Assembly (NCBI GenBank): GCA_016215605.1
Contig: JACRJB010000045.1
Span: 1 to 40,744, forward strand
Origin: Rhodopseudomonas palustris
Lineage (GTDB): Bacteria; Pseudomonadota; Alphaproteobacteria; Rhizobiales; Xanthobacteraceae
Length of the DNA: 40,744 bases
Reading direction: 5' to 3'
The first letter of the stretch is position 1; each line of letters starts with the position of its first letter. Position numbers and translations under genes: made by a program. Of this stretch, positions 1 through 40,744 are shown piece after piece. Under the pieces are notes generated by a model that saw only the letters and a program-made list of their open reading frames with translations, searched no databases and was not told where the DNA came from.

Positions 1-1
1 C

Positions 2-1393
2 GCGCCGCCGGCCGACAAGGGCGCGCCGCCGCCCCGACCGACGCCGCCTGCTGCCGGCCAGATCGGAACGCCTCCGGCTGCCCCGCCCCCGCCCGCCGCT
101 GCCGAAAAGGCCGCACCACCGTCCGCGCAGCCTCCGGCAACCCAGCGCACCGCACCGCCGCCGGCCGGAGGTCAGGTCGGCGCGCCGCCCGCGGCCCAGA
201 CTCCGCCGCCAGCGGCTCTGAAGGGCGCCCCCCCGCCGCCGGCTGCCGCTCCGCCGGCCGACAAGGGCGCGGCTGCTCCGCCGCCGCCGCCCGCCGCCGG
301 CACGATCGGACCGCGGGACGCGCAGACTGGCGCACCGGGCAGCTTGCCGCCGGGCGCACCGGTCGCCCGCACGCCACCGCCGACCGTCAGCGCGCCGATT
401 CCGGCCGCCCCGCCCCCGCCGCAGGCGCTCGCGCCGATCGCTCCCGGTGCGGTTGCGCCGGGGCCGCGCAACATGAGCGACTTCCGCAGCGAACGCCGCG
501 AGGTGCGTGAAGGCGGACGCGTCGTGATCACCGAGCCGGGCCGCATCATCGTGCGCGATCCGGGCGGTCAGGAGTTCATCCGCCACAACGAGGTGGATCG
601 ATTCCGTTACGGCGCCCGCGACATTCGCACCGAGGAGATCCGCGGCGGCGGCACCCGCACCATCGTGGTTCGGCCCGACGGCACCGAGATCATCAACGTC
701 ACCGGCGACGACGGCCAGTTGTTGCGCCGCATCCGCCGCGACCGCGACGGCCGCGAGATCATCATCATCGACAACTCGTTCCGGCCGCGCGACCGGGCGA
801 GCTTCTATGTCGATCTGCCGCCGCCGGTGATCCGCATTCCGCGCGACCGCTACATCGTCGACTACGAGGATGCGTCGCCCGAGCTGGTCTACGACACGCT
901 CGAAGCCCCGCCGGTCGAGCAGATCGAACGGCGCTACACCATGGACGAGATCCGCTACAGCCCGTCGGTGCGGCAGCGGATGCCGTCGATCGATCTCAAC
1001 ACCATCACCTTCGAGACCGGGTCGTGGGACATTCCCCCCGACCAGGCCGCCAAGCTGCAGGTGATTGCCGACGGCCTCAACCGGGCGATTCAGCGTAATC
1101 CGCGCGAAGTGTTCCTGATCGAGGGGCACACCGACGCGGTGGGCAACGACACCGACAATCTATCGCTGTCCGACCGCCGCGCCGAAGCTGCCGCCACGCT
1201 GCTCACCCAGCAGTTCGGCGTGCCGGCGGAGAACCTGACGTCGCAAGGCTATGGCGAGCAATATCTGAAGGTGCCGACCGACGGACCGGAGCGGCAGAAC
1301 CGCCGCGTCACCGTCCGCCGCATCACGCCGCTGCTGAACGGCGGTCAGGCGTCGGTGGCCCCGCCGCCGCCCGGCACCCGCCCGCCGCGCTGA
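2..1393 (+). CDS. OmpA-family envelope protein, 5' end outside the window
   Basis: The reading frame is open from the first bases, so the true start lies upstream; about 463 residues are visible. The first ~150 are a low-complexity Pro/Ala-rich stretch in which the pentapeptide ADKGA recurs. A middle section of charged short repeats (RPDGTEII-like, residues ~160-270) looks beta-rich. The C-terminus (~333-442) is an OmpA-like peptidoglycan-binding domain: it starts with the NTITFETGS strand, then EGHTDAVGND, and has the NLSLSDRRA helix that contacts diaminopimelate. The family anchors the outer membrane or an envelope complex to peptidoglycan. The Pro-rich part probably spans periplasm or is surface exposed (inference). 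The next gene is a convergent L,D-transpeptidase, another cell-wall protein. The domain call is firm; the biological role is open. Confidence 0.85.
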   Translation, partial: APPADKGAPPPRPTPPAAGQIGTPPAAPPPPAAAEKAAPPSAQPPATQRTAPPPAGGQVGAPPAAQTPPPAALKGAPPPPAAAPPADKGAAAPPPPPAAGTIGPRDAQTGAPGSLPPGAPVARTPPPTVSAPIPAAPPPPQALAPIAPGAVAPGPRNMSDFRSERREVREGGRVVITEPGRIIVRDPGGQEFIRHNEVDRFRYGARDIRTEEIRGGGTRTIVVRPDGTEIINVTGDDGQLLRRIRRDRDGREIIIIDNSFRPRDRASFYVDLPPPVIRIPRDRYIVDYEDASPELVYDTLEAPPVEQIERRYTMDEIRYSPSVRQRMPSIDLNTITFETGSWDIPPDQAAKLQVIADGLNRAIQRNPREVFLIEGHTDAVGNDTDNLSLSDRRAEAAATLLTQQFGVPAENLTSQGYGEQYLKVPTDGPERQNRRVTVRRITPLLNGGQASVAPPPPGTRPPR

Positions 1394-1416
1394 GCGACGA
1401 CGCTACCAACAAAGAA

Positions 1417-1445
1417 GCCGCGCTCCGAAACGGGCGCGGCTTTTC
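1417..1445. terminator. Bidirectional intrinsic terminator between ompA-like gene and L,D-transpeptidase
   Basis: A 7-bp GC stem (GCCGCGC 1417-1423 with GCGCGGC 1434-1440) is followed by TTTTC on the plus strand. On the minus strand the hairpin is followed by TTCTTT. It can therefore serve both convergent genes. Confidence 0.8.
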
Positions 1446-1475
1446 TATTGCGGTGTTGGGCGCGCGGCGAGCGCC

Positions 1476-2003
1476 TCAGCGGGTGACGATCACCTGCGTG
1501 CCGACCGACACGCGCTGATACAGATCGGTGATGTCGTCGTTCAGCATCCGGATGCAGCCATAGGAGACGAAGCCGCCGACCGAGTTCGGCCGGTTGGTGC
1601 CGTGGATGGCGTATTCGCCGCCGGCCAGCGTCATCGCCGCGACGCCCATCGGGTTCTCCGGCGTGCCGCCCGCGATCACGTCCGGGATGCGCGGATTGTC
1701 ACGCTTCACATCGGCGGGCGGCGCCCAGGCCGGGTTGCGATACTTGCCGTCGATCTTGGTGATGCCTTCCCAGCGCTTGCCGGCCTTGCCGACGCCGACC
1801 GGGTAGCGCACCGCCTGACCAGGCTCGACCACCAGATACAGCCTGCGCTCGTTGGTCTTGACCACGATCGTGCCCGGCGAATAGTCGCCGCGGAAGCTCA
1901 CGACATCCGGCCGCGCCTCGGCGCCGGGCGCCGTCAGCACGAAGGCGCCGGCCGAAGCCGCCACCGCCAAAGCAATCTTCGCCGCACGAAATCCAAAAGA
2001 CAT
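1476..2003 (-). CDS. L,D-transpeptidase (YkuD domain), periplasmic
   Basis: A 175-residue protein with a signal peptide (hydrophobic residues 8-25, cleavage likely after AEA at 28-30). The YkuD domain fills the rest: H134 in the AIHGT motif, then SYGCIR with catalytic C150 and R152, matching the family pattern HxxxxxS-x-GC-x-R. Such enzymes make 3-3 crosslinks in peptidoglycan or attach proteins to the meso-diaminopimelate stem; the single-domain, short form is common and often multiplied in Rhizobiales. The ATG at 2003 is followed directly by the signal sequence, which supports this start. It is convergent with the OmpA-type gene and shares its terminator. Confidence 0.88.
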   Translation of the reverse strand: MSFGFRAAKIALAVAASAGAFVLTAPGAEARPDVVSFRGDYSPGTIVVKTNERRLYLVVEPGQAVRYPVGVGKAGKRWEGITKIDGKYRNPAWAPPADVKRDNPRIPDVIAGGTPENPMGVAAMTLAGGEYAIHGTNRPNSVGGFVSYGCIRMLNDDITDLYQRVSVGTQVIVTR

Positions 2004-2356
2004 CCGTCTCTCCAGTTTCCTCTGCCGGTCTCATCGCGCCCGATCCGGCTGCCCTCGCGCCTCGCATTGTAGCGATGCGCGTTAACCGAGTGATTCAGGA
2101 GGGCTGCAGAACGGGGCTCGGAAGCGGCATTGAAAGAAAATCCGCCGCTCAAAGTAAATGTCCGGGAAACAACACTCGGCCGCAAAGTGGCCGGTATGGC
2201 CGCGCGGACCCACACATGTTGTTGAACTGGCACAAATGAACGCGGCCGGGAGGCCCCGACCGTGACTTCCGTCACTGAGATGGCAGGGCTACGGCGTAGC
2301 CGCCGACCAAGACGATGCCCTGCCCCCGAATCGGGAGCAGGGCATTGTCGCGGCGG
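2004..2356. other. Gene-free stretch between L,D-transpeptidase start and acsA stop
   Basis: About 350 bases without a convincing gene. It must hold the promoter of the minus-strand L,D-transpeptidase, though no confident -35/-10 pair was seen. Near the acsA end is a long imperfect hairpin (see 2315-2345). Short open frames here are extensions of antisense shadows. Confidence 0.5.
2315..2345 (-). terminator. Probable acsA terminator hairpin
   Basis: ATGCCCTGC (2315-2323) pairs with GCAGGGCAT (2337-2345), and the inner CCCGA/TCGGG extends the stem. It lies 12 bases past the acsA stop. The U-tract on the minus strand is poor, so it may be factor-assisted or an RNA-stabilising structure. Confidence 0.5.
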
Positions 2357-4309
<1,953 letters not shown>

Positions 4310-4688
4310 TCTTTCCTCCACCCGAATACGCGGCCTTGCCGCACCCGCCGTCAGTGCCCGGACCGCAAATCGCTTCGAACCCGGCGGCCCATCTGTCAGC
4401 ACGTCCCGCTTCGCCGGACCGTATAACTCCGATCGGGCGAAATCGCGAAAACCGCTGATGGATGAGGTTCGCCGGCGAAGAGACGTGCGATCGTCTCACC
4501 ATCCGGCCGTTGTTGTTGGTGCGATTATGCGTCGGCGCCCCCGGCAACGACAAGCGGTGCGTCCATCCGACTTTTGGCGCTGGCGCGCGCGGCCACCGCC
4601 GCCCGGCGCGTGACGAGGCGGTCGCCCCGGAACCGGAAGGGCTCCGGCGCATTGATTGTCGTCAACCGCCCCGAGGCGCCGCAAGACG
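4310..4688. other. Divergent promoter region acsA / topoisomerase IB
   Basis: About 380 bases between two divergent genes, with no supported gene. A weak minus-strand promoter candidate is TTCGCG (4449-4444), a 17-base spacer and TTATAC (4426-4421), which would read into acsA with a leader of roughly 100 bases. Nothing convincing was seen for the plus strand. Confidence 0.35.
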
Positions 4689-5768
4689 ATGATGGATCAG
4701 CAGAATTTCGACGCTCCCGGCGCCGCCGCCGGGCCCGAGCCGATCGCCAGTGTCGAAATGCTGGCGAGCGATCTCGGACTGACCTTGGGCGAACCGGAGC
4801 AATTGACGATTCGCCGCATCCGCCGCGGCAAGCGCTTTCAATATCTGCGCGCCGATGGCTCACCGGTGAAGCAGCAGGCCACCCTGCGCCGGCTGAGCGC
4901 GCTGGCGATGCCGCCGGCCTATGAGGACGTGCGCTACGCCGCCGATCCGACCTCGCATCTGCAGGCGGTCGGCCGCGACGCCGCCGGCCGGCTGCAGTAC
5001 CGTTATCATTCGGATTGGGAGAAGGTGCGCGAGACCCGCAAGGCGCATCGCCTGGCGCAGCTGGTCGGCGCGTTGCCGAAGATCCGCCGCGCGGTGACCA
5101 AGCACCTGTCCAGCGACGAGCCGACCCGGGAATTCGCACTGGCGGCGGTGATCGAGCTGATCGCCCGCACCGCGATCCGCCCCGGCAGCGAGTCCTACGC
5201 GCGGCTGAACGGCACCCGCGGCGCCGCGACGCTGCTGAAGTCGAACGTCGCGCTCGAGGACGACTGCGTGATCCTGTCGTTTCGGGCCAAGGGTGGCAAG
5301 GCGGTGCGTAAGGAATGCGGCGCAGCGCGGCTGGTGCGGGCGATCGAGATCCTGCGCAAGCTGAAGGGCAAGCGGCTGTTCCAGTATCGCGGCGCGGACG
5401 GCGCGGTGCATCAGGTCAGCGCCACCCAGGTCAACGTCTTCCTGCGCGAGATCGCCGGAATCCGCATCTCGCTGAAGGATTTCCGGACCCTGATGGCCTC
5501 GGCCGTGGTGCTGGAATCGCTGGCGCGGATCGAGCCCGCGACCAGCGCCACCGGCCGGCGCAAGCAGGTGCTGAATGCGCTGCGCGAAGCCGCCGACGAA
5601 CTCGCCAACACCCCGGCGATCTGCCGCAAGAGCTACGTCCACGCCACCATCGTCACCGCCTTCGAAGACGGAATCCTGGAGCGCTTCGCCGCGACGCTGA
5701 AGGGCACGCGATCGCAGACCAAACGCGAGCAATTGCTGGCGCAGGTGGTGACGGCGGCGGCGGCGTAA
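4689..5768 (+). CDS. DNA topoisomerase IB (poxvirus type)
   Basis: A 359-residue enzyme that relaxes supercoils through a 3'-phosphotyrosyl intermediate. An N-terminal domain (about 40-115) precedes the catalytic domain: AIRPGSESY (R164), FRAKGGK (K201/K204), KDFRT (R266) and ICRKSY with the probable active-site Y316. The length fits bacterial homologues of the vaccinia enzyme (about 330-370). A TTG at 4656 would add 11 residues, but the ATG pair at 4689/4692 is the more natural start; the upstream GAGGCG is a weak ribosome site. It stands alone, with an IS element 62 bases downstream of the stop. Such genes are scattered in soil proteobacteria. The SxVHP-type motif is SYVHA here, a minor change. 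Confidence 0.9.
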   Translation: MMDQQNFDAPGAAAGPEPIASVEMLASDLGLTLGEPEQLTIRRIRRGKRFQYLRADGSPVKQQATLRRLSALAMPPAYEDVRYAADPTSHLQAVGRDAAGRLQYRYHSDWEKVRETRKAHRLAQLVGALPKIRRAVTKHLSSDEPTREFALAAVIELIARTAIRPGSESYARLNGTRGAATLLKSNVALEDDCVILSFRAKGGKAVRKECGAARLVRAIEILRKLKGKRLFQYRGADGAVHQVSATQVNVFLREIAGIRISLKDFRTLMASAVVLESLARIEPATSATGRRKQVLNALREAADELANTPAICRKSYVHATIVTAFEDGILERFAATLKGTRSQTKREQLLAQVVTAAAA

Positions 5769-5830
5769 GGCGGCCAGTCCCTTGCTGAGCACGGCGTCGC
5801 CCCACCCCCAGACGTCATCGCCCGGCTCGA

Positions 5831-7091
5831 TGTATGGACCGGAGAGATAGGTAACGACTGTTCGGAGACATGGGTAACACATCGACGGCATGACAGGCTC
5901 AGGAGGCCGGGATGCCGTGGCCCAAGGTGTTACTCATGGACCAGAGGATTGAGTTTATTCGGTTGTTCCAGCAGCCGGAGGTGAACCGGCAGGAGCTGTG
6001 CCGCCGGTTCGGGATCAGCCCGAAGACCGCCTACAAATGGCTGAAGCGAGCCACGTCGGGCGATTCGGATTGGGCGCAGGATCGGAGCCGACGTCCGCAT
6101 CGCTCGCCGAAGCGCAGTGGCAAGACGATCGAAGCGGCGGTCCTGCAGATCCGGGATGTTCATCCGGCCTGGGGAGCGCGCAAGATCCGCCGCCGCCTGA
6201 CGACAACGCCGGCCATTCCGGCAGCCTCGACTGTGCACGCCATCCTGCAGCGGAACGATCGAGTCCCGGCGCAACGGCATCCGTCGCATTACACGCGGTT
6301 CGAACACCCTGCACCGAACGACCTCTGGCAGATGGACTTCAAGGGACGCTTCGCGTTCGGCAACCGCGTCTTCTGCCATCCGCTCACGATGGTCGATGAC
6401 CATTCGCGCTATAATCTGTGCCTACAGGCTTGCGCCAACGAGCAAAGCGAGACCGTCCAGCAGCACATCGAACGGACCTTCGGCCGCTTCGGCCTGCCGA
6501 ACGCCTTTCTGGTCGACAACGGCGTGCCCTGGGGCACTTGCTCGCAGATGCGGTGGACGAAGCTGCGGGTCTGGCTGCTCAAGCTTGGTGTCGGCGTCGT
6601 CTATGCGCGCCCCTACCACCCGCAAACCAAGGGCAAGAACGAGCGCTTCCATCGCACACTCAAGGAAGAGGTGCTCTCGATGATGACGTTCACGAGCCTC
6701 CGGCAGATCCAGGTGGAATTCGATCGCTGGCGCGAGATCTACAACACGGAGCGGCCGCACCAGGCGATCGACTACGATGTGCCGGCGAGCCGTTATCGGC
6801 TCAGCGAACGGTCGATGCCGACCAAACTACCCGAAGTCGAATACGAAGAGGGCACGATCGTGCGCCGGGCCAGCAAACTCAAAGCCGACTTCCGCTTCGC
6901 CAATCGCCGCTTCAGCGCGCCCGAAGCCTTCCGCGGCGAGCTGCTGGCAATCAGACCAACCGCAACTGACGGCACCTTCGGCGTCTTCTTCGGCGCCCAC
7001 CAAATCGCATGCATCGACCTTCACAAACCTGCTAAATGAAACCGTGACCCATGTCTCCGAACACCTGTTACCCATGTGTCCGGGCCATACA
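5831..7091 (+). mobile_element. Complete IS481-family insertion sequence, 1261 bp
   Basis: The ends are inverted repeats beginning TGTATGG: about 47 bases at each side, of which 39 match by eye (5831-5877 against 7091-7045). Each end carries a repeated internal GGGTAAC / GGTAAC motif and a shared TTCGGAGACATGGGT block, likely transposase binding sites. It is flanked by the 5-bp direct duplication CTCGA (5826-5830 and 7092-7096). One intact transposase gene fills the element. Intact ends, target duplication and intact frame point to a recent, possibly active insertion. Confidence 0.93.
5912..7039 (+). CDS. IS481-family transposase
   Basis: A 375-residue DDE transposase. An N-terminal helix-turn-helix (about 22-46, ELCRRFGISPKTAYKWL) should bind the element ends. 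The rve-type catalytic core follows, with candidate acidic residues D142 (WQMDFKG), D202 (VDNGVPWG) and E244 (GKNERFHRTLK). The C-terminal part (about 300-375) is beta-rich, as in the family. The ATG at 5912 has CAGGAGG about 7 bases upstream, a good ribosome site. A second ATG lies 8 codons in. No frameshift is seen. Confidence 0.94.
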   Translation: MPWPKVLLMDQRIEFIRLFQQPEVNRQELCRRFGISPKTAYKWLKRATSGDSDWAQDRSRRPHRSPKRSGKTIEAAVLQIRDVHPAWGARKIRRRLTTTPAIPAASTVHAILQRNDRVPAQRHPSHYTRFEHPAPNDLWQMDFKGRFAFGNRVFCHPLTMVDDHSRYNLCLQACANEQSETVQQHIERTFGRFGLPNAFLVDNGVPWGTCSQMRWTKLRVWLLKLGVGVVYARPYHPQTKGKNERFHRTLKEEVLSMMTFTSLRQIQVEFDRWREIYNTERPHQAIDYDVPASRYRLSERSMPTKLPEVEYEEGTIVRRASKLKADFRFANRRFSAPEAFRGELLAIRPTATDGTFGVFFGAHQIACIDLHKPAK

Positions 7092-7207
7092 CTCGACCGG
7101 GCGACCCAGTATCCCAGCGCGCTGGTTATCAATCACAAGCGCTCTGGAATACTGGGTCCTCCGCTTTCGCGGAGGATGACCTCAGTGCATGCGGGTGCGC
7201 AGCGGAC

Positions 7208-7903
7208 TTACTTCAGCGTCCACACACCCGTCTGCTTGATCTCGGAATCCTCCAGCTCGCGCGTCACCGGCACGCCATAGGTGGCGAGCTGCACAAGCTT
7301 GTCTTTCGGCAAATAATAACGTCCCGGATCGCCGATCAGCACGTGCGCGCCCTGCGTGGCGCGGCCCTGCAGGAACGCGAAGGCGAGCGCCGCGATGTCC
7401 TGCTGATAGAAGATGTCGCCGGCGAGCACGATTTGCGCCGGCAGCGGATGCGGGGCGCCGAGCAGATCGTCGCCGCTGATATCGAGCGCCACATCATTCG
7501 CCGCCGCGTTGAGGGCGATGGCCTGCCGCGCAAAGCCGTCGATATCGAACGCGGTGACTTTGCGCGCGCCTGCCTTCATGGCGGCGATCGCCACCAGGCC
7601 AGAGCCCGAGGCGAGATCGATCACCTCCTTGCCGGCGACGTCCTCCGGATGATCGAGCACATAGCGCGCCAGCGCCTGTCCGCCCGCCCAGGCGAACGCC
7701 CAGAACGGCGGCGGCAGCCCGGCCTCGCCGAGCTCCTCCTCGGTCTTGCTCCACAGCGGCAGCGCCTCGTCGGCGACATGCAGCGACACTTCCGGCACCA
7801 GCCGCACAGGGCGCAGACGCGTATTGGCGTGGATGAAGGCGACCGGGTCGGCGATGGCGCTGGTCATAAGACCGTTATGCGAAGTCTGGGTGGCACCGTC
7901 CAT
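7208..7903 (-). CDS. Class I SAM methyltransferase, ETF-beta lysine methyltransferase (METTL20)-like
   Basis: A 231-residue Rossmann-fold methyltransferase. The SAM-binding motif I is DLASGSGLVAIAA, the acidic strand-2 end is AFDID, and PPFWAFAWAGGQALARY before motif I is typical of the METTL20-like branch. Bacterial members of that branch (for example from Agrobacterium) methylate lysines of the electron transfer flavoprotein beta subunit; this target is inferred from family resemblance only. Older annotation would call it nicotinamide N-methyltransferase-like or a ribosomal L11 methyltransferase relative. The start at 7903 has GAGGA seven bases upstream; an internal ATG at 7867 is less well placed. 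It is transcribed divergently from the SIR2-TPR gene, 83 bases apart. Confidence 0.75.
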   Translation of the reverse strand: MDGATQTSHNGLMTSAIADPVAFIHANTRLRPVRLVPEVSLHVADEALPLWSKTEEELGEAGLPPPFWAFAWAGGQALARYVLDHPEDVAGKEVIDLASGSGLVAIAAMKAGARKVTAFDIDGFARQAIALNAAANDVALDISGDDLLGAPHPLPAQIVLAGDIFYQQDIAALAFAFLQGRATQGAHVLIGDPGRYYLPKDKLVQLATYGVPVTRELEDSEIKQTGVWTLK

Positions 7904-7928
7904 GGGAATGTCCTCAACCTTGCTCTAC

Positions 7929-7957
7929 TTGAAGTTGAATAATGAGACGGGTAATGA
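7929..7957 (+). promoter_or_regulatory. Candidate promoter of the SIR2-TPR gene
   Basis: TTGAAG (7929-7934), a 17-base spacer and TAATGA (7952-7957) lie about 30 bases before the start codon. The region is A+T-rich compared with its surroundings. Prediction by eye only. Confidence 0.35.
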
Positions 7958-7986
7958 ACCCAACGACGATCCTCAAATAATTAGAA

Positions 7987-9774
7987 ATGTCGATGGCAAA
8001 ATTCACACCCGAAGATGTCAAGCGAATCGCAGAGCGATTGAGACAGGCACGAGGGCGCGGTCATACTGCGCATTTCTTGATAGGAGCCGGTTGTTCGATT
8101 TCTGCGGGAATTCCGAGTGCTTCGGATCTCGTTAAGCGCATCCACGAGGACTACGCCGCTCATTGCTTGGGTCTATCGGATGGCAGCCGACAATTGTACG
8201 GCGCTTGCATGGCGCTTCTGACCATTAATGAACGCCGCGACCTAATTCGCCCCTACCTTGACAGCGCGAGAATTAATTGGGGGACTATAGCGTTGGCGCA
8301 GATGATTGCGGATGGCTTCATAGGCCGCGTATTGACCGTTAATTTCGACCTGGTCCTCGAAAGGGCGTGCGCGCTTCTTGGAATACAGCCGGCAGTCTAC
8401 GACTTTGGTGTGGCTCCCGCTAGCGACCCTGCGATGATTGTTACTCCATCTATTTTGCACTTACACGGCCAGAGTTACGGTCTGGTGTTACTGAATACCG
8501 AAGATGAAACGAGAAAACATCGAGCCAAATTACTCCCCGTATTGATCGATACACTCAGAAACGCTCCGCTTGTAGTTGTGGGCTATAGTGGCAGCGCTGA
8601 CGGCATTTTTCAGACATTGATCGACGAATTTCACGGCCGTGAAGGGCTATACTGGGTTGGTCACAATGAAGAGCCCGATGAGCATGTTCTTCCTCTGCTT
8701 GAGAAGGAACATTCGCAGTTCGTGGGTGGGGCGGACTTCGATCGTTTTATGATCGAGCTAGCTCAGTTGCTTTCGTGTTGGCCTCCAAAACTCTTTGCAG
8801 ATCCACTGGGCCATTTAATAGGAGAACTTGAGCCAGTCATTCCTTATCCTGTATCAGGTTCGGATAGTGAAATCGATCTGCTTAGCGATCTTAGACAGAG
8901 ACTCGAATCATGGCGGGGTGAACAGAATTCGATCGGCCGCCGGCAGATTGATCTTTCGAAGTTGTACATGGAGCGTGAATATCATCAGATCGCGAGCTAT
9001 TTTCATGGTAAGGGCCAATTCAAAAATCTGTCTGTAGAAGAGAAGCAAATCGGCTCTCTGTCCTTCGTCAATTTAGGAAATGAGCTTGGGCTGGCTGCGA
9101 AAAATACCAGTGGGCGCCAGCGTGCAGACTTGATCAAACAGGCTGCCCGACATTATCAACATGCGTTATCGATCAACCCTAACTCTGATGAAGCATATAG
9201 ATTCTGGGGTATCTTACTACGAGATGAGGCTGATCGAGTTACTGGCGATGATGCTATGCAACTCTTTGCTGAAGCCGGTGAGAAATTTCAATCCGCACTC
9301 GCAATCAATCCGAAGAATTTAAGAACGCTCTTCGATTGGGGCAGATTGCTGACTATGCAAGCGCGTCACTCCCAAGAGCAGGACGCTAGAAAATTTTTTG
9401 CTCAAGCCGAAGAAAAGTACGAAGCGGCCCTGACGCTGCAGCCAGAGAACGACGGCGCGCGATACAACCTCGGGAGCGTCCTATTGCGACGAGCAAACTT
9501 AGCAGTAGGGGAAGAGGCTGTTGATTTCCTTGCGAAAGCCGAGAAACATCTTCTCATTGCACTAAAGCAGCGCCCTCACCAGACATACAATCTAGCTTGC
9601 TTGCGCTCGCTGCAAGGAGACGAGGACGCTTGTCGTGAAGCTCTTTTGACTGCAGCTAAGAACGGTACGCTTCCGAGCGTTGAATATCTGATGTCTGACT
9701 TCGATCTAAAGTCAGTCCGTGAAACTACTTGGTTCAAGGAGCTTGTAGAACAGCAACTCAACAAGAAAATCTAG
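7987..9774 (+). CDS. SIR2-like NADase-type domain fused to a TPR array; candidate anti-phage defence protein
   Basis: A 595-residue protein not matching a named system that I recognise. The N-terminal ~265 residues form a SIR2-like domain: GAGCSISAGIP (33-43, NAD-binding loop), TVNFD (117-121, N119 and D121), LHLHG (157-161, candidate catalytic H160) and VVGYSGSADGIF (197-208). From about 355 to 560 come TPR-like helical pairs with a long period (about 40-50 residues), each ending near NPN/NPKN/QPEN, and a terminal D-x-DLxSVR...FxxLV capping motif typical of TPR ends. SIR2-family domains in ThsA, DSR1/2, SIR2-HerA and SPARSA deplete NAD+ on phage infection; a similar role here is inference. 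Base composition and use of ATA, AGA and TTA codons differ sharply from neighbours, suggesting transfer. The ribosome site is weak; ATG 7993 is an alternative start. It ends 4 bases from the convergent EVE gene. Confidence 0.88.
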   Translation: MSMAKFTPEDVKRIAERLRQARGRGHTAHFLIGAGCSISAGIPSASDLVKRIHEDYAAHCLGLSDGSRQLYGACMALLTINERRDLIRPYLDSARINWGTIALAQMIADGFIGRVLTVNFDLVLERACALLGIQPAVYDFGVAPASDPAMIVTPSILHLHGQSYGLVLLNTEDETRKHRAKLLPVLIDTLRNAPLVVVGYSGSADGIFQTLIDEFHGREGLYWVGHNEEPDEHVLPLLEKEHSQFVGGADFDRFMIELAQLLSCWPPKLFADPLGHLIGELEPVIPYPVSGSDSEIDLLSDLRQRLESWRGEQNSIGRRQIDLSKLYMEREYHQIASYFHGKGQFKNLSVEEKQIGSLSFVNLGNELGLAAKNTSGRQRADLIKQAARHYQHALSINPNSDEAYRFWGILLRDEADRVTGDDAMQLFAEAGEKFQSALAINPKNLRTLFDWGRLLTMQARHSQEQDARKFFAQAEEKYEAALTLQPENDGARYNLGSVLLRRANLAVGEEAVDFLAKAEKHLLIALKQRPHQTYNLACLRSLQGDEDACREALLTAAKNGTLPSVEYLMSDFDLKSVRETTWFKELVEQQLNKKI

Positions 9775-9778
9775 CAAC

Positions 9779-10192
9779 CTACAGCGCACCCATCTTGCAG
9801 ACCAGCTTCCATTCCTCGGCCGTCACCGGCTGCACCGACAGGCGCGAGTATTTCAGCAGCGCCATCTCCGACAGCTTCGGTTCGGCCTTCACCGCGACCA
9901 GCGTCACCGGCGTCTTCAGCTTCTTGTCGGCCTTGATGTCGACGCAGACGAACTTGCCGGACGCGTCCGTCGGGTCCGGATAGGCTTCGCGGATGATCTC
10001 GGCGATGCCGACGATCTCCTTGCCTTCGTTCGAGTGGTAGTAGAAGGCGCGGTCGCCTTTCTTCATCGCTATCATGTGCAGCTTGGCGGAGTGGTTGCGC
10101 ACGCCGGTCCAGGCCTCGCCCTTGGCGCCCTTGGCCACCTGCTGGTCCCACGACCACACCGAAGGCTCGGATTTCACCAGCCAATACGCCAT
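9779..10192 (-). CDS. EVE domain protein (thymocyte nuclear protein 1-like)
   Basis: A 137-residue single EVE domain: it opens with MAYWLVKSEPSVWSWDQ and has WTGVRNHSAKLHM and FYYHSNEGKEIVGI, all typical of the family. EVE domains share the PUA/YTH fold and are thought to bind modified bases in DNA or RNA; the cellular role of this bacterial form is not settled. The start ATG at 10192 lies 5 bases after the gpsA stop, and its GGAGGA ribosome site overlaps the last gpsA codons, so the two genes are translationally coupled. It probably belongs to the tsaD-gpsA-EVE group rather than to the adjacent foreign gene. Confidence 0.9.
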   Translation of the reverse strand: MAYWLVKSEPSVWSWDQQVAKGAKGEAWTGVRNHSAKLHMIAMKKGDRAFYYHSNEGKEIVGIAEIIREAYPDPTDASGKFVCVDIKADKKLKTPVTLVAVKAEPKLSEMALLKYSRLSVQPVTAEEWKLVCKMGAL

Positions 10193-10197
10193 CGTCT

Positions 10198-11187
10198 CTA
10201 TTCCTCCGCCTTGAGCGGCCGCGTCAGCAGGCCTTCGATCGCCGCATCGACGCCGAGCTTGCCGGCCAGGATCGCCGCGACCGCGGTCGAGATCGGCATC
10301 TCGACGCCTTTCGCCTGCGCCATCTCCAGCAGCACCGGCGCGGTGTAATAGCCTTCGGCGAGCTTGCCGTGGGCCGCCTCTTCGATCCTCTCGCCGCGGC
10401 CGAGCGCCATGCCGAACGAGAAGTTGCGCGATTGCGGCGTCGAGCAGCACATCGTCAGATCGCCGAGGCCGGACAGGCCGTGCATGGTCTCGATCCGCGC
10501 CCCATAGGCCTTGCCGAACCGCACGAGTTCGACGAAGCCGCGCGTCGTCATTGCCGCGAGCGCCGATGCGCCGAGCTTGCGGCCCTCGACGATGCCGGCG
10601 GCGATCGCCATCACGTTCTTGGTGGCGCCGCCGAGTTCGACGCCGCGCACGTCGGTCGAGTGATAGGGGCGGAAGCTGCCGGAATTCATCGCCTGCGCCA
10701 GCGCCTGGGCGACCGCGGCATCGCTGGCCGCGATCGTCACCGCCGTCGGCAATCCGCGCGCCACGTCGGCGGCGAAGCTCGGACCGGACAGGATCGCCGG
10801 CACCGCGTTCGGCGCGCATTCGGCGATGATCTCGGTCATGAAGCGGTGGGTGCCGTGCTCGATGCCCTTGGCACAGGCGATCAGCGGCGTGCGCGCGGCG
10901 ATCAGCGGCTGCAGCGAGGTCACCACCGATCGCAGCACCTGCGCCGGCACCACCAGCAGCAGCGCCTGCGCGCGCGCAGCCTCCGCCAGATCGCGCGTCA
11001 CCTTGATCGAATCGTCGAGCCTGACGCCGGGCAGAAACCGGCTCTCGCGCGCGTCGATCAGATGCTGCGCGTTGCCGGCATCGTGCTCCCACAGCACGAC
11101 GCTGCGGCCGGCGCGCGCCGCCGTCTGCGCCAGCGCCGTTCCCCACGCGCCGCCGCCGAGCACGGCGACCGAATCAAATGAAGCCAT
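10198..11187 (-). CDS. gpsA: Glycerol-3-phosphate dehydrogenase [NAD(P)+]
   Basis: A 329-residue cytoplasmic enzyme that reduces dihydroxyacetone phosphate to sn-glycerol-3-phosphate for phospholipid synthesis. The nucleotide-binding GGGAWGTA is at 11-18; [31 protein letters not shown] and the catalytic-lysine segment [16 protein letters not shown] follow in the usual order. The length is standard. It lies downstream of tsaD in the same direction, with a palindromic repeat in between, and overlaps its ribosome signals with the EVE gene that follows. Confidence 0.96.
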
Positions 11188-11275
11188 CGGGATGTCCCGT
11201 CGAAGTAATCGTCATGGAGGAGCAGGAATTAACAGCTGAAGTGATCGGCCCCAACGCCGCAATGCGCACGGCGCG

Positions 11276-11433
11276 CTCCCTCGCCCCGCCCTTGCGGGGA
11301 GAGGGCTGGGGTGAGGGGCTGCGGCGCCCCAGCGAGTCCCGCCGCGTGCGCAAAGGCACTGCCTGGCCCCTCACCCGACCAACTGCGCTGCGCGCAGCCG
11401 GTCGACCTCTCCCCGCAAGCGGGGAGAGGTGAA
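11276..11433. repeat. Intergenic palindromic repeat unit between tsaD and gpsA
   Basis: Two halves in inverted orientation, each with a small hairpin: CGCCCTTGCGGGGAGAGGG with CTGGGGTGAGGGG on the left, and CCCCTCACCC with CCTCTCCCCGCAAGCGGGG on the right (about 11405-11429). The 'CTCTCCCCGC' family of intergenic repeats is widespread in Rhizobiales. The unit could attenuate or stabilise the transcript between tsaD and gpsA. Confidence 0.65.
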
Positions 11434-11476
11434 AAGGAGCCGACGCGGCGATGAAAAACATCGTGGTGTCCCGCCC

Positions 11477-12568
11477 TCAAAATCCCGCACGCGTATTGGC
11501 GAATTTGCCGGGCGCGGTCGCATTGGCGTCGAGCAGCCAGCGGGCGCGGGGAGCGGCGTCCATGTCGTCGATCAGGCCGAGCGCGAGGCGCTCGGCGCCG
11601 GCCCAGGCGATCATCGCGCCGTTGTCGGTGCACAGCGCCGGCGGTGGCACCATCAGCGTGGTCTGCGCTTTGGCGGCGACCTCGCGCAGGACGCGGCGGA
11701 TCGCCTGATTGGCGGCGACCCCGCCGGCCGCGACCAGCGCCTTCGGCGCACCGAAGCGTTCGCGAAACAGCCGCAGTCCGGAGGTCAGCCGGTCGGCCAT
11801 CGAGTCCAGCACCGCGGCCTGGAAGCCGGCGCACAGATCGGCGATGTCCTGCGGCTCCAGCGGCGTCAGCCGGCTCGCCTCGTTGCGCACCGCCGTCTTC
11901 AGCCCGGACAGCGAGAAATTGGCGTCGGGACGCCCGAGCATCGGCCGCGGAAACGCGAACCGCGCCGCATCGCCGGAGGCCGCCGCGCGCTCGACCTGCG
12001 GCCCGCCCGGATAGGGCAGCCCCAACATCTTCGCAATTTTATCGAACGCTTCGCCGATGGCGTCGTCCACCGTGGTGCCGAGCCGGACGTAATCGCCGAC
12101 GCCGAGCACGGCGACGATCTGGGTGTGGCCGCCGGAGGCGAGGAACAGGCAATAGGGAAACTCGGTCGAATCCGTCAGCCGCGGCGTCAGCGCATGCGCT
12201 TCCAGATGATTGACCGCGATCAGCGGCGTGTTGTGCACCAGCGCGATCGCCTTCGCGGTGGTCAATCCGACGATGACACCGCCGATCAGGCCGGGACCCG
12301 CCGCCGCGGCGACGCCGGACAGTTCGGCAAAGCCGGTTCCGGCCTCCCGCATCGCCCGCGCGACGATGCCGTCGAGCAGATCGACATGGGCGCGGGCCGC
12401 GATTTCCGGTACCACTCCACCAAACGGCGCGTGCTCTTCGGTCTGCGAGCGCACGATATTGGAAAGAATCCGGCCGCTGCCGTCGGCGCGGCGCTCGACC
12501 ACCGCGGCTGCGGTTTCATCGCAGGTGGTCTCGATTCCAAGCACCAGCAAGGTTTGTTCACTAGTCAA
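11477..12568 (-). CDS. tsaD: tRNA N6-adenosine threonylcarbamoyltransferase
   Basis: A 363-residue ASKHA-fold protein that transfers the threonylcarbamoyl group to A37 of ANN-reading tRNAs, working with TsaB and Tsa[13 protein letters not shown] opens the protein; NHLEAH gives the metal ligands H121 and H125; LASGGHTQ and [12 protein letters not shown] (C-terminal metal aspartate) are present. The frame stays open upstream to 12739, but those residues are not family-like. A TTG at 12568 with AAGGG five bases upstream starts right before the conserved core; ATG 12622 has no ribosome site. The start is therefore probable, not certain. It is divergent from hemD. Confidence 0.93.
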
Positions 12569-12756
12569 ATTGAGCCCTTGCGTTTGCCGCCGAACCGGCG
12601 TTCTCCTTGCTTCGCGTAGCATTGCGGGGTCTCGGAATGCAATCATCCGGTCGGCTCCCCGCGGCTCCGGCAAAGTCTGACGGATCGCCGAAGTCGGTGT
12701 CGATGCCGGCGACCGCAACGGCTCCTGTTTCCCTCTCACATACGAGGACGTCAGGC

Positions 12757-13500
12757 GTGGCTATGCTTGTCACCCGCCCGCAACCCGACAACGACGCCAC
12801 TGCCACGGCGCTGCGTGCGAAGGGTTACGACGTGTTGCTGGCGCCGATGCTGCGGTTCGAGGCGATGCCGTTTCCGGACGATCCCGACGCCGCCTATACC
12901 GGGGTGATCGTCACCAGCGCCAATGCGCTGCGGGCGATCGCCGATCAGCCCGGCTTCGCGCGGCTGCTGAAATTGCCGCTGTTCGCGGTCGGCAAACACA
13001 CCGCGCAGGCCGCCCGCGACGCGGGGTTCGACACCGTCATCGTCGCCGACGGCGACGCCGCCAGGCTGCGGCTGAAGGTCGCCGACAGCGTGCGCGGGAA
13101 AAAGAAGACCGACGGCGCGCTGCTGTATTTGGCCGGCGCCGATCTGTCGCGCGACCTCGCCGGCGAATTGCGCGAAGACGGCTTCAACGTGGTGATGCAG
13201 ACCACCTATAGAATGGTGCCGGTGCCGACGCTGCCGGCGAAGATCTGCGACGAATTCGCCGCGAACCGGATCGAAGCGGTGCTGCATTATTCGCGGCGCA
13301 GCGCGCGCGCCTTCATCGACGCGACGCGGGCGTCGGGGATCGAGATTTCGGCGCTGGCGATCCCGCAATGCTGCCTGTCGGAAACCGTCTCCGACGTGGT
13401 GCGCGAGGCCGGCGCGACGCAGGTGATGGTGGCGCGCACGCCCGACGAGAAGGCGCTGTTCGAGGCGCTGGATCGAGCCATCGGCGCGCCCGCGCGCTAA
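12757..13500 (+). CDS. hemD: Uroporphyrinogen-III synthase
   Basis: A 247-residue enzyme that cyclises and inverts ring D of hydroxymethylbilane in tetrapyrrole (heme, B12, bacteriochlorophyll) synthesis. The sequence has the low-conservation but typical HemD pattern: [60 protein letters not shown] and [15 protein letters not shown] 12757 is preceded by GAGGA eight bases upstream; ATG 12763 is the alternative and places the site 14 bases away. The frame is open a further 50 codons upstream without family similarity. The Mic60-like and HemY genes follow, probably as an operon. hemC, often the upstream partner, is not here. Confidence 0.88.
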
Positions 13501-13557
13501 CTAACAACGCCCCGGACCGGCAACGGATTCGGCGGGAGTCACGAGGAACGATTGCGG

Positions 13558-15012
13558 ATGGTCGAGAACAGGCCCGGACACGAGGATACGCAGCACGGAG
13601 GGGATCATCAGGCGCAGCCGGCGCCGGATGGCCTGCCCGGCGCTGATCCGGAACACACCGAGACGCCCGCGGAGCCGGTGGCGCATCGCGCGGCCGAGCC
13701 GGTGCCGGAGGACGTTCACAACGACGAACCGGCCGAGCATCGGCATCCCGTCGAGATCGACGCCGAGCCGTTGCCCGAATCCGCGAGCCCTTATCCCGAG
13801 ACCCGGTTCGCCGCCGCGTCGCCCGCTGCGGACGAGCCGCCGCCGCGCCCGGCCGCAGCCGAGCCGCGCCGGCCCGGCGTCGCCGCGATGATGCTGCCGC
13901 CGGTGCTCGCGGTGGCGATCGCCGCCGCCGTAGTGGTCGGCGCTGCCAAGACCGGGTTGTTGCCCGAATTCCTGTCCTCGACCAGCGTCAGCGCGCCGCA
14001 GGGCGACGCCGCAGCGCTCGATGCGTTGAAGGCCCGGATCGCCGATCTCGAAGCTCGCCCCGCCGCCCGCGCCGGCGCGGTCGCCGACGCCACCGCGCTC
14101 GATGCGCTGGCGGCCCGGATCGCCAGCCTGGAAGCGCGCCCGTCGCAGACCGGCTCGGACTCCGCGGCGCCGTCCACCGGGACGCCCGACGCGGCGCTGA
14201 CCGGCAGGGTCGAGGCGCTGGAAAAATCCGTCGCCACGCTGCGCGACGAACTCGCGACGCTGCGCAGCCAGTCCGAGCAGCTCGCCGGCACCGTCAAGGA
14301 CATCAAGCTTGCAACGTCCGAACCGGCGGCTGCCGAGACCGCGGCAACCGCCTCGAGCGAGAAGGCCGACCGGCCCGCCGCCGATCCCGCCGCGGCGCTG
14401 GCGGCGATCAATGCCCGGCTGAGCGAGCTCGAACACGCCGCCAAGGCCGCGACCGAGGCCGCGCCGCAAGCTCCGCTGCCGCCCGCCGCGGCTGACGACG
14501 CCCCACTGCGCCGGCTGGTCGCCGCCACGCTGCTGGATCTCACCGTGAAGCAGGGCGCCCCGTTTGCACCGATCCTGAAGGCGGCGCAGCCGCTCGCGCC
14601 CGAGCCCGCGGCGCTGAAGCCGCTGGAGCCGTTCGCGGCGACCGGCGTGCCCAGCGCTGCCACGCTCGGCCGCGAGCTGATCGCCCTGCTGCCGAAGCTG
14701 TTGTCGGCCGACGACCCGGCCAACACCACCAACTTCATCGACCGGTTCCAGGCCAACGCCGAGCGGCTGGTGCGGATTCAGCGCTCGGATGCCACCGCCG
14801 GGATCGATCGCACCGCGATCGTCGGCCGCCTCACCGCCGCCGCACAGCGCAGCGACCTTGCCGAGGCGCGGCGCGAGCTGAAAGCGCTTGCGCCGGCCGA
14901 CCGCGCTCCTGTTCAATCCTGGATCGACAGATCCGAGGCGCGCGATCAGGCTTTGGCCGCCTCGCAATCCTTCGCCACCGCGGCGCTGGCCGCGCTGAAA
15001 CCGTCGCCATAG
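13558..15012 (+). CDS. Mic60/mitofilin-like inner-membrane protein (COG4223 type)
   Basis: A 484-residue protein. The N-terminal ~105 residues are acidic, Pro/Glu/His-rich and probably disordered in the cytoplasm. One transmembrane helix follows (about 109-130). Then come Ala-rich heptad-like repeats (LDALKARIADLEARP and LDALAARIASLEARP, about 145-200) and further coiled coil to ~300, ending in a helical C-terminal mitofilin-like domain (about 330-480). Alphaproteobacterial Mic60 homologues next to heme genes are thought to be the ancestors of mitochondrial Mic60 and to bend membranes; in phototrophs this could bear on intracytoplasmic membranes (inference). ATG 13558 has GAGGA ten bases upstream; the TTG at 13552 is too close to it. 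Confidence 0.82.
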   Translation: MVENRPGHEDTQHGGDHQAQPAPDGLPGADPEHTETPAEPVAHRAAEPVPEDVHNDEPAEHRHPVEIDAEPLPESASPYPETRFAAASPAADEPPPRPAAAEPRRPGVAAMMLPPVLAVAIAAAVVVGAAKTGLLPEFLSSTSVSAPQGDAAALDALKARIADLEARPAARAGAVADATALDALAARIASLEARPSQTGSDSAAPSTGTPDAALTGRVEALEKSVATLRDELATLRSQSEQLAGTVKDIKLATSEPAAAETAATASSEKADRPAADPAAALAAINARLSELEHAAKAATEAAPQAPLPPAAADDAPLRRLVAATLLDLTVKQGAPFAPILKAAQPLAPEPAALKPLEPFAATGVPSAATLGRELIALLPKLLSADDPANTTNFIDRFQANAERLVRIQRSDATAGIDRTAIVGRLTAAAQRSDLAEARRELKALAPADRAPVQSWIDRSEARDQALAASQSFATAALAALKPSP

Positions 15013-15019
15013 GATCCCC

Positions 15020-16801
15020 ATGCTGCGCATCATCCTGTTTCTCGTGATCATCGCGCTCGCGGCCGCGGGCGCAGCCTGGGTGGCCGAACAGCCCGGCGAT
15101 GTGGTGCTGTCCTGGAACACCTGGCGTGCCGAGATGCGGCTGCCGGTGTTCATCCTCGGCCTCGGCGGCGCGATCGTCGCGATCGGGCTCGCCTGGGCGA
15201 TCATCACCGGTCTGTGGCGCGCGCCGGGCCGGATGAAGCGCGGCCGTTTCGAGCGCCGCAGCGGCAAGGCGCGCCGCGCCATCACCCAGGGCCTGCTCGC
15301 GGTCGGCCATGGCGACGCCGCCGCCGCGCGCCAGCACGCCCAGGCGGCGCGCCGGCATGCCCCGCACGATCCGCTGGCGCTGCTGCTGCAGGCGCAATCG
15401 GCGCAGCTCGAAGGCGATCGCGACGGCGCCCGCCGCGCGTTCCTGGCGATGGCCGGGCGCGACGACACCAAATCGCTCGGCATGCGCGGGCTGTATATCG
15501 AGGCGCAGCGCGCCGACGATCCCTATGCGGCCCTGGCGATCGCCGAGGAAGCGCTGCGGCTGCAGCCGCATTCGGCCTGGGCCTCGCAGGCGGTGCTCGG
15601 CTTCCGCTGCGCCCGCGCCGACTGGACCGGGGCGCTGGAGATTCTCGAAGCCAATCTGTCGTCGGGGCTGGTCGACAAGAAGGCGTTCCGCCGCCAGCGC
15701 GCGGTGCTGCTGACCGCGCGCGCGATCGACGTCGAGGACAGCGACGAGAGCCTGTCGCGTGACAGCGCGCTGGAGGCCAACAAGCTGGCGCCGACGCTGA
15801 TCCCGGCCGCGGTGCTGGCCGCGAAATGCCTCGCCCAGACGCATCAGGTCCGCCGCGCCATGAAGCTGCTCGAGGCGGCGTGGCAGGCTCAGCCGCATCC
15901 CGACCTCGCCGAGGCCTATGCCCACATCAAGCCGGGCGATCCGCCCAATATCCGCTTGGCGCGCATCGAGAATCTGATCGCCAAGAACCCGGCCGATTTC
16001 GAAAGCGCGCTGGCGCTCGCCCGCGCCGGAATCGACGCCGGCGAATTCGCCAAGGCGCGCCGGGCGCTGGAGCCGTATCTCGACAACCCGACCCAGCGGG
16101 TCGCGATGCTGATGGCCGAGATCGAGCACGGCGAGCGCGGCGACACCGCCAAGGCGCGCGCCTGGACGCTGCGTGCGGTTCGCGCGCTGCCGGACCCGGT
16201 GTGGACCGCCGACGGCTACATCTCCGATCATTGGCGCCCGGTGTCTCCGGTCACCGGCCGGCTCGACGCGTTCCAGTGGCAGGTACCGCTCGCCGCATTA
16301 CCGGCCAAGAAGACCGTGGTGATCGAAGACAATCCGTTCCACGACGCGCTGATCGCCTCGTCCGCGACCGAGGCGCTGCCGGCGGCGAAGGCCGACGAGG
16401 CCGTGATGGTGACGATCGAACCGGCCGTCGAGGCTGCGGTGGTGACGCCGAAGCAGGCCGAGCCGGCCGTGATCACGGTCGAGCCCGATTCGGTGGCCGA
16501 CAAGCCCAAGGATTTGTCGAAGGACGTCCCGAAAGAAACCGCCAAGGAGCCGGCCAAGGACGGCGGCAAGGACGGCAACAAGACCGAGGCGCCGGTGGCG
16601 GCGGCCGAAACCGTTATTCCGATGCCGTCGACTCCGCTGTTCCACCGCCGCCCATCGCAGACCCCGCCGGTGATCCCGATCGTCCGCGCCCCGGACGATC
16701 CAGGCGTCGACGAGGAAGCGGCGCCCGAGGAGTTCAGCGAGCGCTCCACCGCCCCGGCCGGCCAGACCGGCAGCTGGCGCGGCTACCGCCCGCCGCGCTG
16801 A
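15020..16801 (+). CDS. HemY-like inner-membrane TPR protein
   Basis: A 593-residue protein of the HemY_N family. Two transmembrane helices (about 3-22 and 41-64) frame a short periplasmic loop, followed by a basic stretch (RMKRGRFERRSGKARRA) and TPR-like helices to about 420. The C-terminal ~150 residues are Pro/Lys/Glu-rich and likely disordered. The family is linked to heme synthesis by gene order only; it is not the protoporphyrinogen oxidase of the same name in Gram-positives. It follows the Mic60-like gene by 7 bases and completes a hemD-mic60-hemY cluster conserved in alphaproteobacteria. Confidence 0.85.
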   Translation: MLRIILFLVIIALAAAGAAWVAEQPGDVVLSWNTWRAEMRLPVFILGLGGAIVAIGLAWAIITGLWRAPGRMKRGRFERRSGKARRAITQGLLAVGHGDAAAARQHAQAARRHAPHDPLALLLQAQSAQLEGDRDGARRAFLAMAGRDDTKSLGMRGLYIEAQRADDPYAALAIAEEALRLQPHSAWASQAVLGFRCARADWTGALEILEANLSSGLVDKKAFRRQRAVLLTARAIDVEDSDESLSRDSALEANKLAPTLIPAAVLAAKCLAQTHQVRRAMKLLEAAWQAQPHPDLAEAYAHIKPGDPPNIRLARIENLIAKNPADFESALALARAGIDAGEFAKARRALEPYLDNPTQRVAMLMAEIEHGERGDTAKARAWTLRAVRALPDPVWTADGYISDHWRPVSPVTGRLDAFQWQVPLAALPAKKTVVIEDNPFHDALIASSATEALPAAKADEAVMVTIEPAVEAAVVTPKQAEPAVITVEPDSVADKPKDLSKDVPKETAKEPAKDGGKDGNKTEAPVAAAETVIPMPSTPLFHRRPSQTPPVIPIVRAPDDPGVDEEAAPEEFSERSTAPAGQTGSWRGYRPPR

Positions 16802-16809
16802 TGCATTGC

Positions 16810-16835
16810 GGCGCCGCCGAACCGCTGGCGGCGCC
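16810..16835 (+). terminator. Strong hairpin after hemY, possible terminator
   Basis: A perfect 9-bp stem, GGCGCCGCC (16810-16818) with GGCGGCGCC (16827-16835), begins 9 bases past the stop. No U-run follows directly (a TTTT lies 10 bases later), so termination efficiency is doubtful. Confidence 0.4.
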
Positions 16836-16973
16836 CAACAGGGATTTTGAAGCGATTCGGCCGGGTCGAAGAGGCCGATCCGACCCTCGATCCGGTGGTG
16901 GTTCTTGCCAATCCGCCCGCCGGTCGATATCAGAGGCCACGTTTGCCGAGCGGTGCATCACCCGCCGGCGGTC

Positions 16974-17049
16974 GCCGCAATAGCTCAGCTGGTAGAGCAC
17001 GTCATTCGTAATGACGGGGTCGGGGGTTCGAATCCCTCTTGCGGCACCA
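16974..17049 (+). tRNA. tRNA-Thr (anticodon CGT)
   Basis: A 76-base cloverleaf. Acceptor GCCGCAA pairs with TTGCGGC; D-arm GCTC-AGCTGGTAGA-GAGC is present; anticodon stem CGTCA/TGACG holds the loop TTCGTAA, giving anticodon CGT (codon ACG). The T-arm contains GGTTCGAATCC, and CCA is encoded. It reads in the same direction as the MBOAT gene downstream. Confidence 0.97.
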
Positions 17050-17267
17050 CCCTTCTCCGCCCGGCCTCGCGCCATCGCCGGCGGATCGTCCCTGAGACAT
17101 GCCCGACAAGCCATCGGTGAAGAGACCTCGGTGAGACTCCGAATCCGCAAGGATGGCGGCGGTCGCGCCGTGTCTGCTCGCCGATCCTCGCGGGCCAGGT
17201 TGCAAGCCGAATCCTGCCCGGCCCCGGCGTGTTGACGCGGATCGCGAAGGCGTTTGAATGACGCCCG

Positions 17268-18740
17268 ATGCTGTTCAGTTCGCCCGTCTTTCTATTCCTG
17301 TTCATGCCGCTGCTGCTGCTCTGCTATTGGAGCGTGCCGCGGCCCTTGCGCAATGCCGTCCTGCTGGTCGCCAGCATCGTGTTCTACGTCTGGGGCGAGC
17401 GTTTCTTCTTCGTGGTGATGCTGGCCTCGATCGCCGCCAACTGGCTGCTCGGGCTGGCGCTCGATGCGCTGGACGCGCCGCGGCAGCGCAAGGCGGTGGT
17501 GGCCGGCGCGGTGGTGCTGAACATCGGGCTGCTGGCGTTCTTCAAATATGCCGAATTCCTGATCGCCAATCTGAACGGCCTGCTCGCGGCGATCGGCGTG
17601 GCGCCGGTCACCGTCGTCTCACCGCATCTGCCGCTCGGGATTTCGTTCTTCACCTTCCACGCGCTGTCCTATGTGATCGACGTCTATCGCGGCGTCGCCA
17701 CGGCGCAGCGCAAGCCGATCGATTTTGCGCTGTACATCGCGTTCTTCCCGCAACTGATCGCCGGCCCGATCATCCGCTATCACGACATCTATCGGCAGCT
17801 CATCCGCCGCACCGTGACGCTGGAACTCTGCGCGTCGGGCGTCGAACGGTTCCTCGCCGGCTTCGGCAAGAAGATGCTGCTGGCGAATCCGCTCGGCGAG
17901 GTCGCGGACAAGATCTTCGCGCTGCCGGTCGCCGAGCTCAGCCCGGGCGCCGCCTGGCTCGGCGTGGTCTGCTACACGCTGCAGATCTATCTGGATTTCT
18001 CCGCCTATTCGGACATGGCGATCGGGCTAGCGCGGATCTTCGGCTTCCATTTTCTGGAGAACTTCAACTACCCGTATCTGTCGCGGTCAATCCAGGAATT
18101 CTGGCGGCGCTGGCACATTTCCCTCTCCAATTGGCTGCGCGACTATCTCTACATCCCGCTCGGCGGCAGCCGCGTCGCCAACTGGCGGATCTACTTCAAT
18201 TTGTTCGTGGTATTCTTCGTTTGCGGGCTGTGGCACGGCGCCAACTGGACGTTCGTGGTGTGGGGCATGATCCACGGATGCTTCCTGATCCTGGAGCGGA
18301 TCGGCCTGACGCGGCTGCTGGCCCGGCTGCCGCGGCCGGTCGGTCACCTCTACACGCTCGCCGTGGTGTCGCTGGCCTGGGTGTTTTTTCGCGCGGCCGA
18401 CCTCCCCCAGGCACTGCAGTATCTTCGGACGATGTTCGGCGTCGGCGGCGACGCGCCATCGCTGGATGCGCTGCGCTATGTCGACCCGCTGGTGATGCTC
18501 AGTCTGGCGCTCGGCCTGCTGGCCAGCGCCGGGATGTTCAGCCGTCTGACCTCGGACTGGCGCTGCCGCGCCGGCCAGCGCGAGGGCGTGCTGCATCCGC
18601 CGCTGGACGAAGTCCGCCTCGATGCCGACGGCGCCCGGATGCTCGGCGTGCGATTGATCGCGCTGCTGACGATCGGGCTGCTGGCCTGCAGCCAAGTCGC
18701 GGCCGGCACCTACAATCCCTTCATCTATTTCAGGTTCTAG
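17268..18740 (+). CDS. MBOAT-family O-acyltransferase (AlgI-like)
   Basis: A 490-residue polytopic membrane protein with about ten or more hydrophobic segments. It has the MBOAT signatures: ISFFTFHALSYVIDVYRG, FFPQLIAGPIIRY, SIQEFWRRWHISLSNWLRDYLYIPLGGS, and the catalytic-histidine region CGLWHGANWTFVVWGMIHG. These proteins pass acetyl groups across the inner membrane for O-acetylation of extracellular polysaccharide (alginate, cellulose) or peptidoglycan (PatA). The next gene, 2 bases on, encodes the periplasmic partner. No polymer-synthesis genes are beside it, so the glycan acceptor is unknown. ATG at 17268; the ribosome site is weak. Confidence 0.93.
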   Translation: MLFSSPVFLFLFMPLLLLCYWSVPRPLRNAVLLVASIVFYVWGERFFFVVMLASIAANWLLGLALDALDAPRQRKAVVAGAVVLNIGLLAFFKYAEFLIANLNGLLAAIGVAPVTVVSPHLPLGISFFTFHALSYVIDVYRGVATAQRKPIDFALYIAFFPQLIAGPIIRYHDIYRQLIRRTVTLELCASGVERFLAGFGKKMLLANPLGEVADKIFALPVAELSPGAAWLGVVCYTLQIYLDFSAYSDMAIGLARIFGFHFLENFNYPYLSRSIQEFWRRWHISLSNWLRDYLYIPLGGSRVANWRIYFNLFVVFFVCGLWHGANWTFVVWGMIHGCFLILERIGLTRLLARLPRPVGHLYTLAVVSLAWVFFRAADLPQALQYLRTMFGVGGDAPSLDALRYVDPLVMLSLALGLLASAGMFSRLTSDWRCRAGQREGVLHPPLDEVRLDADGARMLGVRLIALLTIGLLACSQVAAGTYNPFIYFRF

Positions 18741-18742
18741 CG

Positions 18743-19861
18743 ATGCGCCGCGCCTCGTTGTCGATCCGGATCTATGCCGGCGCCCTGATCGGCCTGGTGG
18801 TGCTGTTCTCCGCCGTCGGACTGGCCGCGACGGTGTTCCGTCAGGCCGCGGTCGGCGGCGAAAACCGGATGTTCGCGCAGTTGCCCGGCTGGCCACGTTC
18901 GCTCTCCGATTGGGAGAGCTTTCCGCAACGCTTCGACGATTACTTCAACGACCAGTTCGGGCTGCGCAAGCTGCTGCTGCGGCTCAACACCGACATCAAC
19001 GCGCTGATGCTCGGGCGGCTGCCGTCCGACCGGGTCGTGCTCGGCCGGGACGACTGGCTGTTCTATGCGGGCGAGGAGTCGCTCGAACTCTACGCCAACA
19101 AGCGCCCGCTCAGCAGCGCGCAACTCGACGACGCCCGCGAGTCGCTGGCCCGGCGCGTCAGCCGGGCGAAACAGCTCGGCGCCGGCTATGTGCTGATCAT
19201 CGCCCCCGACAAGCACAGCATCTATCCCGAACCCATGCCACGGTTTCTGACGCGGCGCGGCGGACCTTCGCAGCTCGATCAGTTGCTGAGCGTCGCCCGG
19301 CCCGCCGGCCTACCGGTCGTCGATCCACGCCCCGCGCTGCTGCAGGGCAAGGCCGATGGGCTGGTCTACTACAAGGACGACACCCACTGGACCGACTGGG
19401 GTGCCTATCTCGGCTACCGCGCGCTGATGGCCGCGCTGCCGCTGCCCGGATTGCCGATCGTCGAACTCGATCACCGCCAGTTCTCGGTGCCGGGCGAGAT
19501 GAGAGGCGGGCTCGCCGACATGGCCAATCTCCCCTGGGTCGAACGCAAATGGAGCGTCGACCCGGCGACCAGACGCTGCGACGTCACCAAGACCCCGTTC
19601 GAGCGGCTGTCGCCGAATCTGTCCATCGCCCATACGCACTGCGCCGGCGCCAGGTACAAGGTCGTCTATATCGGCGACTCGTTCTCCGACTGGCTCATGC
19701 CCTATCTGTCGCAAAGCTTCGGAGAAATCGTCCATATCGCCCGCTCCGGCTTCACGCCGTGGCGCGATCTGCAGCCCACCATCGATCGCGAAGCGCCCGA
19801 CCTGATCATCGAAGAGCTGGTCGAGCGCCACGTCTCGTCGATCGCCGACGCCCACGAGTAA
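18743..19861 (+). CDS. AlgJ/AlgX-like SGNH acetyltransferase, periplasmic, membrane-anchored
   Basis: A 372-residue protein with an N-terminal transmembrane anchor (about 9-32) and a periplasmic SGNH-hydrolase-like domain. The catalytic set of the AlgX/AlgJ family is visible: KDDTHWTDWGAY gives D213 and H215, and YIGDSFSDW gives S313. The C-terminal EELVERHV is also typical. It accepts acetyl from the MBOAT partner and places it on a glycan. The ATG lies 2 bases after the MBOAT stop, so the two are co-translated. Alternatives are peptidoglycan (PatB-like) or exopolysaccharide as substrate; sequence alone does not decide. Confidence 0.9.
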   Translation: MRRASLSIRIYAGALIGLVVLFSAVGLAATVFRQAAVGGENRMFAQLPGWPRSLSDWESFPQRFDDYFNDQFGLRKLLLRLNTDINALMLGRLPSDRVVLGRDDWLFYAGEESLELYANKRPLSSAQLDDARESLARRVSRAKQLGAGYVLIIAPDKHSIYPEPMPRFLTRRGGPSQLDQLLSVARPAGLPVVDPRPALLQGKADGLVYYKDDTHWTDWGAYLGYRALMAALPLPGLPIVELDHRQFSVPGEMRGGLADMANLPWVERKWSVDPATRRCDVTKTPFERLSPNLSIAHTHCAGARYKVVYIGDSFSDWLMPYLSQSFGEIVHIARSGFTPWRDLQPTIDREAPDLIIEELVERHVSSIADAHE

Positions 19862-19866
19862 TGACA

Positions 19867-19993
19867 ACGTCATGGCCGGGCTCGTCCCGCCTGCGGGGCC
19901 GGAGCCCCTTCGGCGCGGCGAAGGCCCGGCCATCCACGTCTTTCATCGTTGGGCAGCAAGGCGTGGATGCCCGGCACGAGGCCGGGCATGACG
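19867..19993. repeat. Dispersed palindromic repeat unit (GTCATG...CATGAC)
   Basis: Outer arms CGTCATGGCCGGGCTCGT and ACGAGGCCGGGCATGACG are inverted copies with a few mismatches. The inner arms ATCCACG / CGTGGAT also pair. It contains a 22-base block (19908-19929) that recurs identically at 26428-26449. The unit lies between convergent genes and could form a long cruciform or transcript hairpin. Confidence 0.7.
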
Positions 19994-20066
19994 CGAGGTC
20001 AGGTTTTGCGCTCCTTCGTATGTGGAGCTTTCGGCTGTCTTTCAGAGGGCGATTGCTGCAGTTGTC

Positions 20067-20948
20067 CTACTCCGCCGCCATCAGCGACGGTGCCGCATAG
20101 GGGGCGCCTTCTTCGATCGGCAGCGACGGGTCGCGCGACCATTCGTTCCAGGAGCCGAAATACAGGCTGACGTCCTTGATGCCGGCTTCCTTCAGCGCGA
20201 CCAGCGTGTTCGACGCACGGGCGCCCTTGAAGCAGTACAACACGACCGGCGTATCCGGCGTGATGCCGACGCTGGCGCATTCGGCGAGAATCTCGGCGGA
20301 GGATTTGAACATCGGGCCGGCCGGCGACGGCTTCATCATCCGGTACCATTCGATCCAGACCGCGCCGGGGATGCGGCCCTTGCGCGGGCAGAAATCCTTG
20401 CCATAGGGCGACGAGCTTTCGCCTATCCATTCGTCGACGTCGCGGGTGTCGAGCTTGACCTTGCCGGAATCGGCGACCGCGGCCTTCATCGATTCCAGAT
20501 CGACCAGGATCGAAGCCGCGGCCGGATCGACCGTGAAGCTCTTCGCCACCGGCGTCGGCACGTCGGTGGTGCTCGGCAGGCTGGCCGCGGCCCAGGCCGC
20601 GTAGCCGCCGTGCAGGATCTTGACCTTGGGATAGCCCAGCGACTTCAGCAGCACGTAGCCGCGGCAGGACTGGCCGAAGCCGGTGTTCATCGACTGCTCG
20701 TAGATCACCGCCGTCTCTTCGCCCGACAGGCCGGCGGCGCCGAACGCGGCGGCGAACTTCTCGCTCATCTCCTTGACGCCCTCGGGCGTCGAAGTCGCGA
20801 GGTACGTGAAGATCTCGTGGATGTTGACGGCGCCGGGAATGTGGCCGGCCGCATAGGCCTCGGGATTGCGGGTGTCGATCACCACCGTGGTCGGGGAGGC
20901 AAGCATTTCGGAGAGTTCGGCGGGCGTGACAAGAACCTTCTCAGTCAT
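20067..20948 (-). CDS. Thiosulfate/3-mercaptopyruvate sulfurtransferase (two rhodanese domains)
   Basis: A 293-residue sulfurtransferase. The first rhodanese domain (about 5-125) is the inactive type; the second (about 145-280) carries the active-site loop CFKGAR with C239. It moves sulfane sulfur from thiosulfate or mercaptopyruvate to an acceptor such as cyanide or thiols. The six-residue loop with G and R fits the SseA/3-mercaptopyruvate or thiosulfate type; substrate preference is not certain. The frame is open 33 codons upstream, but ATG 20948 follows CACAGGAGC and begins the conserved part. It lies downstream of the acyl-CoA dehydrogenase gene in the same direction, 138 bases away. Confidence 0.93.
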   Translation of the reverse strand: MTEKVLVTPAELSEMLASPTTVVIDTRNPEAYAAGHIPGAVNIHEIFTYLATSTPEGVKEMSEKFAAAFGAAGLSGEETAVIYEQSMNTGFGQSCRGYVLLKSLGYPKVKILHGGYAAWAAASLPSTTDVPTPVAKSFTVDPAAASILVDLESMKAAVADSGKVKLDTRDVDEWIGESSSPYGKDFCPRKGRIPGAVWIEWYRMMKPSPAGPMFKSSAEILAECASVGITPDTPVVLYCFKGARASNTLVALKEAGIKDVSLYFGSWNEWSRDPSLPIEEGAPYAAPSLMAAE

Positions 20949-21086
20949 GGGTTCGCTCCTGTGTGCATCGTTGAACGTCGGCTGGGAGTGTCTCGGGCAC
21001 AGGGCAGCGTCCTGTGGTGACTGTTGCCGCGCGCGCGGCAGCGGCACGCGGGCGGCGAAGGCGCCGCCGCGTCGACCGCGCGCGAA

Positions 21087-22217
21087 CTAGTGCGCCATGT
21101 CCGCCAGCATCTTGCGGAGTTGCTTGGTGGCGGGTGTCACGATCGCCACGAAGTAAGCCTCGCGCAGGCGGCGCTGCGCGGTGGCGCCCGCGACGTAGCC
21201 GCGCGCGCCGCAATGGAGCATCGCGGCATGAGCGGCCGCGACCGAGGCGTCGCCGGCGGCCAGACGCGCTTCGATCACCGCCCGCCAATAGTCGCGGTCG
21301 GTTTCGAACGGCGTCGCGGCGAGACGCGCGACCTCGGCCTCCATGGTGGCGAGCCCTTCGGCGATCGGCTCGGCCTGGACGTCGAGATATTTGTTGACGT
21401 GGCCGAGCGGGCCTTTGGTCTGCTCGATCAGCCGCAGGCAGTCGCGGATCAGGCCGAACTCCATGCCGGCTTGCAGCAGAATGAAGCCGGCGCGGATGCG
21501 CTTGATGTAGTCGTCGACCGGATCGGCGATCACCCATTCGTCCGGCACGCTCACGTCGCGCATCTGCACCGCGAAGGTGCGGGTGCCGTCGAGGGCGGTG
21601 AACTTGGCGTTGTCGGCGAGGCTCAGGCCCTCGGCGGCGCAGGGAATCGCCGCCATCACGTTGCGCGTCGTGCCGCCGTCCTCGACCTCGAAGATGCCGC
21701 CGAAGTAGTGATCGGGTCCGAGATTGGAGACGTAGGGCAGCAGCCCCTTGACCACATAGCCGCCGGCGACGCGGCGGCCCTTCAGCCGCATCGGCTCGAT
21801 GCCGAACAGCGACTTCATCGGGTTCGACAGCGCGGTGCCGCCGAGCACCGCACCGCTGGCGATCTGCGGGCCGATGCCGGTCCGCAGATGGTCGTTATCG
21901 GAGGCGTAGATGTACCAGGCCAGTGCGTCCTGGCACCACATGCAGAACGACGTCGACAGGCAGTGCTCGCCGGCCGCCGCCATGGCGTTGATCGAGGTCA
22001 TCAGATCGACGCTCGGGCTCTTGCCCGGAAGGTGATGCGCATAGGCGCCGAGACGCCCGAAGGCGCGCATCAAATCTTCCGGGTAGTAACCCTCGGTGTC
22101 GATCCGGTTGACCAGCGACGGCAGCTCGCGCGCCGACAGCGCGCGCACCGCTTCGACGACCTCGGCGCCGGGAAGCGCCGCGGCGTCGCCTGTGTTCATC
22201 GACTGGACGTCCAGCAT
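21087..22217 (-). CDS. Acyl-CoA dehydrogenase-family flavoprotein
   Basis: A 376-residue protein with the three-part acyl-CoA dehydrogenase layout: helical N-terminus, middle beta domain (GGTALSNP, LKGRRVAGGYVVKGLLPYVSNLGPDHYF), and C-terminal four-helix domain (ATMEAEVARLAATPF...HAAMLHCGARGY). The catalytic base was not identified. These enzymes oxidise acyl-CoA at alpha-beta with FAD; some members act as flavin-dependent monooxygenases, so the substrate is open. ATG 22217 has GGAGCGAG upstream. It lies 29 bases downstream of the OsmC gene and is probably in one operon, repressed by the TetR gene on the other side. Confidence 0.85.
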   Translation of the reverse strand: MLDVQSMNTGDAAALPGAEVVEAVRALSARELPSLVNRIDTEGYYPEDLMRAFGRLGAYAHHLPGKSPSVDLMTSINAMAAAGEHCLSTSFCMWCQDALAWYIYASDNDHLRTGIGPQIASGAVLGGTALSNPMKSLFGIEPMRLKGRRVAGGYVVKGLLPYVSNLGPDHYFGGIFEVEDGGTTRNVMAAIPCAAEGLSLADNAKFTALDGTRTFAVQMRDVSVPDEWVIADPVDDYIKRIRAGFILLQAGMEFGLIRDCLRLIEQTKGPLGHVNKYLDVQAEPIAEGLATMEAEVARLAATPFETDRDYWRAVIEARLAAGDASVAAAHAAMLHCGARGYVAGATAQRRLREAYFVAIVTPATKQLRKMLADMAH

Positions 22218-22246
22218 GGGCTCGCTCCGCTGTTGGAGGGCTGGGA

Positions 22247-22819
22247 TCAGGCCATCGTCACGTCGAGATTGACCGGGCGCGAGAAGGTGTTGGCCACCGG
22301 CGACCACAGCCGCGCATGCGCCACCAGCGCGTCGAGTTCTTCGCGGGGACGGTCGGCCTCGAACTTCACCTTGGCGCGGACGTCGGTGAAGCCGACCGGC
22401 TTCTCGGACAGATCGCCGGTGCCCCAGACGCCGGTGATGTTGAGGTCGCCCTCGAGTTCGATCTCGAGCGTGTAGACGGTAATGCCACGCGCCACCGCAT
22501 TGGCATGGATGCCGACCGCGAGGCAGGAGCCGAGCGCGGCGAGCGAGGCTTCGGACGGATTCGGCGCGGTGTCGTCGCCGAGCAGGCCCGGCGGCTCGTC
22601 GACAATGTAGGGCGGCAGGGTGCGGACGAAGTTGAGATGACGGAAGCGGCCCTCGGCGACGGTCTTGCACTTCAGCGTCTTGATCGCGGTCGGATCGGCC
22701 TTGCCCTTGGCGATCAGCTCGTCGAGCCCGGCCTTGTCGATCGGCGCGAGGCAGCCGGTCATGGCGACGGGGCTATCCGGGGTGAGGCAGGCGGTCATCG
22801 CGGTGGCGGCTTTCGTCAT
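22247..22819 (-). CDS. OsmC/Ohr-family protein
   Basis: A 190-residue OsmC-fold protein: GDDTAPNPSEASLAALGSCLAVG with C99, then the helix of the fold. OsmC/Ohr proteins reduce organic hydroperoxides with a pair of cysteines; the second cysteine is not obvious here, so peroxidase activity is uncertain and a different thiol or hydrolase role is possible. The first ~30 residues are an extension ahead of the core. The ribosome site AGAGGAGAT precedes ATG 22819. First gene of a probable two-gene operon with the acyl-CoA dehydrogenase. Confidence 0.88.
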   Translation of the reverse strand: MTKAATAMTACLTPDSPVAMTGCLAPIDKAGLDELIAKGKADPTAIKTLKCKTVAEGRFRHLNFVRTLPPYIVDEPPGLLGDDTAPNPSEASLAALGSCLAVGIHANAVARGITVYTLEIELEGDLNITGVWGTGDLSEKPVGFTDVRAKVKFEADRPREELDALVAHARLWSPVANTFSRPVNLDVTMA

Positions 22820-22860
22820 GGGATCTCCTCTGGCTGCCGTGGGTCCGGCAGCATCTAGGC

Positions 22861-22876
22861 TACAGACCGTTCTGTA
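22861..22876. promoter_or_regulatory. Palindromic TetR operator candidate
   Basis: TACAGA-CCGT-TCTGTA is a perfect 6-bp inverted repeat with a 4-base spacer. It lies 42 bases ahead of the OsmC start, in the OsmC/TetR divergent region, and is the natural candidate for binding by the TetR protein encoded at 23088. Confidence 0.6.
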
Positions 22877-23087
22877 TTAGCAGGAAGCATGCCAGATCGG
22901 CCGGCCGTCAAAAGTTCAACAAAATCAACGAATCAGTGGCCGAAACGCGCCTGCCCGACAATTAGGCGCGCCGCTTTTGCGGTCAAATCGCGCTCCTGGT
23001 TGCCTGCATCGGCGTCAGCAAGGTTGCGAACAGACCATTCGGTTTCCCCGATTGCAGTTTGGCGGAGGCGGGGGTATTGGCGTTTGA

Positions 23088-23690
23088 ATGGCCCAGGTAG
23101 CGCCCCAGCCCACGATCGATTCGCCCGCGCCCGATGTGCGGATATCCCCGCGCGATCGGCTGATCGAAAGCGCCCGGGTGCTGTTCTGCCGCTACGGCAT
23201 CAACTCGGTCGGGGTCGATGCCATCATCGAGAACGCCGGCACCGCCAAGACCACCCTGTACAAGCTGTTCGGCTCCAAGGACGGGCTGGTTGAAGCCGTG
23301 CTGCAGCGCGAGGGGCAGAGCTGGCGCAGCTGGTTCATCGACGAGATCGACGGGCCGGGCGGCAGCGCGCGCGAGCGGCTGGCGCGGATCGGCCCGGCGC
23401 TGAAGAGCTGGTTCAGCCGTCCCGATTTCTACGGCTGCCCGTTCATCAATGCGGTCGGCGAATCCGACAAGGCCGACGACCGGATGCGCAGCCTGGCGAT
23501 CGCCCACAAGACGATCGTACACGACCGGCTGACCGCCTTGTGCGCCGAAGCGGAGATCGCCGAGCCGGCGCAGGTGGCGCATACGCTCGGGCTGGTGATC
23601 GACGGCGCCATCGTGATGGCGCTGGTGACCCGCGACGCCGGTGCCGCCGATGTCGCCGGCCGCGCCTGCGCGGCGATCCTGCCGCACTGA
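23088..23690 (+). CDS. TetR-family transcriptional regulator
   Basis: A 200-residue regulator. The N-terminal helix-turn-helix (about 20-65) reads RLIESARVLFCRYGINSVGVDAII...TAKTTLYKLFGSKDGLVEAV, a clear TetR signature. The C-terminal ~130 residues form the helical ligand-binding and dimer domain, with FYGCPFINAVGE, common in a TetR branch often found beside oxidoreductase genes. It is divergent from the OsmC/acyl-CoA dehydrogenase genes, which it probably represses through the palindrome at 22861. The ligand is unknown. Confidence 0.92.
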   Translation: MAQVAPQPTIDSPAPDVRISPRDRLIESARVLFCRYGINSVGVDAIIENAGTAKTTLYKLFGSKDGLVEAVLQREGQSWRSWFIDEIDGPGGSARERLARIGPALKSWFSRPDFYGCPFINAVGESDKADDRMRSLAIAHKTIVHDRLTALCAEAEIAEPAQVAHTLGLVIDGAIVMALVTRDAGAADVAGRACAAILPH

Positions 23691-23702
23691 TCGTCCGGCG
23701 CG

Positions 23703-25664
23703 TCAGCGCCCGAAGATGCCCTGCGCCCGCTCCCGCATGAAGTAGACCGATCCGGCGACGGTGAGATGGTCGCCATCGAACACCGTCGGCTCGCCCGCAG
23801 TGCCGGGCACAGACAGCAGGCAACCGTCACCGTTACAGAAGCTCGGCGTCGGCGACACGAAGTGGGCGCCTTCGGCTTCGAACAGCGCCCGCAGCCGCGC
23901 ATTGTCGTCGGCCCAGTCCGATTCGAGATGGGTGCGGTCGCGCTGCGGAATTGGCTGCGCGCTCCATCCGGCGGCGCGCGCGCGCAGCGCCTGCGCCAGC
24001 ACCCGCCGCGGCGGCGTCCGCCACGACGGAACCCGGCCGATCACCACGATCCGGCGAATGCCGAAGGAGCGGAGATCGGCCAGCGTCGCGCGCATGAGCG
24101 CCTCGGTGTCCGGCGCTCCCGGATCGCGCCAGCGCTGCGCCGCCATGATCAGCGTGTCGGGCCGCAGCTCCCGCAGCCGCTCGCGCACGCCGGCATTGAT
24201 CGCGGCGCAATGCGGCGACCGCTCGGTGACATAGCCGAAGATCGGTGGACACAGTCCGGCGGTGTATTGCGAGATGCGGAAATCGCCGCTGGCGCGCTGC
24301 AGCGCGCGCAGGCCGGGATAGAGATGCGCGGCGTGGGAATCGCCCCACAGCACGACCCGCCTGGCGTCCGCCGGGGCGTCGTCCTCGCACTCGGCGGCAA
24401 AGCCAGGCCGTGCGCTCTGGAAGCAGACGCCGTTGCGATAGGCGGTCTCCGCCTCGGCCCTGAAGTCGCGGGTGATCGCCTGCAGATCGGGCCCGAAGCG
24501 CGACGGGAAACCGCCGGCCGCGTAGATGAAGACACCGGCGAGGCCGGCCGCCGCCACCGCGGCGAAGGCCGTCGCAGTCTTGGCGCGGCTCGGGCGGGCG
24601 CGGAACGGCGGCTCGATCACGCGCCAGGTGACATGCGCCAGCGCAAACGCCACCAGGATCGCGATCGCCTTCATCAGCGGCGGCGGTTCTTCGCCGAACC
24701 GCACGATCCGGATCGCCGCCAGCAGCGGCCAGTGCCACAGATACAGCGGGTAGCTGATCAGCCCGACATAGACCATGGCGCGATGGCCGAGCAGCCGCCG
24801 GTTCACGACCGGCGACGGGCCGGCGAAGATCAGCAGCGCCGCGCCGCCCACCGGCAGCGCCGCCCACCAGCCGGGGAAGCCGCGATCGCTGCTGATCAGC
24901 ACCGCGCCGGCCGCCAGCAGCAGCAGGCCGAGCCAGGCGCAGGCCGCGCGGATCGCCGCCTCGTGGCGGTCGAACACCGCGCGGAGCGCATCGAGCGCAG
25001 CGATCGATGCGATGTCGCGCCCCGGGCCTGCATTGGCGGCGATCGCCAGCAGGCAGCCGACCATCAGCTCCCAGAACCGCGTCACCGGCAGATAGAACGC
25101 GGCGAGCGCGTGCCCCGGCGTCAGCGCCACGTTGGCGGCGAACGAGGCGATCAGCACCACCAGCGCCGCCAGCAACGGGCCGTGCGTCCATCGCCACGCC
25201 AGCAGCAGCAGCGGCGGCCACAGCAGATAGAACTGCTCCTCGACGCCGAGCGACCACAGATGCAGCAGCGGATTGAGTTCGGCGGCGGTCTCGAAGTAAC
25301 CGGCGTCGCGCAGCAGCGCGAGGTTGGAGAGGAACGCGGCGCCGAAGCCGATCGACTTGCCGGCGTCGCGATAATCGACCGGGAACAGCAGAAACCAGCC
25401 GGCGATGGCGCAACTGATCAGCACCAGCGCCAGCGCCGGAAAGATCCGGTTGATGCGGCGCGCGTAGAACGTGCCGAAGCTGAAGCCGTCGCCGCGCTGC
25501 GCCTGGCAGATGATCGAGGTGATCAGAAAGCCCGAGATCACGAAGAACACGTCGACGCCGACGAACCCGCCGCGCACCGACTGCGGAAACGCATGGAACG
25601 CCACCACCAGCAGCACGGCGATGGCGCGCAATCCGTCGATATCGCTGCGGTAGCTCGGCCTCAT
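23703..25664 (-). CDS. Membrane acyltransferase (OafA/YrhL type) fused to SGNH domain
   Basis: A 653-residue protein. Residues 1-380 are an Acyltransferase_3 membrane domain with about ten helices; YRSDIDGLRAIAVLLVVAFHAFP with H24, FFVISGFLITS, YARRINRIFPAL and SYPLYLWHWPLL are classic. Residues ~435-650 form a periplasmic SGNH domain with VLWGDSHAAHLYP (S443) and FDGDHLTVAGS (D630/H633 region). It acetylates lipopolysaccharide O-antigen or another surface glycan. The frame is open 90 codons upstream but without similarity; ATG 25664 begins the conserved MRPSYRSDIDGLRA. It is convergent with the TetR gene, 12 bases apart. Confidence 0.93.
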   Translation of the reverse strand: MRPSYRSDIDGLRAIAVLLVVAFHAFPQSVRGGFVGVDVFFVISGFLITSIICQAQRGDGFSFGTFYARRINRIFPALALVLISCAIAGWFLLFPVDYRDAGKSIGFGAAFLSNLALLRDAGYFETAAELNPLLHLWSLGVEEQFYLLWPPLLLLAWRWTHGPLLAALVVLIASFAANVALTPGHALAAFYLPVTRFWELMVGCLLAIAANAGPGRDIASIAALDALRAVFDRHEAAIRAACAWLGLLLLAAGAVLISSDRGFPGWWAALPVGGAALLIFAGPSPVVNRRLLGHRAMVYVGLISYPLYLWHWPLLAAIRIVRFGEEPPPLMKAIAILVAFALAHVTWRVIEPPFRARPSRAKTATAFAAVAAAGLAGVFIYAAGGFPSRFGPDLQAITRDFRAEAETAYRNGVCFQSARPGFAAECEDDAPADARRVVLWGDSHAAHLYPGLRALQRASGDFRISQYTAGLCPPIFGYVTERSPHCAAINAGVRERLRELRPDTLIMAAQRWRDPGAPDTEALMRATLADLRSFGIRRIVVIGRVPSWRTPPRRVLAQALRARAAGWSAQPIPQRDRTHLESDWADDNARLRALFEAEGAHFVSPTPSFCNGDGCLLSVPGTAGEPTVFDGDHLTVAGSVYFMRERAQGIFGR

Positions 25665-25948
25665 GGCGCTGCTGCGTCGTCCTGGCTCGCGAGAGAAGCT
25701 GCAACTCGCCGAAGGGCGGCCGCGTGGCCCCGTGGATACGAGCTGAAACAGCTCGGTGGCAGGCGTCCCATCGCGAAGCCGGACGGCCGTGTCAAGCGAG
25801 CCGCGGCAGCGAGGGCCGGGGCGGCTTCCCGGCATCGGCAAAAAGAACGAAGAGGCCCGCTCCAGGTTTGCCCGGATACCGCGTGCGCGCGTACACTCGG
25901 CGGGTTCCAAAGGCCGGCATCGCCGCGCCTCCAACGCCGGACGCCCCG

Positions 25949-26377
25949 ATGCAAATCCTCAGACACCGGATCGACCTCGCCACCACCGCGCCGATCCAGA
26001 TCATCGACATCACCGAGCAGGTCCGCGGCTTCGTCGCCGGCAGCGGCGTCAAGGACGGGCTGGTCACGGTGAGCTGTCTGCACACCACCGCGCGGATCAA
26101 CGTCAACGAGCGCGAGGAAAAGCTCGAGCGCGACATGCTGACGTTTCTCAAGCGCTTCGCGCCGCGCGATGGCGACTACCTGCACAACCTCGCGCCGATC
26201 GACGGCCGCGACAACGCCCATTCGCATCTGATCGGGCTGTTCATGAATTCGTCGGAGACGATTCCGCTGGCGGGCGGCGCGATGGTGCTGGGCGAATGGC
26301 AGTCGATCTTCTTCATCGAACTCGACGGCCCGCGCGAGCGCCGCGGCGTCGAGCTGCAGATCATCGGCCAGGGCTAG
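25949..26377 (+). CDS. YjbQ-family protein (UPF0047)
   Basis: A 142-residue single-domain protein. It has CLHTTARINVNERE and the conserved HNLAPIDGRDNAHSHLIG with metal-binding-type histidines, then VLGEWQSIFFIELDGPRERR. E. coli YjbQ has a weak thiamine-phosphate synthase activity reported as secondary; the main role is unknown. ATG 25949 begins the family core; the longer open frame upstream is not family-like. It precedes the RuBisCO-like gene in the same direction, with a palindromic repeat between them. Confidence 0.9.
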   Translation: MQILRHRIDLATTAPIQIIDITEQVRGFVAGSGVKDGLVTVSCLHTTARINVNEREEKLERDMLTFLKRFAPRDGDYLHNLAPIDGRDNAHSHLIGLFMNSSETIPLAGGAMVLGEWQSIFFIELDGPRERRGVELQIIGQG

Positions 26378-26387
26378 CCTCTACGGC

Positions 26388-26514
26388 GCGTCATCGCCGG
26401 CGTGACGCGCCCGCTGGGCCGAAGCCGCTTCGGCGCGGCGAAGGCCCGGGCATCCATCGGTCCAAAGGAGGGCTTCTTTGCGATGGATACGCGGGTCAAG
26501 CCCGCGTATGACGG
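26388..26514. repeat. Dispersed palindromic repeat unit between yjbQ and the RuBisCO-like gene
   Basis: It begins GCGTCATCGCCGG and ends with GGATACGCGGGTCAAGCCCGCGTATGACGG, in which ATACGCGGG/CCCGCGTAT is a strong hairpin. It shares the 22-base block 26428-26449 with 19908-19929. The second hairpin ends 27 bases ahead of the RuBisCO-like start. Confidence 0.7.
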
Positions 26515-26540
26515 CTTCCACTCCTCAGCGGAACAGAACG

Positions 26541-27839
26541 ATGACGCCGGACGACATTGCGGGCTTCTACGCGACGCGCGCGGAGCTCGACCTCGACGAT
26601 TACATCGAGCTCGATTTCGATTTCGAATGCGCGGGCGATCCGCGCGAAGCCGCGGCGCATCTGTGCAGCGAGCAATCCACCGCGCAGTGGCGCCGGGTCG
26701 GAATCGACGAGGATTTCCGGCCGCGCTTCGCCGCCAAGGTGCTGGAGTTGTCCGCCGAGCGGCGGCCGTCGGGCTTCAGCACCCCGGTCGAATGCGCGGT
26801 GCGCGGCGAGGTCCACGCCTGCCGCGTCACCATTGCGCATCCGCACCGCAATTTCGGGCCGAAGATTCCCAATCTGTTGTCGGCGGTGTGCGGCGAGGGG
26901 GTGTTCTTCTCGCCCGGCATCCCGCTGATCCGGCTGCAGGACATCCGGTTTCCGGACAGCTATCTGGCGGCGTTCGAGGGCCCACGGTTCGGCGTCGCCG
27001 GCCTGCGCGAGCGGCTGCAGGCCTACGACCGGCCGATCTTCTTCGGCGTGATCAAGCCGAATATCGGGCTGCCGGCGGAGCCGTTCGCCGAGCTCGGTTA
27101 TCAGAGCTGGCTCGGCGGGCTGGATATCGCCAAGGATGACGAGATGCTTGCGGATGTCGACTGGTGCCCGCTCGCGGAACGCGCGGCGCTGCTGGGCGAC
27201 GCCTGCCGGCGCGCCGCGCAGGAGACCGGCGTTCCGAAGATCTACCTCGCCAACATTACCGACGAGGTCGACCGGCTGGTCGAGCTGCACGATGTCGCGG
27301 TGGCGGCCGGCGCCGGGGCGCTGCTGATCAACGCGATTCCGGTCGGCCTGTCCGCCGTGCGCATGCTGCGCAAAGTCGCGCGCGTTCCCCTGATCGCCCA
27401 CTTCCCCTTCATCGCCGCCTTCAGCCGGCTCGCAAACTACGGCATCCATTCGCGGGTGATGACGCGGCTGCAGCGGCTCGCCGGCTTCGACGTGGTGATC
27501 ATGCCGGGCTTCGGGCCGCGGATGATGACGCCGGAGCACGAGGTGATGGACTGCGTGCGCGCCTGCCTCGAGCCGATGGGCGCGATCAAGCCGTGCCTGC
27601 CGGTGCCGGGCGGCAGCGACTCCGCCGCGACGCTGGAGGGCGTGTATCGCAAGGTCGGCAGCGTCGATTTCGGCTTCGTGCCGGGGCGCGGCGTATTCGG
27701 CCATCCGATGGGGCCGGCGGCGGGCGCCGCCAGTCTGCGTCAGGCGTGGGACGCGATCGCGGCCGGCATCCCGGTTGGCGAGCACGCCGCCAGCCATCCC
27801 GAATTGGCGGCGGCGTTGCAGGCGTTCGGCGGCCGCTGA
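26541..27839 (+). CDS. RuBisCO-like protein (form IV)
   Basis: A 432-residue large-subunit homologue. Conserved: GVIKPNIGL (K172, equal to spinach K175), [10 protein letters not shown] (K198, D200, E201: the carbamylated lysine and Mg ligands), H287, GIH (H303, equal to H327), and GHPMG. Changed: K177 equivalent is N174; the STGTW motif is STAQW; loop 6, where K334 should be, reads MPGFGPRMM; and the SGG phosphate motif is PGGSDS. It should enolise a phosphorylated sugar but not fix CO2. Rhodopseudomonas palustris has two such proteins; the layout recalls Rlp2, but this subgroup call is tentative. ATG 26541 has GGAAC upstream. A PhyH-like gene is convergent, 22 bases on. Confidence 0.93.
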
Positions 27840-27861
27840 TTTCGCCGCAGCGGGCTGGCGC

Positions 27862-28947
27862 TCAGCGCGGCAGTTCGGTGAAGGTGACGATCACCGCGGT
27901 GCGACGGCCCTGGGTCGGCGCCGCGTCGCGATGGATGCCGGCGGGGTCGTACAGCACGGCGTTGCCGTCGCTGCTGGTGACCGCGACCTGACTGGCCTCG
28001 ATCGCCGCGGCGAAATTGCTGTCCGCGACCAGATCGGCGCCGAACGACGCCTTGCGCTGCAACCCGGCGGGCAGCGCGTAAAACGTCTCGCGCCAGCTCT
28101 GCAGCGTCGACGACAGACCGCAAAGGTCGTTGGCGCGGCGGATCAGCCCGTCCCAGAAACGGGTGGCGGCGCGGTTGCTGCCGGCGACGTAAGTCAGCGG
28201 GCCGTTGGCCGGCCCGACCTCGCCGAGATAGACCATCAGCTTCAGCACATGATAGCCGAGGTCGACCTTGAAGCCCGCGCACGGCGACGCATCGACGCTG
28301 ACATCGGCGAACGGGCTCGCCGGCGGCGCGGTCGGCGCATCGACGATTTCGGCGGCGATCCGGCCGACGCCGACCGGGCGCTTCAGATAGGCGCTGGCGG
28401 CTTCGGTCAGGCCGAGATCGGCCGCCGTTTGATTGAACCAGCGATACAGATCGGGCGCCGCGGCGGGATCGACCGAGATCCGGCTGCCGTCGGGATCGCC
28501 TGCCGGCGTGGCGCGCTGCTCCAGCGTCTTCAGTTGCGGCGCGAGCAGATTGCGGATCTGCGCGATCGCGTCGTTGCCGAGGCGGGTGACGGCAAAGCCG
28601 TCGCCCTGCAGCGGAACGAAGATTGCGGTGCCGCGCTCGGTCTTCGGCGCATAGGCCTGGCCGGCGGTGAACCGCGACAGGCGCTGCAGCAGGATCAGGC
28701 GCAGCGTGGTCGGCAGGCCGCGCAGCACCGCGACCAGCGGCTTGCCGGCATCGGCCTGTTGCGGCAGGTGCTCGCTATCGATGATGCGTTGCGCCGAAGT
28801 CAGCAGGAAGCCGTAGCCGAAATAGCTCAGCGCCTTCAGCCGGGCGCCGAGCATCGGCATCGACATCACACGGCCATAGGCCGGATGGGCGTCGTAGTCG
28901 ATCGCCGGCAGATGATCGAACGGATAGGACTTTCCTTCGGGTTGCAT
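27862..28947 (-). CDS. Phytanoyl-CoA dioxygenase (PhyH)-like protein
   Basis: A 361-residue protein with a PhyH-like C-terminal half: KLMVYLGEVGPANGPLTYVAGSNR and PAGIHRDAAPTQGRRTAVIVTF, matching the strand-turn pattern of Fe(II)/2-oxoglutarate oxygenases, with H and R of the distal metal and 2OG sites. The first metal motif (HxD) is not clear; VDLGYH occupies the place, so it may be atypical or inactive. The N-terminal 150 residues are unassigned. ATG 28947 has GGAGGGG seven bases upstream; the GTG at 28962 would lie within that site. Substrate unknown. Confidence 0.65.
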   Translation of the reverse strand: MQPEGKSYPFDHLPAIDYDAHPAYGRVMSMPMLGARLKALSYFGYGFLLTSAQRIIDSEHLPQQADAGKPLVAVLRGLPTTLRLILLQRLSRFTAGQAYAPKTERGTAIFVPLQGDGFAVTRLGNDAIAQIRNLLAPQLKTLEQRATPAGDPDGSRISVDPAAAPDLYRWFNQTAADLGLTEAASAYLKRPVGVGRIAAEIVDAPTAPPASPFADVSVDASPCAGFKVDLGYHVLKLMVYLGEVGPANGPLTYVAGSNRAATRFWDGLIRRANDLCGLSSTLQSWRETFYALPAGLQRKASFGADLVADSNFAAAIEASQVAVTSSDGNAVLYDPAGIHRDAAPTQGRRTAVIVTFTELPR

Positions 28948-29155
28948 GACCTGCCCCTCCACGGACTCACGAATGCCTTAGACACCAATTGCGGACTATG
29001 GTGGGCGCTGCCGCGTCGCGCGAGATAGCAATACGGCGATGTCCCGCGAAATCACGCGGAAGCATTCGCCTGCGCGCCCAAGCCGCAGCGCACGACATGG
29101 GGCGTCGCGGAAACACGTGCTCCGTCAGAAGCGCGACAGGGTGTGGCTGCGGAAA

Positions 29156-30088
29156 TCAGATCCAGGCGAAGTTCGCCGCCGGGCGGGCCGTGCGGTTGAG
29201 CAGCGAACGCATCAGGCAGCGTTCGATCTGCACCGAGGAGACGGTGGCGGCATCGGCGCCGACCAACGCGCAGGCATCGGCCCGCTCGGCGAAGACGCGG
29301 CCGCTGGCGACGATGGCGAGTGCCGGATTGCGCGAGACTTTGCGAATCTTGCGAATGGTCTCGGCGACCCGCGGCAGCCAGTGCTCGCGGCGCAGCGCCG
29401 GGCTGAGCGACAGGTTGACCGCGTCGAACCAGCCATTGGCGACGAGATCGCACAGCGCCTTGTCGGTATCGGGGAATTCGCTGACCGTATTCCAGCCGGC
29501 CTGGCGCAGCAGTTCGGAATGCAGTGCGGCGCAGAACGAATGCGGCTCGCCGGGCTGCGAGATCACCAGCACGGTGCGCGGCTGCGAGCGCGTCAGCGGC
29601 GCCGACAGCAGATCGAAGCTGATGCGGCGCATCGCGGTCTGCAGATGGCAGAGGCCGATCGCAACCTCGAATTCGCTGCAGGAGTCCTCGCTCCACAGAT
29701 CGCCGAGCTTGCGCGCGGTCGGTTCGAACAGGCCCGTGAACAGCGCGGCCGGCGACGCCGCGCGCGCCAGCGAGCGATCGATCAGATCGAACGCGTCGGC
29801 CAGATTGGGGGCGATCAGCAGGCGGGCCAGCTCGTCGGCCCGGGCTTCCGCCGGATCCTGTGCGGCGCGCACCCGCGTCGCGGCGGCGACGTGCTTGACG
29901 AGGAGATGCGGGATGACCGTCGAGACAATGCTTTCTGGATGCACGGCACGCACTCGATCTGGTTGCCCTCGGACCACGAGAGATTTTTGAATGTCTGGAC
30001 CCAGCGAAACTGCCGAGGGGGAGAGCAGGTCGGGGTTTCCTCGTGCGGTCACGGGCTCGTAACAAAACCGGCAGCGCCGTTGCCGCAA
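29156..30088 (-). CDS. B12-binding-domain regulator, AerR/PpaA type
   Basis: About 310 residues in the longest reading. The helical N-terminal part of the B12-binding fold holds LGDLWSEDSCSEFEVAIGLCHLQ; the Rossmann-like part holds VISQPGEPHSFCAALHSELLRQAGW, where GEPHSF takes the place of the usual cobalamin-loop DxHxxG. This combination is typical of AerR/PpaA, light- and redox-responsive partners of PpsR/CrtJ that modulate photosynthesis gene expression. No DNA-binding domain is seen. The start is uncertain: the longest frame begins with TTG at 30088, while conservation begins only at VHPESIVSTVIPHLL, and GTG codons lie between (for example 30052). It may well begin later. Confidence 0.72.
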   Translation of the reverse strand: MRQRRCRFCYEPVTARGNPDLLSPSAVSLGPDIQKSLVVRGQPDRVRAVHPESIVSTVIPHLLVKHVAAATRVRAAQDPAEARADELARLLIAPNLADAFDLIDRSLARAASPAALFTGLFEPTARKLGDLWSEDSCSEFEVAIGLCHLQTAMRRISFDLLSAPLTRSQPRTVLVISQPGEPHSFCAALHSELLRQAGWNTVSEFPDTDKALCDLVANGWFDAVNLSLSPALRREHWLPRVAETIRKIRKVSRNPALAIVASGRVFAERADACALVGADAATVSSVQIERCLMRSLLNRTARPAANFAWI

Positions 30089-30654
30089 AGGCAGGGAGCC
30101 CCGGAATCGACAGCTCGTCTTTGCTCTGGATCAAAAGCGGCCGGCCGCCGAACGTCGGAGCGGAAGCAGGCGGGCCGCCGCGCGCATCACAGCGGCATAG
30201 CGTCGCTATGGTATCAGGGTAACAATTGACCGATTGGGATTTGAGTACCGTGCTGCACAGCGATGTGAGTCGGCGTCGCGCGCGCGGAATCCGTCCGTCT
30301 CTCGGCGGCTGGTATTCTGGCGAATCCAGATTCGTGGTATTTGCTTTCCATGCGCGAGCTGGCGATTCTCGCCGGCTCGGATCGAGCCTGTGCCGACACA
30401 CGCGCGCAGGAAATTAGTTTTCCCGCGTCGCAAATGTACCATCGCAGGTATCGATCGGCAGTTAGTTAGCAAAGGAGTGAAGCACGCTTGCGTCTTTGTC
30501 CTGAATCAATCGATCCAGTTAGCTGCCCCGTATATTTACAGTTGTGCGAATCAGCGCAAAACTGAATCGACGAGTCTATCTACGCTGAGCAACTACCAAG
30601 TTTAAACAAAGGGTTAGACTGGTTTTTGACTCACAGGTGATTCGCGATTCTAAA

Positions 30655-30684
30655 GAACGAGTGCCTGGTTACCAGCGCTCGTTC
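30655..30684 (+). promoter_or_regulatory. Stem-loop upstream of the HAMP gene
   Basis: GAACGAG (30655-30661) pairs with CTCGTTC (30678-30684), and CTGG/CCAG closes an inner three-base TTA loop. The symmetric form suggests an RNA hairpin or a binding site in the leader. Confidence 0.4.
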
Positions 30685-30790
30685 ACCGTTCCAGCGTGAG
30701 GGCGTTTTGGCGGTATCGGAAAAGCCGATTTCGTCGAATCTAGAGGTTTCGTTAACCTTAATAAGTAAAGCGTTGATCACGCTGTTCACC

Positions 30791-30812
30791 TTAGGGGGCA
30801 AGCCGCCCCTAA
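30791..30812 (+). promoter_or_regulatory. Hairpin 23 bases ahead of the HAMP start codon
   Basis: TTAGGGG (30791-30797) pairs with CCCCTAA (30806-30812) around an 8-base loop. The position just upstream of the GGAG ribosome site could let it affect translation. Confidence 0.35.
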
Positions 30813-30835
30813 TTGAAGAAAGCTGGAGAAACAAG

Positions 30836-31618
30836 ATGCAGTTCGACCTTTCAAATCGGAGCCTCGCGCAGAAGATCTCGATTCTGGTGTTGGGAATTAC
30901 CTTCGTCGTCGCGCTCGCGATCGGCAGCGTCAGCCAGATGGTGCTGCACAAAGTGAGCACCGAGCAGGCCAAGCAGCACGCCAGCGTCGCCTCGCTGGAC
31001 CGCCTGATCGGACACGGAGGCGCAACGCTGTCGCCAGTCCGGGCGGCTGACGGAAGCATCGTCGGCATGCTGGTGATGCAACAGGAATCCGGGCCGGTGG
31101 TGATGCCGGCGTCGTATGAAGGCCAGGGCCTCGTGGTCCAGGCGGCCGAGACCGTCACGGCGCCGACCGCGAATTACGCCCTCAGCGCTGCCAACACCAT
31201 GCTGCTGCTCGCCGGGATCGTGGTGTTCGCGGTGGTCGGCCTGATCGGAACCCGGATCTCGCGCGGCCTGCTCGCTCCGCTCGGTGAACTCGAGAAGGAC
31301 GTCGAGAAGCTCGCCAGCGGCGAAACCAACATCCGCATCCACGCCCTCAGCCGTTCCGACGAAATCGGCCGGATCGCTCGTTCGATCGCCAAGATCCAGG
31401 AATCGCTGATCGAGCTCGCCAAGCTCAAGACCCAGCGGGTGGTCGGCGGCGCCAATTCGGTGCTGGAGAATCTGAAGGAGATGTGGGGCGACCTGAAGTC
31501 CGCCGCACGCAACGCCCGCGAGATGCTGTTCACCGACGGCAAGACCATCAGCGAGACGCTGTCGCGATCGTGGAGCGAATGGGTGCATAACGGCCTCGGC
31601 GTCCCGAAACGCGCCTGA
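30836..31618 (+). CDS. HAMP-domain membrane protein without output domain
   Basis: A 260-residue protein. A transmembrane helix (about 16-36) is followed by a periplasmic stretch to ~115 holding DGSIVGMLVMQQESGPVV, a second helix (about 122-142), and a HAMP domain (about 145-195: RISRGLLAPLGELEKDVEKLASGE...DEIGRIARSIAKIQ). The last ~65 residues are helical but are not a methyl-accepting, kinase or cyclase domain. It resembles a chemoreceptor input half that ends after HAMP. It may be a truncated receptor or a stand-alone regulator. ATG 30836 has GGAG eight bases upstream; the longer open frame from 30707 is not supported. A good terminator follows. Confidence 0.82.
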   Translation: MQFDLSNRSLAQKISILVLGITFVVALAIGSVSQMVLHKVSTEQAKQHASVASLDRLIGHGGATLSPVRAADGSIVGMLVMQQESGPVVMPASYEGQGLVVQAAETVTAPTANYALSAANTMLLLAGIVVFAVVGLIGTRISRGLLAPLGELEKDVEKLASGETNIRIHALSRSDEIGRIARSIAKIQESLIELAKLKTQRVVGGANSVLENLKEMWGDLKSAARNAREMLFTDGKTISETLSRSWSEWVHNGLGVPKRA

Positions 31619-31688
31619 CGAGACATCCATCGCGCGCCCCCTTCGGCCGGAGGGGGCGCCGACGGAGACAAGCCTCGATCAACTTCAA

Positions 31689-31714
31689 AAGCCCGCGCTC
31701 GCCGCGGGCTTTTT
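31689..31714 (+). terminator. Intrinsic terminator of the HAMP gene
   Basis: AAGCCCGCG (31689-31697), loop CTCGC, CGCGGGCTT (31703-31711) and a T-run to 31714. Confidence 0.85.
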
Positions 31715-31751
31715 GCTGTCCGGCGACGATGCCCGCGATGCGCCCGACGGC

Positions 31752-32501
31752 TCAGGAATAGGCGCGGATGAAGAAATGGATCGTCATCACGGTGGCCAGC
31801 AGCACCGTCGCGACGCGCACGACGACCGCAGGCAGTCGCTTGCCCAGCACCGCGCCGAGATAGCCGCCGACGAGTGCGCCGCCTGCGACCGACAGCGCTT
31901 GCGGCCAGCGCACCGCGCCCGCGCCAATGAAGCAAAGCACCGCGACGGTGTTGGCGGCGCTCACCAGCAGCGTTCGCGGCGGGTTGAGCGCCTTGACGTC
32001 GGCGCCGTCGAGCAGATTCCAGGCGGCCATCATCATCAGCCCCACCGCGCCGCCGAAATAGCCGCCGTAGATCCCGAGCAGAAACTGGATCGCCAGCAGC
32101 GCGACGAGGCCGGTGCGGAAACGGGCGCGCAGCAGCGGCCCGAGCCTGCGGCCGAACGCCAGCGCCAGCGTCGCCACCAGCAGCAGCCACGGCAGCACGC
32201 GATCGAACAGCGACGTCGGCGTCCACAGCAGCAGCAGCGCGCCGACCAGCCCTCCGGTCAAGGTGGCGAGCAGCAGCGGACGCAGCGGGACGCCCGCGAC
32301 CCGGCTGAGGCCGTCGCGATACACCCAGGCGCTCGCCAGACCGCCGGGATACAGCGCGATGGTGCTGGAGGCATTCGCCAGCACCGAAGGCACGCCCGCG
32401 CTCATCAGGGCCGGCAAGGTGACGAAACTGCCGCCGCCCGCCATCGCGTTCATGGCCCCCGCGAGCACTCCTGCGCCCAATAGAAACAGCGTCTCTCCCA
32501 T
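31752..32501 (-). CDS. TauE/SafE-family permease
   Basis: A 249-residue inner-membrane protein with about eight hydrophobic helices. The N-terminal LFLLGAGVLAGAMNAMAGGGSFVTLPAL and the mid-protein LLGIYGGYFGGAVGLMMMAAWNLL are the two inverted GGG / GYFGG motifs of the TauE/SafE (DUF81) family. Members export sulfite, sulfonates or organosulfur compounds; the substrate here is unknown. The LysR gene is divergent, 82 bases away, and likely regulates it. Confidence 0.9.
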   Translation of the reverse strand: MGETLFLLGAGVLAGAMNAMAGGGSFVTLPALMSAGVPSVLANASSTIALYPGGLASAWVYRDGLSRVAGVPLRPLLLATLTGGLVGALLLLWTPTSLFDRVLPWLLLVATLALAFGRRLGPLLRARFRTGLVALLAIQFLLGIYGGYFGGAVGLMMMAAWNLLDGADVKALNPPRTLLVSAANTVAVLCFIGAGAVRWPQALSVAGGALVGGYLGAVLGKRLPAVVVRVATVLLATVMTIHFFIRAYS

Positions 32502-32556
32502 GGCCGCTGTGTCGCCCGGCCGGGTGCCGCTGACAATTCGGAAGGTTCGATGCTAG

Positions 32557-32575
32557 CCTTCGGTATCTCCGAAGG
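32557..32575. promoter_or_regulatory. LysR-type operator candidate between the exporter and its regulator
   Basis: CCTTCGG-TATCT-CCGAAGG is a perfect 7-bp inverted repeat with a 5-base spacer; it contains T-N11-A (32560-32572), the LysR-box form. It overlaps the ribosome site of the LysR gene (GAAGGA), which fits autorepression. Confidence 0.55.
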
Positions 32576-32583
32576 ATGTGGCG

Positions 32584-33495
32584 ATGCGGTTCGACCTGAC
32601 CGACCTGAGGCTGTTCGTCGACATCGTCCAGTCCGGCAGCATTTCGAAAGGCGCCGCGGCGGCCCACATGGCGCTCGCCTCCGCCAGCGAGCGGGTCACC
32701 GGGATGGAGCAGGTGCTCGGCACGCCGCTGCTCCGGCGCGGCCGACGCGGGGTCACGCCGACCGCCGCGGGGCGCGCACTGCTTCAGCATGCCCGCATCG
32801 TCACCCTGCAGATCGAGCGGATGCGCGGCGATCTGCGGGCCTTTTCCGCCGGCCTGCGCGGCGAAGTGCGGATGCTGTCCAACACCGCCGGCCTGGTCGA
32901 CCTCGTCCCCGCGGCATTGCGCGCGTTTCTGGCGGCGCATCCCCATGTCGACGTCGATCTTGAGGAGCGCACCAGCGCCGACATCGTGCAGGCCGTCGCC
33001 GAAGGCCAGGCCCATATCGGCGTCATTGCCGGCAGCGCCGATCCCGGCGCGTTGCAGCTGCGGGGGCTCGGGGTCGATCGGCTCACGGTGCTCGCCGCGT
33101 CTCATCACCCGCTGGCGGCGCGTGAAGCGGTCGGCTTTGCCGAATTGCTCGACGAACCCTTCGTCGGGCTCGGGAGCGGCGCGTTGCACGATCATCTGGA
33201 GCAGCACGCTGGCCGGCTCGGTCGGCGGATCGGCTATCGCGTCCGGCTCCGCAGCTTCGAAGCGGTGGCCCGCTTGGTCGAAGCCGGGGTCGGCCTCGCC
33301 ATCCTGCCGCTGGCCGCGATCGAGCGCCATCCGGTCGACGGCGTCACCACGGTCCGGCTGACGGACGCTTGGGCGCAGCGCCATCTGCTCGTGTGCGCCA
33401 CCGATTTCGGGCAGCTGACGACCCATGCGCGATTGCTGGTCGAAGAACTCGAACGCCAGGCCGATGGTCCGAAGCGCCCACCGCAGCCAGCGTGA
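32584..33495 (+). CDS. LysR-family transcriptional regulator
   Basis: A 303-residue regulator. The winged helix-turn-helix is at 1-60 (FVDIVQSGSISKGAAAAHMALASASERVTGMEQVLGTPLLRR), and the periplasmic-binding-like effector domain at about 90-295. ATG 32584 lies 8 bases from GAAGGA and is preferred to GTG 32578, which is too close. It is divergent from the TauE/SafE gene and is its likely regulator; the effector is probably a sulfur compound or organic acid (inference). Confidence 0.92.
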   Translation: MRFDLTDLRLFVDIVQSGSISKGAAAAHMALASASERVTGMEQVLGTPLLRRGRRGVTPTAAGRALLQHARIVTLQIERMRGDLRAFSAGLRGEVRMLSNTAGLVDLVPAALRAFLAAHPHVDVDLEERTSADIVQAVAEGQAHIGVIAGSADPGALQLRGLGVDRLTVLAASHHPLAAREAVGFAELLDEPFVGLGSGALHDHLEQHAGRLGRRIGYRVRLRSFEAVARLVEAGVGLAILPLAAIERHPVDGVTTVRLTDAWAQRHLLVCATDFGQLTTHARLLVEELERQADGPKRPPQPA

Positions 33496-33558
33496 GCCGA
33501 TCGCCAATGGCTTCGCGCGCCGAGCCGCACTCCGCGTTGCGATGATCCGGCGAGACGA

Positions 33559-34122
33559 TCAATCCCGGCCGGTCGGCGGCGACGCGTGCGGTGTCTTGGT
33601 TCGGTCTTTGGCTGGCCATTGCTCGGCAAGCGGCGGCATCGTGGTTTCCTTGCCGGTGATGCGCTCCGCCACGACGGCATAAACCGTGATGGCGTCGAGG
33701 CGAGGAAAGAAGCCCTTCGGTCGGATCGTGTCCGGCTTGCCGTATTTCGCCATCAGCGCCTCGCAGAATCGTTGCTTGGCATCGGGCTCTTCGACAATGC
33801 GGATCCGGCCGAACAGACACACGCTTCGGTAGGCAAGGCCGGAATCGCATTCGAACCGGCCGTAGTCGAAAACGCCCTGCTGTTCGTCGACCTCGAAGCA
33901 GACGCGCGGCTCGTGCTCGACATTGGCGCGCAGATGCCCGTGCGCGCTCGTCGTGTGCAGATACAGGACGCCGTCGATCCAGAGATAAAGCAGCGGAACG
34001 CAATAGGGAAAGCCGTCCGCGCCGACCGTTGCAAGGCGGCCGCTATATCCCGCCGCCAGCGTCTCGAGCGTCCGCTGCTCGGACATCGCCCGGTCGGCTC
34101 GGCGAATCTGAGGTGAACTCAT
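33559..34122 (-). CDS. PNPOx-like split-barrel flavin-binding family protein
   Basis: A 187-residue protein with the pyridoxamine 5'-phosphate oxidase-like barrel: RLATVGADGFPYCVPLLYLWIDGVLYLHTTSAHGHLRANVEHEPRVCFEVDE. The C-terminal region (about 150-187) is a short tail. The group binds FMN, F420 or heme and is mostly of unknown role; some members match nitroimidazole-resistance (NimA-like) proteins. ATG 34122 is chosen, but an ATG 12 codons later starts the conserved part and is also possible. It is convergent with the LysR gene, 63 bases apart. Confidence 0.82.
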   Translation of the reverse strand: MSSPQIRRADRAMSEQRTLETLAAGYSGRLATVGADGFPYCVPLLYLWIDGVLYLHTTSAHGHLRANVEHEPRVCFEVDEQQGVFDYGRFECDSGLAYRSVCLFGRIRIVEEPDAKQRFCEALMAKYGKPDTIRPKGFFPRLDAITVYAVVAERITGKETTMPPLAEQWPAKDRTKTPHASPPTGRD

Positions 34123-34259
34123 GATGCCTGGCGCTCCCCGTCATCAATCCGCTCTCGGCGGCTGAGACAAACAGGCAAACGGTCTTTTCGCGGGATGTCC
34201 AACGAGACGGTCTGGCCGAAGATCAATTCGACGATCAATTCTTGGCGAGACGAATTTTC

Positions 34260-34334
34260 TGGAGCGGGCGAAGGGATTCGAACCCTCGACCCCAACCTTG
34301 GCAAGGTTGTGCTCTACCCCTGAGCTACACCCGC
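34260..34334 (-). tRNA. tRNA-Gly (anticodon GCC)
   Basis: A 75-base cloverleaf on the minus strand. Acceptor GCGGGTG pairs with CGCCCGC (one G-U); D-arm GTAGCTCAGGGGTAGAGC; anticodon stem CAACC/GGTTG around TTGCCAA, giving GCC; T-arm GGGTTCGAATCCC; CCA encoded. Confidence 0.97.
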
Positions 34335-34701
34335 ATCCGAGAAACGCCGAAGCTCGCGCCGCGGCCGTGCGCAGACCTATGCCAAATGCCGCACGCGAAT
34401 GCAACCACCCTTGGCGACTTCGATGCGCCGCTTTGGCAGGGGGCGGCAAAACGCCCGCCGGACCGCGCGAACGCCTCGACTGCCGCGCCAAACGTCCCGA
34501 CATGGGACACGGCTTTGCCGCGGGTTCCGGTTGAAAACGAAACGTCGCGCGCCATTTACAGGGCATGCTATAGCGGTTTCGGGCGAAGTGAGGCCGGTTC
34601 GCATCACGAAATCGCGTCAGGCCAGGATCGAGCTCCGGCTTCGACCCGATCAGAACCGAAACTCTCGGACGACGCTGTTCCGGACACCAGACGAGGATCA
34701 C
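34335..34701. other. Gene-free stretch between tRNA-Gly and the thioredoxin gene
   Basis: About 370 bases. It should hold the divergent promoters of tRNA-Gly and of the thioredoxin gene. A-rich TTGAAAACGAAACG (about 34532) and TGCTATAGC (about 34567) stand out, but their spacing does not make a standard promoter. The open frame across it lacks similarity and a ribosome site. Confidence 0.4.
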
Positions 34702-35619
34702 GTGACAATCATCGAGCAGGGCAGCGGTGCGGCCCCCCAGGCGGCGGCCGATCTGATCAAGGACACCACGACGCAGACCTTCGTCCGCGACGTGATCGAA
34801 GAGTCCAAGCGCCAGCCGGTGCTGATCGACTTCTGGGCGCCGTGGTGCGGCCCATGCCGCCAGCTCACCCCGATGCTGGAAAAGGCGGTCCGCGCCGCCG
34901 GCGGCAAGGTCAAGCTGGTCAAGATGAACATCGACGAGCATCCGTCGATTCCGGGCCAGATGGGCATCCAGTCGATCCCCGCGGTGATCGCGTTCGTCGA
35001 CGGCCGCCCGGCCGACGGCTTCATGGGCGCGGTGCCGGAGAGCCAGGTCGCCGCCTTCATCGAAAAGCTGACCGCCGGCGTTCCGGGTGCGCCGAGCGCG
35101 GCCGAACTGCTGCAGGAGGCCGAGGCGGTGCTGGCCGAAGGCGACCTGCAGACCGCAGCCGCGATCTACGCCGAGGTGCTGCGCACCGACGCGGCGAATG
35201 TCGAGGCGATCGCCGGACTGGCGCGCTGCTCGATGCAGTCCGGCGCGGTCGACGAGGCCAAGCAGATTTTGAGCCAGGTCCCCGAGGCCCGGCGCGAGGA
35301 CGCCGCCGTCAAGGCGGTGCAGGCGATGATCGATCTCGCCGAACAGGCCGAGCAGCTCGGGCCGATCGCGGAGCTGGAGCAGAAGGTCGCGACCGATCCG
35401 CTCGACCATCAGGCCCGGTTCGATCTCGCCACCGCGCTGAACGCCGCCGGCCGCCGCGACGAGGCGACCACGCATCTGCTGGAGATCGTCAAGCGCGACC
35501 GCAAATGGAACGACGACGGCGCCCGCAAGCAGCTGGTGCAGTTCTTCGAGGCCTGGGGTCCGACCGACGACGCCACCGTCGAGGCGCGCAAGCGGCTGTC
35601 CACCATCCTGTTCTCGTAA
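34702..35619 (+). CDS. Thioredoxin-domain co-chaperone (CnoX/YbbN-like)
   Basis: A 305-residue protein. A thioredoxin domain (about 22-125) has the intact active site WCGPCR, followed by TPR-like helices to the end (about 130-300: AEAVLAEGDLQTAAAIYAEVLRTDAANVEAIAGLARC). The layout is that of CnoX/YbbN, a redox-active holdase that passes clients to GroEL and DnaK; in E. coli the cysteine motif is SxxC, while alphaproteobacterial forms keep CxxC. GTG 34702 follows GAGGATCAC; the open frame upstream is not family-like. The LON-domain gene follows by 25 bases, perhaps in the same operon. Confidence 0.93.
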   Translation: MTIIEQGSGAAPQAAADLIKDTTTQTFVRDVIEESKRQPVLIDFWAPWCGPCRQLTPMLEKAVRAAGGKVKLVKMNIDEHPSIPGQMGIQSIPAVIAFVDGRPADGFMGAVPESQVAAFIEKLTAGVPGAPSAAELLQEAEAVLAEGDLQTAAAIYAEVLRTDAANVEAIAGLARCSMQSGAVDEAKQILSQVPEARREDAAVKAVQAMIDLAEQAEQLGPIAELEQKVATDPLDHQARFDLATALNAAGRRDEATTHLLEIVKRDRKWNDDGARKQLVQFFEAWGPTDDATVEARKRLSTILFS

Positions 35620-35644
35620 CCGCGTTCAACGCCGGGATCCGCCG

Positions 35645-36319
35645 ATGCCGATCAATGCCGACTATCGCGGTCCCGCCGACCTTCCCGAAGTGATCCCGGT
35701 GTTTCCGCTGCCGGGCGCGCTGCTGCTGCCGCGCGGCCAGATGCCGCTGAACGTGTTCGAGCCGCGCTATCTGGCGATGGTCGACGATTCGCTGCGCGAC
35801 GGCCACCGGCTGATCGGCATGATCCAGCCCGACGTCACCCATTCGGAAAAGGACGAGGCGCCGAAGCTGTTCCAGGTCGGCTGCGTCGGCCGCATCACCC
35901 AGCTCGCCGAATCCGGCGACGGCCGCTACATCCTCGAACTCACCGGCGTGTCGCGCTTCAAGGTGGTCGAGGAGCTGTCGGTGAAGACGCCGTATCGGCA
36001 GTGCAAGGTCGACTACTTCCCCTATGTGGACGACTTCACTGCGCGCAAGGGCGAGGACGAGGTCGATCGCGAGGCGCTGCTGACGGTGCTGACCGACTTC
36101 CTCAAGGCCAACAATCTCAAGGTCGATTGGGACGGCGTCGAGAGCGCGCCGAACGAGGCGCTGGTCAACGCGCTGGCGATGATGTCGCCCTACGGCGCGC
36201 CGGAAAAGCAGGCGATGCTCGAAGCGCCCGACCTGAAGACCCGTGCCGAGATCCTGATCGCCGTCACCGAGATGGACCTCGCCAAGAAGGGCACCAGCGG
36301 CGACCCGCCGCTGCAGTGA
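35645..36319 (+). CDS. LON-substrate-binding-domain protein
   Basis: A 224-residue protein made almost entirely of a Lon N-terminal (PUA-like) domain: VIPVFPLPGALLLPRGQMPLNVFEPRYLAMVDDSLRDG at ~16-55, then GRITQLAESGDGRYILELTGVSRF, with helices to the end. No AAA+ or protease domain. Such stand-alone proteins may bind substrates for the protease, but their role is not proved. ATG 35645 begins the conserved part. The Trm112-like gene follows by 89 bases. Confidence 0.92.
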   Translation: MPINADYRGPADLPEVIPVFPLPGALLLPRGQMPLNVFEPRYLAMVDDSLRDGHRLIGMIQPDVTHSEKDEAPKLFQVGCVGRITQLAESGDGRYILELTGVSRFKVVEELSVKTPYRQCKVDYFPYVDDFTARKGEDEVDREALLTVLTDFLKANNLKVDWDGVESAPNEALVNALAMMSPYGAPEKQAMLEAPDLKTRAEILIAVTEMDLAKKGTSGDPPLQ

Positions 36320-36408
36320 GCCGCCGCCGCGAAATTGCGCCGGCGCGTTGACGCCGGCGGCCGGTTGGCCTTTCAATCCCCGCAACATCTCCGATCAGAT
36401 CGTGCCCC

Positions 36409-36606
36409 ATGACGACATCCCCCGAGCGCCCCGAGACCTCCGTCGATCGCAAGCTGCTGGAAATCCTGGTGTGTCCGATCACCAAGGGCCCGTTGGAATT
36501 CGACGCGGCACGGCAGGAGCTGATCTCGCGCGGCGCCAAGCTCGCCTACCCGATCCGCGACGGCATCCCGATCATGCTGCCGGAAGAAGCGCGCAAGCTG
36601 GGGTGA
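36409..36606 (+). CDS. Trm112/YcaR-like small protein (UPF0434)
   Basis: A 65-residue protein: [20 protein letters not shown], then the beta part [26 protein letters not shown]. In eukaryotes Trm112 activates methyltransferases; bacterial short forms lack a known partner. Only one cysteine of the zinc site is seen (LVCP), so zinc binding is doubtful. It stands after the LON gene in the same direction. Confidence 0.93.
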
Positions 36607-36652
36607 GGTTGCCGCGGGCGTCGGCTTAGCGGCCCAGCCTGGCGGCGTGGGT

Positions 36653-36734
36653 TTAATCCAGCCCGTGGTGCAGGCTCGCCGCGGCGGCCAGCGGTCCGAT
36701 CACCCTGTGATCGCCGCCTGCGAGGCGGCGACGC
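36653..36734 (-). pseudogene. Remnant copy of the ccmB 3' end
   Basis: 36655-36703 matches the intact ccmB tail at 37028-37076 with scattered changes (AATCCAGCCCGTGG... in both). 36707-36734 is identical over 28 bases to 37138-37165. About 60 bases between the two blocks in ccmB (near 37077-37137) are missing in the copy. It has a stop where ccmB ends (TAA for TGA). It is on the same strand as ccmB and lies beyond the small secreted protein. Confidence 0.8.
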
Positions 36735-36760
36735 TTCGGTTGGATAGAACCCGCCTGTCG

Positions 36761-36937
36761 CTACTTCGTGGGAATGCACGTGGCTTGCTTCTTAATCACG
36801 TCGTCCATATTTTGACATTTGGCCTTCTTCCTCTTGTTAGGCTTCGAGAAGTCGGCTTGAGCCATCGCGCTGCCGGTGGCGGTGGCGGTGACGGCGCCAA
36901 ACGCAAAGGCGGCGCAGAGCAGCAATCTTGCAAGCAT
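36761..36937 (-). CDS. Small secreted basic protein, 58 residues, unknown function
   Basis: Not recognised. A signal peptide is clear (MLARLLLCAAFAFGA..., cleavage likely after SAMAQA, about residue 27), leaving about 30 residues. The mature part is basic (KPNKRKKAK) and has two cysteines, in KCQNM and ATCIP, which could form a disulfide. ATG 36937 with AGGAA 11 bases upstream; a TTG at 36988 would spoil the signal peptide. It lies between the intact ccmB and a duplicate of its tail. A gene because of the clean signal peptide, but expression is not shown. Confidence 0.6.
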   Translation of the reverse strand: MLARLLLCAAFAFGAVTATATGSAMAQADFSKPNKRKKAKCQNMDDVIKKQATCIPTK

Positions 36938-37025
36938 GTCGAGTTCGTTCCTGATTGATCGGGTTACTTGGCGGCCTGATTCTATCAAGAGCGGCGAAAT
37001 TCAATCAAGGCCGAGATGGAACTGC

Positions 37026-37694
37026 TCAATCCAGCCCGTGGCGCAGGCTGGCGGCGGCGGCGAACGGGCCGACCACGAGGCTCGCCAGCGACAGCGCGCA
37101 CAGGATCGAAAACGGGGTTCCGAACGGCACCGGCCCGGTGATCGCCGCCTGCGAGGCGGCGACGCCGAAGATCAGCACCGGAATTGCCAGCGGCAGCACC
37201 AGCACCGCCATCAAGAGCCCGCCGCGGCGCAGCGTCACGGCCAGCGCCGCCCCGATCATGCCGGTGAAGGTCAGCGCCGGCGTGCCGGCCAGCAACGTCG
37301 CCATCACCGCGAGCGAGGCGGTGCCGTCGAGATTGAGCAACAGCCCGAGCACCGGGGTCGCGACGATCAGCGGCAGGCCGGCGGCGAGCCAATGCGCCAG
37401 CGCCTTGGCGGCACAGGTCAGCTCCAGCGGCGTGCGGCTCATCACGATCAGATCGAGCGAGCCGTCCTCGGCATCGGCGGTGAACAGCCGGTCGAGCGTC
37501 AACAGGCTCGCCAGCAGCGCGCCGAGCCACAGGATCGCCGGCCCGAGCCGCTGCAGCAGCTTGAGGTCCGGGCCGACCGCGAACGGCATCAGCACCACCA
37601 CGGTGAGGAAGAACAGCACCCCGATCAGCGCCCCGCCGCCGACCCGCAGCGCGATCCTGACGTCGCGCCGGATGATCGCACCGAGCGCGGTCAT
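37026..37694 (-). CDS. ccmB: Heme exporter protein CcmB
   Basis: A 222-residue inner-membrane protein with about six hydrophobic helices. It starts with LGAIIRRDVRIALRVGGGALIGVLFF; LLTLDRLFTADAEDGSLDLIVMSRTPLEL is the loop that interacts with CcmA. It is the permease of the CcmABCD complex, which with CcmA releases holo-CcmE from heme-loaded CcmC for c-type cytochrome maturation. It reads in the same direction as ccmA but 289 bases away, with an inverted repeat between. ccmC is usually next; here it is not. Confidence 0.94.
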   Translation of the reverse strand: MTALGAIIRRDVRIALRVGGGALIGVLFFLTVVVLMPFAVGPDLKLLQRLGPAILWLGALLASLLTLDRLFTADAEDGSLDLIVMSRTPLELTCAAKALAHWLAAGLPLIVATPVLGLLLNLDGTASLAVMATLLAGTPALTFTGMIGAALAVTLRRGGLLMAVLVLPLAIPVLIFGVAASQAAITGPVPFGTPFSILCALSLASLVVGPFAAAASLRHGLD

Positions 37695-37749
37695 GGCGTG
37701 GCTCCGGCGCCACGGGCGGTGACGGAAGCGAGCGCCGTGCGTGTTGCCC

Positions 37750-37934
37750 CCCCACCCCCGACCCCTCCCCGCAAGGGGGAGGGGAGCCTAGGGACCGCGA
37801 GGGGAGCGGATGGTGCAGGATCGATGTGGAAGAAAGCGGAAGCCTGAGTCGTGTCTTCGCAAGTCGCGAATTCGGGCAACAACGAACAGCGCCTCGTCCC
37901 CCCTCCCCCTTGCGGGGAGGGGTCGGGGGTGGGG
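37750..37934. repeat. Perfect 35-bp inverted repeat between ccmA and ccmB
   Basis: CCCCACCCCCGACCCCTCCC... at 37750-37784 is the exact reverse complement of 37900-37934, 115 bases apart. The arms are of the CCCTCCCCGCAAGGGGG family of intergenic repeats common in Rhizobiales. The space between has no gene. It could fold as a long hairpin in the ccmA-ccmB transcript. Confidence 0.85.
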
Positions 37935-37983
37935 GTCCACGGGCAGCGAGCCGGCGGCTCCAGCGCGATCAAGTGAAACCCAC

Positions 37984-38586
37984 TCACGCCGCCGCTCCGA
38001 TTCGCATTTCGCGTGTCTGAATACCGAGCGGGCTGTGGGTGGCGGCGACGATCAGGCCGCCGCTCGCCAGGTGCTCCTGCATCAGCCCCGCGAACAGCGC
38101 CTGGCCTTTGACATCAAGCGCCGAGGTCGGCTCGTCGAGCAGCCAGATCGGCCGGCGCACCACCAGCAGCCGCGCGATCGACAGCCGCCGGCGCTGGCCC
38201 GCGGACAGATAGGCGGCCGGCAGCTCCGCCGCATGCGCCAGCCCTACCGCGGCGATCGCGGCGCCGCAATCGGTCGGCTCGCCGCCGAGAAAGTCGCGCC
38301 AGAACGCCAGGTTTTCCGCGACGCTGAGCGAGGGCTTCAGCGCGTCGCGATGGCCGAGGTAATGCGCCTGTTCGGCGACCGGCGTGTCGGCCTCGCCGCC
38401 GTCGAACGAGATGGTACCAGCCGCCGGCACCAGCAGGCCGGCGATCAGCCGCAGCAGCGAGGTCTTGCCGGCGCCGTTGTGGCCGACCAGCGCCAGCGCC
38501 TCGCCGCCGGCGGTCTCGAAATCGAGTCCGTCGAACACCTCGCGGCCGCCTCGTATACACCTCAGTCCGCGTCCCGAAAGCCGCAT
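37984..38586 (-). CDS. ccmA: Heme exporter ATP-binding protein CcmA
   Basis: A 200-residue ABC ATPase. Walker A GHNGAGKT at 35-42, signature LSAGQ at 127-131, Walker B WLLDE at 148-152 and H-loop H184. It drives the CcmABCD step that frees holo-CcmE. The open frame starts 23 codons further up at 38655, but the ATG at 38586 begins [18 protein letters not shown], typical of the family. It is divergent from acnA. Confidence 0.94.
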
Positions 38587-38814
38587 GCGTCGTTGCCTGT
38601 TCCGCTCCCGCGCGGCGGGACTGTCTTGCTCACAATCGATGCTGCCGCTAGTCATTGTCCAACTGGCGGGGCATCTGGAAAGGTTCTATAAGCCGGAACT
38701 TGATGCAGTACACCATCGGCGCCTGCAAGCCGGTCGGCTTGCCCTCCTGGTGCCCGCACGATCGCCCGCCCCATCGAAAACGAAAAATCTGGGACCCGCC
38801 TTTCATGACCTCGC

Positions 38815-40744
<1,930 letters not shown>

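Follow-up and report, generated by a model that had tools for sequence, protein, structure and literature searches.

What does a single gene that joins an N-terminal SIR2 domain to a C-terminal TPR array do for the Rhodopseudomonas palustris genome in which it lies? The gene occurs in a stretch of 40,744 nucleotides, referred to here as the window, and a sequence-only reading had interpreted its product as a one-gene, NAD-depleting defence system with an intact SIR2-like core and long-period TPR repeats that sense a phage protein. Both parts were recovered in our analysis (Table 1). The open reading frame is intact and retains all four of the motifs quoted for the core, namely GAG.S (G33-S37), NFD (N119-D121), LHG (H160-G161) and GYSG (G199-G202). 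In Pfam the protein matched SIR2_2 (PF13289) with 39 bits (cut-off 24.5), and TPR_11, TPR_17 and TPR_19 each exceeded their own cut-off. The repeat model placed four units with a period of 44 at residues about 362-527, followed by a TPR end-of-group domain (END, residues 534-588) that was absent from the earlier account. Structure prediction, which had been proposed as a check, gave an AlphaFold2 model (28 family sequences as input; mean pLDDT 91.6, pTM 0.76) in which paired helices come after an alpha/beta domain. No NTPase family was matched in the protein in Pfam at E <= 1, and a promoter scan returned one site against a shuffle mean of 1.8.

Table 1. Coordinates of the SIR2-TPR gene, its parts and its flanks in the window.
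Feature	Position	Strand	Basis or remark
Methyltransferase-like gene, conserved left flank, outside the system	7208..7903	-	Pfam; adjoins EVE gene in 14/14 congeners
Inserted stretch, GC about 0.495, replacing the 98-196 bp intergenic gap of relatives	7904..9778	.	
SIR2-TPR gene, ATG start, 595 aa, intact, no internal stop	7987..9774	+	
SIR2 domain, residues about 8-265	8008..8781	+	
N119 codon, predicted catalytic Asn	8341..8343	+	kept in 40/40 family members
H160 codon, predicted catalytic His	8464..8466	+	kept in 35/40 family members
Helix-bearing linker, residues about 266-361	8782..9069	+	AlphaFold2 secondary structure
TPR array, four 44-residue units, residues about 362-533	9070..9585	+	repeat model, AlphaFold2
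TPR end-of-group domain (END), residues 534-588	9586..9750	+	NF047558 (NCBIfam), 33.5 bits vs cut-off 32
EVE-domain gene, right flank, outside the system	9779..10201	-	Pfam; congener comparison

The SIR2 domain was then compared with characterized SIR2 folds. In a fold search with the model, where a family's being missing from the fold tables carried no weight, the closest fold was the SIR2 domain of SPARSA, with canonical sirtuins in a band just beneath. An alignment of 46 family sequences has 13 invariant columns, among them N119, F120, D121, G161, G199, Y200 and G202. We rejected a canonical sirtuin deacetylase (PF02146 type, with a zinc tetracysteine), since PF02146 was unmatched and none of 40 family members has two CxxC motifs within its first 300 residues; the zinc module itself is not universal among sirtuins, according to the available part of the literature. 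By sequence, then, the canonical-deacetylase outcome that would have refuted the sequence-only reading did not arise. At the position of H160, one group of betaproteobacterial members, whose units span 47 residues (L088, L093, L103, L107), has Asn, and L111 has Arg at the aligned residue.

Comparison within the genus showed that the gene is a lone, recently horizontally acquired insertion. Its GC content is 0.499 and its GC3 0.495, against GC3 values of 0.84-0.91 in the neighbouring methyltransferase-like, EVE and gpsA genes. Of the 16 genomes in the genus, 15, the window's own included, showed the locus when gpsA served as its anchor; the SIR2-TPR gene is present in one of the 16, and the sole other match in the genus search was a 31%-identical SIR2 stretch (G011). 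At each of the 14 remaining loci the methyltransferase gene is next to the EVE gene, with a gap of 98-196 bp and no SIR2 gene, which rules out vertical conservation at this locus. In the window, 4 bp separate the stop codon of the SIR2 gene from that of the EVE gene, and no direct or inverted repeats of at least 7 bp were found at the insertion borders. The gap is perhaps a small insertion hotspot. An IS481-family transposase gene lies at 5912-7039 of the window; a congener (L037) has a 93.6% identical copy in the same gene order and no SIR2 gene, so the element need not be the importer of the gene and was rejected as its necessary carrier. Inspected by eye, the methyltransferase/EVE gaps of the congeners (L028-L041, 98-196 bp) seemingly hold different palindromic REP-like sequences in each species. 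A second dip in GC (0.562) occurs at 30001-31000 of the window, where the single match among the ORFs tried was to HAMP.

Relatives of the protein are thinly spread. A family search matched 7 of 391 genomes at E <= 1e-15, comprising the window's own, five matched over the TPR part only, and one (G385) over the SIR2 part. In the three TPR-only genomes whose ORFs were read (G112 and G143 were left out), TPR arrays occur without SIR2. Full-length relatives were found in two genomes (G441, G677) of a class search covering 385 and in one (G1121) of an order search covering 397; the latter also returned a broken copy (G886) and a protein that aligns end to end with fewer than four recognisable units (G866). 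Because few candidates were scored per genome (three in the larger ones), negatives in these genome searches are soft. Scanning the GTDB contig collection with a profile and two peptide patterns yielded 391 stretches with 127 relatives, and 80 of these relatives were retained; a viral scan yielded 6; a contig scan with the single window protein as query found none among 20 stretches. Sixty-one proteins, the window's included, had at least 400 residues and scored above 120 bits, and 44 of these have at least four array units. After second entries of the same gene were removed, 40 distinct SIR2-TPR proteins remained, with 4-16 units (median 6), which are likely minimum counts wherever short reads may have merged units. 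Their hosts belong to Pseudomonadota, Bacteroidota, Acidobacteriota, Armatimonadota, Myxococcota, Zixibacteriota and Sumerlaeota, with one Methanosarcinaceae bin, as labelled in record titles and trees for bins that may contain foreign contigs. By these labels the family groups by phylum, with a degree of mixing: in the SIR2 tree the Pseudomonadota label changes 8 times compared with 13.9 in shuffles, and the six Bacteroidota rows fall together on one side of a branch. Where a related locus had over 3 kb of flank, the gene was usually poorer in GC than its surroundings (35 of 40 loci; mean difference -0.053).

Two further groups of sequences were noted. Proteins with a 44-45-residue TPR unit and an END-like domain, lacking SIR2, occur in genomes of the same family (L003/L067, L004, L005/L068); the sensor module therefore exists separately from the effector. 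Interrupted or truncated family copies (L065 at 8476-10311, L094, L096, L108 and L125) are consistent with gene turnover or with assembly errors.

In most of the arrays tabulated, the units are homogenised within the protein. Mean unit identity within a protein was at least 0.50 (maximum 0.85) in 17 of 22 tabulated arrays, and identity to units of other proteins was 0.13-0.51, the low values (0.13) for 41-residue arrays being partly due to register. Unit length is often uniform inside a protein and group-specific (41, 44, 45 or 47). Homogenisation is absent from the array of the window protein (0.30 within, 0.33 between); the other exceptions are L101 (0.28), L120 (0.24, mis-registered) and L063, entered a second time as L092 (0.13, with unevenly spaced units). 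As the window array is short and diverged, the receptor-like regime described here rests on its relatives. One locus, with flanking DNA about 84-85% identical, holds 4 units in Azospirillum cavernae and 8 in its sister species A. griseum. Their SIR2 domains are 93.8% identical with a dN of 0.037, below the 0.059-0.072 of three flanking genes, which indicates that the gene is under selection in Azospirillum, and their final 70 residues share 57% identity (dN 0.29). A Flavobacteriaceae pair of equal length (L116/L117) is identical at 33-40 of 40 residues per block across residues 1-320, dropping to 18/40 and 12/24 at the C-terminal end. Between G1121 and G886 the SIR2 domains are 98% identical and the END domains 62%; a dS of 2.0 in END vs 0.19 suggests that END was replaced. 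The genes of F. columnare and F. davisii (L122/L125) showed no C-terminal divergence, with DNA 95% identical throughout and L125 truncated; pairs that include truncated or frameshifted copies (L094, L096, L108, L125) were not counted as evidence of divergence.

The positions at which units differ point to the concave face of the superhelix. According to the available text of Magliery and Regan (PMC1261162), the variable concave-face positions of a TPR are 2, 5, 9, 12, 13, 33 and 34. Across 11 arrays of 44-residue units, mean normalised entropy was 2.51 at this set vs 0.71 elsewhere (permutation p 5e-5), each array individually gave p < 0.01, and none of 43 circular shifts equalled the score; second entries, arrays with less than 45% internal identity and those with fewer than four units of exactly 44 residues, the window's among them, were left out. 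Positions 33 (0.80) and 2 (1.18) contributed weakly, and two positions outside the set, 7 and 13 of the unit, were likewise variable (2.27 and 2.11). Seven additional arrays of other periods were picked by hand, and five agreed at once (p 0.0002-0.029). L071 and L120 initially gave p 0.87 and 0.06; re-registration on the WG motif, chosen after the failure was seen and rerun for those two alone, gave p 0.0004 and 0.0006. Differences between units thus focus on concave ligand positions in 18 of 18 tested arrays, two of them after the register fix. For the 23 positions with strong differences between proteins, the ratio of within- to between-protein variation was 0.82 for the 6 concave ones vs 0.40 for the other 17 (p 6e-4). 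In the 11 arrays, dN was 0.29-1.01 at the concave set vs 0.034-0.30 elsewhere. Positive selection at these positions is suggested rather than proven, because concave-set dN/dS was above 1 in 4 of the 11 arrays and 0.55-0.88 in 6 (elsewhere 0.13-0.78); it is undefined in L080, which has no synonymous change. Judged from these alignments, the TPR part of the family bears the evolutionary signature of a recognition surface, which lends weight to the role as recognition module that had been proposed for it.

No named system or model was matched end to end in the Pfam, NCBIfam and PADLOC libraries scanned, in keeping with the sequence-only reading, which had recognised none. SPARSA provides the best PADLOC and fold match for the SIR2 domain, and the accessible descriptions of SPARSA show the Asn-His dyad that the window protein also has. 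However, the PADLOC Aga_SIR2/pAgo matches cover the SIR2 part only, the C-terminus consists of TPR and END rather than APAZ, and no short pAgo was present among the identified window neighbours; with both the APAZ fusion and an adjacent pAgo absent, membership was rejected. DSR2 chains have about 930-1000 residues compared with 595 here, align well over SIR2 only, and in their longer overlays on the window model gave an rmsd above 20 A. To our knowledge, the DSR2 sensor is not a homogenised TPR array. The likeness, as far as the available part of PMC10981675 describes DSR2, is that of a lone protein whose N-terminal SIR2 NADase is switched on by a phage protein, both the activity and the trigger being predictions for the window protein. 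Avs5 (SIR2-STAND) likewise combines an N-terminal SIR2 with C-terminal TPR, Sel1 or PPR-type repeats in the accessible text of PMC12931631, but has a STAND NTPase between them, and the window protein, in which no NTPase family was matched, was not assigned to these NLR-like proteins. Thoeris (ThsA) was rejected with no SLOG match in the protein and no TIR among scanned neighbours, and SIR2-HerA with no HerA ATPase among scanned neighbours. The Haloferax virus Halfgib1 protein has a SIR2-type N-terminus and a TPR annotation (the Halfgib1 sirtuin is mentioned in the part of PMC9503650 consulted), but shares 25.5% identity across query residues 1-246 only. The PADLOC candidate PDC-S65 also has a SIR2-type N-terminus; the window protein matches positions 129-288 of its 592-position profile only, and 6 of 10 relatives match it at E <= 1e-12, over the SIR2 part only.

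The closest analogy in array evolution is with fungi. In the portions of PMC4986451 and PMC12222747 available, Podospora NLRs of the TPR, ANK and WD40 types have homogenised repeats, repeat-number polymorphism and variation at concave or interaction sites. The array regime of these high-internal-conservation NLRs (het-d/het-e and the Podospora TPR type) recurs among the SIR2-TPR relatives of the window protein: homogenised repeats, copy-number change and binding-face variation were seen in much of the family, the window array itself not being homogenised. The fungal proteins differ in carrying NACHT or NB-ARC and other effectors, whereas the SIR2-TPR hosts are prokaryotic; because no NACHT/NB-ARC or other NOD match was obtained (Pfam, E <= 1), we do not class the window protein as an NLR. 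In the openly available part of the literature on SIR2-TPR in defence, conflict or NADase contexts and on PDC-S65, no naming of this architecture was found; subscription papers lay mostly outside the search, and an earlier description is possible. Apart from Avs5, the nearest accessible passages are a tree legend in which SIR2_2 proteins carry a TPR label (PMC12700824), an account of P4 hotspots with repeat-bearing STAND proteins whose effector is SIR2 (PMC9122126), and a mention of sirtuins together with TPR-GreA/B-PIN systems (PMC9503650).

Taken together, we consider the window protein to be an NAD+-depleting one-protein intracellular receptor, triggered by a protein of an invader and working without an NTPase, with a probability of roughly 0.6. 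The TPR superhelix, together with END, would keep the SIR2 domain autoinhibited; the concave TPR face would bind a protein encoded by a phage or another mobile element, and the receptor would probably oligomerise, as DSR2, ThsA and Avs5 do; and the N119/H160 site, as a putative NADase, would then hydrolyse NAD+, leaving the infected cell stalled or dead and thereby possibly protecting against phage. Specificity may shift as TPR units are gained, lost and homogenised and as residues at concave positions are substituted. A broader proposal, which we hold with slightly less than even confidence, is that the relatives form an NTPase-free family of bacterial immune receptors. In these, a TPR array that diversifies at its ligand-binding face through concerted evolution would direct a SIR2 NADase that stays constant, a counterpart by analogy of the fungal high-internal-conservation NLRs. 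If so, bacteria would acquire new receptor specificities through the copying and editing of repeats, in the manner of fungal NLRs but within a single two-part protein; array sequences would report surfaces that were under selection; and natural pairs such as that of Azospirillum (4 and 8 units) would allow direct tests of ligand specificity. Interest in the locus is raised by array evolution in the family and limited by the short, diverged array of the window and the absent island context.

The neighbourhood of the gene bears on two competing explanations. Neighbours identified in the window were the methyltransferase-like, EVE, gpsA, TsaD and topoisomerase IB genes and the IS481, that is, housekeeping genes and one transposable element, and no phage gene was among them. 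From 44 related loci, 279 neighbour ORFs were collected with a simple ORF picker rather than a gene caller. PADLOC at E <= 1e-10 returned 14 and 10 rows for two sets, with one or two members each as raw counts; mad3 appears in both. Two pVip matches probably reflect MoaA-like radical SAM proteins, because Mob_synth_C also has two members. The Pfam families listed for these neighbours (25 from the top of each list, out of 151 and 125) were mostly metabolic and included no phage structural family. Given the few PADLOC matches and these metabolic families, the family is not island-borne in the sampled loci. Thus the defence-island link expected by the sequence-only reading failed to appear; of the pair of findings that it had named as counting against defence, vertical conservation was contradicted by the empty site of the congeners, and lack of island links was what we observed. 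If, as the broader proposal has it, the family has spread as lone genes outside defence islands, island-based searches would easily miss it, and the lone-gene setting suggests that such systems could be overlooked in this way.

Such metabolic surroundings would also fit a TPR array that binds a host partner while SIR2 produces or transfers an ADP-ribose signal that serves stress physiology or kin recognition rather than phage defence. Two KptA/Tpt1 RNA 2'-phosphotransferase genes and one ADP-ribosylglycohydrolase gene, found at most four genes from family loci of alignment A3 (L099-L125, L065, L066, L098, L102), place ADP-ribose chemistry nearby; the His is missing in 5 of 40 members, and sirtuin ADP-ribosyltransferases have been proposed in conflict systems (PMC9503650, available part). 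Sparse distribution, a prophage copy and a fast-changing binding face are, however, ill-suited to a constant host partner, and we regard this explanation as unlikely.

That prophage copy introduces the next alternative, somewhat less probable again, in which the gene is mobile-element cargo, a prophage moron directed at superinfecting phages and stranded in chromosomes after the element decayed. One family gene lies in prophage contigs (L150, an Acetobacter viral contig, and L151) and, as L077, in a genome; in L150 it is set in the tail module, flanked by genes for baseplate, tail fibre and virion structure, and is encoded on the other strand from the baseplate genes. A gene with matches to tail-lysozyme and endolysin families is found close to L064, and four further viral contigs (L152-L155) hold kin SIR2 proteins, without recognisable 44-residue units. 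Against this stand the phage-free neighbours of the window and the lack of phage structural families among those listed for the 44 loci. The cargo explanation is compatible with the receptor reading, the main difference being who benefits. A selfish or neutral repeat gene, expanded by slippage and unequal crossing over and varying at concave positions as the least constrained, is very improbable: broken copies and ligand-position dN/dS below 1 in 6 of 11 arrays would suit it, but the Azospirillum SIR2 domain evolves more slowly than its flanking genes, and off-concave positions that vary between proteins are homogenised within arrays.

Some loci deserve mention beyond the receptor reading. We take rho to adjoin L063, an aldolase to adjoin L066 and a catalase to lie in L150, and L152-L155 are presumably Bacillus-type prophages, all judged by eye from translations. 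Distant SIR2 proteins occur near integrase genes in Halfgib1 and in two Vibrio viruses. Two plasmids (L043 6511-11083, L046 6534-11083) share the order Fic gene, SIR2 gene, hypothetical gene, and their SIR2 gene has a C-terminus that is not TPR-like. In L064, an AT-rich leucine-rich-repeat protein of 572 aa is encoded at 3230-4948, a few genes from the SIR2-TPR gene with 16 units.
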